The position numbers and the translations under genes are program-made. Positions 1 through 52,299 of a stretch of DNA of 52,299 nucleotides are shown here, piece after piece. The stretch is taken from positions 1 to 52,299 of the forward strand of contig JAKSYS010000442.1 in assembly GCA_022925895.1 (NCBI GenBank). The letters are read 5' to 3'. The number at the start of each line of letters is the position of its first letter. Position 1 is the first letter of the stretch. The notes beneath the pieces were generated by a model, which ran no database searches, was not told where the DNA came from, and saw only the letters and a list, made by a program, of their open reading frames with translations. Origin of the DNA: Fragilaria crotonensis (Eukaryota; Bacillariophyta; Fragilariophyceae; Fragilariales; Fragilariaceae).

Positions 1-59
1 GTTTGTGTAGTACAACTCCGAGTATCTGCCTGGTGCTGTAGTTCATTATGAGGTGCACT

Positions 60-900
60 GAAATTGGGAGCTCCTGCACATTCTTGATGAGTTGTGGTTC
101 TCCACGCCAGCGCATATAGGAAATGTTATGATCAACCTGTCTAATTTGTCGTATGGAAGTTGGAATTCCACTGACCCAGCATTAGCACCAGGTCTCGTTT
201 CGTGACGCAGCGTCGCAGCCCAATGCACAAAACAGTTCGCGGATGTAGGGACAAGATCGCATTTGTGCGTTGTGCGCCATCCAAATGTGCGAAGCGTCTG
301 AGGCCTGTGATGGACGTGCTCGACTCATATGCTGGGGCATAATGATTCGAGAGAACGCTGGAGGAAAATGCAAATGCAATATACACTATGAACAACTTCA
401 TGGAGAAGACCTCATAAAAAGCAAAATTGTTTGCACCAAATGCCAAAGGTTGAGTGTTGACCTGAATTTTTTCCGTCACCCATTATGACGAAAGCCCGTT
501 CCCTCGTTCGTTTGCCCTCCTTTTCTATGCAGTCATGGTTCACATGAGCCCTCAAGTGAATGAATGCTAAATCTAACAATGTCGTCAAGAAAGGTCGCTG
601 CACCGGTGCGTCCACCTACAAGCTCAAGCTCAGCCCAGAGAATGGTAAAGTGGAGGTGGAATTTGAAGTGGACCAGAACAAGAACGGTGTCTATTGGGCC
701 GTCAAATTCTTTCGCAACAATGTTCAGTTTGCTTCGAGTACGTATACGACGGCGGCGCCAAGCGGTTCCTTCTCCGCGGATCAGTTGAGCAGCTTTCAAG
801 GTTGTTGCCACGCGTCCGGGCGAAACGTGCAATGCGTCCGCGGCTGCCAGCTTCTAAGCACGAAACTGTGACAGAGGGCTCATCGACAGGAGTTTTCAAC
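60..900 (+). repeat. Left copy of a ~0.8-kb direct duplication
   Basis: The stretch aligns by eye with about 8825-9610. The matching order of landmarks is GTGGTTCT, GTGATGGA(C/T)GT, CTCATAAAAA, CCAAAGGTTG, the gene itself, then GCTCATCGA just after it. Similarity is highest across the gene and loose upstream. The left copy has many small indels. The two copies are now separated by the nested mobile elements. The outer limits are approximate. Confidence 0.7.
485..871 (+). pseudogene. Decayed copy of the small secreted protein encoded at 9200-9583
   Basis: The ATG at 485 matches the start of the intact gene. A missing T in the CGTTTGCC run shifts the frame and brings a stop within about 20 codons. 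Further downstream a GAAT duplication near 557-565 and a deletion of about 14 bp near 798 (TTTCAAGG against TTTAGGTCTGGCACATTCAAGG) also break it. The central part, from KCTGASTYK-like residues through the SPENGKVEVEFEVDQNKNG block to PSGSFS, is nearly identical to the intact copy. This is a pseudogene unless the indels are assembly errors; the 14-bp deletion argues for real decay. Confidence 0.75.
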
Positions 901-1107
901 AATACCGCGAACTTCGGCTCATGGCCGCAACCAAACGCTAAATGCAAACTACTATCAATGTGCGGCTCAGCCGCCGTCTGTGCGGTATACTTGTACTCGG
1001 AGTGTGGTGGAGTACAATGATAGCAGCGGTGTTGCGCCGTTGCCCCTACGAGTTCGAGTGTAGGGGGTAGGGCCGCAATCAGTGAGAACGTAATTATAGA
1101 CATTCTC

Positions 1108-1160
1108 GAGAAAGCTTAATGTCTATATATTTCGATCTATTTAGAATCTATATCGAAGAT
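1108..1160 (+). repeat. Left TIR of the 1108-8473 element
   Basis: The 53-nt arm begins GAGAAAGCTTAATG and ends ATCGAAGAT. It is the reverse complement of 8421-8473 apart from one G/A difference near the outer end. ATTCTC lies immediately outside. Confidence 0.8.
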
Positions 1161-1924
1161 AAAAGTACTCACTTTTGATTACATTTATCTTCATTTGTCC
1201 TTCAGCCCCTTGGACGTCATCCCGTCTTCGATTTTCACCAATCAGACTGCTCAAAAACTCGACTGTTCGCAAGATCGGCGCTGGCCCGGTTGCCGAATTT
1301 TTGTTTGACATACATGGCGTATGTGTAACATACTTGTGTACGTTGCCGGTATGCTGCGCCGTTTATAATCTGGGTTGGTAAAATCCAAATCGACCCCTCA
1401 AATATTTTGAAGACAAACCTACAACCGCTTATTACTCAAAGTCTACGAGTCGATGTCATCTGTCAGCAAATGGCTTATGGTACTACCGGTACACCGGTAC
1501 TATTGTACAACACCGCGTTCAATGATATAAGGGAGTACCAGGTACTGTAGTACAGCACTATACGTACGAATATATCAGAAATACGGAATACACCGTGGAT
1601 TCTATGCAAGTATCAGGTACTCGGAGTAGTCCAGTAGTGCAGTACTCGATTGTGAAACCTACAGTACGTTGATACCGGTTGATCCTGTTGATTGTTGTTG
1701 TCCTGGTTCCCTGTCAAAAAATGCATTGAATATCTATCAAAACAACAAGTTTCATTCCCACAGTCACTACAACTGACTGCAATTGCTACATGCAATACAG
1801 ACAAAGAATGGAAAGTAAATTAATTAATGAACTACAGAGATCTTACATGCAGATTGTCTGCAGTTGAGGGTGCATTGTGCCAAATTGCAATTGTGGAGTA
1901 TTTGTGTCATCAGTTTTCGAATGT
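1161..1924. other. Left interior of the TIR element; no gene seen
   Basis: Only short open frames are present, none with a recognisable domain. The segment carries several GTAC-core palindromes (around 1480-1660), such as ACCGGTACACCGGTAC and TACCAGGTAC. Confidence 0.5.
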
Positions 1925-2118
1925 GCGGGAACTTCCCGCTTACGACAAGAGCTTCCGAATTCGCGACGACTGCGACCGGGAGGTATGATATGTGGTAATA
2001 TGTAGTGTGTAGTGTAGTAGTGTCGGCGGTAGTGGCGCGTTTTACTATGCTGCCGCGCACGCCGACCTTCCGAGGTGCCTCTTCCCTCACTCATGAGCTG
2101 GGTTCGGCACCTCGTTGG
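1925..2118 (-). repeat. Split direct repeat Y, distal copy (B2)
   Basis: These 194 nt begin GCGGGAACTTCCCGC on the plus strand. They match 2332-2525 at 193 of 194 positions (ACAAGAGC here, ACAGGAGC there). The left element boundary is where this similarity starts. Confidence 0.9.
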
Positions 2119-2131
2119 GCGGGTGGGCGGG

Positions 2132-2331
2132 TTAAACGTTGACTAGGTCTCTCGCTCGTGCTCGTGGCTCTGTTGCTCAGAGCCAGGCTACACTCGTAGA
2201 CGATAAGGTTGATCGAATCAACCTAAAGAATGTCTGTAGTATAATCGTTTAGGGCATTTCAAGGCGTCGACGTAAGATCGGTGCATGTTCTGTTTGTCTG
2301 GCCGTCGCTACTTCAGCGCTCCCGTCGGACA
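2132..2331 (-). repeat. Split direct repeat X, internal copy (A2)
   Basis: These 200 nt run from TTAAACGTTGAC to CGTCGGACA and are identical to 7971-8170. They abut repeat Y (2332) with no gap, giving the X/Y junction expected of the circular intermediate. The 13-nt GC-rich spacer 2119-2131 separates this copy from the distal Y. Confidence 0.9.
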
Positions 2332-2525
2332 GCGGGAACTTCCCGCTTACGACAGGAGCTTCCGAATTCGCGACGACTGCGACCGGGAGGTATGATATGT
2401 GGTAATATGTAGTGTGTAGTGTAGTAGTGTCGGCGGTAGTGGCGCGTTTTACTATGCTGCCGCGCACGCCGACCTTCCGAGGTGCCTCTTCCCTCACTCA
2501 TGAGCTGGGTTCGGCACCTCGTTGG
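2332..2525 (-). repeat. Split direct repeat Y, internal copy (B1)
   Basis: Near-identical to 1925-2118. The last codons of the recombinase frame run into this repeat, with the stop at 2494-2496. Confidence 0.9.
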
Positions 2526-5500
2526 CCAAAGGGGCCAGAGAATCTGAGAAGGGTGGGCCCCCGGCGCCGCCGGGGGGAAAGGGTGGGGAGTTAAGGCGGA
2601 AATCGCCGCCGCGCAGCATGCGTGCGGCGACGCCGGCCATGATGGGTTGAGCTTGGACGTGCAGGTAGCGGTAAATTTCGTCCGAGCGCCAACGCCCGAT
2701 GAGGCGAATGCGATCGGCGCCAATGCCACCGCACAGCAAGGCCATTGCCCCGCCCGCGCGAGTGCAGCGGGCGGTGAAGTCGCGGGCGTCAAGGTCAGAA
2801 TGGGGAAGACGAGCGACCGCGCGACGGAGGAGGTGGGTGATATCAGAGGCGAGGACGTGGAGCCATGCCCCCGAAGGGCCCTTGTAGGCGTTGAGAGGTG
2901 TAGTCGGAATGGCACCGTCAAGGCGAAGTTGGCGGATGCGACGCGCGAGAGCAGCGACGGGACAGAGGGTCGGGTGGCCGCTGCGACCGTGGCCAATGGT
3001 TTCGCCGCGGACGCCATTCTTCTGAGTGGTGAAGGTGACCGTGACGAAGGAAGCGGCCAACAGATCAGGAATGGGCAATGAAGTGGGTCGAGGCGACGTT
3101 GACCAATAAACATGCCGACGTCTTGAAAACGAAACAGATCATCGGCGGCGGTCTGTGGAGAGCCACTGTATTCGCCTGGGCGAAGAAGAAAATAATAGGC
3201 CAGAAGGAGGCAGTCGCCGGTGGCCGCAAACCGAGCATCAGTTGGTGGCGCTTGCGTGAGGGCGTGGGCCTGTCGGATGACGGCGAGGGGCACGGGTTTG
3301 ACGCGTGTGGGCGGCGGATCGTCCTTCTTCCAAGCCCGAAAAAGCGCCTGGAGACGAAAGTCCAGGGTACCGAAGGCGTTCAGGCGAGGGTCCAGGCCCC
3401 CACCCTGGTGAACGTCTGCGCCACTTGGCGGACGGCGTCCTCCACTGTACGAGAGCGCACAGGTCGGTTCCCGGGTGCGATGCGGCCGGTGCGATACTGG
3501 TACGCAAAGAGGAGCAGGACGGGGACCGGGTCGCCCGGGATGTCGTGCAAATCCGGGCAAATCCCGTGTGTGGTGCAAAACCGGCGCCATATACGGTCGG
3601 TGGAGGAGGAGGCGCTGACTCGATGCGAAGATTGGCTGGAAGGGCGTCGTCGTGACAGAGCACCAATCAACGCGGAGAGCATGTCGGAGGCCAGGTGGTG
3701 CAACGTCCAAGACGTGGTCTGAGGATAGCAAGTACGGAAGTGGGTGAGCAAAGCGCTGTCGGTTAAATCCCAGCGGCGACTGGCGTCGTCAGCCATCACG
3801 TTGGCTTTGCCGGCAATAAAGTCATGCTGCGGGACATAGCGATAGCGACGTTGGTGCATCGCGTTGAGACGAAGCAAGTAGGCTCGTGCGGTACTAGCGG
3901 TGGCGGAGCCTTTCGTAGCCCATGCCAACGAGGCTCGGTTGTCCCCGGCCAACCAGATGGGGCGCTCGACAATGGAGGCGGCGGCCAGTTGTGCCAGCAG
4001 GTGCTTGTGTGCAATGGTGCCCGCGAGTTCCAGGTCCGAGATAGAGACCGTGCCGTTGCGGTTGTCACGGGTGATCAGGGCGCGTTGGACCTCCGGGGGA
4101 AAGGCGGCTCGCCACACCACTGGTCCGGTCCCTGGGTGAAACCACACCCCTCCCATACCGCGTTGGCATGCGTCGCAGGCTCCCAACGCCACGGGGGGAC
4201 CGACTGGGACAAGTTCGCGGAGACGAGTCGGGCGATCACGTAGGGAGTCGGCTATGGAACGGAAGTCCGCTAAGCTGTCGAACACGTGACGTGTGAGGCG
4301 GATGCGGTTGCCAGACTGATGTCGTAGGGCTTCCTGCAAGGCCGAGAAAAGCCCTCTCGTGCCTGGGAGTGCTGCAGACATGGAACGGAGTTCGCCGAGC
4401 AGTTGATGCCACTCGACGAGGGGCACTCGTTTGCGTGTGGCAGGGAACGCGTCCAATAGGGTATAGAGGCGGTCCAGTCGATGCGGTGGAAGCCGAAGAG
4501 TGCCTTCGACTGTGTCCAAGTCCCATCCCAGAACCGTTTTACGGGTAGACCAACATGCGTCGCCCTGTCGCAGTTTCTTAACCGACACCGGTTCTTTGCG
4601 AGTCGGGCGATCAGTTGTGGCAAGCGGCCGCAAAAAGGTTGTCAATGGAATAAAGGGCGGTACGCAGGACTCGTTGACGGTGTCGTAGCGTCTGTGCGGC
4701 TAGGATAAAATCATCAACATAGACGTCGCCGTACGCCACGGGAGTGGAAGGGCACGTGATGCGTTCCAAGCGGTTCGGAATACGGCAGAAGGGAGCTGCG
4801 CGCGCGGTGGATGACGTCTGGGTGGCGTCAACCGGCGGCGTCGTCGCGAGTGCTTCGAGTGGGTGCGGCAGGGGTGGTGTCCAACCCTGTCGCAGCGCAC
4901 TGTTGAGCAAATCACAGGCGGTCTCAGTGACCGCTGTGAAGTACGGTGGACTTTCCACCCAACCCATCGGAAGGGCGAGGGGGAAAGCCACCAAAGGGTC
5001 ACATGAGGAATTTGCCGCACTGGGCAGGATAACTCCCAGCCGCGGGATGTCATGATACTGGAGGCCGATACGGTAAAAACCATCTGCAATATCAATTTTT
5101 GCTAGGAAAACGGGCCCATATGCTGGGTTGGCGTGCACCACCGTGGCAAGGATCCGGTTGAGGGCCTTGCCAAATTGCATAGCTTCTGGTGGTGCGAGCC
5201 GCACTGTATCGCCGTTCACACCTGAGAAGGTGTAATCGACGATGAGTCTGGACCTGCGATTACGCTGGGGGGACAACTCCAAGTGGTGACAGCCGCAAAT
5301 GCGGCAAAGTGAGGGCCACAGACAGTGGTAGCACCGTCCAGAACCCTTGGTTGCAAAACTCAAGCATTTCGGTGCAAACGAACGCAACGTCCTCCTTCGC
5401 TGATCTGTGGGAGCCACGGTGTGCGGCTTGCATGAGCTGTGCGAGGTCCCAGGGCCCCGTGCGGAGGGGGACGCTGGCACCCCTGCGGCGAAGGTGCTCC

Positions 5501-5637
5501 AAGAGGCGGGCCGCTTTGTGTGGTAGTGACCCCACTGTCGCTGCTATGTCCGTTTGGCCACGTGCCTCTGCAACAAAAGATTCCCAAGTACCGGCATTTG
5601 CTAGTTTACATGCTGCATGGATTGAATACTTACGCAA
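2494..5637 (-). CDS. Retrotransposon pol: reverse transcriptase, RNase H, tyrosine recombinase
   Basis: I read this as one polyprotein gene split by one-base shifts. The RT part (about 5480-4611) shows RLIVDYTFSGVN, KIDIADGFYRI, LPMGWVESP and the catalytic Y-V-D-D-F. The RNase H part (about 4645-3700) shows acidic residues in GACDAC, SDLELAG, AGDNRA and MADDASR. The tyrosine recombinase (about 3620-2500) has an SAM-like N-terminal part, LLRPGEY with the first catalytic Arg, then TRAGGA, IGRWRSD and a terminal Y in YRYLHVQ; the canonical box-II His is replaced (ARCTRAGG). Shifts lie near 5265 (C6 run), 4625 (T5), 3390 (G5) and 3075. All core motifs except that His are intact. An autonomous YR element needs all three activities: cDNA synthesis by RT/RNase H and insertion of the circle by YR. 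Confidence 0.82.
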
Positions 5638-7934
5638 GGTTGATTCTGCGCGCGAAAGGAGACCGTGCTCCTCTCGTGCGTTTCTCCTCTCGTCTGGGCT
5701 CGCCGTTGGGATCGTCGAGCCAAGGTGGCGCTTGAAGAAGCCAGGGCGCGGCAGCTGGAACAGCCGCCGTTCCCTGGCCGGCCCGTCAGGTAGTGGTTCC
5801 GCCGGGCGATGCTGATGTGGTCACGAGATGGGCTCGCACGTGCGCTAGGAGGCGCGTGCGTTCTGCCGGGGACGCAAATGGGCGATGCGTCGCTGCCCGC
5901 CCACAGTTCGTGTAGCAGCCTCCGCCCCCACGAGACGCAGAACTCGTTGCCAGCGTCATTGGCGGGTGGTGGATGCGCTCTGAGAAGGTCGCGCATCTGA
6001 GGCCGCAGCTGCAGTGCGTCAAATTCGGCATCCCGGGATGTGTTGGCTACGTACGTTCCTTGCGTGGTTGGAACAGAGCCGGTTCCCCCACCTCCCCGGC
6101 CCCCGCTGGTCGTTGAGGTGTGCCCCGAGAGCGCGGACGATGCCGCCGTAGAGGCACGTGTTGTCCTCGTGTTGATCGAGGTGGCTGCGTTCATTAGTGG
6201 AGCGGGTTCCACGGTCACAGCTGCAGGCAAAGGGAGCCACGAAGATGACATGTGGAAGCATCCTCGCTGGAGATCGCGTAGAAGCTCCCTAAAGTCAGGG
6301 GGCTCGGGTGCTTCTGCCACCTCGAGGGCGCCACTCCCCACCTGCAATGCCTGCAGGTACTCGTACACATTAACCTGTACGTGTCGCACCACGTGTGCGG
6401 GGTACACTTCTGACCAAGGCGTTCCAGCGAGCGCCTGGTGCTGTCCCAGAAAGTGTGGCAAGAGCTCGTGGAACTTGTTGGCAAGAATCCACATACTTTT
6501 CACAAATGGGTTCGACTCCCCTGGACCTTGGAACATGGTGTGTGCCAAGATGGCATAGCGACGTAGTGTGAGGCTCACCTGGTTGAGGTCCCTTGGGAGT
6601 TTTACTTTCTCCTTTGCTCGGATGTCCCGAATATCGGCAAGAGATGCGTTTGCGGTGCCTTGGTCGAGTTGGTTGGCCACCATGGCATCATCCAAGGCTC
6701 GATAGTGATCGGTCTGGCTTGTGTAGGCCACCAGGAATGGCTGGCATCCAGCGGTGAGATCGTCGGGCCCATTTCCGGCAAAGTTGAGGCTGGTTACCAT
6801 CTGCTTGAGACCTGTAGTGACCACAGGGCAATAGAGGTCTGGCGTGAGGCCGCGTGAGATACAGACCCGCGTCATCTCTTGTTGTAGGACGGACTGTTGT
6901 TCTCCCTTGGAGCATCTTGCAAGACGACTCCAAATGGGTGCTAGCTCTTCTATCGAGGCGACCTGGCAGTATCGCAGGAGGACAGGGTAAGTCTCTCGAT
7001 AGGCATCCAGCACCCCTTTGGGTTCTCGGTTGCCGCGGCCGTTGTTGTCTCCTGCTTCGGCAGTTAGTCGCTGTACCGCCGTAAGCACTTGGTCGAGCGC
7101 AGGCGTTGGTCTCCTCCCCCTGTGTTGTAGGCCGGGGAGGTCTGCGTAAACCTTTCCTGCGACGTAGTCGCTGATTGCCGTAGGCAACAGCAGCAGCGAG
7201 AAGCTTTGCGCCACGGCAGGCATCGCTGCGAGTTCACCGAGACCGCCGCGGGCGGTGCAGGCCACCCGCAGCCAGGCTAGCACGTCGCCACATTCTTCGA
7301 GAACGCCGTCTGCGGTGAACATGCCGTGCAGTTCCTGGTAGAAGGTTGACGGCGCGACACTATCTCTGTGCACTAGCACTCCTGCATACTTGGTCGGGAT
7401 GACTTGTGTCATCCGTGGGCGCACTACCTCGGTACCTAGATCGTCGGCGTTGTAGGGGCCTAAGTGGGTGCCCGGTGGTGCCCCAGCCAGGTGGTCCGGC
7501 ATCGCAGCTACCGTCGGTACTCGCACGCCAGCCCCAATTAGTGAGAAGTGTGTATTGTCCACTTCCACTACGGGCATTTGCGCTGCCCGGACATCACCGA
7601 GGAGGGCCATGCTTAGATCAACCATCCTCCCTCCATCGCTGGGTAGCTCGAAGTAGCGCATCATACGGTGCAGTACCTTGACTTCGACGCTACCGTCAGG
7701 TTTCTTGAGAAGACACAAGAAGGTCATCGGGCGCCGTTCACTTAAAGCGTAGGTCTGTTCCTTCAGATTCGCTGGCGTGGGACGCTCCCCACCACCAGCT
7801 GCCTCCACGAATCGATAACTCGCCACGAGGCGGCCAGGTGCTGGCTCTCCCGCGTCGTAGCCTATCGCTGTATAGAGCTCGCGGTAACACTCAGGTGGTT
7901 GGAGGTTCACGTCCTCTGGTTGCTGTTGGGCCAT
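5601..7934 (-). CDS. Retrotransposon gag-like protein with C-terminal zinc knuckle
   Basis: An open frame of 777 codons starts at the ATG at 7934, just inside repeat X (7970). The body is a largely helical capsid-like protein without a family I can name. Near codon 670 the residues NEFCVSWG begin a zinc knuckle that is completed only in another frame, as G-C-Y-T-N-C-G-R-A-A-T-H, so a C-C-C-H knuckle is split at the G5 run near 5920. Allowing for that shift, the true stop is probably at 5786, and the annotated tail past it is out of frame. Its place ahead of pol fits a gag role, nucleocapsid assembly and RNA binding. Confidence 0.72.
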   Translation of the reverse strand: MAQQQPEDVNLQPPECYRELYTAIGYDAGEPAPGRLVASYRFVEAAGGGERPTPANLKEQTYALSERRPMTFLCLLKKPDGSVEVKVLHRMMRYFELPSDGGRMVDLSMALLGDVRAAQMPVVEVDNTHFSLIGAGVRVPTVAAMPDHLAGAPPGTHLGPYNADDLGTEVVRPRMTQVIPTKYAGVLVHRDSVAPSTFYQELHGMFTADGVLEECGDVLAWLRVACTARGGLGELAAMPAVAQSFSLLLLPTAISDYVAGKVYADLPGLQHRGRRPTPALDQVLTAVQRLTAEAGDNNGRGNREPKGVLDAYRETYPVLLRYCQVASIEELAPIWSRLARCSKGEQQSVLQQEMTRVCISRGLTPDLYCPVVTTGLKQMVTSLNFAGNGPDDLTAGCQPFLVAYTSQTDHYRALDDAMVANQLDQGTANASLADIRDIRAKEKVKLPRDLNQVSLTLRRYAILAHTMFQGPGESNPFVKSMWILANKFHELLPHFLGQHQALAGTPWSEVYPAHVVRHVQVNVYEYLQALQVGSGALEVAEAPEPPDFRELLRDLQRGCFHMSSSWLPLPAAVTVEPAPLMNAATSINTRTTRASTAASSALSGHTSTTSGGRGGGGTGSVPTTQGTYVANTSRDAEFDALQLRPQMRDLLRAHPPPANDAGNEFCVSWGRRLLHELWAGSDASPICVPGRTHAPPSARASPSRDHISIARRNHYLTGRPGNGGCSSCRALASSSATLARRSQRRAQTRGETHERSTVSFRAQNQPCVSIQSMQHVN

Positions 7935-7970
7935 GACGATTGCTCGGGAGTCTGGAACAGACAGCTCAAT

Positions 7971-8170
7971 TTAAACGTTGACTAGGTCTCTCGCTCGTGC
8001 TCGTGGCTCTGTTGCTCAGAGCCAGGCTACACTCGTAGACGATAAGGTTGATCGAATCAACCTAAAGAATGTCTGTAGTATAATCGTTTAGGGCATTTCA
8101 AGGCGTCGACGTAAGATCGGTGCATGTTCTGTTTGTCTGGCCGTCGCTACTTCAGCGCTCCCGTCGGACA
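7971..8170 (-). repeat. Split direct repeat X, 5' copy (A1)
   Basis: Identical to 2132-2331 over 200 nt. The outer end CGTCGGACA marks the right boundary; unique DNA (GTACGATACC) follows. It contains short internal palindromes such as GTTGATCGAATCAAC, and the element promoter would be expected here. Confidence 0.9.
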
Positions 8171-8420
8171 GTACGATACCCGTACGTTGAGTACCATTTC
8201 TACGTCTGCGTGTAGGAGATATACGTAACTCCCGTGGCTTTCAATTCGGATTTGGGCGCGGCTCCGTCGACATGCATTCAAAATGCACCCTCGTAGACCC
8301 CAGTTACCCCAAGTAAGTCATATTGGATACACATGGGATGAGATTGTAAGTGCACTGAGGGGTTCGTATCGATGACGTCGAAACTAACCTATATAAATGT
8401 GTACATGTATCAATAAGTGT

Positions 8421-8473
8421 ATCTTCGATATAGATTCTAAATAGATCGAAATATATAGACATTAAGTTTTCTC
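8421..8473 (-). repeat. Right TIR of the 1108-8473 element
   Basis: Reverse complement of 1108-1160 with one mismatch. The direct repeat ATTCTC (8474-8479) follows immediately. Confidence 0.8.
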
Positions 8474-9199
8474 ATTCTCAACGGCAAAAAGTAGTCTAAA
8501 ATTGTGTCGTTGGCGCGGTCCGTTGTTGGGGTTAAGTAGAGCACAAATAAGTGCATATATATGTATGGTCGACAGTCGACATCCTGGTTTGTCGTTTGAG
8601 CGACCTAGTGTAAGTCCATATTCCCTACGTATTCCTCCTATGTACGAGTAGTTGACAACTGTAGTGAGTATATACAAAGTTGAAATATGGAATCCATACC
8701 AATATGTCATAGTACTAGTACTCCAGTTCTGTTTCGTGGTACGGAACATACCAGGCAGCCCTATTATTGTAGTTGCATGATAAATACTTTATGACATACG
8801 TACGCATACTTGTACCTATTATGGAATTCGGAGCGTCTGCATATCCGTGAATCTGTGTCGAGTCGTGGTTCTTGGCTTCTGCGAATCATTATCATGAACC
8901 AGTCTGATTGACCGTCATCAGTGACCTAGTAGAATAATTAGTAATATTCGATCTGGTACTCCAGTTCATCTCGTGACGTATCCCAACATGCTTGTACAAA
9001 CCGGTGTGTGACGAGCCCGCACTTTTTAGGCCTGGTGTACCCAGTCAAACGTGGGAAGCATCTGACACTCGTGATGGATGTCAAGGATTCTTGCCGCGTT
9101 ACGAAAAATCAGTTCATCTTCGCTCTCATAAAAAAAGCAAATTGGTTGTGCCGAAGACCAAAGGTTGTGCGTTGAAATAAATTATTTCCGTTACCCATC
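8474..9199. other. Non-coding stretch leading into the secreted-protein gene
   Basis: From about 8825 it is the diverged right-hand partner of the duplication that includes 60-484. No credible gene is seen. It would hold the promoter of the gene starting at 9200, but I cannot point to a defined element. Confidence 0.5.
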
Positions 9200-9610
9200 A
9201 TGACTAACGCCCGCTCCCTCATTCGTTTTGCCCTCTTCTTCCTGGCAATCATGGTTCACATGAGCCCTCAAGTGAATGCTAAATCTTCGGTTATCATCAA
9301 GAAAGGTAAATGCACCGGTGCGTCCACCTACAAGCTCAAGCTCAGCCCAGAGAATGGTAAAGTGGAGGTGGAATTTGAAGTGGACCAGAACAAGAACGGC
9401 GTCAATTGGGACGTCAAATTCTTTCGCAACGATGTTCAGTTCGCTTCTGGTACATACACGACCGCGGCGCCAAGCGGCTCCTTCTCCGCCGAGAAGTTGA
9501 GCAGCTTTAGGTCTGGCACATTCAAGGTTGTTGCCACGCGCACCGGCGAAACGTGCACTGCGTCCGCGGCTGCCAGTTTCTAAGCATGAAGGTACGGCAG
9601 CAAGCTCATC
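8825..9610 (+). repeat. Right copy of the ~0.8-kb direct duplication
   Basis: Partner of 60-900. It contains the intact secreted-protein gene, so this is the functional copy. Boundaries are approximate. Confidence 0.7.
9200..9583 (+). CDS. Small secreted protein, 127 aa, unknown function
   Basis: The ATG at 9200 opens a clear signal peptide: charged MTNARSLIR, a hydrophobic stretch FALFFLAIMV, and an A-K-type cleavage region around residue 28 (VNAKSS). The mature part is about 100 residues with two cysteines (CTGAS near the start, GETCTAS near the end), which could form one disulfide. Alternating patterns such as YKLKLSPENGKVEVEFEVD suggest a small beta-sandwich. I do not recognise a named domain. 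From memory, short secreted bacterial (actinobacterial) proteins share the pattern C-(x)n-W/Y-KLK, EVEFEVD-x-N-x-NG, PSGSF and TGETC, so bacterial origin is possible but unproven. No intron. A decayed duplicate lies at 485-871. Confidence 0.75.
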   Translation: MTNARSLIRFALFFLAIMVHMSPQVNAKSSVIIKKGKCTGASTYKLKLSPENGKVEVEFEVDQNKNGVNWDVKFFRNDVQFASGTYTTAAPSGSFSAEKLSSFRSGTFKVVATRTGETCTASAAASF

Positions 9611-10616
9611 GATGGGAGATTTCAGGAACCGGATCCTCAAGGAGTGCTTATGGATGCATCCATCCATCATGTAGGTAATGTGATATGTGATAAACGCTAA
9701 GGCATACTAGTATTCATTTTCGACAAAGTGATCTTCTCTTCAGTGCATTTGCGCTAGTGTGTGTGTTAATATGGGATCAATATGGTACTAGTCAGGGATA
9801 TTGTTAGTACTACCGGTAGTACGAGTTTCTGTGCATACAGCAGAGATTGACGATGCATTTCTACATTGCTAGGAGTAATATCGTAACTGGGAGTGGCGTT
9901 TCTGCATAGCCTCAGCACATGAAATCGTCATCGGCATTTACCAGGAATAATGCGGTACACGCAGGTGGGAGAGGGGTGCATAGTGGTACATGATTTCGCT
10001 ATCCGGACTGCTATGATATCACCTGCGTTCTCCGAAGACAACAGCTCCGGTGACTTGAAAGGAGGGCTCATTGTTAACAGGCAAAGAAGAGAATAATGTC
10101 CTGGCAGTCTTTCATGAAAGCCATTGAGCCGATGAGCAAGTGAGCCCATGAGCCCATGAGCGTATGTCTGCCGTACAAGTACTGGCGAAGTATGAATAAG
10201 CACGCACACGATGAGACAAGGCACGTGAGCATGTCCCAAGTCCCACGATGTGTGCATTGTGCATGGTTCAAACTTGGACGGTTTGCTACTTACTACGTGT
10301 ACGTGGTATTCATACATACCTGGTATGTACTACAACTGACTTGTGTATGAAATACGTCGTGGGAGCCCTACAGCTATATGTTTACACGAGTTTTTTGTAT
10401 CTAACGGTAGTATCTACCGGTGTAACGGTAGACCAGGATCCGATGCTATAGGACATGTATAGTGCTTTCATGTCCCTCGCCTTGCTGCACCAACACCCTC
10501 ACGGAGTGGATGTAGGAACTGAGCTATCGTCATCAAAACCCGATGCCATGCATTCGGAGCTATATAGGCGCATTCTCACCTTTGATGCTTTCGGTAGTGT
10601 CTGGTGAGCGGTTGAC
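9584..10616. other. Intergenic, no gene recognised
   Basis: Short open frames only. There is a tandem GAGCCCATGA-like repeat near 10130-10160 and a few GTAC-core palindromes near 10310-10330. Nothing else can be assigned. Confidence 0.5.
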
Positions 10617-11681
10617 ATGTTCATGATGCGCCAAGCAGCTGCCGCTCGCCATTCGAATACTGCTATTGCAGTCTGGAGACCTTCCCAACGATTCTTGAGT
10701 GCTAGTATCGAGCATGAATTCGGTGAGGAACCTATAAGCAAAACGACACAATCTACCACCGTCCATTCCTCTCTCTCCTACGGTCCGATTGACTATGCTC
10801 GGGGCTGGGCATGGCAGCAAACACTGTTGCATCAGCGACTCTTGCGTCGTGCAAAACTACTTCAACAGCCACAAGAAAGCGTTGATGATGATCTACAGGA
10901 CGACACAATACTTTTGTTCGAACACCTGCCTGTCTATACGTTGGGACGTGGTGCCGATGAATCTCACATAACAGTCGAAATTCCGGACCGTGATCGTCTT
11001 TCACGGACCTGTCGGCGACAGCGGGGCTCAGGGTCGGCGCGACTATCCATGGACAAGAGTCCGTTATCCTCGACGACCATGACGACTGCCGACTCGGTCC
11101 AACATCTGTCGGAGATGGCAACGCCCGTTATAGCACCAAATGGAGTACCAATCTATCGCATTGATCGAGGTGGTGAAGTAACATTCCATGGTCCTGGACA
11201 ATTAGTCGTTTATCCCTTGCTGGATCTGAAACGCTGTCCCATGCAGCAGGATCTGCATTGGTATCTACGTCAAATCGAACAAGTGATCATCGATACACTG
11301 CACGACGACTATGACATTCCAACCACACGCGATTCTGACCATACCGGAGTTTGGTATCAATCGCCAAACCACAGGAACAACAAGGGTGACAATGGTCGTT
11401 TTGCCAAGGTTGCTGCCGTGGGAGTGTCGGCATCAAGATGGATCACCACGCACGGCTTTGCACTCAATGTTCGACCAACATTGCAGTATTTCGATGCATC
11501 CTACATTGTTCCCTGCGGAATCCATGACAAAGACGTGACAAGTATGGAACAAATCTGGAGAGAAGAAGGTAGGGAAACCGAACTTCCGACAGTCGACCAA
11601 GTGGCCGCGAGTGTCTTGAACAAAATGGAATCTGTTTTTGGAATAACGGTAGAGAAGAATGCAATCATTAAAATACATTAG
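10617..11681 (+). CDS. Octanoyl-[acyl-carrier protein]:protein N-octanoyltransferase (LipB/LIPT2 family)
   Basis: This enzyme moves octanoate from acyl carrier protein to lipoyl-domain lysines, the first step of lipoate synthesis for organellar 2-oxoacid dehydrogenases and glycine cleavage. The 354 codons are intact. Family blocks in order are LLFEHLPVYTLGRGA, YRIDRGGEVTFHGPGQLVVYP, LLDLKRC, TGVWY, KVAAVGVSASRWITTHG with the conserved Lys, and IVPCGI with the catalytic Cys. The first 35 or so residues (MFMMRQAAAARHSN, rich in Ala and Arg) look like an organelle-targeting peptide, probably mitochondrial. A Ser/Thr/Arg-rich insert of about 45 residues separates the LGRGA and RGGE blocks, as often seen in algal versions. 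The next gene on the same strand starts 760 bp away. The chemistry is confident; the compartment is inferred. Confidence 0.92.
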   Translation: MFMMRQAAAARHSNTAIAVWRPSQRFLSASIEHEFGEEPISKTTQSTTVHSSLSYGPIDYARGWAWQQTLLHQRLLRRAKLLQQPQESVDDDLQDDTILLFEHLPVYTLGRGADESHITVEIPDRDRLSRTCRRQRGSGSARLSMDKSPLSSTTMTTADSVQHLSEMATPVIAPNGVPIYRIDRGGEVTFHGPGQLVVYPLLDLKRCPMQQDLHWYLRQIEQVIIDTLHDDYDIPTTRDSDHTGVWYQSPNHRNNKGDNGRFAKVAAVGVSASRWITTHGFALNVRPTLQYFDASYIVPCGIHDKDVTSMEQIWREEGRETELPTVDQVAASVLNKMESVFGITVEKNAIIKIH

Positions 11682-12441
11682 CGTAAAAAAATGGCTACCA
11701 TTATCAATGATGGTCGCCCGAGGAGGATTGGAACCATTTGACCTCGACGATCCAGCCGCCGGATCGTTGAGTACCGTCACACACAGTCTCAGGCGATTGC
11801 GCTGTAGGGTACAACCTGGTACCTGGTAGTCTTTGTCCTGCGCTCCGAGAATTGTGCCTGATCATAGTCCTTTACGAGTTACGAGTAGTCCAGCCCTCCA
11901 GCCCAAGTGTCAAATGGACATGGACGTCATATGCCCCTCTACTCTAACGAGTGCCAGGCAGGACGCCAGACGCCAGTAGTCCTTCTGGCAGTGTCTTCTT
12001 ACGGCATTTCTTCCTTCGCACCGTTGTTGTCGCGGCGGAATTTTGTAAAGATATGAAATTCCAATGTAATCAAGAATGAATATGTACATTATATTACACA
12101 TGTAAAGGAATCATATTTCTCGATTAGACCAGTAATATATCAAAAACGTCTTCCAGAATGTGAATAGGAAAACGAAATTCACAAAGGCATTACGAATATT
12201 TCTAACCATAAAACAGACATTGCTGTGTGTGATTCAAGGGTTTCGCGTTGTCGAACAGGGATAATCTGCAACCGCACGACCCTGCGGCATCCCGTCATTT
12301 CCAACCTTCTCAAGGGTATCGATTGAATACCAATTCATCCCGTCAATTTTTGAATTCGATCTCGCCCAGGCTTGTGGGTTTTGCATCGCGGCGTGTCGAA
12401 CAGTCACAACTTTGCAGGGAGCTGCTCGCACGGCAAGCACA
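11682..12441. other. Intergenic with a strong hairpin
   Basis: ACGATCC-AGCCGCC-GGATCGT near 11740-11765 forms a perfect 7-bp stem with a 7-nt loop shortly after the lipB-type gene. It could act in 3' end formation, but this is only a guess. The rest, which becomes AT-rich after 12030, shows no gene. Confidence 0.4.
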
Positions 12442-15400
12442 ATGACCCTCATGTTCCGATTCCAGTCGATCATACTTCTCTTGATTGATGGCATCGTTGC
12501 AAACCGATTATTTCTCATGGCCGATGCGGCACCGTCAATGCAATATTGTACTAAAATACTGGTCTCCGCCGATTCGAACGGAGACGGAAGATTAAGTCGA
12601 AACGAATATGGGGACGCTCTACGAACTTTTTTGAGACGCGACATAATATCGGACGTGTTCGATGATGCTTCTGACGACGGGGTTTCGCAGAGACTGCAAC
12701 TTATCTTCGACGACTTTCGCGGTCCAGATGATTCTCTTGATATAGTGGGGGCGCTCTCATTGGATTGGACATGTCGAGCGATTGTCAAAGCGTTTGACAA
12801 ACCCATTGTGACGGGGAGGACTTCGAGCAGCGTTGTAACTCAGCAGGATGAAGAACGCGGAATTTCTCTAGAGTATTGTTTCGTGGCAATGACTATCAAT
12901 GACAGCGAAGGAGATGGATATTTGGACTCGACGGAGTATCTACGCTTTGCTAAACTTTTGGCATTAGAGGACTTGGATTGCGCAACAAAATTCGAAGATC
13001 TTCCACAACAGCTCCAGGATAGTTTCGATGCCAGAAGTTCAAATGAGCTTGTTTCAATCGTTGGGCAAAGCCAACCGACGTTGCATCGAATGAGCAGGTA
13101 CAATTTCTGACGAACTGGTGTATTGAAACAATCTCCCTGGTTGGAGAAGCAAGCGGACTTTGTGGTGTACCGACCTTGGCACCAAACACTGAGTTGCTAC
13201 CGGTTGCCTCGAGTGTCCTGGAGTGCTTTTACAGTTACGCCCAGGCAAACGAGAACGAGGACGCTTGGCTTAGCCGTCTGGAATACATCATTTTTGTGCA
13301 GAGGCTATCCGGTAACGACACTTCGCTTGCCAACCTAAGTTTCAATGAGCTGCCCTATGTTTTACAGAATAATTTTAATGATCTTGCGGTGGATGATGCT
13401 GAGATTGACATCTCAGGTTCAGAGGCAGGATCAACGCCGACTACGGAAGAGCTTGAATATCTGACGCGAGTTTGTTATAACACCACCACCGCAATACAAT
13501 TGGCTTTGTCACCGGTTTCTACCATGCCAATACCGGCCCCGACTGCGATTCCCACAATAGAGACATCAACGCCGTCAATTCAGCCCACATCAGAAAGTCC
13601 AAGTAGAATAAGTCTACCAACAGAAAGTCCCTCTTTCAACACAGACGGCCCAACAGAGCATGCTGAAGTTGAGACCCTTGAACCAACTGAGGCTCCCAGT
13701 GACACAACCCCTCGACCCACAATCACGCCGAGTACAATGTCCTTCGACCCAAGCGGGTCAACTCAGTCTCCACCCGCAAGTGCTCCAAATATAATATCTT
13801 TGGAACCTAGCGGATCGGCTCAGGCTCCAACCAACGCATCCCCTCAACCCACAAAATCTCCGAGTACAATATCCTTGAAACCCAGTCGGTTAAGTGCGAC
13901 CCCTTCTTTGTCAAACACCACCCCATCACTGTCTCCTACTGGATCGACAGGCGTATTCGAAGTGAGAAGCACATTTATTATCTCCAACATAGTCGGAATA
14001 TCAGCAAACGACCTGAGTCCAGTGGCGGAGGAACGATTACGGCTAGACGCCAGCTACAGCCGGCTAGTACAACTAGTAACAGATAAGGAGTTCGGAGTCG
14101 AAGAATCGCGTCGACAAGCTCGACTCCTAAGAAGACGACTGCTGGTTCAATACATCTCGCAAAGTGCCCAAACCGTGAATCTTACTGATGTTACATGCCC
14201 GCTTGCAACTGCGAACGACACGTTGTGTCAGACTGTTGAGGCATCATTCAACATCAACGCTACAAGTGATGAGAACCTTGTGACAGTTTTGGCTGACGCC
14301 AAAGCTGCTGTGGACGCCGGGATTCAAGAGGGACAACTGCAGTCATTGTTGGATGAGCTGAATACGCCCCTCCGCATTGTGGTACCGTCAAATTCTGGAA
14401 ATGAGACAATGTTCACGATATCTGCCTCCTTTGTCATCGCAAACCGCATGGGCTTCAGTGCTGTTGCATTCTCGGAAGGATCAAAAGGGTATACTGATAT
14501 CAGGGCTGCTTTTGGTAACCTTTGTTCTTACGCCGTCCAGGTCAACGGGACTGGAGCTCAGTACGTCGCCAACAGTTATCGAATTTTGGACGTCTGCGAC
14601 ATAAAATGTCCCAAATCACCCGCAGGCGTCTTTTGTCAATCCGTATTTGCAACGAGCCAAGTCGAAATTGAGGCGACTAATCCAGAATATATGGCCAATT
14701 CCATCACATCTGCTGTGGAACATGAGATCGAGATTGGCACGCTACAGACTCAGTTGGATTTCATCAATCCATGGTCGTCATACAGCATTGAGGAAGGATA
14801 TGTTCCCACTTGTCCTGAAACCACTCCAACAGTAAGCCCCATGAACGAGACCAGTCAGAAGGAAAGTCCAGCAAGTGACGGGAGTGGCTCCAATTCCACC
14901 AACTTGACCTCAAACGTCGCCATTGGGGTGGGAGTTACTGTTGGTGTATGTATTCTTCTCGTTTTCTGTTATCTTGCAAGACCAAGACAACCGGCGAAGC
15001 CTTTAACAACCTTCACACGCGGTGATTACATTGATGAATTCGGCACCACCGGACCAGGAAGGGCAAACAATGCACAAGATAACCTGGACGATGATGATGG
15101 ATACTACGAAGAGGAATATCGATACGCACCAGTTCAAACCCGTATCCCGATATCACCCTACAAAGTCGAGGATCAACGCTTTTCGCAAGTATTTGGTCCT
15201 CCCAAGGTCTCACCCACGCCACTCCTAGGTCGCTCTTCTACCACTCCGCCAACGACGACGGGTTCTTCCGCATATGCATCCCATGGTTCGGAACAGGCTT
15301 TCCGACGAGGTGCAAATTCCTCTAGTGACAGCAACGCCTCAACTCCGCCTGCTTCCATGCCTCGCGTACCAATGGGCGCGCTTCGCGCGCCAATTGCAGA

Positions 15401-15593
15401 AGAGGAGGAGGATAGCGAATCGGACGATAGCAGCAGTGGTAGCAGTGGAAGTGGCAGCAGTGGAAGTGGTAGCAGTGATAGCAGTGACGATGATTCGGAC
15501 AGCAGTGGCTCCAGTTCCGACGGCAGCGACGGAAGTTCTTCTTCGTCTGACGACGACGACAGCGACTCGGGGTCCGAGTCCGACGAGGATTAG
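12442..15593 (+). CDS. EF-hand, Ser/Thr/Pro-rich single-pass membrane protein with acidic tail
   Basis: The ATG at 12442 is chosen because it opens a hydrophobic signal-like start (FRFQSIILLLIDGIV). Two EF-hand loops follow: D-S-N-G-D-G-R-L-S-R-N-E and D-S-E-G-D-G-Y-L-D-S-T-E; a third, NENEDAWLSRLEY, looks degenerate. Then come a Pro/Ser/Thr-rich stalk, two similar Cys-containing beta-rich modules (around 13960-14350 and 14390-14800), a transmembrane helix (VAIGVGVTVGVCILLVFCYLA) and a cytoplasmic tail ending in a Ser/Asp/Gly tract. The frame changes near 13075-13110: coding continues in the other frame as LTNWCIETISLVGEASG up to the long second frame. A one-base indel or a very small intron explains this. 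Likely a calcium-binding surface protein; function unknown. Confidence 0.7.
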
Positions 15594-15755
15594 TCCAGGT
15601 TGGAGGGTTTAAAGACATGATGATTTGGGGCGAGTGTTCTCGTGGTGTCATTGTGTCACCGACGAACAAAGTTGATCGAGAGGGGAAGTTAAACTTTTGT
15701 ACGTATCTAGTTGTTTCTAGTAGAGGCTTCCCTATGTAAATTCGTTCTGTTTCTA

Positions 15756-17166
15756 CTAGTAGCCACCATATGGATTCGCGCCAGTTGACTGCATTGTGTT
15801 GTATGGAGCAGAGGGCACACCGAACTGGCTGAATGGATCCGCAGCAGCGCCATTGTTGGTAGTGCTGTTGCTTTCAAACGGATTGGCAGCCGGGTATGCA
15901 TCATTATTATTAAAACCCGATAATGGGCTATTTGGTGGTTGTTGCACTCCACCAAATGCATTTGATTGTGTTTGTGCATCGTAACCGCTGTAGTTGTTAC
16001 TGTAGTTGGCAACAGGCTGCATCGATGGTTGTCCAACCCCAAAGGGATTCGCAGCATCAGTTGCCTGTTGTGGCGGCGCTATAGGAGTAGTGATTGGTAG
16101 ATGTCTGCACGGTTGGCGAGCCTCCAAATAGATCGGATGCGTCATTCGCAGAGGTCGGAGGAGGACCGTAAGTATTGGCCATGGTCATTTGACCTCCAAA
16201 TAGGTTCGATGCGTCATTCGCAGTGGTCGGAGGAGGACCATAGCTGTTGGCCATTGTCATTTGACCTCCAAATGGGTTGGACGAGTCATTCGTAGTTGTC
16301 GGAGGAGGACCGTAGCCATTGGCGACGGTCATTTGTCCTCCATATGGGTTGGATGCGTCATGCACAGTGGTCGGAGACGTACTGTAGGTATTGGTCGTTG
16401 TCATTAGTCCACCAAATAGGTTAGCCGTATCAGATGTTGGTGCACCACTTCCATAAGTCTGAGCAACTTGCATCTGACCTCCAAATGCATAGGAGGCATC
16501 AGTCTGAGGTTGGCTGAACATGTTGTAGTTGTTGTATGTCGACTGTTCCGTTGGGACAAGCAAATCGGTCGAAGGGGCGGGGGTAGACGCAACGGGATTG
16601 AAGTCCAGCAAAGGTCTGGGTAGAGTTTGTCACTGGGGATCCACTGGGGTAGGCATTGTCGAAACATCGACCGGAGCCCGGGACTGCTGTTGCACACCAG
16701 AGTACATGTGGCCCTTGGGTTCCGACGCAGGCAAAGCTTTTCGCTTCCTACAGGGATGGTTAGGGTACAAAAGATCGAGGATCGAGTTACCTTGAGTCGA
16801 TGGCGGAACATGAGCACTTCCTTCCCTAGGGCAGTCGGAAAGAAGAATTCCATCAATCAACAACTCGAAGCACTTGTAATCGTACGATTCTCCCTTTGGT
16901 CTAGTGCGTGTTCCAATTAACTGAAAGTTCGATCCATCGTGCTGGAATTTAGTATCGATGAGGCTTGCACCACTATTCCTGGTGAAGACTTCTTCGATTC
17001 CATTGACAAAGATGCTTTGCTTTCCTGAGGTGAAAGACCAAACGAGGAGGAGATCGTATTCCTTGCCGTTGATCGAGAAGCGCATGGCGACTTCCCTCTT
17101 GCTTTCAGGGTTCATCTTGCCGACATCGCGTTCGGAGTAGTCAATCTGATTAATGACAGTCGCCAT
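15756..17166 (-). CDS. FAIM-like domain protein with Asn/Pro/Gly-rich NPF-repeat tail
   Basis: The ATG at 17166 starts MATVINQIDYSERD. Residues about 20-115 resemble the FAIM (Fas apoptotic inhibitory molecule) beta-sandwich: LVWSFTSGKQSIFVNG near the start and CFELLIDG near the end. The rest is low-complexity with F-G-G and N-P-F motifs, including a 72-bp tandem repeat. In this sequence an in-frame TGA (16630-16632) follows TPVDPQ, yet the same frame continues in the same style. A one-base shift near 16060-16100 then moves coding to the last frame (NPFGVGQPSMQPV) and the stop at 15756. I read one gene with two breaks, or an undetected intron. NPF motifs often bind EH domains, so a link to endocytosis is possible but unproven. 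Confidence 0.6.
16120..16359 (-). repeat. 72-bp coding tandem repeat (24 aa)
   Basis: About 3.3 units encode D-A-S-N-(P/L)-(F/Y)-G-G-Q-M-T-M-A-N-x-Y-G-P-P-P followed by T-x-x-N. Two more diverged units lie upstream in the gene (to about 16500). The repeat is in phase with the reading frame, so copy-number change would not break the protein. Confidence 0.8.
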
Positions 17167-18328
17167 GATACTGATTGTGATTTTGATGATGCACTCGGAG
17201 CGCAGTGATTTGTGGTGAGGATCAAGGAGTGCTCGGAGTAGAAGCTCAAGGTTTGTGGATGTGACCACGTAGTTGTATACAATCTGATTGATTTGTGATC
17301 AATCGTACGTCGTTTGTAACAATTGCTGCACTACTTGCCCCTTGCATGCATACCAAGTGCCAAGTTGTGCAACAAATTGACGTTGGAGGAATTTCGTGAG
17401 ATCGTGTTTCGTCCACGACGAATGGCGTCGCTATAGTACTGCTGTGCGCTTCGGTGTGCGTCGTACATTGTCGCATAGGTATTTACGTCCTGATATGCAC
17501 AATGCTCTCTTTCGATGGAGGCGGAGAACCAACACTGGATGGTGGGGAAGTAATATATGTGTATGTGTGTCACTCATCTATTTCGCGCCGCACATCTTGA
17601 CAAGAACCCATAGTTCGATCGTGGATTTGGCCAAAAATCTGAAATCTATCCGTTGGAAGCGCACAGGTGCGCCGGTGCTCCACCTACCACCTCCCTCCAC
17701 CACCTCGATCTTTTTTCCAAAGACTGTTGCATCCATTCACGAAGAAATGTTTATCTTCGCCATGCTGTGCGGGAGTATCACATGGAAGTCGGAACGGTAC
17801 TGTATGATATGCACGGTAGCAAAGTATGAACATATTCATACATCGGATCAATGCTGTGCATTGTACAGCATCTATGTCATATGACATATGACATATATAT
17901 ATTGCGTATATAATTAGTACGACAGTACCCCATACTCTAGTACCACGGTTTAGTTGGAGTACACTTGCAGAGAACACCCGAGCATCAAAGATGACAGTAC
18001 TCCAGTGTACCTGGTACGAAACATCAACAACAAAAAACAAGAAAACTAGTCCTCCTCTACTGGTACCAGTACCAGGTACTGTAGTAGAGTAGCCACAACG
18101 TGGAGTACAGATCCCATCATTGTCTGCATCACAGTACCAGGTAGTTCGGGGTGGCAGGTACAGTAGGGATACGACTCGGAGGGACCATAGGGACCCTGTC
18201 CCTACTCTAGTAGAGCGTAGCTGGCATGCGACTTCTGTAGTATTGGAAGTAGATTGGTACTCGGAGTACAATTGCACGATCTACCTGTAGGTTATAAACA
18301 CTATGCTACTGTACATCCCTTGTCTTTA
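17167..18328. other. Intergenic between two minus-strand genes; GTAC-palindrome rich
   Basis: No credible gene. 17940-18290 is dense in GTAC-core words (TACTGGTACCAGTACCAGGTACTG and similar). ATATGACATATGACATATATATAT at about 17878 is a short AT-rich repeat. Confidence 0.5.
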
Positions 18329-19624
18329 TCATAATAACTCCCTAGCCTCAAATTCATCGCCGTCCTCGACGACCTCCTCATCCATCGATTGAGCACTGCT
18401 GTCAACGTCGGAATCGCCGTCGTCAGATCCACCGGCCGTCAAACCCTGCCTCATATTCATTACTTCCCCCGGTGATGCACGCACAATCAAGCTACCGGCA
18501 TCAACGTGCGTCAACAAATCCATGTATTGTGTCACAAGCAAGACATCCATAACATGCGAAAAATCCTGATTCCATCCCGACGCAGCACTCTCCTTCATTC
18601 CCGCGGCAAGACATTTGCGTTGTTGTGCAGTTCCCATTCCATGCAAATACGCCACTTCCACACCCGCTTCCGCTCGTTTCACTCGAATCACCTTATCTGC
18701 TTCACCACGATGCACCATTGCCTCCTTCCTTCTCCGACATGCTTCCACTTCGTTCATGGCACGCACCACGGACGGCTGTGCGGGTCGTACATTGGTGCAG
18801 AGGGTTTGGACCACATGGTAGCCAAAGTCGTATTGGCTCAGGACGAGGCACAATCGCGTGTGCACCGCGTTTGCAATATCACCACGACGACCACCAAGGA
18901 CGTCATCCAGAGTCATGGCAGGAACTTGGGCGCGGACAACATCAAAGATATAGGATTGGATTTGGATGTGAGGGTAGGTCAATTGATAGTAGGCTAAGTA
19001 CGCCATTTCAGGTATCACCTTGTACTGGACCGAAACTTCAATGTGTACAAAGACATGGTCCTTTGTTTTCGTCTCACAGGCGACGTCAAGTTGTTGAATA
19101 CGAAGCGATATCCGCGATGCTATGGTTGAGTAGGGCCAGCACATCAGGTGCAAACCAGGGCCAAGAAGTAAATCAAATCTTCCGAAGTTCTCAGTTAGTC
19201 CAATCTCTTGAGTACGGACACATTGACAACATAGTCCTCCATGACTGAATAGTGGAATTGACAAATCCTTTGCTGGATTGTGATGGTTCAAAAGATTATG
19301 GTGAATATGGTGGATCAAAGAGTGACCTTGCGCGTCATCGAGGCTTGGAAATTCAGGAATTGGTTCTTGATTTTGCTGCTCGTGTTGAGTCTGTGGAATC
19401 CCAACCACCAAGGGGACTTCATAGTACAGGGATGGTGATACAACCAGATCACGCTCTGGACGATGGTATTGATTCTGGCGCCGTCGTCGTCGATTGTTCG
19501 TTTCCGAGTACCATTCGTCGCGAAACGCATCGGCACCGCTGTCCGCCACATTCTCCGAAAGCAATGGTTCACGCCCAAATTTCGAGGATTGCTTCCTTCT
19601 CATTCGAAGCGGTACCATCTCCAT
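18329..19624 (-). CDS. SPFH/band-7 domain protein, hypersensitive-induced-response (HIR) type
   Basis: The 431 codons are intact. After a charged N-terminal region of about 130 residues comes a Cys-rich anchor GGLCCQCV, a likely palmitoylation site. The SPFH domain follows: GRFDLLLGPGLHLMCWP, SLRIQQLDVACETKTKDHV and VSVQYKV are the blocks that define plant HIR and prohibitin-like proteins. A coiled-coil-like helix rich in Ala, Glu and Arg (MNEVEACRRRKEAMVHRGEADK) drives oligomerisation in the family. The C-terminus is acidic (Asp/Glu-rich). Such proteins form large oligomers that scaffold membrane microdomains. The long N-terminal extension is unusual, since plant HIRs start close to the Cys anchor. 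Its role in this organism is unknown. Confidence 0.88.
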   Translation of the reverse strand: MEMVPLRMRRKQSSKFGREPLLSENVADSGADAFRDEWYSETNNRRRRRQNQYHRPERDLVVSPSLYYEVPLVVGIPQTQHEQQNQEPIPEFPSLDDAQGHSLIHHIHHNLLNHHNPAKDLSIPLFSHGGLCCQCVRTQEIGLTENFGRFDLLLGPGLHLMCWPYSTIASRISLRIQQLDVACETKTKDHVFVHIEVSVQYKVIPEMAYLAYYQLTYPHIQIQSYIFDVVRAQVPAMTLDDVLGGRRGDIANAVHTRLCLVLSQYDFGYHVVQTLCTNVRPAQPSVVRAMNEVEACRRRKEAMVHRGEADKVIRVKRAEAGVEVAYLHGMGTAQQRKCLAAGMKESAASGWNQDFSHVMDVLLVTQYMDLLTHVDAGSLIVRASPGEVMNMRQGLTAGGSDDGDSDVDSSAQSMDEEVVEDGDEFEARELL

Positions 19625-21783
19625 CTTGTTAAAGTGCTTGTGGCTTTACTGTGGGTATGGAGTTGGATGGTTGGCTCTTGGTATGCATGGCGACGACGAC
19701 GACGACCACGACGACGATTGACATAATGGCGTACTCGAGTAGACTCCTTTACCAGGATTCAGCAATCCGGATTCTTGTCTCTGGACTCTGCTACTGGTAC
19801 ATACCAGTCGTACAGATCCGTGTGACAGCATTGGCGAAGCTTCAGTCATGGTTTTGGGAAAGTACTGGTACAAGTTTTTTACTCCGGATAGCATCTATTA
19901 TCATACTATCATAGAAGGTAACGCGCTGGCGCCGTGGATCATGTTTTGTGTCATGGGGTGATCCTACATCATCGCCCACACGACTTAACGGGTGTGCTAC
20001 AGACGACCGACGGAGTACAAGTGTACTACACTGTACACTGACCTTGGATGGTGAGCAGTGAGCACTGATGAGCACCAACAACTTTTTCAGGATGAAGGCA
20101 GAATTGGAGTTGTGCTTCTGGCAGGAATCATACAAGGTGCTGAAGTTGAACTACTACATACAATATAAGAAAAGGTCAGGCTATTGAATTGTTCCCAACC
20201 TAGTAGTACCAAAAAATTCACACATGCAATCTGTGTAAAAGGTACCTAAGAAAATGTGCTTTGACATAGAATATGCTTCACCATGACAAGGCTGAAAGCC
20301 ATGAGATAAAGGAGAATCAAAGTTGTGATTCTTGTTATCTTGTTGCGGTTTCTCACAAGTTGAGCCTTGGAGTCCAGATTATGTCCTTTTTGCTTGACTA
20401 TGCTGCAGTGATTACTACTAGTTGCCTGTGGTGCAGCAGGGCGGCAGAACATCATAAACAATTACAACACCAAGAGCATCATGGCATGGCAACTAGTGTA
20501 AGATATTCAATGACAACAATATCGTTGAGGTCTCCTTGTCTCCTCACAAGTTGGAGTTCAGATTATACACCTAAATCATGCTTCATCAAACAGGACTACT
20601 ACAAAGTGGTGCAGAGCACAGCCAAGATCACTGCTACTTATGGCAAAATGAACATGCTATGGCAATCAGATGAAAGGCATGAATAGGTCTTTTCAATACT
20701 ACATCAATGAGACAACCTGACAACATTGTTAAGGTCGTCTCACACAATAGTATCTTGCTTGAGGTGGACCAGAATGCTTGTCTTCTTGCCTGTGACCTCC
20801 TGTCTGGCCTTCTTGCTTGTCAATGAACATGGGTGCTGGTTGGCAACCTGGGTGGAATTGGGGTCTGCTTTCCATGCAACAGGATGGGACATGGTGACAT
20901 GGATCATGGGCTCAAGTCTTCATCTGACTCGTTGATGTGCAATGTGAGCGTAGACTAAGTCATCTCACCAATTGGCGATGGACATTGTTTCATTTGCAGC
21001 CTTTTTTGTTGAAAGATATGTAGGGAGAATACAATGTGTACATCATTCACTCACTTTCCTTCATGCTTGTTATGCTTCAAGACACATTCAGTGCGCCTAA
21101 ATATGTCCTCATTGGTTCTTGTTTTGCATTGTGCAAAGCAGTTCTGGTACCGGTACCGCACTACAGTACCAAATCCTGTCCTTATATTAGGGTTCGCGTT
21201 TCGGCCAGGACAGTTTGGAGCTTGGACAATACCGGCGGGTGGCTAACGCATCCCGCTTGTTACAACAGCTTTGTAGCCGTGCTGGCTCGGCGTTCTGTAG
21301 TGTATGTTTGAACTAAAAGTACAAGGTGATGGCAATGATGGCATTCTTTACTAGGTGCCATCAGCGGCCTTCACCAGTAGAATTCCTTGCCCTGCACGAA
21401 AAGGCATGGGATACCAAACCGGCGCAGGCGGGCTGTGTTGATGAACTCGGTGTTGTGGCTTGACAAGATGTTGCCAGAGACGCAGCGGAGGACGAGGGTG
21501 TGAAGGTATCACGGCCTGGGGACTGGGGACTGGGGATTGGGGAGTGTGTCACCAACAATGACGCCTGCGCACTCAACTTCTACTGTTCTATAGTATTCCG
21601 AGTACTGCAGTTCTCCAGTACCTGGTACTACTCCAGTAGTAACAGGTGCCACGTAGTTTCTTGTAGATTGCACTGTAGTACGAGTACTCGTACAAATCGT
21701 TCATAGTTCATAGTACTCCGAGTATGTACAAGTGCGAACCTGGTACTCTTGTACCAGGTAGGTACTACTACAGAGCTACAGAG
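19625..21783. other. Intergenic; degenerate repeat and GTAC-rich tract
   Basis: No gene seen. 20270-20900 seems to hold about three decayed units of roughly 190-200 bp; shared words are TCTCACAAGTTG-GCCTTGGAGTCCAGATTAT at about 20350 and CCTCACAAGTTGGAGTTCAGATTAT at about 20535. Its base composition resembles the decayed transposon at 39.4-41.7 kb, but I found no clear alignment. 21590-21780 is saturated with GTAC-core palindromes. Confidence 0.4.
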
Positions 21784-21803
21784 TATGGCTTGTTTCACTC
21801 TGA
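21784..21803 (+). repeat. Left TIR of the transposon
   Basis: Begins TATGGCTTGTTTCACTCTGA and pairs with the reverse complement of 25321-25340, with two mismatches. Confidence 0.75.
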
Positions 21804-22059
21804 ATCCACATCACGTTCAAATTCTGTAGAGTCAGTACAAAACTTGTGACGTCATAGCGATATTCACTAGGATGGCTGACTCGCATACGGATGCAACGCG
21901 ATAAACAGCACCCAAAAACTGGAGTTGCGGACCATGGTACTATTGCAGCGGCGAGTTGATTGCCTTCCCGTGCTCATCAGGAAGACCTTTTGGTGATTCA
22001 AGATTCGTCATTGGCTACAGAAGGCCGTTGCAGCAAAAGGTCTTCCTGAATATTGGAAA

Positions 22060-22530
22060 ATGAAGGCGCTACAGATGTATTATCAATGTTGGATGGAGGT
22101 GACGAAGCAAACACGCTACCGTGACAAGTGGTTGACCGACGAGACATATTTTCGTGCAGTGAAGGCGCAGTTTCCTTCTCTTAACTTGCTGGACTTCAAC
22201 AGAGGTGTCCTGAATCGAGCAATTGCTGTTTGCGGTGGTGGAACAATGGATGATTTTTCATCATCTAATACTACTGGCATATTCAGACGCAAGGCGAAAG
22301 GAACCGATCCCTTCGATAATCAGAAACGAACAATTTGGGGATATTATGTGACAACGCCTGGAGGATTGGTAGCGCGACCACCAGATGGAACAAGGAGTTT
22401 CTTGTCGTTGCTTCAAGACGAGACCATCAATGATCGATATAGCGTTGCACGAGGTTTGTCCGAAGTTGTGGACTTGACGAAGGAAATCCATGTCAAGTCG
22501 AGAGCGAAGCGCAGAGCTGAAGCGGTAGAT

Positions 22531-22566
<36 letters not shown>

Positions 22567-25241
22567 CTTGCAGCAGAAGAAACAGCCACGCCGAGCAAAA
22601 AAGTAAAACCTTCTGCAGATGATTCTACTACAGCTGCTGATGGGTCCGCCTCTTCTCAGATCATGCTCGAGACCTACTGGGACAGCCCTGAGGCAAAAAA
22701 ATTGTTCCTCGGTAACTCAACTGACAATCGGAGCGTTGTGGATGTCCTCAGGGAAAGAATTCAAAGACTGCAGCAAGTCAATCGAACTCAAGATGGATGG
22801 AGAGATCTTGTCGATAAGCATGACGTAGACAATCTATGTTCTGCGTATGATGTTTTCATAATCCGACAGAGATGTTGCATTCTGTGTTTAGCATACATTT
22901 TGGCGTTGGAAGAAATGAACTCTGTTCGCTGGGTTGAGGATTGCTGCTCCCAAGCTATCTTTGATAGCGGTCGGATGGGTATAGAAGCCGCCGCAACGAC
23001 TGAACGCACCGTTGCGGAGTGGAACATACTTTTGCGAGCAAATTGCGAGCATTTTCCCCTTCCAGACCCCAAGATACTCAAGCGCAAGAAACCACTGCCA
23101 CACCTTCTCGAATATTATCGTGAGGAGATAACGCTTCCATGGATCGGTTTCTGCGTTAAAAACCTTGCTGACATCACTGTTGAAATGGCTCGTAACGAGC
23201 TCGTAACGAATATCATTCCGAAAGCGTTCAACAAGATAAACGGCGACGACAACCACAATCAAGATGCAGGAGCTAGTAACGAAACAGAGCATCAACAAAG
23301 CAGCATTCAAACAATTAGAGACTGTTTACTTCAGGGTTACATAGAGTCACCTATTTCAATCTCAACAACGTGGCGATGGCTTCGACGTTTAGGTTTCGGG
23401 CATGACAGAAACAAGAAGTCTTTTTTTGTCGATGGACACGAGAGACCTGATGTTGTCTTCCATCGCAACGAGTTCTGTGCTAACTACCTCTCCAAACTCG
23501 AACCTCGAACGCATCGATGGATCCAGGTGACGAAAGAGACTGTGGAAAGGTGGAAGTTAGACAACAGGATTCCAAACGACAGCAGTATCGCACATCAACA
23601 AGGATACACATACCAAAATGCCGCAGGCGAAGAAATGGTTGAGTTCCATGTAGACACCTATGATTTCCTTCATTCAGTTGCAGACGAAATGGGCTTTGGT
23701 TTGTTTGGCGGTAACCTCAGTGTTCGCAAGCCACAACACCAAAAACCTTTGATGATCTTTGGGCAGGACGAGAGCGTTTTCAATCAGTTCCTTCTCAAGC
23801 CAAACAATGGGTGGCACCGCTTGGTCAAAGAGCACTTCTACCGAAGACCGAAGGAATCAGTCTCATGCTCTCTGCATTCCAAAGTCGAGAAACAGGATTT
23901 GGTGTGAAAGTCAGTCGCCTTCAACTAGACGAAATCAACGAAAGACGTCGAGGTCAAAACTACGTCGATCTTGATGCAGCCCTTGCTGTACATGGTCAAG
24001 TTGCTAAGAAGGACCTGCAGGAGGCAAAATTTGTCGTGAGTTTTGAATTGGGAGCAAACAATGAAGGATACTGGACTTACAATCATATGTCAATACAGTT
24101 TGAGGATTGTGTCGACTGTATCAAAGTTATCTACCCGCACTTTGATTTTGTTTTCTTGTTCGATCATTCACAGGGACATGCGAAAAAGTTAACCGGCGGT
24201 TTAGATGCTTACAGAATGAACAAAGCTACGGAGGAGCGCAGCCGATGATGCGTGAGTCAAAGATAAAGATCATGATGGTTACCTGGGAATGCACGAACGT
24301 ACCTTACAAGTTGGTGATACACAGTCGTTTGTGTTCACATCTGACGACGAGGGTCCGTTCTGGATGTCACCTGAGGAGAGGAACTGAACCGGCATGATCG
24401 TTTGCTTCCGGCACCACCAGGTGCAAGGAATTTGCGAAACAAGACAATTGCAGAGCTCAAATCTGAGCTTCGTCAATTCGACGTTTTAAGCGAGCGTCGT
24501 CAATATCGGTTGACAGAATTGCAACAAATTGCAAGAGACAAGAATATAGATCTCAGAGTCGAACGGACAAGGGATAAAAAAGGTTGGACTGGTCAGCCAA
24601 AAGGTCTTCTTCAAGTTTTGTGGGAGCGAGGTTGGATCGATACCAATCAAATCGATAAATACACCATGGATATTCCAAAGGATGATGATGGCGGCGTAGT
24701 TGAAGGAGCAGAAAATTGGAGCTTGAAGTACTTGATGGCTAGTTGCCTCGATTTTGCTGAAGAGATGACGGCATTGCAGCATGTTGGGCATATGCTTGGT
24801 GTCTCCGTTCTGATAACTCCAAAGTTCCACGCCGAAATGGCTGGTGAAGGAATCGAGTATAGCTGGGGTGTAGCGAAGAGTGTATACCGCAAAATGCCGC
24901 TGAATTCTAAAAAGGGAAAGGCATCGTTCAAGGTGTTAGTGAACGAATGTGCAAGCAGAGATGTCCTCACAACAGATACTGTACGAAAACTCTCACGACG
25001 AGCACGATCATACATCTGTGCCTACTATGCACTTCACCAACGGATGCTGTTGAACAACGGTGACAAGAACGATACTCCAACCCTCACCTTACCTCTTATT
25101 GAACGTCTCATGAAAGAGTTCAAGACACACCGCGCTGCTGTTGACTTTGATGCAGGGTTTGTAAATAGCTTTGTGTCACCAGCAATTGAGGATCTTGTTA
25201 CGCACGCATTAAACAATGAAACGAAGCAACGTGATACATGA
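22060..25241 (+). pseudogene. DDE transposase, frame-shifted copy 1
   Basis: One transposase gene is spread over three frames (22060-23907, 23811-24248, 24402-25241). Landmarks in order are an N-terminal variable region with a poly-Ala tract from a GCA repeat (22534-22566), VDVLRERIQRLQQV, VDGHERPDVVFHR, EPRTHRWIQ, FHVDTYDF, then GQDES (first catalytic Asp, 23767-23769). Next come LLPKTEG, a YWTYNHM block, FLFDHSQGHA (second Asp, 24162-24164), GDTQSFVF, LLQVLWERGWID and AEMAGEGIEYSWG (Glu, 24854-24856). Breaks are a missing base near 23795 and several between 24235 and 24400. All three acidic residues survive, so the gene may be dead or merely mis-assembled. The D-to-E spacing of about 230 codons is far beyond the roughly 34-39 of classical Tc1/mariner. 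Confidence 0.75.
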
Positions 25242-25320
25242 GCATATGATTCGATAAGGGATTTAAGGTTCAACTAAATTTTTAAAGTACCAAGTCTACG
25301 AGCCCCAACGATATGCGGTC

Positions 25321-25340
25321 TCGGAGTGAAATAAGCCATA
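25321..25340 (-). repeat. Right TIR of the transposon
   Basis: Reverse complement of 21784-21803 at 18 of 20 positions. It ends with TA at 25339-25340. Confidence 0.75.
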
Positions 25341-25606
25341 CTTGTATTTCATTGTTTATCATTGTTGTCGGTGTTCAATGTCCAGTGTCCAGTCCTACAT
25401 GGTTGTCACATCGTTTCGCCGATATGCGAAGCCCTCTGTCACGTTTCAATATATATATATATGTGGAGGGACATGTGCTCCTTGGGCTACTGCAGTGATG
25501 TGACATATGATAGAAGGAGTGAGATTTCCATTCTGGAAAATCTTCCACAACACTCTTGTGCCGACTGCGAACAACTTGAGTAACTTCGGCATCCTTCTAT
25601 CGTTGC

Positions 25607-26824
25607 ATGCGCCGCTCCAAGCCATATTGCTGGTCGGTTCTCTCCCTTTCAACGGTATTGGGCATTCGACAATCGGCTCCTCCGCGATTTTCTCTCAGTC
25701 GAAGACTCCCATACTGTTCACATACCGCAGTCATGGACCGAGCCGAAGATCTCGACGATGCACCTATTCTCATGATTGAAGGGGATGAATTCTACGTGAA
25801 TCACGACGCAATATGCCGAAGCTTCTACGAACTTGAACAATGGAACAATGGGATATTGCAGCCTCTCAGTCTTGAAGAGGAGTACGACCTACGCAGAGCC
25901 CACAAGACATTTTCTTTGCGTCACAAGATGCGAACCCTGATCTCGACGCAACTCTTGGATCCAACCAACTCCACATCTAAAAATAGCAAGGACGACGACG
26001 AAGCAACGCAAGTGCCTCGCATCTCTGTACTTCCTCACAATGCTCGCGGGATCGTCAACCTTGGTACAGTGCAACGTCGGGTTTGCATTCAAGAAATTGA
26101 TCAAGGTGTCTTCGGATCTGCTGGGACAGGCGCGACCACTTGGGAGTCGTCCATTGCCATGGCCTTGCTCGTATCGTCACAACCCAATCTTCTTAAGGGT
26201 CATGTCCTTGAATTGGGATCGGGGGTCGGGTTGGGAGGCATTCTCACGGGAATGATGGTGATGCCATCGTCCGTATTGTCACTCACTTTGACGGATGGGA
26301 ATGATGAAGTTTTGGAAGCGTGCCGCGACAACTGCCAGCGCGCAAAACTGGACCATCCCAATCTACGCATTCTGCGATTGGATTGGAATGATTTGCCAAA
26401 ACCATCACTGAAGTATGATACAATTCTGGTCAGTGATTGCGCTTACAAGTACCCTGATGTTTTCGCTCTTGCTGCGGCGTGCAAGGATTCACTGCAGGAA
26501 CCAGACGGGAAAGCTCACATTTTTGGCCCCTACAACCGCGGGGGGCTACACGATTTACTTCGTGAATTGAAAGAGCGTCAAGATATGGACGTCGAAGTTA
26601 GCAGTATTGAGATGAGTCGGTACCGACTGCAATCGTCATTCGCTACTGGCAATGCCTGCAGCCGGAACGAAGACGAAGCCATGTATGCATCGCGGCACGT
26701 GGTCAAGTTCCTACACATCACCGCAATGCATAAGAATCGACAGCAAATTGCTATCTCATCTGCATTCATCGAGTATGGATGCTATCGATTAGTGATGTAC
26801 GTAGAAGCCGTGATGCAATCGTGA
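25607..26824 (+). CDS. Class I SAM-dependent methyltransferase, METTL21/EFM-like (lysine or small-molecule methyltransferase)
   Basis: Two starts are possible: 25607, which adds an Arg/Ser-rich 42-residue leader that could be an organelle-targeting peptide, and 25733 (MDRAEDLDDAP). The Rossmann fold is plain: GATTWESSIAMA before motif I, VLELGSGVGLGG as the SAM-binding motif I, LTDGNDEVLEACRDN as the acidic loop, RLDWNDL, then VSDCAYKYPD where the family usually has a D-x-x-Y pocket. The C-terminal third carries KAHIFGPYNRGGL and no extra domain. The family methylates lysines of elongation factors, chaperones or histones; the substrate here cannot be told. It lies 270 bp after a transposon end and is intact over 405 codons. 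Confidence 0.82.
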   Translation: MRRSKPYCWSVLSLSTVLGIRQSAPPRFSLSRRLPYCSHTAVMDRAEDLDDAPILMIEGDEFYVNHDAICRSFYELEQWNNGILQPLSLEEEYDLRRAHKTFSLRHKMRTLISTQLLDPTNSTSKNSKDDDEATQVPRISVLPHNARGIVNLGTVQRRVCIQEIDQGVFGSAGTGATTWESSIAMALLVSSQPNLLKGHVLELGSGVGLGGILTGMMVMPSSVLSLTLTDGNDEVLEACRDNCQRAKLDHPNLRILRLDWNDLPKPSLKYDTILVSDCAYKYPDVFALAAACKDSLQEPDGKAHIFGPYNRGGLHDLLRELKERQDMDVEVSSIEMSRYRLQSSFATGNACSRNEDEAMYASRHVVKFLHITAMHKNRQQIAISSAFIEYGCYRLVMYVEAVMQS

Positions 26825-28080
26825 AGCAAAGCACACCAGATAGACTTTTCCTCACACTAGGTAACAACTCATCGTTCCGTAACGCTCAATTCCATACCTT
26901 CGGAAATGCCAGTCAATCATACATTCATTGATTACGAGCTTCGACTGAATTTCACCGAATCCGACGTCCTATCATCATTATTGGCTTAGAACTCCTTAAC
27001 TCTAGCATAGTGCTGGGGTACAATACTACGTATACGTAGAGGATAGCGTCGACAGGAATGAAGAATGTGTGATGAGGTGATGAGTGAGGAGTGAGGAGAC
27101 AGTAAGAAATGAGAACCCTACCAGTAGTGTAAACTTCAATGTGATTATGTTGAGGAGTCCTATTGGTCAACTTGCGCTCGACGTGCTTCGGGAGTGCTAC
27201 GTAGAACTCAGTACTACCGTAGGGCTGTTGCATGTTCGGTACATGTACAGTACTGCCTCTGCATCCAGGACATACAGTACCTTGACTCAAATTCTGCAGT
27301 ACCTGGTACTACAGTACAAGTACTCCGCACAAGGCACTACTCGAGTATGATACCACGTTCCACCCCGTATGACATACACCTCACAACGTAGTACACGTAC
27401 ATGTACTGTTTCATTTAGTCATTTTCAGTGGGCTCTGGGATCCGATTTAAATGGCCGCTTTGTGTATGATGTATGATGTAGTCGAAGTAGTATCAAAATT
27501 ATAGAACACATTATGACCGAAACATGAGAACACCAGCCACGTCATAATCTGTGTTGAACGAATTCTAAGTTAGTGCTACTGGAGTACTGGACTCCTGCTT
27601 CATAACAAATACTACAGTACGACGAGTTACGTTAAATGTTTGACAAGGAGGTTTAAGCGACTCGAAATGTCGATGCGTACGCAAATAGATGCAGATGCTC
27701 CAGCGTCAGAAAGGGAGCGAAATAAATATTGTTGATATCCCGACGTGAATACGAATGAACTGATCTGGCAGATTCATGCGTGGCCATTTACTATCCAACC
27801 GAAATGCCGACGCAGGAACACGTACACTCTATGTATACGAGACCAGCAGTAGGCATCTACGGGTTGTTTGGCATCCTGAAACGAGTGTGTGGTGAGGTTG
27901 ATACTGCGGCTATTGCACATTGCAATATTCCGATCTGTCAAGACACTCTCCTTACCATACCTGTCTAGTTCAGTGCCGAGGTCAGTCATCTTCCTTTGGG
28001 ACCGACTTGTTGAGACTTGGACTTCCACATCAGATTATAACACCGACACCCAGCAGTCCTCACCTCGACGACGGCTTACC
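26825..28080. other. Intergenic upstream of the first phosphorelay gene
   Basis: Short open frames only. 27230-27420 is GTAC-rich (CAGTACCTGGTACTACAGTACAAGTACTCC and similar). 27600-28080 would contain the promoter and 5' leader of the next gene; no defined element recognised. Confidence 0.45.
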
Positions 28081-31000
28081 ATGACTGTACGTTACATTCA
28101 AGGCAAGACGAAGGGCCCTGGTGGCTCATATCCGTCAAAGCAATCGAAGCATGGTTCCGACGTGGAATCGCATACCGAGTTTTCTGTTCTCGCAGCCGAC
28201 GACGCTGCGAGCATTGTGTCGCAGCTAGAGAATCCGAGATCCTTTTTACGTGGTGGAACGGATGATGATAAAATCAAGTTGGTCGAAGAACTCTTTCACA
28301 AGGGAGCAGCGATTGGAGTCGGTGTCTGGGTCATTTTGATGATTATGGTGTACTTGTTCTCTCCTTATGAGCTTTACGAGGAGCCTTCAGGATTCGAGCA
28401 GCTCTGCCATATTGTTGGAGGCACTCTTCTGATCGTCTCGAATGGTGCCAGACTTCTTCCCTTGCTCATGAAAGATAAGGGCTACAAGATTCTGAAGAGT
28501 GGCTTCATTGTTGGGTCATTAGCTGTGCAGTTGGTGGCGTTGGCATCTAACTACATCATGGCCTTCAGACCAACACCAGTTATGTACGATGAAATTAGTG
28601 GGCTACGCTTTCATCTCGTTCGATGGGCAGAGTGGATTCCCCTGGCCTTTCTCATGGCCTTTCTCACCATTAACGTCGACGCACCTTTCCGAGGGCCCAC
28701 TCCTAAGGTTGACTTTGTATTCCCTACCATGATGGCACTGAGTACCTCCGCCGGATTGCTCTTCCCACTTTGCCCCGATGAATACACATGGTGGGGTGTC
28801 ATGGGCACCTCTTGGTCATTGTTCAGTATGATCTACGTTGTAACCTATCAGAAGGGTGTTGACTACTTGGAATTGAAGGGTGAAATCAAGGCCGGCGCCT
28901 CCAGGTCCAAAGCAAATGCTCAACAGGCTGAGCGGCTTGATCTTACCAAGTCCAGTTTCTCGTTGTGCATTGCCATTAGTGTCACCTGGACTTTCCTTGC
29001 TCTCATGTTCACCTTTTTCAGTGTTGTGACCAAGCTTGCCAGGAAGGATAGTTGGCTCAGCAACCCATCTATCCCAGTGGCCTTGACCTGCACCTTCGAA
29101 GTTATGTCCAAGGTATGGTACCTTGGGGCCCTGTTTGAAGCATACGGCAAGGTCTTTGACGAACAGGTCAGGGGTCATCGCCGACTTGAGGAATTGCGAA
29201 GCTTCATGTCCGCGGTGTGGGCATCATCCTCTGACGTGATCGTGTTCTGCTCGAAGAACAACGATATCGTCAGCGCTCGATCAGTCCATCGTTTCTCAAA
29301 ATCCTTGGAAGTTCAGCCGACACTCTAGGCTTTGACATCACAAACGAAGTCTCACTTGTCCTTGAGATCGATCAAAGTCAGGATTTGTTCTCCGTTGTCG
29401 CCATGGATCTTGATAGACCGGTGATGAGAAGTGATCTTTCTAGTGTGTCCTATGACTTGAATACCAGATCGTTCAGGATCTCAAGGCGGATGATCTTAGT
29501 GCTCCTGAAGTTAACCTTGCACGCATGGCGAAGCTTGCGATTGACGCTGTCACTCTAGCGCCGGCGTTACTAGAAAGGATTAATCCAACTAAGTTCGTCG
29601 CTGAAGTCGGCAGGAAAGGAGATCTCTCGAGCGAGATGTCTTGCGAGGTTAACATTTCGCTATTGGAAGGAAGGTCATGCGTCTTGACTCTGCGTGATAT
29701 CTCCGAGCGTCTTCATCGCTTCCAAATTGAGAAGAAGCTTGTCAAGGAAGTCACCTCCAGAAAGAAGGACGAGGAAGCCAACAGATTCACTCGCCATGAG
29801 GTGAAGAATGCTCTCTTGGCTGCGATGGGGATCCTGGACCACCTGAAGGAGTTGATGCAGCGCAGTAATGTGTTACCGAAGAGAAACACGGACGAAAAGA
29901 GTATGTTTCTCCTTTCCGACAATGCCCCTATGGTATTCATGGACATGGGTGGCGACGACGACACCACTTCTCCTCAGACTAAAGAAGTGGAAGAAGCGTT
30001 CAACGAGCTGGATACTACTCTCAAGGATGTTATGGACACAATTTTGGACGAAGCTATGGCGCGTGAGGTAAGAATTGGTACCGGCGATGATCCATTGACT
30101 ATTCTCGATGCTTTTTCTAATTTTCCTTGTTTTCCTCTAGATTATTTACGGCGATTACACACCGCGCAAGGAGCGCATGAATGTTCCTGATGTCCTCGAC
30201 TCTCTCCGCCGACGCGCCTCTCGCAGATTTCCGATGGATATCGTGCCTGCCGGTCCTCTTTTCCCCGTCCTTGAAATGGATCGTCAGTTGCTACGATACA
30301 TTTACCGAAATGCCGTATCGAATGCTTGCAAGTATGGAAAGAAGGATGGCGTTGTCAGTACTCGCGTTACGTACGAACGGAATTTGCAGGTCCTGACGAT
30401 GCAAGTCATCAACCTGCCAGGTGTAGGTCACGATAAGCTTTGCCAGCTCTCAGCCTCAGAGGCAGCGAAAGTGTTTGAGCAGGATACTCAGCTGAAGGCT
30501 ACGCAAGAGGGCACCGGAAGAGAGGCCGAATCGATTCGCAATGAATCATCTGGAAACGGTGCCTGGATCATGAAGAAGGTGCGCTTGCTTGTTTTGTTGT
30601 TGTTGTACTTTTGTTTTCGCCCCTTGGTGACGCTAACAATTTTGCTTCGACAGTGCGCCGAATCAATGAATGGAAAAGTTGATATCAAATTCGAGAAGAC
30701 GAGAACTGTTTTACTTTCTCGTGTGCTGTCACCCCAGTTTACATGCCAGAACGAAGCATGAGGATCTCAACCCCAAGTGTATCCAACGAGGAGTTCGCCA
30801 TCCCAGAAGGTACTTGGGGTGTTGTGATTGACGACTCGAGGATCCAGCGTAAAGTGTTGGGAACGTTCATGCAGTTGATTGGTATTGACAAGTCAAGGCA
30901 AGTGGGTTGAACTCCTCGAACGTTTGTGTAGCTGCCTCTACTAATACTTTCTTTCCATTTCACGCAGACAAGTTATCCTTGGGGCCACGATGGAAGAGAT

Positions 31001-31637
31001 TCACGGCTTTGGCGATGCTGTTCAAAAGCTTTTGAGGCAAAATCCTCGTGACAAGTTCCTGTTAATCGTGGATGAGAATCTGGATATTGTCGATGGCGGA
31101 ACTCGTCACGAAACGGTATCCGGTTCTATAGCGACACAGAACCTTTTGTCTCAACTCGACAATAACACCAAATCGCGTGTGTTGGCATTGATTCGCAGTG
31201 CAAACGATTCGGACATGGACATTCAAGTGTATAGAAAGAGAGCCCACGGGCATTTGCGCAAGGAGCCTCTCAAAAAGACTGGCAATCTTGAGCTAATCAA
31301 GCCTTGGTGGATCGAGCGGTTTGCCTCCAACCATGACCAGGACATGGACGATTCCAGTGGAAACAACACACTTGATTTTGCTGTCGCGGATGATGTTCGC
31401 GAGTCACTAGGAGTGATCAACGCGTTGTCGGCAGTGGCGAGTGAGGCTCGATGGCAGGCAATTCGCGAGAAACTGCATGCTCTCAAGGGTGACTTGAAAG
31501 CAACGATTCCTATGGGAATCATTGGGAAGGTCGTAACCCAGATCGATCAACTCATGGCGAGTGATAGGCTACCACGAGATTTCAGCAACAAATGGATCCG
31601 ACTTCAGGGTGAAATAGAGACAATTCTCGCTACCTAG
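28081..31637 (+). CDS. Hybrid sensor kinase 1: 8-TM rhodopsin-like sensor, PAS, histidine kinase, receiver, HPt
   Basis: The ATG at 28081 gives a 75-residue soluble start, then eight predicted helices (about 76-94, 107-126, 138-162, 178-198, 209-230, 236-258, 290-315, 328-350). Helix 4 starts R181-W-A-E184-W and helix 8 has E-V-M-S-K344, matching the Arg/counter-ion and retinal-Lys positions of type I rhodopsins. A PAS-like segment ends LTLRDISERLHRF. The H-box is FTRHEVKNALLAA (His codon 29795), then the N-box IYRNAVSNACKYG and a variant G2 SGNGAWIMKK; G1 reads NLPGVG, lacking the usual Asp. The receiver has VIDDS, VDEN (Asp codon 31071) and HLRKEP. HPt has KLHALKGD (His codon 31476). Introns are 30068-30140, 30579-30653 and 30898-30967 (GC-AG). 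One-base losses occur near 29281, 29484 and 30712. Confidence 0.75.
30898..30967 (+). other. GC-AG intron in sensor kinase 1
   Basis: The exon ends ...AAG TCA AG, then GCAAGTGGG opens the intron and CACGCAG closes it; the codon AG|A and CAA GTT follow, giving K-S-R-Q-V. The tandem paralogue has a GT-AG intron (36021-36114) at exactly the same codon phase. AG|GCAAGT is the known consensus for GC-AG donors. Confidence 0.8.
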
Positions 31638-33248
31638 TGTTCATGGAATTTTGAAAGATGCGGGTTTGAATTAAAATAGGAAGGCGCTGTGCATGCATGA
31701 GCAGTGTTTGTACTACCTCGTGCATGTTATCCCAGTATTTAATCAGTGCGGCATTGTCATTAGGCGAGTTGTTGAATCGGGCCATTATTTGCTGCGGAAG
31801 TCGGATCGCACCTGTAACTTACTATAGGAACTTGGAAACCCTGTGTAGTGTATAGATTGTATGTTATGTTTGAGTATAAAATAGTATATATGTAATTCAC
31901 AATGCAAAATTGGGTTCCACGTAAACTCTCTATAGACAAACACCAAAACGAAGATCGTCAAAGCTAGGTGGTCGACGCTCATAGCGATAGAGCTTTGAGC
32001 TAGCTGATTAAGTTACGCTTGCAATAGCTCCTCGACCCGCAATCAGCCGAGATGCACTCATCTACCTGACATACCAATGTGAATTCAACAGAATCGTCAA
32101 TCAGACGAGCAGCGGCACTTGCTTGAAAGTACCTCGACTATCCCACTTCACAATCATCTAACTCAAGAGATTATTCTGGTATTGTTTCTTCTGGTTCTTT
32201 GGAAATTCTTTTTGGACAGCGTATCTGTCATGTGGCCATGAGTAACTCCTTGGTTGTCTTTCCCCCTTGCTTGACCAATGCTTGAAATGCAAGTTCGAAC
32301 CCTTACTCATGAATTTGTCTCCAACTACCACCCTCAACGTGGTCAACGTTAATCGGATGCAGTGTGGATCTAAAGGAGGAAATAGTTAAACACGTGGAAG
32401 GGGGGATTTCCTTTATGTTGCCCTCTCTTCTCTCTGGGTCTACTCTCGCTACTATGCACTCCGGAGTACTACCGGTGCACGGTGTAGCTACTCTCTCTCT
32501 GTTGAGATAAAGAGGGTGTTGGCAAATCTTATCCAGCCTAAAAAACGCAAGAGAGAATTGAGAGGGGGTCCCGTTTCAAAATTCCAGTGTACAAGTACTG
32601 TAGTGCTGGGCTCGGGGATGGCGTGTTCTTTATTAGGACTCAGAGTACTTGTACATTTACTCCTTCACAAATGTGCGGGTAGACACTATGACTCCATGAC
32701 CCAACACTTCCTGGTCGCAGATTCGCCAGAACGGCTGAGCTACGGTACATTTCGGTATGCTACTGAGAGAGTGTCATACTCTGAGTGCTGTGCAGCACTA
32801 CGGCCTATATTTCGATACAAATGTATTCGGATTAATTGTTTTGTCGAAATTGTTCCGAATTGTATGGTCATCGGTTCCCGTAAATGTTCGTGCGCATCAA
32901 CAATCAGCTTGCGACGTGGCAAGGAGGGGCAGTGCCATTAAAATCTCGTAGAACGCAGTTAATAGGACATTTTTAATCGGGATTTATCCAGTGTCGAAAT
33001 GGAAAGTTGTGTGATTATGCAGAATGTGATATGACAGGACGTCATCAGAGCATGTTTCATGGGCAGTGGATATCGATTAAATGTAAAATGTGGTCATCTG
33101 CGTGGACTTCGTTGCGTGTGCAGAAGTTGCTGATACGGGCGGGCTGGTTGAATTTTGATCTTCGTTCAACATGCAGAAACCTTTCACAACAAGCTGGAAA
33201 AGTTTTGGGCAACTGATCGAGCCGAAGTTATTCAGCGTCGCGGTGCCC
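31638..33248. other. Intergenic between the two tandem kinase genes
   Basis: No gene recognised. Some pyrimidine-rich tracts (32400-32510), short GTAC-core words (32590-32660) and scattered open frames without coding character. Confidence 0.45.
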
Positions 33249-36200
33249 ATGTCTTACAGTCAGCGATCGCAGAGCATGTCGAAGGTCCACAGATCACCCC
33301 ATATGCCGAAGCGAGAATCTCACTCCAAGAATGAATCGGAGACGACGAACCCGAGGTACAAAGAGTTCACATTTATGGCCCCTGACGATGCTGCGAGTCT
33401 TGTCTCCCGTCTCGAGAATCCCCGTTCCTTTCTCAATGCAGCGGCCGATACTGACAGGGTTAAACTTGTTGAGAAACTCTTCCACAAAGGTGCCGCGATT
33501 GCTGGATGGCCTTTCGATTCTTACGTTGAACCAGCTGGCCGACCAGCTCTGTCATGCGGTGTTGGTTGTCGATGCTGCCCATGATTCTGATCAGAATCCT
33601 CAGCGGCTTCATCGTTGGCTCGCTTTCGTTCAGTTGGTTGCGTCCTACATAATGGCCTTCAGACCTACCGTCATCTACGATGAAGTTAGCGGGCTGCACT
33701 TTCACATGGTTCGATGGGCTGAATTCACTGCCCTCGCCTTCCTCATGGCCTTTCTCACGGTAAACGTCGATGCGCCATTCAAGGGTCTTGGCTCGCATTC
33801 ACCGAAGGTGAACTTTGTTTTCCCGTCCATGATGGCTCTGAGCACCTCCGCTGGAATGATATTCCCATTTTGCCCCAACGAATACTTATGGTGGACTGTC
33901 ATGGCCATCTCTTGGTCTCTTTTCTTTACTATCTATGTTGTAACCTTCCAAAAGGTGGTCGACTACTTGGAATTGAAAGGGGAACTCAAGGCCGGCACCG
34001 CCAAGGCCAAAGCCAACGCTCAGCAAGCCGAGCGCCTTGAAATAACCAAGTCCAGCTTCAATTTATGCCTATCCATCAGCATATCATGGACTATGTTGGC
34101 TCTTATCTTCACATTTCTTGGTGTCGTCACCAAGCTCGCCAGAAAGGATAGTTGGGTCAGTAATCCGCATCTCCTCGTCGCAGTGACGTGCGTCTTCGAA
34201 GTCATATCCAAGATCTGGTACCTCGGCGCTCTCTTCGAAGCCTACCGCAAGGTCTTTGACGAGCAGGTCAGGGGGCGTCGCAGGCTGGAAGAACTTCGCA
34301 GCTTCATGTCCGCGGTGTGGCTGTCATCGTCAGATGTCATTGTTTTCTGCTCAAAGAACGGTGGTATTGTAAACGCCAAGGTCAGCCCAGCCTTCATCAA
34401 TACACTCGGAGGTTCTGCTGAGGCCCTCGGCTTAGACGCTGATGATCCGGCATCATTGATGCTTGAGATTGACGCCAGTCAAGATATGTTTTCAGTTAGT
34501 TGCATGGACCTCGATCAAGCCATCATACAAAGCGACATTTCCAGTGTTAATACCGACAGTCTGAACACGAGGACTTACCGGATCTCCAAGGCAGAGGACA
34601 TCAACGCCCCTGAAGTCAATCTCGCACGCATGGCGAAGCTTGCTCTTGACGCTGTTACTCTGGCTCCAACGTTGCTGGACAGTAGGATCAACCCCACCAA
34701 GTTCGTCGCTGAAGCGGGCAGGAAAGGGTTCGCTGCGGCTGAAATGTCTTGCGAGGTTCACATTTCACTTTTGGAAAGCAGGTCGTGCGTCTTGACTCTG
34801 CGCGATATCTCCGAACGTCTTCATCGCTTTCAAGTGGAGAAAAAGCTCGTTGAGGAAGTTACTTCCAGAAAAAAGGATGAGGAAGCCAATCGATTCACTC
34901 GCCATGAGGTGAAGAATGCTCTCCTGGCTGCCATGGGAATCCTTGACCACTTGAGGGATCTGATGCAGCGCAGTAATGTGTTACCCAAGAGAAACACGGA
35001 GGGTTTGGTTGTCGTCTCCGAAACTGCTTCGATGTCATTCTTGGACATCGGTGGAGATGACGACAGTGTGTCTCCTCAGACCAAGGAAGTCGAAGCTACG
35101 TTCAACGAGCTTGACGCCACTCTTAAGGACGTTATGGACACTATTTTGGACGAAGCGATGGCTCGCGAGGTAAGTCATTTGATGTTTTGCATTCGGGATT
35201 GCGCCGCCCTCCGACGGGTATCTCAATAAACACTATCTGTTCCTACAGATTATTTATGGGCATTATACCCCAAGGAAGGAACGCATCAACGTCCCTGATG
35301 TTCTCGCCTCGCTTCGGAGAGGAGCATCGCGCAGATTTCCATTGGATGTGGTTCCTTCTGGTCCTTTGTTCCCTGTCCTTGACATGGATCGTCAATTGCT
35401 GCGGTACATCTACCGAAATGCGATATCGAATGCCTGCAAGTTCGGTCGAAAAGATGGCGTTGTCAATACTCGCGTCAACTACGATAGTCACTTGCAACTG
35501 CTGACGATGCAAATCATTAACTTACCTGGAGTTGGCCATGAGAAGCTCTGCAAGCTTTCTGCCGCTGAAGCGGAAAAGATCTTTGAAAAGAACACTAAAC
35601 TCAAGGCCACGCAAGAAAGCGAAACGGATGGAGCCGCGTCCAATGATGACTCGACCGGCAATGGCGCGTGGATCATGAAGAAGGTACGAATGCGCTGCCT
35701 CGGGTTCACATCCTTATTTATCCGGTGTGACGATGACTTACAATTGTTTCTTTGTATCAGTGCGCGGAGGCCATGAACGGACGGCTGGATATCAAGTTTG
35801 AGAAGACGAGAACGGTATTTTCGTTCTCATGTGCATGTTCTCCAGTGTTTATGCCAGAACGGCAAACACTGCATCAACGGCCTGTCGGCTCCGTCAACAT
35901 GTCAACCTCCGAAGAATTTGTCATTCCCGATGGCACGTGGGGCGTTGTGATTGACGACTCAAGAATCCAAAGGAAGGTTTTGGGCACATTCATGCAGCTT
36001 ATTGGAATTGATAGAGCTAGGTACGTGCGGTGATCACTAATACATGTCTTCCTCATGTTTTGAAATGATGCGACTCATATGGTGTTTCATTCCCTCTGTT
36101 GCGAAAAACTACAGGCAAGTCGTCCTTGGAGCTTCGAAGGACGAGATTCATGGCTTTGGCAAGGAGGTTCAAAGGCTGCTGAAGGAAAATCCGAATGATA

Positions 36201-36780
36201 AATTCATTTTGATCGTCGATGAGAATCTTGACATTGTGGATGGAGGAACTCGTCACGAAACGGTATCTGGTTCCATTTCGGTTCAAAACCTGCTGTCAGA
36301 ACTTGACCAAAATTCGAAGTCTCGTGTCTTGGCGTTGATTCGCAGTGCCAACGACTCGGACATGGACATTCAGGTGTACAAGAAGAGAGCTCATGGACAT
36401 TTGCGAAAGGAACCGCTCCAAAAGACTGGTAATCTCGAATTGATCAAGCCATGGTGGATCGAACGTTTTGGGGTGGAAGTCCCATGATGGATGATTCTAG
36501 TTTCAACAATTCGTTGGAATTCGGAGTGGCCGATGACGTTCGCGAATCGCTTAGCGTTATCAGCGCCCTCGCCGTCGTGGCGAGCGATGCTCGTTGGCAG
36601 GCCATTCGTGAGAAATTGCACGGCCTCAAGGGCGATTTAAAGGCAACTATGCCAATGGCCACTGTGGGCTCGATCGTTGCCGAGCTGGATCGACTCATGG
36701 GCCAAGAAAAGGTACCGCGGGATTTCAGCAACAAGTGGCTCCGTCTCGAAAGTGAGATAGAGTGCATTCTTGCCGTGTGA
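33249..36780 (+). CDS. Hybrid sensor kinase 2: tandem paralogue with damaged N-terminal helices
   Basis: The domain order equals that of the gene at 28081-31637. From helix 3 on, the two are closely similar at protein level. Helix 4 has R-W-A-E-F (Arg codon 33712) and helix 8 E-V-I-S-K (Lys codon 34210). The PAS end is LTLRDISERLHRF, the H-box His codon 34903, the N-box IYRNAISNACKFG, then STGNGAWIMKK. The receiver has VIDDS and VDENLD, and the HPt KLHGLKGD (His codon 36619). Introns are 35170-35248, 35684-35760 and 36021-36114, all GT-AG. The first helix and part of the second are cut down relative to copy 1 (33500-33610), with a frame change, and a shift at the TTTTGGGG run near 36470 separates the HPt. 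Either this copy is degenerating or the N-terminus is mis-assembled. In copy 2 the helix-4 Trp after Glu is Phe. Confidence 0.7.
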
Positions 36781-37160
36781 AAGTATTTGGGTAAGTAAAG
36801 TACAATTCTGTTACATGATAAATAGTTATGAACCATTGAAAGCTGTCAATATCTCGTGATAGTCCTAAACCCACCCGGGCTGTAGCTTGCCTCAGAATAG
36901 GAAATGCATTCTCCAGCTCGGTAAACGCACCAGGGACCGCATCTTGAGGATGATAGGTTGGGATAGAATTCTATGCATGGACTCAGATCGAGGAACAATT
37001 CACTGAGTCATGTGAAAAGGCTGAACAATATTAAATTTGATTAAGGGCTGCTGTGTGTTTAAGCCTATGATCTCCCTATTCTATATGCATTCAAAATATA
37101 TTTTCTTCAATAAAAAGTATGCACCGAGATCCGAATCTGGTTTGGGTTTCTCGCTCATTC
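36781..37160. other. Short intergenic between convergent genes
   Basis: Holds the 3' ends of the plus-strand kinase and the minus-strand Cys-rich gene. Nothing further seen. Confidence 0.5.
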
Positions 37161-38319
37161 CTACTGTCCACTCTCCACCACTCCTTCGTCCTCCTCCTCC
37201 TCATAGTTGACCTCTTCGGCAATCTCAGAAGTCTCGTCTTCATAGGAAACTCTACCTTCAGAAATTTCAGGAGCCTCCTCGTCGTAGGCAGCTTCAGCAC
37301 CATAAATATCAGGAGCCTCCTCTTCAAAAATTTCTTCGGCGTCGTCATCCTCATCAGCGGGATCTCCAGTTTCTTCGTTGGTATCTCCAGTTGTCTCTCC
37401 AGTTTCGTCCTCTTCTCCAAAATCATAACCGTCTTCGCTACTAATGGCGAGACCAGGTTCACCTCCCATCATGCTCATTGGACTGGAGATTCCCATCTGA
37501 CCCATCTGATCCACGATATAGTCAAGAACCGACTTTTGAAGTATCCGTCACACACACGTCAATCATGCCAAAGAGGTTGGCAATGACACATGGGTTACCC
37601 TGAGCATCCATTGTTTCGGAGCAGACTCCAGCGGATGTTGTAAAATCGTAGTCATCTCCTATAGTGCCATCGGTCATGCAGTGCATGTCCGCAATAGCAC
37701 CAACCTCCTTTGGCGCTTCTGGAGAGCAGTCCACGACGGAGGACAGCATGTCCGTGGCAGCATCAAGTTCCTTGGCTTCACTCACAAAGGCTTCCGAGAA
37801 GCATGATGCAAAGTAGGGTTCGTTGACGGTGACACACCAGTTACAGGCCGTTCCATCGGCGGTTACGGATGGTCGAGACATGCGTCGGAAGTGTCACCCT
37901 TGGTGACGCAGGACTTGAGTCGTCGAAAAGGTTTCGTCTTCGTCCGAAAGGGTCTTGATGCCGCAATGAAGGTGAGGAATTTCAGCAGAATTGACGATAT
38001 CGGCAATATCGCTTCCAACACATCCTCCAAAATCACCACCCATAGCACACCAGACACAGTTCAAGCCGTTAGAGTCGACGGCTGCAGAACAGGAGTCGAA
38101 ATCCGTCGCCATGGACAGCACACAAGACATGTCTGGAGAATCCATACCACTTCCAAATGGCGAGATATTGCTTGTGGTGGTGCTGCTGCTGGACATTCCA
38201 GCGATAGAATTGCTAAGGAAGATGGGGGCATTGGATTCCAGGTATCGACGAATGGAAGTACGAGCGGAAGCCGACGCTAGGAGGAGCGGCAAGAGGAGAG
38301 AAAGGCGATGCATCATCAT
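37161..38319 (-). CDS. Secreted Cys-rich protein with acidic C-terminal tail
   Basis: The ATG at 38319 opens a signal peptide (MMMHRLSLLLPLLLASASA). Two related Cys modules follow: one with SCVLSMATDFDSC and CVWCAMGGDFGGCVGSDIAD, and one with SCVTKGDTSDACLDHP and CNWCVTVNEPYFASCFSEAF. A tail of about 100 residues is more than one-third Glu/Asp. Coding changes frame near 37920 (after LSDEDETF) and near 37535 (after CVTDTSK, an AAAA run). Both joins read smoothly into the next frame (for instance into SCVTKGDTSD and LDYIVDQMGQMG), so I treat it as one gene of about 385 codons. A secreted or vacuolar calcium-binding role would fit the acid tail, but this is a guess. No family recognised. Confidence 0.6.
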
Positions 38320-39379
38320 GGCGTATCAAGTGTCAGAAATAAGAACAACGAAACAGGTTGTGAACGTGTGCGTAGCATCCGCACGAGGAATGTAGTACTA
38401 CTAGTACCTGGTACTTGAATCGATCGCAAATTTAGACTACTATCAACTCAAGTCGTGTTCTCACTTCGCACTGTCACATCGTACGGACGACGTAGTACAA
38501 CTAACTTCGTACACTTTGCAAATGTAGCGCTGAAAGCCGGAATATCGTTGTGGACCTGTACCACGCCGAGTAGAATTTAACACAAGCACGTCTCGATCTT
38601 GTCGACCGAACGGCTTTCTGCGCGAAATAAAGATGTCCGCATGCCTTGGTACTGTACCTGGTATATCCGAAATCGAGTCACGCTCCTCTCTAGTTGTAGT
38701 AGACCTTGTACAAATGCATATGGAAGCACAGAATCGACACGATTGTGCGGCTTGGACATGACTTTGAATTCCGAAGTGTCCGGCAGAGAAAGACAGTACC
38801 AGGTAAGACGTACTAGTATGTATGAGCATTACGTCCCCACTACATCATTGTACCAGGTATGGTACTAAAAAAAATGCGGTGATAGATACGTCTCTATCCT
38901 ACGTCGTATTGTCGTATAGCCATTATATAGGCTAAAGAGAGATGTACGGTTGGCTGCGTAATAATCATGTTTGTTTAGTTCTCGTGCTTTCATCCGCGAC
39001 AGATCAAATTCTGTTCTCTCGTCCAGGATGTCCGCACCACAGACAGGCGAGGACCTCTCGACTCCCGCCTCCCGCCTCCCGCCGGGCCTCTTTATTTTCA
39101 GGTAAATCCGAATATAACGAAAACAGCTAAATTCGGAAGTAGTTGTTTCTCGCCTTTAAGTATCTTAAAATGCTATGTTCTTTCTTTCCGTTAATGAACT
39201 TATAATTATGTATACAGACCCTCCAAGGTTTTGGATTGTTTGCAATGTAGAATTGCTTCAAGGAGAGTCTGTTAATGACTTGAGTGTGGATCCTTGGTCC
39301 AGTTGGTGAGGACAAGTCAGATTCCACTGAGCTTGTCCCCGGCATCACAGAAGCAAGGCCCCCACAAAATTCTTTCAGG
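38320..39379. other. Intergenic, no gene recognised
   Basis: GTAC-core palindromes near 38390-38415 and 38640-38870. A CTCCCGCC repeat (CGACTCCCGCCTCCCGCCTCCCGCC) at about 39058-39085 is a short minisatellite. Confidence 0.45.
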
Positions 39380-41690
39380 ATAATCAAAATCCTTTCCCCA
39401 ATGGGCTCCAGCTAGTAGTATCTTTGAAGGGCTGGACTTTACTTGCTGAGTGATTTGCATCCAATCGTAGCTTCATTCCTTCATCTTCCTCAGAAACCTT
39501 TTCAAGGAGGCAATTCCTTTGCTGTTGCAATATTGCTGAGAATGGACGTGGTAACATAGAACACAGATCAACGGGTACTAGAATAGGGGATCTCATTGAC
39601 CACCCGCCCAGCAGAAGCATCATCATCCTCAACTAGTAGCTACACATTGCTCAGCCACAATCTTTGACACACCATCAACAACGGTGAGGGCAAACGTTGA
39701 CACAGCTTTTAGAACACCAAGGTATGGACTGCCAGTTGCAATACCACCGTCCTCCTTCAGTTTATCAAGCTCTGTCTGTACCATCATTCCAGCCTTCTCT
39801 ATGGCCTCAGCTGTCTTGATGCGAGTAACATAGTAGGAGTTATAAAAAGAACTCGCTAACAAGTGCTTGTTCTTCTACTGTTGGTGGAAAGACGAGCATG
39901 ACCTTCAGCAGCCATGGGCCCTTCAACATTGGTCCGCGCTTGATTATCATAAAGACGAAGTCTGGACAGTTGCAATTTTTGCTCACACTCAAGAGTATTC
40001 ATACCTTGAATTTTACAAACGTTGTTTCAACACGTTGCACCAGTGGGTAAATAATGATGGCAACAACAATCCACCAATCAATGGATGGGTGCATGCAGCA
40101 GGTTTTTTCATTGAAGTGCTGGAGCAATCGCAATCACTCGTCAATTAACCACTTCAATAGCTTCCCCATCGAGAGTCACTGTGTTGACACAAACACAGGA
40201 CACGACGGTGATTTCATGTCACCAATCAAGTTCTGCTTCTTGTTGCACAATCTATTGAATGCTCGCTTCATTACAAGATCAAGTTGGTGTGCCCCACACC
40301 AGATTCAAAACACTCGTGAATGGCATTCATTTGACAAACGAGTGCATGTACCTGATGAAAACCGTCGTGGTTGACGCACCATCTGTTGCAATCCCAACAA
40401 GCTGATGCCTCCAATTGGACGAGGACATCAAAACAGAAACCACTAGATTGGCCTGATACTCACTAGCAGCAGTGTGTGCTCACGCATAGGGATAGCCAAT
40501 AAGTGCAGATTCTGAATGTCACCTTTGAATCAACATTGCATACGGATGTCAAGGTACAACAATCCTGCAATGTTCCCAGCATCAAGCCCAATGGAGAACG
40601 CCCATACCTTCTAGAACAGCTCCTTTAGATACTGAAGATTGATAGCACACACAATACGACAAAGCTGCGCAACTTTGCCATCGGAGACTGACTTTTTGAT
40701 GTTGTTGAAGCACATTGTCATCAAAACGCCTATAGCCAGCCTTGTATACTGATGGGAATCTCAACATATTTCTCATACCTGCCAACAGCACAGATTTTAG
40801 CCCTTTTTGATTGTCTTTGATTGTTGGTGCGCTCCACAGCAAGATTGCAGGTATGCCAAAAAACTTACAATTGTCATTGAAAGTCAGGTAACAATTTCAC
40901 CAATTGTGAGGACGACATCAACCTGTTCTGCTCTGAGTGCCATGATGTTGTTTCCTAACATGAACAGCAGAGGCAGAGCATCATGGTAGAGCATGATGTG
41001 TTCATTGCAGACAGCATGTAGTAGTAGTACAGCATGTACTACACTAGGTGCTCATCAAGCAAAGTGACAACATGTTGTCTGCTGCTGGAGTAGCGCGTGT
41101 CCTGCATCATCCCAGAGCGAGCAAAACAAGGGTCAGATCACAACAACATCTTGAGGGAGATGCTGTAAAGGATAACTTCACTTTCACCAGCACATGCATG
41201 GCTTTGTTGCGCACCATGTTGTTCAACCGTGTGGTCTAGCTACTAGTAGCAAAAAATAATGTGAAAAAGATTCACATTATGGGGGCTTGATTTAGTGATC
41301 TTTCTGGCTGAACCAGAAACCCATGGACCATCCTCATCAATGAATTTTTCTTGTTGTTAATATAATTTCTGGGAGGTTGGTGAAGGTCTCAACAAACAAG
41401 TCATTATCCAACCTTGAGCAACCATGTCATGGCAAGCTTTTGCCATCATGCTAGCTTCTTCACACCCAAGCAAGTTACAAGAAGGGTCACCACACATTGT
41501 TGGGTCTGCTGGTGTTGGTACAATCACATTCCTGTTATTGTCAAACACAACAGGCAGGACCACAACACTCTGCGACCCAATTCTGTTCCTCTTTGTGTAC
41601 GGATTGTAACTCAATACCGCAGGATCATTCAAAATTTATTTTAAGGGTCATCATACCTGCATTTGTTGCATGGATAGCATCAAAGGTTTG
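39380..41690 (-). mobile_element. Decayed hAT-like DNA transposon (transposase relic)
   Basis: No frame is long, but pieces on the minus strand read in order like a hAT-type transposase. Around 41630-41360 is a variable N-terminal part. Around 40600-40535 is SIGLDAGNIAGLLYLDIRM, and around 40440-40330 NWRHQLVGIATDGASTT, where TDGA is a catalytic-core motif. LNLVWGTP follows, where H-Q-L-D is usual, then a helical C-terminal part around 39860-39630. Stops and shifts occur every 50-100 codons, so this copy is dead. I could not find TIRs or a target duplication, so the limits are approximate. Superfamily assignment rests on motif memory. Confidence 0.5.
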
Positions 41691-42624
41691 AGTTGCAATT
41701 TTGATGACGTTGTTGCTCAGTTGCTTGTGATGGACTGTGGTCTCACCAGCAGCAGCCTAAAATGATCTCTTGAATTCTGTTGAGCTCACTTGATAGAAGA
41801 ACCACGTAGTCTTTAGTTGGCCACAATGAATGTCTGGGACCAAAGCATCCGCAACAACCACCTTGCTTGTGCACAAACCCTCATTTCACGGTACGCACTG
41901 CCATTGAGACAGTGATACTTGACAACAGCCAGAGGTCATTACACCTCTCCCATCCACCTATGTTGCAATAGCATTGCAATCATAACCATCATCTTGCTGC
42001 TCCTTGACTCAATTGGGAAAGATATCAATGAGCTGTGAATGATGCGATGTCATGGTCAAGAATTCCCGAAATAACCGAAAATTTCAGCCCCAGAATTTTT
42101 TATGACACAATTCTTACAAACACCATTGAGCAATCCCATATTTAAGCCATGCTGCAACCTGTTTCTGTTCCAAGGAGACTGGCGAGGTTGGAAATCCAAC
42201 TGACATTGTCCTAGGTAAGGAGAAGCAAATTGGAGGTTGGCAAACACGGGGTAAATAAACCCCGTCAGCCTACGTAAAAGAAATCATAGCAGTATTGGTA
42301 AGTACGTGGCACTAATACGCCACTGTACAGTACACAGTACACTCTACCGAAGGAGTACATCAGTTGTTACTACTGGTACATAGGGTATACTGGACTACGG
42401 GTAGCTCTACTACTAGGAGTACGAAAACGTTACCACTCAATTTAGTACTCCAGTACTACTCTAGAGTGGAGTTTTCACTCTATCATATCCTACTAATGTT
42501 GTTCTTGTTGTTGCTTCTGTATGAATTACTAAATAACAACGCTACGTGAGAGAGGGAGAGCGAGAGGAGCCAGATATCTATTTCATTTCCATTGGTCAAG
42601 TAAGATCGATTTTGCTTCATTTTT
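41691..42624. other. Intergenic; 3' flank of the aldolase gene
   Basis: No gene seen. A CGGGG-TAAATAAA-CCCCG hairpin lies at 42247-42264, and a GTAC-rich tract (TACAGTACACAGTACACTC and similar) at 42300-42470. Confidence 0.45.
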
Positions 42625-43827
42625 TTAGTTGAGAACATTGACACAGTTCAAGTCCTCTGCTGCCTGGACCAAACGTGCGGCCATGGCCTCTTCACCCGCA
42701 CGAAGGGCCATGCGAGGGTCGTAGTACTTCTTGTTAGGCTTCTCTGGACCATCGGGGTTGCCGATCTGGCCCTGGAGGTAGTCGTGGTACTTGGCTTCAT
42801 AAGCGCGAATGCCGTCCCAGAATGCCCACTGGGTGTCGGTATCAATGTTCATCTTGACGACACCGGCCTCGATGGCGTACTGAATATCTTCTCTGGAGGA
42901 ACCCGATCCACCGTGGAAGACGAAGAGCATGGGCTTGGTGTCGTCGGTGCCGAGCTTCTCTTGGATGTACTTCTGGGTGTTGTGGAGGATTTCTGGCTTC
43001 AATTCCACGTTACCAGGGGCGTAAACTCCGTGGACATTTCCGAAAGACGCAGCGCAAGTAAATGCGGCGTTTGGAACCTGGGAAAGCTGCTCGTAGGAGT
43101 ACCAGACTTCCTCGGGTTGGGTGTAGAGACGGGATGAGTCAACATCGGAGTTGTCGACACCATCTTCCTCACCTCCGGTGACACCGAGTTCGAACTCGAG
43201 GAGGCAATCAATCTTGGCCATGCGCTCAAGGTACTTCTTGCAGATGGCAATGTTCTCTTCGAGTGGTTCCTCGGACAAGTCAAGCATGTGGGAGGAGAAA
43301 AGAGGCTCACCGAATTGTGCGAAGTGTTCCTCGTTGGCTTCAATGAGGCCATCGAACCATTGCAACCAAGACTTTTGGCAGTGATCAGTGTGGAGGATCA
43401 CAGGAACGCCGTAAAGGGCAGCAACCTCACGGACGTGCTTGGCTCCAGCGATGCACCCAGCAATGGAAGCAACATCATCAGTGTTGTCGACAGTCTTACC
43501 GGCGATGAACTGTCCACCTCCCTTGGAGAAGGTGACCATGATTGGTCCACCGTACTTGGCAGCGGCCTCCATACAGGCATTGATGGAGTTGGTTCCAACA
43601 ATGTTGACTCCAGGGATGGCGAACTTCTCCTTCTTGGCGTGTTGAAGGAGATCGACAAGTGCCTTTCCAGTCACAACACCAGGCTTAACCGATGCTGGGA
43701 GCTTGGTAAAGGTAACTTCCTTGACGGCGCTCATGTCAAGAGCCGTGGTGCGAACACCGTTGATGCTAGCACCTGGGGCGAACGCACCAGTTGAAGCGAT
43801 GAGAAGAGCGGCGATGCAGAACTTCAT
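42625..43827 (-). CDS. Class II fructose-bisphosphate aldolase, plastid-targeted
   Basis: Condenses dihydroxyacetone phosphate and glyceraldehyde-3-phosphate to fructose-1,6-bisphosphate (Calvin cycle and gluconeogenesis; reversible). The ATG at 43827 is chosen over the upstream 43956 because MKFCIAALLIASTGAFAP is a diatom bipartite presequence: signal peptide, then the AFAP-type motif with Phe at the transit-peptide start. The mature enzyme is the zinc-dependent class IIA type: VILHTDHCQKSWLQW holds the catalytic Asp and first zinc His; LLEFELGVTGGEEDG and VFHGGSGSS are family blocks for zinc and phosphate binding; VVKMNIDTDTQWAFWDG is close to the C-terminus. It is intact, with no introns or frame breaks over 400 codons. 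The gene runs towards the decayed transposon. Confidence 0.93.
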   Translation of the reverse strand: MKFCIAALLIASTGAFAPGASINGVRTTALDMSAVKEVTFTKLPASVKPGVVTGKALVDLLQHAKKEKFAIPGVNIVGTNSINACMEAAAKYGGPIMVTFSKGGGQFIAGKTVDNTDDVASIAGCIAGAKHVREVAALYGVPVILHTDHCQKSWLQWFDGLIEANEEHFAQFGEPLFSSHMLDLSEEPLEENIAICKKYLERMAKIDCLLEFELGVTGGEEDGVDNSDVDSSRLYTQPEEVWYSYEQLSQVPNAAFTCAASFGNVHGVYAPGNVELKPEILHNTQKYIQEKLGTDDTKPMLFVFHGGSGSSREDIQYAIEAGVVKMNIDTDTQWAFWDGIRAYEAKYHDYLQGQIGNPDGPEKPNKKYYDPRMALRAGEEAMAARLVQAAEDLNCVNVLN

Positions 43828-44775
43828 GGTGTAAGTTACAAGACAGTTTAACAAATGCGATGAAATTATGGATGGTGTTGTCGCCACAGATCGTGCGCAA
43901 GTGACATACTCGAGTACGTTGTTTTTCACCAAGATCTGGAATCTGCGGAACCCCATTGTCGTACGTCACCCTCGACCCTCGTATGTATTGAACACGCCTG
44001 AGTACGTTCACGTACGAGTCTTGCGGCTATGCCCTAGTTTGTCGTGTATCGTAGAGATTCTTAAAATTTGAATGCCAGGTGCCAGGTGCAACAGTGCTGG
44101 AGAATGAGCAGTAGATCGCAGACTCGCAATAAGCAGTACAAGTACATACGTACTCGAGTACAAGGTGAAAAAGAAGCATGCCAGTATTACTTGTACTAGT
44201 ACTGGTGTAGGACAGAAACACAGTGCGCCGATTCACCGGATACACCGCTCCGTACTCGGTACTGAATGTGATACTGTAGTACAGTTTAGTACTCCGAGTA
44301 GTGCGAAATACTGTAAGTACGAGTACAGTGTACTACCGGTAGTACCTCGTACCTTGCGTCGCGATTTGGTCGGAGACAATCTGACCGTACAGCGGTCGGA
44401 CCACACTGTCAGGGTTGAGGTTCCTGTATTTGGCAAAGTGCGGGGCACGGAACGTTCCTTCCAAGTACACAGAAACCCATACAAAGATCAAGCGAAGAAC
44501 ACGTTGCACTGCTACGCCATTCTTGAGCCATTATGGCATCATTGCCCGTTACTCGTCAGCCGGCAGTTGGGCGTGACGTAGGCTGGGTAGGATCGTACTG
44601 GGAACATCGACGGAAAAGAACAGCGTCACCCAGTTTGCGAACAAGCCCTGCCAGTGGCAGGCCATCTGGACAACGGGATTCGCTGGCCTTCGAACACGCA
44701 GTGCAAGTCGCAAACATATTGAACATATATTGAACATTTTGTACACACACATCTTAAAATTACGAATCTTCAACC
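43828..44775. other. Divergent intergenic between aldolase and a small secreted-protein gene; GTAC-rich
   Basis: The two genes are transcribed away from each other, so both promoters are here. 44140-44355 is the densest GTAC-palindrome tract of the window (ACGTACTCGAGTAC, TTGTACTAGTACTGG, GTACTACCGGTAGTAC). No gene seen. Confidence 0.5.
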
Positions 44776-45280
44776 ATGAGGCAGGTAAGAAAGGAAATAC
44801 GAAACAGCGAGACTATCTTCCGCACACCCTGGACTCTAGACTGTAGCCGTGTGCCGGTCGCATCCTCGATAATGATCATTTTGGAGGAATGCCGTCGTAT
44901 GCCTCCTTCCAATCGAGAAATCGCCGAAGTCAATCCCATGCCAATACTCCGTCATTGATAATCCGATTTGCTCACTCATTTCCTTCCTCTCCTTGCAGAT
45001 GATGGCATATTCACTACTCCTCTTCTTTGTGTCATCATGCCTGATTACTCCCTTTGCTTCTGCCGCCTTTCATCAAACACCGCGGCCTGCAATTGTTCGA
45101 ATTGTGGCCCTCCCGATGAGCGAGGAGCAGCAGCAACAACAACAACATGTCTCGGTGGCAAAGACTTTTGACTATCATTTCGAGTCAAGTCAGCCTGATC
45201 ATGACGATGATGATCGCAAATCCATATCCGCAGCGCCGTCCTTTGATGAGTACATGAAGCAGCGAGCTGGAGATTTGTAA
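44776..45280 (+). CDS. Small signal-peptide protein, 97 aa, with a 9-nt first exon
   Basis: Exon 1 is ATG AGG CAG (44776-44784), followed by a 214-nt intron that opens GTAAGAAAG and closes CTCCTTGCAG (44998), then ATG ATG GCA TAT in phase. The protein starts MRQMMAYSLLLFFVSSC and continues to TPFASAAFHQ, a signal peptide with an ASA-AF boundary reminiscent of the diatom plastid ASAFAP motif. The mature part is about 65 residues with a poly-Gln run, an acidic DHDDDD stretch and a basic end. If the intron is not used, translation could start at 44999, giving the same protein minus three residues. No domain recognised; plastid or secretory targeting is inferred. Confidence 0.6.
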
Positions 45281-46224
45281 CAACGGAGTTTTTTTTTGTT
45301 AACACTCGAAGAAAAGGAGGGAAGTTTGGATTGAGGAGGTCACGAGGTAATGACGTTGCGTGCGCTTTTCCAATCTGGCACGCAACGAGTTGGTCTCTCT
45401 TGCTAGCTTGGAGCTACAGTATCGGATTATAGGAGGAATATGGAAACTCTGTGCGGTGGGGCAAAAGGCAATGGTAACAGCTATACAATGCAAATGAACA
45501 GCACATGGGTGTGTGGTGGAGATGGTGGTGGTGTGTCTACTATATGTGTTCTTTTTCTTATTAAGGAACTTTTGACAATGCAAGTGCTTGCTGTTGTCAT
45601 GCAGCAGATATCATACTTCTGTCGCATTGACTAGTGATGTGGTGGGATTGGAAATGTGTCAGCGTACTTGTCGGTTAAGATAATGTCGCGGTGGGTCATG
45701 AAAGGGCGACCCTCGGCCGAAAACTCTGCTCGAAGGCCGTGACCTTTTTCAGCTCTGGTTCGAGAAATCCTACGCTCTGATACTGTGTACTCGTACAGCA
45801 GTATTGCCGAAACCCGGAGCCGTGTCCTGTATGTCATGCTACTGGAACTGCAAAAATGAATACTTGGAGTCTATCTTAGTGTTGCATAGAAAGTAGTACT
45901 AGCTAGTATGCAGTAGTATGCATAGTGTCCCGTACATTATCCTATTGTAACCCGATTTGTAGTCGGGGTATGAGTGGATACAGTCCTGGAGTACAGTGGT
46001 TCCGTAGTACTGTAATCAATACACAGTACTCCAGTACAAGGGCGCACCTGTCGTATTTGACTTCCAGTCTATTCAGTGATGGAGAGGGGTGCACGGAGAA
46101 TGACATGCATAGCTACGTCCGGAAAAGCATCTACAACTATTCAACAACTGACAAATCCCAATTGAAACTAACAATTCCTTGTGACGACAAACCACAACGT
46201 AGACCCTCGAACAAATCGGTGTTC
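45281..46224. other. Intergenic; downstream part is duplicate of 47155-47400
   Basis: No credible gene. From about 45955 it aligns with the flank of the eL13 gene (GGTTCCGTAGTA, CAGTACAAGGGCG, CAACTATTCAACAACTGACAAATCC are shared). Confidence 0.5.
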
Positions 46225-47155
46225 TAATATTTAATCCTTCTTTCGGTTGAGAACCGCAACACGAAGACCTGCAACCTTGGTTTCCTAGCAGGCGATGCGC
46301 ATTGCCGTGTATGCACTGTACGATTTCATTTCCTCCGTCATCCTGCATCACCACAACTCCTTCGTGGGCGCTGGGACAATTGGTTGGATGGTTCCCGTCA
46401 ACTGTTAGGTGTTGTCTCCACATGGACCTTCTTTTGAACACGAAGACTTTTGACTCTTCAAGGTGCCACATAAAGGCCAGGATTCTCAGACTTGTTGACG
46501 ACGGGAATCCACGATTCCAACCGTCTAACCATACGCAGACAAGGTGACCTTGGTGCAAGGTAAATCTCGGCGAAAACTTGGCTAACGCTGGGTTCTACAT
46601 GCAATCAATGGTACGGAGATGAAGAGACGAGAATCCGGCACCTTCCACGCTTCAATCTCGTGACTTCTTTTTGGGTTGTCAAGGTGGAGCTTGACGTGGA
46701 GAGGACGGGAATCTCGCTACTTCTAGTGGAAAGCTGGTTGGGGATAATTCTTATGCTTCACACGGTTGCTTTCTAAGGTCTAAAACTACAGAGAGAAAGA
46801 GACAGAGATGTGGTTTCAAAGGTAATCAATCAAACTGAACCAGGACGAGACACGCTCTTTCGCAACATGACTCCTAACTAGTCTCAACGATTTTCAACTC
46901 ATGACCAATGCAAATCGAAGTTAAAGGTTGTCAAAACAGTGTCCACGGTATATTGTCATCATGTTGGAAGCCGAGGAATAGACTTTATCATCGTTGTACC
47001 TTCCTGAAAGAAAAGAGTTCCTAAGTCTCGACAGGGACGTTGTCGAGATTACAGACACGAAATTAAGTTTTCCAAGAAGTTCCACAGAACTTGCGTGAAT
47101 TTTCGAAGGATAAGCTTTCATCTGCGCTCTTGAAATGCCGTGGAAAAGGTCGTGG
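45955..47155 (-). repeat. Tandem duplication unit 1 (~1.2 kb) containing the dead eL13 copy
   Basis: The unit matches 47156-48480 in order: 3' flank, gene body, leader, then a segment with TATATTGTCATCATG, ACCTTCCTGAAAGAAAA and CTTGCGTGAATTTTCGAAGGATAAG. Unit 1 has many 1-4-nt deletions relative to unit 2. A partial third unit seems to start near 48480 (AACGTGGTTTCAATACTACAGTACACG at about 48580). Confidence 0.8.
46225..46767 (-). pseudogene. Ribosomal protein eL13 (RPL13) pseudogene
   Basis: Bases 46225-46767 match the eL13 gene at 47409-48002 throughout but are shorter because of scattered small deletions. The start codon context has changed from CACCATGG to CACACGG on the plus strand, destroying the ATG. 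Fragments such as the KETKVAGLRVAVLN end and the TQRYSAKV region are recognisable only across changing frames. Dispersed deletions argue for true decay. Confidence 0.8.
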
Positions 47156-48480
47156 TCGGTGCTTGTTGTGATTCACAGTGGTTCCGTAGTAACTGTGGTC
47201 AATACACGTACTCCAGTACAAGGGCGACACTGTGTATCATGACTTCAACGTCTTTCAGTACTACAGTACACGGAGATATGACATGCAGAGCTGGCGTCCG
47301 AAAAGCCGTCTCTACAACTATTCAACAACTGACAAATCCAATTGAAACTAACAATTCCGTGACGACAAACCACAACGTAGACCCTCGAACATATCGGTGT
47401 TCTAATATTTAATCCCTTCGGTTGAGAACCGCAACACGAAGACCTGCAACCTTGGTTTCCTGCTTGGCGATGCGCATTGCCGTGTATGCACTGTACGATT
47501 TCATTTCCTCCGTCACATCCTGCATCACCACAACTCCTTCGTAGGCGCTGGGACAATTGGTTGGATGGTTCCCGTCAACTGAGCAGGTGCTGTTCCACAG
47601 GGACCTTCTTTGAACACGACGATTCTTCTTGTACTCTTCCAATCGTGCCACATTAAGCGCCAGGGATTCCTCGGACTTGTTGACACGACGGGAATCCACG
47701 CTGATTCCAACCGTCTGGGCATACGCAGGGACAAGGCCGGCAGCCTTGAGCTCCGCAAGCGTCAATCCTCGGCCGAGACGAACCTTGGCAGAATAACGCT
47801 GGGTTGGGCAGTGCACAATGGGGCGGAGCTTTTGAAGAGGACGAGGGGCAATGGCGGCGGCCTCGGCAGCACGCTTCAATCGGCGGGACTTCTTTTTGGT
47901 GGCCTGGTCAAGGCTGAGCTTGACGTGGAGAGGACCACGGGAAGACTGCGCGTACTTCTTGTGGAAATGCTGGTTGGGGATGACATTATTATGCTTCACC
48001 ATGGTTGCTGTTTATTGAAGGAGAGTAAAACTACAAGAAGAGAGAAAGAGACAGAGATGTGGTGAGTCAAAAGGTAATGCCAATCAAAACTGAACCACTG
48101 GACGAGGACACGCTCTTGTCGCAACATGCCACTCCTACACTACAGTCTCAACGATTTTCAACTACATGACCATTGCAAATAGAAGTTCCAAAGAGTTGTC
48201 AAGTGTATTCAGGAGTCCACAGCGTATATTGTCATCATGATTGGAAGCGCAAGGAACGAGGCGTCATCATCGTCGTACCTTCCTGAAAGAAAAACAGTTC
48301 ACTAAGGTAAGGGCGACAGGGATCGGCTGTCGTAGATTACAACGTTCACGGCGTACGATCAAGTTTTCAGTAAGAAGTAAACCCTACAGACTTGCGTGAA
48401 TTTTCGAAGGATAAGGCTTTCGAGCTCGCGCTCTTGGAAATGCCAGGAAAGGTCGTGGTCGGTGGTCGGTACTGTTGGGA
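47156..48480 (-). repeat. Tandem duplication unit 2 containing the eL13 gene
   Basis: Partner of 45955-47155. Boundaries are approximate. It includes the gene, its leader and about 0.45 kb upstream DNA. Confidence 0.75.
47409..48002 (-). CDS. RPL13: 60S ribosomal protein eL13
   Basis: Structural protein of the large cytosolic ribosomal subunit. MVKHNNVIPNQHFHKKY, VKLSLDQATKKKSRR, LRPIVHCPTQRYSAKVRLGRG, LTLAELKAAG, ARTIGI-like AQTVGISVDSRRVNKSEESL and the C-terminal TEEMKSYSAYTAMRIAKQETKVAGLR are eL13 blocks. Between about 47635 and 47525 the long frame is out of register: the sensible coding (VVFKEGP, then AQLTGTIQPIVPAP) lies in another frame, and the original frame resumes at VVMQDVTEEM. 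Two compensating one-base shifts therefore leave about 30 wrong residues in the literal translation. The gene is otherwise complete and lacks introns in the coding part. An inactive tandem copy lies 0.64 kb downstream. Confidence 0.9.
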   Translation of the reverse strand: MVKHNNVIPNQHFHKKYAQSSRGPLHVKLSLDQATKKKSRRLKRAAEAAAIAPRPLQKLRPIVHCPTQRYSAKVRLGRGLTLAELKAAGLVPAYAQTVGISVDSRRVNKSEESLALNVARLEEYKKNRRVQRRSLWNSTCSVDGNHPTNCPSAYEGVVVMQDVTEEMKSYSAYTAMRIAKQETKVAGLRVAVLNRRD

Positions 48481-49162
48481 TTGCATCCAGTAGTCAGAAC
48501 TAGTGCAACAGTGGTCATGACGACGACGTACCGTCCCCAAATTCCGTATTGCAATTGCAGACACTGTATCATGTAATGGTTCAACGTGGTTTCAATACTA
48601 CAGTACACGAGAAGATATGTTTATACGCAGACAGAGCAGGGCTGGCGCTTCCCGAAATCGTTCCTGTTGGGTCTCGTACATCGATGGTGTAGATCGCAGA
48701 TCCTTGTGAAATCTTATGAAATGCGCGAGACATGCATGACAGCTGGTTTTCTGTTCTAAAATCCGGGCGCACGTCCCAGTATTAATTTACGCTAGACCGA
48801 TTTCACTGCCAATATGACGTCACGAGGGCGGGACTTTGTCGTGTGGAAGCAAGGCTTCCACAATGAGATTTTCAAGCCGTCGTTTGCAACATTTCCATTC
48901 TAATCTATAGATTTACCTCCTGCAGTCACCTTCCTATGTAACTCAGTGAACCTACTGTTGGTGATAAATCTATAGATACAATGGTTGACAAAGGTAAATA
49001 TGCTATTTTGACTGATGCCGTCATGCTACTTCGAACAGACATCACGTATGGTCCGAGATTGTCAAATTGCTGGCTTCCTGCATCAACTTGGGCTGAAGCT
49101 TTAGGAGATTTGATGTCAATGCGTCCCTTGGCGTCATTGATGTAAGAAGGTTCAATACAGGG
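48003..49162. other. Upstream flank of eL13 and 5' part of the second transposon
   Basis: 48003-48480 belongs to the duplicated unit, and 48480-48620 looks like the start of a third. From about 48780 the DNA probably belongs to the transposon whose coding starts at 49163; TTTCACT near 48800 resembles the TIR core of the other copy, but I cannot fix the end. ATCTATAGAT occurs at 48903-48912 and again, within AATCTATAGATAC-like words, near 48968. Confidence 0.4.
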
Positions 49163-52100
49163 ATGTCCAAGTCGGCTTCTTTCGGAGAATTGATGCACCG
49201 ATTTGATGGATCAAACACAACAGGAGTGTTCAGAGTCACATACAAGAACACATTCTATTACTACTTCACAGAGAAATCAAGGCAGATACGGTACCCATGT
49301 CCACTTAACAGTGCATGGAACGAAAAAGTAATGGAAGCAGCCGCAAATGTGCTAGTCATTCCAAGCACAAGATCAAGACCCGCTCGACACAATGATAACT
49401 ACACCTGTCAACACGGAGGCTACAACGGGAGGAAGGATCGAGACATTGTTGAGCAATCACCGAGCAAACGAGCAAGGATAGGAGATACTGGTGCGGCCGC
49501 TGTAATGATTGCTGCTGATGCTTCTAGCTCAAGTTACTGGCCATGTAGCCCAGAGGCATACCGAGTGTTCAAACCACCAAAGAAACATGGGACAACGAAT
49601 TGCGAGGATGGGAATGATACTGATTTCGATTCTGAAACTCCAATGGAAGCACTTCAGAGAAGGATTGTACTGCTTCAAAGCGTTCATGAGGAAGAAAATA
49701 ATTGGAGGAATGTTGTGCAAGGTAGAGATATCGACAACGTGTGTACCAAAGCTGAGATATGCGCTGTCAGGCAAAGGGCGACGTTTCTTTGTTATGCGTA
49801 CCGATTGGCTCTTGCAAAAATGAATGAATGGACGTGGCAAGACTGTTGCACTGAATCTTGTAAGGTATTGAACACTGTTGGTATGACGCAAGCAACCTTC
49901 TATAAAACCATCGCAAATTGGAACATTGTGTTCCGTAATTTTGAATGCTTCCCAAACCCAAACTTGTCTGTTCAGTGTGGGAAACGACCTCTTCCTCGAG
50001 TTCTCGAAGTGTTTCCATGCGCAAAGGAGCAGATTGTTGCATTTGGCGTCGAGAACTTGTCACATCTTTCAATTGAAGCAGTCTATCAATTCGTTCATTC
50101 GTCTGTAATCCCAAGGCTGGCTGCGTTGTGGAAACGTGAATCGGTAGTAGACGAAGATACTGCAGAAACGTCAACATTGAGTACAAGTACTACAGCCATT
50201 AATCCTACTAGCAATCCTGTCGATGTCGATCAAGATGAGGATGATATTGCGCTATTCCTTCGCGCACATAGACTTAAAAACATGAGCTTCACAACAGCAT
50301 GGCGCTGGATGCGATTACTCGATTCAAGTATGATACGAGAAGGAAGAGCTTCTACGTCGATGGCCATGAACGTGAAGATGTTGTCGCACATCGAAATGCA
50401 TTCTGCAAGAACTACCTTACCGTGCTTGAGCCACGTTGTCGGCGTTGGATTCAGCTTCCACTCAGTGAAGCTGCTACGATCAAGACCTTAGACACAGATT
50501 TCGGACATCATTACTATGATATTATATCTGATGAGACTCGTTGAGTTTCACGTTGACTATTGGAAGAATTGCATATCAAGAATCAAAAGGGGAGAAGAGG
50601 CAGCGCGAGATGTTGAAGCAAAACAAGCATACGAGTGTCATCATCAGTCAGGCCCTTGATGATTATTGGTCAAGATGAGTCTGTCTTCGCGCAGTATCTA
50701 CTGTCCTCCAAACAATGGGTTGGGCCAAAAGGACAAGTGCCACTTCTGCCCAAGTCGGAGGGCGATGGGTATATGCTTTCTGCGTTCGTGTCACGCGAAT
50801 TCGGCTTGGCAGGCAGATGACAGAGGATGAGTTACAAAGAGTGAATATGGCAAGGCAAACAGCAGCTCGGCGGTGGAAATTACCTCGATACAACAGCTGC
50901 GATGGAAATCTTGGGAACAACGAGGAAGCCGATTTTGTTGGAATCCCCTTCGTAAAATACTTGTTCATCGGAATCAATAATCAGGGTTATTGGAATTCAT
51001 ACCACATGAGTCTTCAGCTTGAGGATGTGGTTGATTGCCTACGAATCCTATATCCAAGCTTCGATTTTGTATTTTTGTTCGATCATTCTCAGGGACACGC
51101 TCGCAAACGTGATGGTGCACTCAGTGCGATCAACATGCAAAAGAACTTTGGAGGATCAAAACAGCAGATGAGAGACACAGTCATAATGTCACAAGAGGGT
51201 TATCTGGGCACACACTCACCAACCCTGGGCATCGGAGACACACAGTCAATGGTATTCAATACTGACGACTGTGGCCCATGGTATTTGACACCAGAGCAAC
51301 GTGACTTACAACGTCATGATCGAATAATGGGGAAAAGAAGCAAGCCAATTGAAAAACAAAGAAGACCCTTCTTGAAGAGCTCAACGAAAAGGGTGTGACG
51401 CTCCAACAAAAACGCGGGTACACTAAAGCCGAACTTCAGGAATTGGCAAGAAACAATTCAATCGAAACTCACAAAGAAGTCGACAAAATCCTATCTGGAT
51501 GGGAAGGAAAATCTAAAGGCATGCTACAAGTTCTGTGGGAAAGAGGACTGATTGATCCAAGTGAGTTAGATAAATACACTGTCGACGGAAAGAAAGACAC
51601 AATTTCAGGGAAGATTGACTTACGGTATTCCCTACGCCATCTCATCGCAGAGTGTGCTGATTTCAAGGATGAGGAAACGGCACTTCAGTACCTTGGATCT
51701 CAGCTGGGCATCACGGTACTTCTAACACCAAAGTTCCATGCCGAATTAGCAGGGGAAGGCATTGAATTTTGCTGGGGTCACGCAAAGGCTTTCTACCGAC
51801 GGGTTCCTGTATCTCAAAAGAGGGGACGAGAGAATTTCAAACAACTTGTGAGAGATTCAACGTGTTCAATCAAGGAGTTGACCAAAGAAAGGATGGGAAA
51901 GTTTGCTTCGAGAGCACGCGCATATATTTGTACTTACCATCATCTTTTTGAGAGTCAGCAGAGAATGAGGCAGCAAGGTCGTACCCACAACTTCATCGCC
52001 ACAAGTATAACAGAAGATCAAGGACTTCTGTACTCGGAAATCCAACGCCTGATGAAATTGTTCAAGTCTCACAGGTGTGCATTGACTTCGATCGTGGCTT

Positions 52101-52216
52101 CGTCAACAGTGCACTCAAAGAAGCAAAGACAAGAAACGAGGAGGACGAGGTGTGATCATCATGTCGACAGAGATGGATTTTTATGGTCGCAGGAGACAGC
52201 TGCTACTAAAACTTGA
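49163..52216 (+). pseudogene. DDE transposase, frame-shifted copy 2
   Basis: A diverged relative of the transposase at 22060-25241, spread over frames 49163-50491, 50299-50544, 50715-51398 and 51395-52216. Shared landmarks are ETPMEALQRRIVLLQ, a Cys-rich YAYRLALAKMNEWTWQDCC block, KSFYVDGHEREDVVAHR, EPRCRRWIQ, GQDESVFAQYLL, VGPKGQVPLLPKSEG, FLFDHSQGHA (Asp codon 51081), GDTQSMVF, MLQVLWERGLID and AELAGEGIEFCWG (Glu codon 51764). The D-to-E distance is about 228 codons, the same as in copy 1. Breaks lie near 50330, between 50545 and 50715, near 50790-50810 and near 51370; the first to second catalytic Asp region is otherwise conserved. The 3' end and right TIR are not identified before the window ends. 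Confidence 0.72.
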
Positions 52217-52299
52217 TAAAGGATATGGAAATAATATGTGCATGGTACGAATTGTACACAACCTACGTTCGACGCTTCAACGAAAACCAGCTGTACATG

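Follow-up and report, generated by a model that had tools for sequence, protein, structure and literature searches.

We describe a gene of Fragilaria crotonensis that most likely (probability of roughly 88%) encodes a histidine-kinase rhodopsin, an eight-transmembrane receptor with retinal on Lys344, Glu184 and Glu340 as counterions and a light-controlled phosphorelay. The gene lies on the forward strand of a 52,299-nucleotide stretch of DNA (hereafter, the window), which is contig C384 of the 62.1-Mb assembly, and its fold, residue conservation, domain order and integrity were established computationally. A preliminary description had proposed a candidate histidine-kinase rhodopsin, to be given up if the predicted fold departed from the rhodopsin bundle or if homologues did not retain the helix-8 Lys and the helix-4 Arg/Glu. 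Both analyses were performed and support the proposal: the predicted fold is that of the bundle, and the residues are retained.

Gene model and predicted fold of the sensor

As a reading frame, the region 28081..31637 is interrupted; three introns and three 1-base gaps account for the breaks. The features of the locus are as follows.

28081..31637, + strand: whole gene, predicted eight-transmembrane rhodopsin, PAS-like linker, histidine kinase, receiver and HPt (1113 aa when spliced)
28261..28365, + strand: TM0, extra N-terminal helix, aa 61-95 (model helix 2-33)
28390..28569, + strand: helices A and B (TM1, TM2), aa 104-131 and 141-163
28573..28614, + strand: B-C loop with beta hairpin, aa 165-178 (model strands 105-109 and 116-118)
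28615..28677, + strand: helix C (TM3) with R181, E184 (counterion position) and W185
28717..28899, + strand: helices D and E (TM4, TM5), including W237; helix E extended
28900..28917, + strand: E-F turn, aa 274-279, low model confidence
28918..29037, + strand: helix F (TM6), extended, with invariant W303 (28987-28989) aligned to W182 of bacteriorhodopsin (BR)
29068..29154, + strand: helix G (TM7) with E340 (29098-29100) and the retinal-lysine candidate K344 (29110-29112), aligned to BR D212 and K216
29155..29720 (approximate), + strand: linker with conserved RRLEELR and a PAS-like alpha/beta domain (strands and helices 347-491 of the P0010 model)
29795..29797, + strand: phospho-accepting His573 in the H box RHEVKN
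30068..30140, + strand: intron 1, GT-AG
30177..30750 (approximate), + strand: HATPase_c ATP-binding domain, N box from 30309, G box at 30552
30579..30653, + strand: intron 2, within the HATPase_c domain
30810..31300 (approximate), + strand: putative receiver with D869 (30830-30832), phospho-Asp D926 (31071-31073), S968 and K989
30898..30967, + strand: intron 3, GC-AG, within the receiver domain
31420..31637, + strand: HPt-like helical domain with His1061 (31476-31478), stop codon 31635-31637
33249..36780 (start tentative), + strand: tandem paralogue, ~74% identical, same domain order

Single bases are missing from the window copy before positions 29279, 29482 and 30709, and all three are present in another contig, C296, which lacks one T (window position 28648) and, in frame, CTC (28700). 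C296 is 98% identical to the window across the 6.2 kb surrounding the gene, and two more window pieces, one of them a high-copy repeat, map to it with their order kept; by these alignments, C296 looks like a second haplotype contig. The protein P0001, which comes from a different assembly and is 99% identical, is continuous across the first two gap sites. The tandem paralogue retains RWAEF and the retinal Lys (34210-34212), and its TM0-TM2 region is damaged or mis-assembled on both contigs. Three protein queries revealed no further family loci in the genome besides the gene, its tandem copy and the C296 counterparts.

The sensor (aa 61-366) was modelled with AlphaFold2, template-free, from 28 sequences, yielding a pLDDT of 86.8 and a pTM of 0.87. 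The model consists of eight long helices with a beta hairpin in the B-C loop, in agreement with the eight-helix sensor and extra N-terminal helix anticipated in the preliminary description. As also anticipated, RWAEW (residues 181-185, codons 28621-28635) stands near the start of the fourth helix, and EVMSK (residues 340-344, codons 29098-29112) lies within the eighth, with Lys344 in mid-helix. The Arg-to-Lys spacing of 163 residues, claimed against 134 in BR, was confirmed, and the surplus does fall between helices E and F; however, the long loop envisaged there is not borne out, this region being mostly helical, with E and F extended and joined by a turn of roughly six residues. Helix F indeed departs from W-x-x-Y-P, the Tyr and Pro sites being mostly Leu/Ile and Val/Ala, respectively, and the central Trp, W303, is kept.

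In the fold comparison set beforehand, all 50 matches listed by Foldseek and all 50 listed by VIA-align for the sensor model are microbial rhodopsins, and the top match in both is the eight-transmembrane enzyme rhodopsin Rh-PDE. The VIA alignment to Rh-PDE (7cj3) pairs model positions 7-303 with 47-310, starting inside TM0; the Foldseek superposition is loose (top row TM 0.55/0.62, rmsd 6.7). For a second model, that of the full-length relative P0010, the top VIA-align match is again Rh-PDE. The protein possesses the seven-helix fold, helix-G Lys and acidic counterions of microbial (type 1) rhodopsins and, judging by the model, the TM0, eight helices and C-terminal signalling enzyme of enzyme rhodopsins, and both its termini are probably cytosolic. 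The position of the BR proton donor D96 (R+14) is occupied by Leu, Met or Phe195 in the family, which speaks against a pump.

Residue conservation and distant kinship to known rhodopsins

Three protein searches retrieved 92 relatives (P0001-P0092), including P0030, a fragment encoded on the haplotype contig C296; this family size is a lower bound, because two of the searches scored only ~8000 candidates sharing most words. A sensor-only protein search returned four proteins, all of them family members (P0030 included), and the viral contigs searched contained no relative. Members with an organism in their name are all from diatoms, namely, F. crotonensis, Fistulifera solaris (cut at the N-terminus), Thalassiosira profunda and Conticribra weissflogii, along with transcriptome entries whose shortened names start with Amphip and Thalass. 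Source databases annotate the family only as histidine kinase, histidine ATPase or hypothetical protein; the sequences of the relatives suggest a family of light receptors in other diatoms.

Conservation was counted over 93 sequences (the 92 proteins and the window gene), with partial members counted at each column they cover and P0060 having no detectable sensor. K344 is found in all 88 covered members, and no other column with ≥90% conservation is a Lys. R181 is present in 90 of 91 covered members (replaced in one) and E184 in 87 of 91 (replaced in four), in line with the retention of the helix-8 Lys and the helix-4 Arg/Glu that the preliminary description required. W182 is invariant (91/91), position 185 is Trp in 82 and Phe in 9 of 91 members, W237 occurs in 88/89, W303 in 89/89, and position 310 is aromatic in 86/88. 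Position 340 is acidic in 87 of 88 covered members (Glu in 52, Asp in 35, Gln in one), and position 188 is Leu in 73, Cys in 17 and Val in one of 91. With Asp at position 340, the motif reads D-x-x-x-K, as in classical rhodopsins. A tree of 77 sensors, some long branches of which were flagged as unsure, contains one clade with Asp at this position in all 30 rows; on the side of the window gene, Asp occurs in P0042 and P0049 and Gln in P0020, all others having Glu.

At the sequence level, the link to known rhodopsins appears weak yet one-directional. No Pfam rhodopsin matched the window protein or its 27 closest relatives at E<=1, and no rhodopsin was found in the single-sequence Pfam scan of the exon ORFs, in the Pfam and NCBIfam scan of the window sensor or with phmmer against the PDB. 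A sensor profile of 15 sequences (A2) retrieved no PDB sequence at E<=10, and another profile (A1) retrieved no microbial rhodopsin, matching only an animal opsin, at 0.71. Four of 38 more distant members matched Bac_rhodopsin at E<=1, the best being P0091 (E 0.0029, 17.6 bits, below the cut-off of 24.6). When a full-length profile of these 38 members was compared with 177,635 PDB sequences, bestrhodopsin came first (E 0.004), followed by two Rh-PDE matches (E 0.013 and 0.023), the alignment with Rh-PDE spanning TM0 to R-Y-A-E-W; the single-stretch values are weaker, at 0.86 and 4.1 for bestrhodopsin (7pl9) and 0.018 and 0.032 for Rh-PDE (7cj3).

Aligned unguided to BR, a profile of the 77 sensors places R181, E184, W185, W303, E340 and K344 on R82, D85, W86, W182, D212 and K216, and its unguided alignment to ChR2 places the same six residues on R120, E123, W124, W223, D253 and K257. 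The ChR2 score of 27.7 exceeds those of all 300 shuffles (150 full and 150 block column-shuffled; best 24.6), at hhalign probabilities that are low (12% for ChR2, 0.2% for BR); an early hhalign comparison with 28 sensors was weak as well. In a half-length test with helix C withheld, BR W182, W189, D212 and K216 still fall in register, and the ChR2 alignment is out of register, with K257 unmatched. Haloarchaeal rhodopsins were gathered by a contig scan, in which 24 of 80 loci were taken and three with internal stops dropped. PF01036 had no match in the F. crotonensis genome; given that control genomes were equally silent, this result is uninformative on other opsins in the genome. A 'GPCR rhodopsin-like' family of Seminavis (PMC7335047), compared by description only, was considered and set aside, the term 'histidine kinase' being absent from the available portion of that text.

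Kinase half, proposed relay and alternative explanations

The PAS-like domain of the linker has no Pfam match to PAS. Among the proteins shown, the only Pfam recognition in the kinase half is that of HATPase_c (PF02518; E 1.9e-4, 22.3 bits), which is below the cut-off of 26.4, and neither PF00072 nor PF01627 matched at the window locus; the receiver and HPt are putative assignments by motif, order and predicted secondary structure. Residues were counted in 42 sequences of at least 980 aa, with the window gene included and P0016, P0020 and P0027 outside. All 42 have the DHp His, the G-box Gly and the receiver Asp926, Ser968 and Lys989, and 35 have the N-box Asn. The HPt His is found in 29 of the 40 members reaching that column and is absent in 11. 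P0016, P0020 and P0027 possess the sensor and no recognizable H box, reflecting either cut gene models or real loss. From N to C terminus, the P0010 model contains a PAS-like domain, a helical hairpin, an ATP-binding domain, a receiver of alternating beta and alpha elements (785-931) and a helical bundle, with helices 956-1043 in the HPt region. Foldseek yielded 118 matches to this model at E<=0.001, and the best 50 of these are mostly histidine kinases, plus phytochromes and one NifL row. The motifs of the 42 long members and the secondary structure of P0010 support the earlier claim that kinase, receiver and HPt share one chain, and, by motif and model, the combination of a rhodopsin, a histidine kinase and a response regulator in one protein appears to be present. 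When the four exon ORFs were scanned with Pfam, no cyclase was found, and the chain ends at 31637, after the HPt-like domain.

We infer that Lys344 would carry the retinal through a Schiff base and that Glu184 and Glu340 would occupy the counterion positions. Illumination would isomerize the retinal, and the ensuing movement of helix G could be relayed through the conserved RRLEELR linker and the PAS-like domain to the kinase, altering autophosphorylation of His573. Phosphate would pass from His573 to receiver Asp926 and then to HPt His1061, from which soluble response regulators could accept it. In Rh-PDE, retinal is attached to Lys296, Glu164 and Asp292 occupy the counterion positions, and truncation of TM0 destabilizes the chromophore (PMC7644710); these three positions and TM0 are all present in the diatom protein. 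In the green-algal relative Cr2c-Cyclop1, the relay is inhibited by light (PMC6284317). Carotenoid oxygenases encoded in the genome (nine matches above the Pfam cut-off, some probably exons of one gene) could be a source of retinal, and receiver proteins encoded elsewhere in the genome (15 domain matches) are possible relay partners.

It is improbable, in our assessment, that the protein is a pseudo-opsin, a rhodopsin fold devoid of retinal through which another ligand or a membrane state drives the kinase. Its sequence is distant from those of known opsins, helix F is without the canonical Tyr-Pro, and we only infer retinal binding here, all of which would suit such a sensor. However, K344 is invariant and has no rival among the highly conserved Lys positions, and Trp303 and the aromatic residue at 310 match the BR retinal sandwich, W182/W189. 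The counterion positions also remain acidic, which fits the demands of retinal chemistry, whereas a pseudo-opsin would be free to lose them. Very little weight can be given to an unrelated eight-transmembrane sensor, MASE- or MHYT-like, with RxxEW and ExxxK arising by chance. The silence of Pfam and NCBIfam on the window sensor would be expected of it, and 13 of the 38 distant members weakly match a MASE3-PAS-kinase model (best E 0.0044); this explanation was already disfavoured, and the near-invariance of the key residues, together with a profile score above all 300 shuffles, indicates that the motif match is more than chance.

Single-base gaps are usual in nanopore R9.4.1 assemblies made with Canu and Pilon. 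That the stops and frame breaks mark a decayed gene or an assembly artefact is likewise highly unlikely, even though the window copy has three frame breaks and part of the sensor is gone from the tandem copy. Every break is one missing base that the second haplotype contig supplies, and the F. crotonensis assembly was built from nanopore R9.4.1 reads with Canu and Pilon (PMC9476933). Furthermore, the kinase His and the receiver residues are retained in intact relatives, P0067 and P0068, both transcriptome entries, among them.

Relation to known enzyme rhodopsins

Histidine-kinase rhodopsins are known from green algae. Enzyme rhodopsins, with their eight helices, are described from fungi, green algae and choanoflagellates in a 2025 review (PMC12558739), and, in the portions available, the matches listed in the open-access literature searched contained no description of a diatom histidine-kinase rhodopsin. 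The diatom family would give a major group of photosynthetic plankton a further class of photoreceptor and would tie light sensing by retinal straight to two-component signalling, the phosphotransfer step being built in. It would also supply optogenetic parts, such as a natural double-Glu counterion for probing the far-red tuning of rhodopsins, and illustrates that a rhodopsin branch can lie under the detection limit of Pfam. A more speculative and rather doubtful extension is that of a separate, diatom-wide enzyme-rhodopsin branch with a one-chain His-Asp-His relay, in which the Glu184/Glu340 clade would be NeoR-like (far-red or bistable UV/far-red); if so, diatoms would own a rhodopsin colour or red-light sensor beside phytochromes and aureochromes.

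We file the protein as a variant of histidine-kinase/enzyme rhodopsins with no cyclase, a terminal HPt-like domain and a distinct sequence branch. The predicted kinase-receiver-HPt order is that of ArcB and BvgS, bacterial hybrid kinases with a built-in HPt, whose sensor, unlike that of the diatom protein, is not a rhodopsin. Bestrhodopsin (7pl9) differs in consisting of tandem rhodopsins fused to a bestrophin channel. SrRh-PDE of Salpingoeca rosetta (7cj3/7d7q) shares with the diatom protein TM0 and the eight-transmembrane plan, R-x-x-E-W in TM3, the acid-x-x-x-Lys of TM7 and a C-terminal enzyme, at 16% identity to the sensor in the VIA alignment. The enzyme there is a phosphodiesterase rather than a phosphorelay, Asp292 stands where the clade of the window gene has Glu340, and the Trp165-Trp264-Lys296 spacing (99/32) is shorter than that of W185-W303-K344 (118/41). 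In NeoR (Rhizoclosmatium rhodopsin-guanylyl cyclase 3), compared by description, BR D85 and D212 correspond to E136 and E262, as they do to E184 and E340 in the diatom protein; a third acid, D140, follows four residues after E136, where the diatom protein has L188, and the enzyme is a different one (PMC7655827). The green-algal proteins COP5/HKR1, Cr2c-Cyclop1 and Vc2c-Cyclop1 likewise carry a rhodopsin, a histidine kinase and a response regulator on one chain and have eight helices and cytosolic termini (PMC6284317). By description, however, these green-algal proteins run on into a guanylyl cyclase and measure 2210-2549 aa, whereas the diatom protein, at 1113 aa, ends in an HPt-like domain.

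The terminal HPt-like domain and relatives without a recognizable H box

31420-31637: HPt-like domain of the main gene
30898-30967: intron with a GC-AG border, main gene

The His of the HPt-like domain is substituted in 11 of 40 members (Gln in seven; Phe, Leu, Val and Arg in one each). The remainder of the L-K-G-D motif is mostly kept in these proteins, as if the bundle retained a role that does not involve phosphotransfer. Three related proteins, P0016, P0020 and P0027, possess the sensor and no recognizable kinase H box in the predicted sequence, and represent either cut gene models or sensors whose kinase was lost.

The tandem paralogue

33249-36780 (+): rhodopsin-kinase paralogue, in tandem with the main gene

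The third intron of the main gene has a GC-AG border, whereas the intron at the same place in the paralogue is GT-AG. Pieces of TM0-TM2 are gone from the sensor of the window copy, and ~270 bases are missing from the same region on the sister contig C296, reflecting either decay or assembly error. Given that the related proteins P0006-P0008 are intact and resemble this second type, and that the reported contigs of P0003 and P0005 are of the same size (11,538), the gene pair may be old.

Genomic surroundings and candidate retinal supply

49163-50491: high-copy repeat
10617-11678 (+): ORF with a lipoyl ligase domain
18332-19624 (-): SPFH/Band 7 ORF
25607-26821 (+): lysine methyltransferase ORF
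42628-43956 (-): class II fructose-bisphosphate aldolase ORF

The four ORFs, identified by Pfam scan, are neighbours of an ordinary kind; six further long ORFs covered by the scan yielded no Pfam matches. The repeat, probably a recently active transposon, has at least 40 genome copies at 99-100% identity (40 scored, 129 candidates) and no Pfam match at E<=0.001. Elsewhere in the assembly, nine RPE65/carotenoid-oxygenase matches on six contigs (C549, C193, C222, C452, C482 and C636) are candidate sources of retinal.
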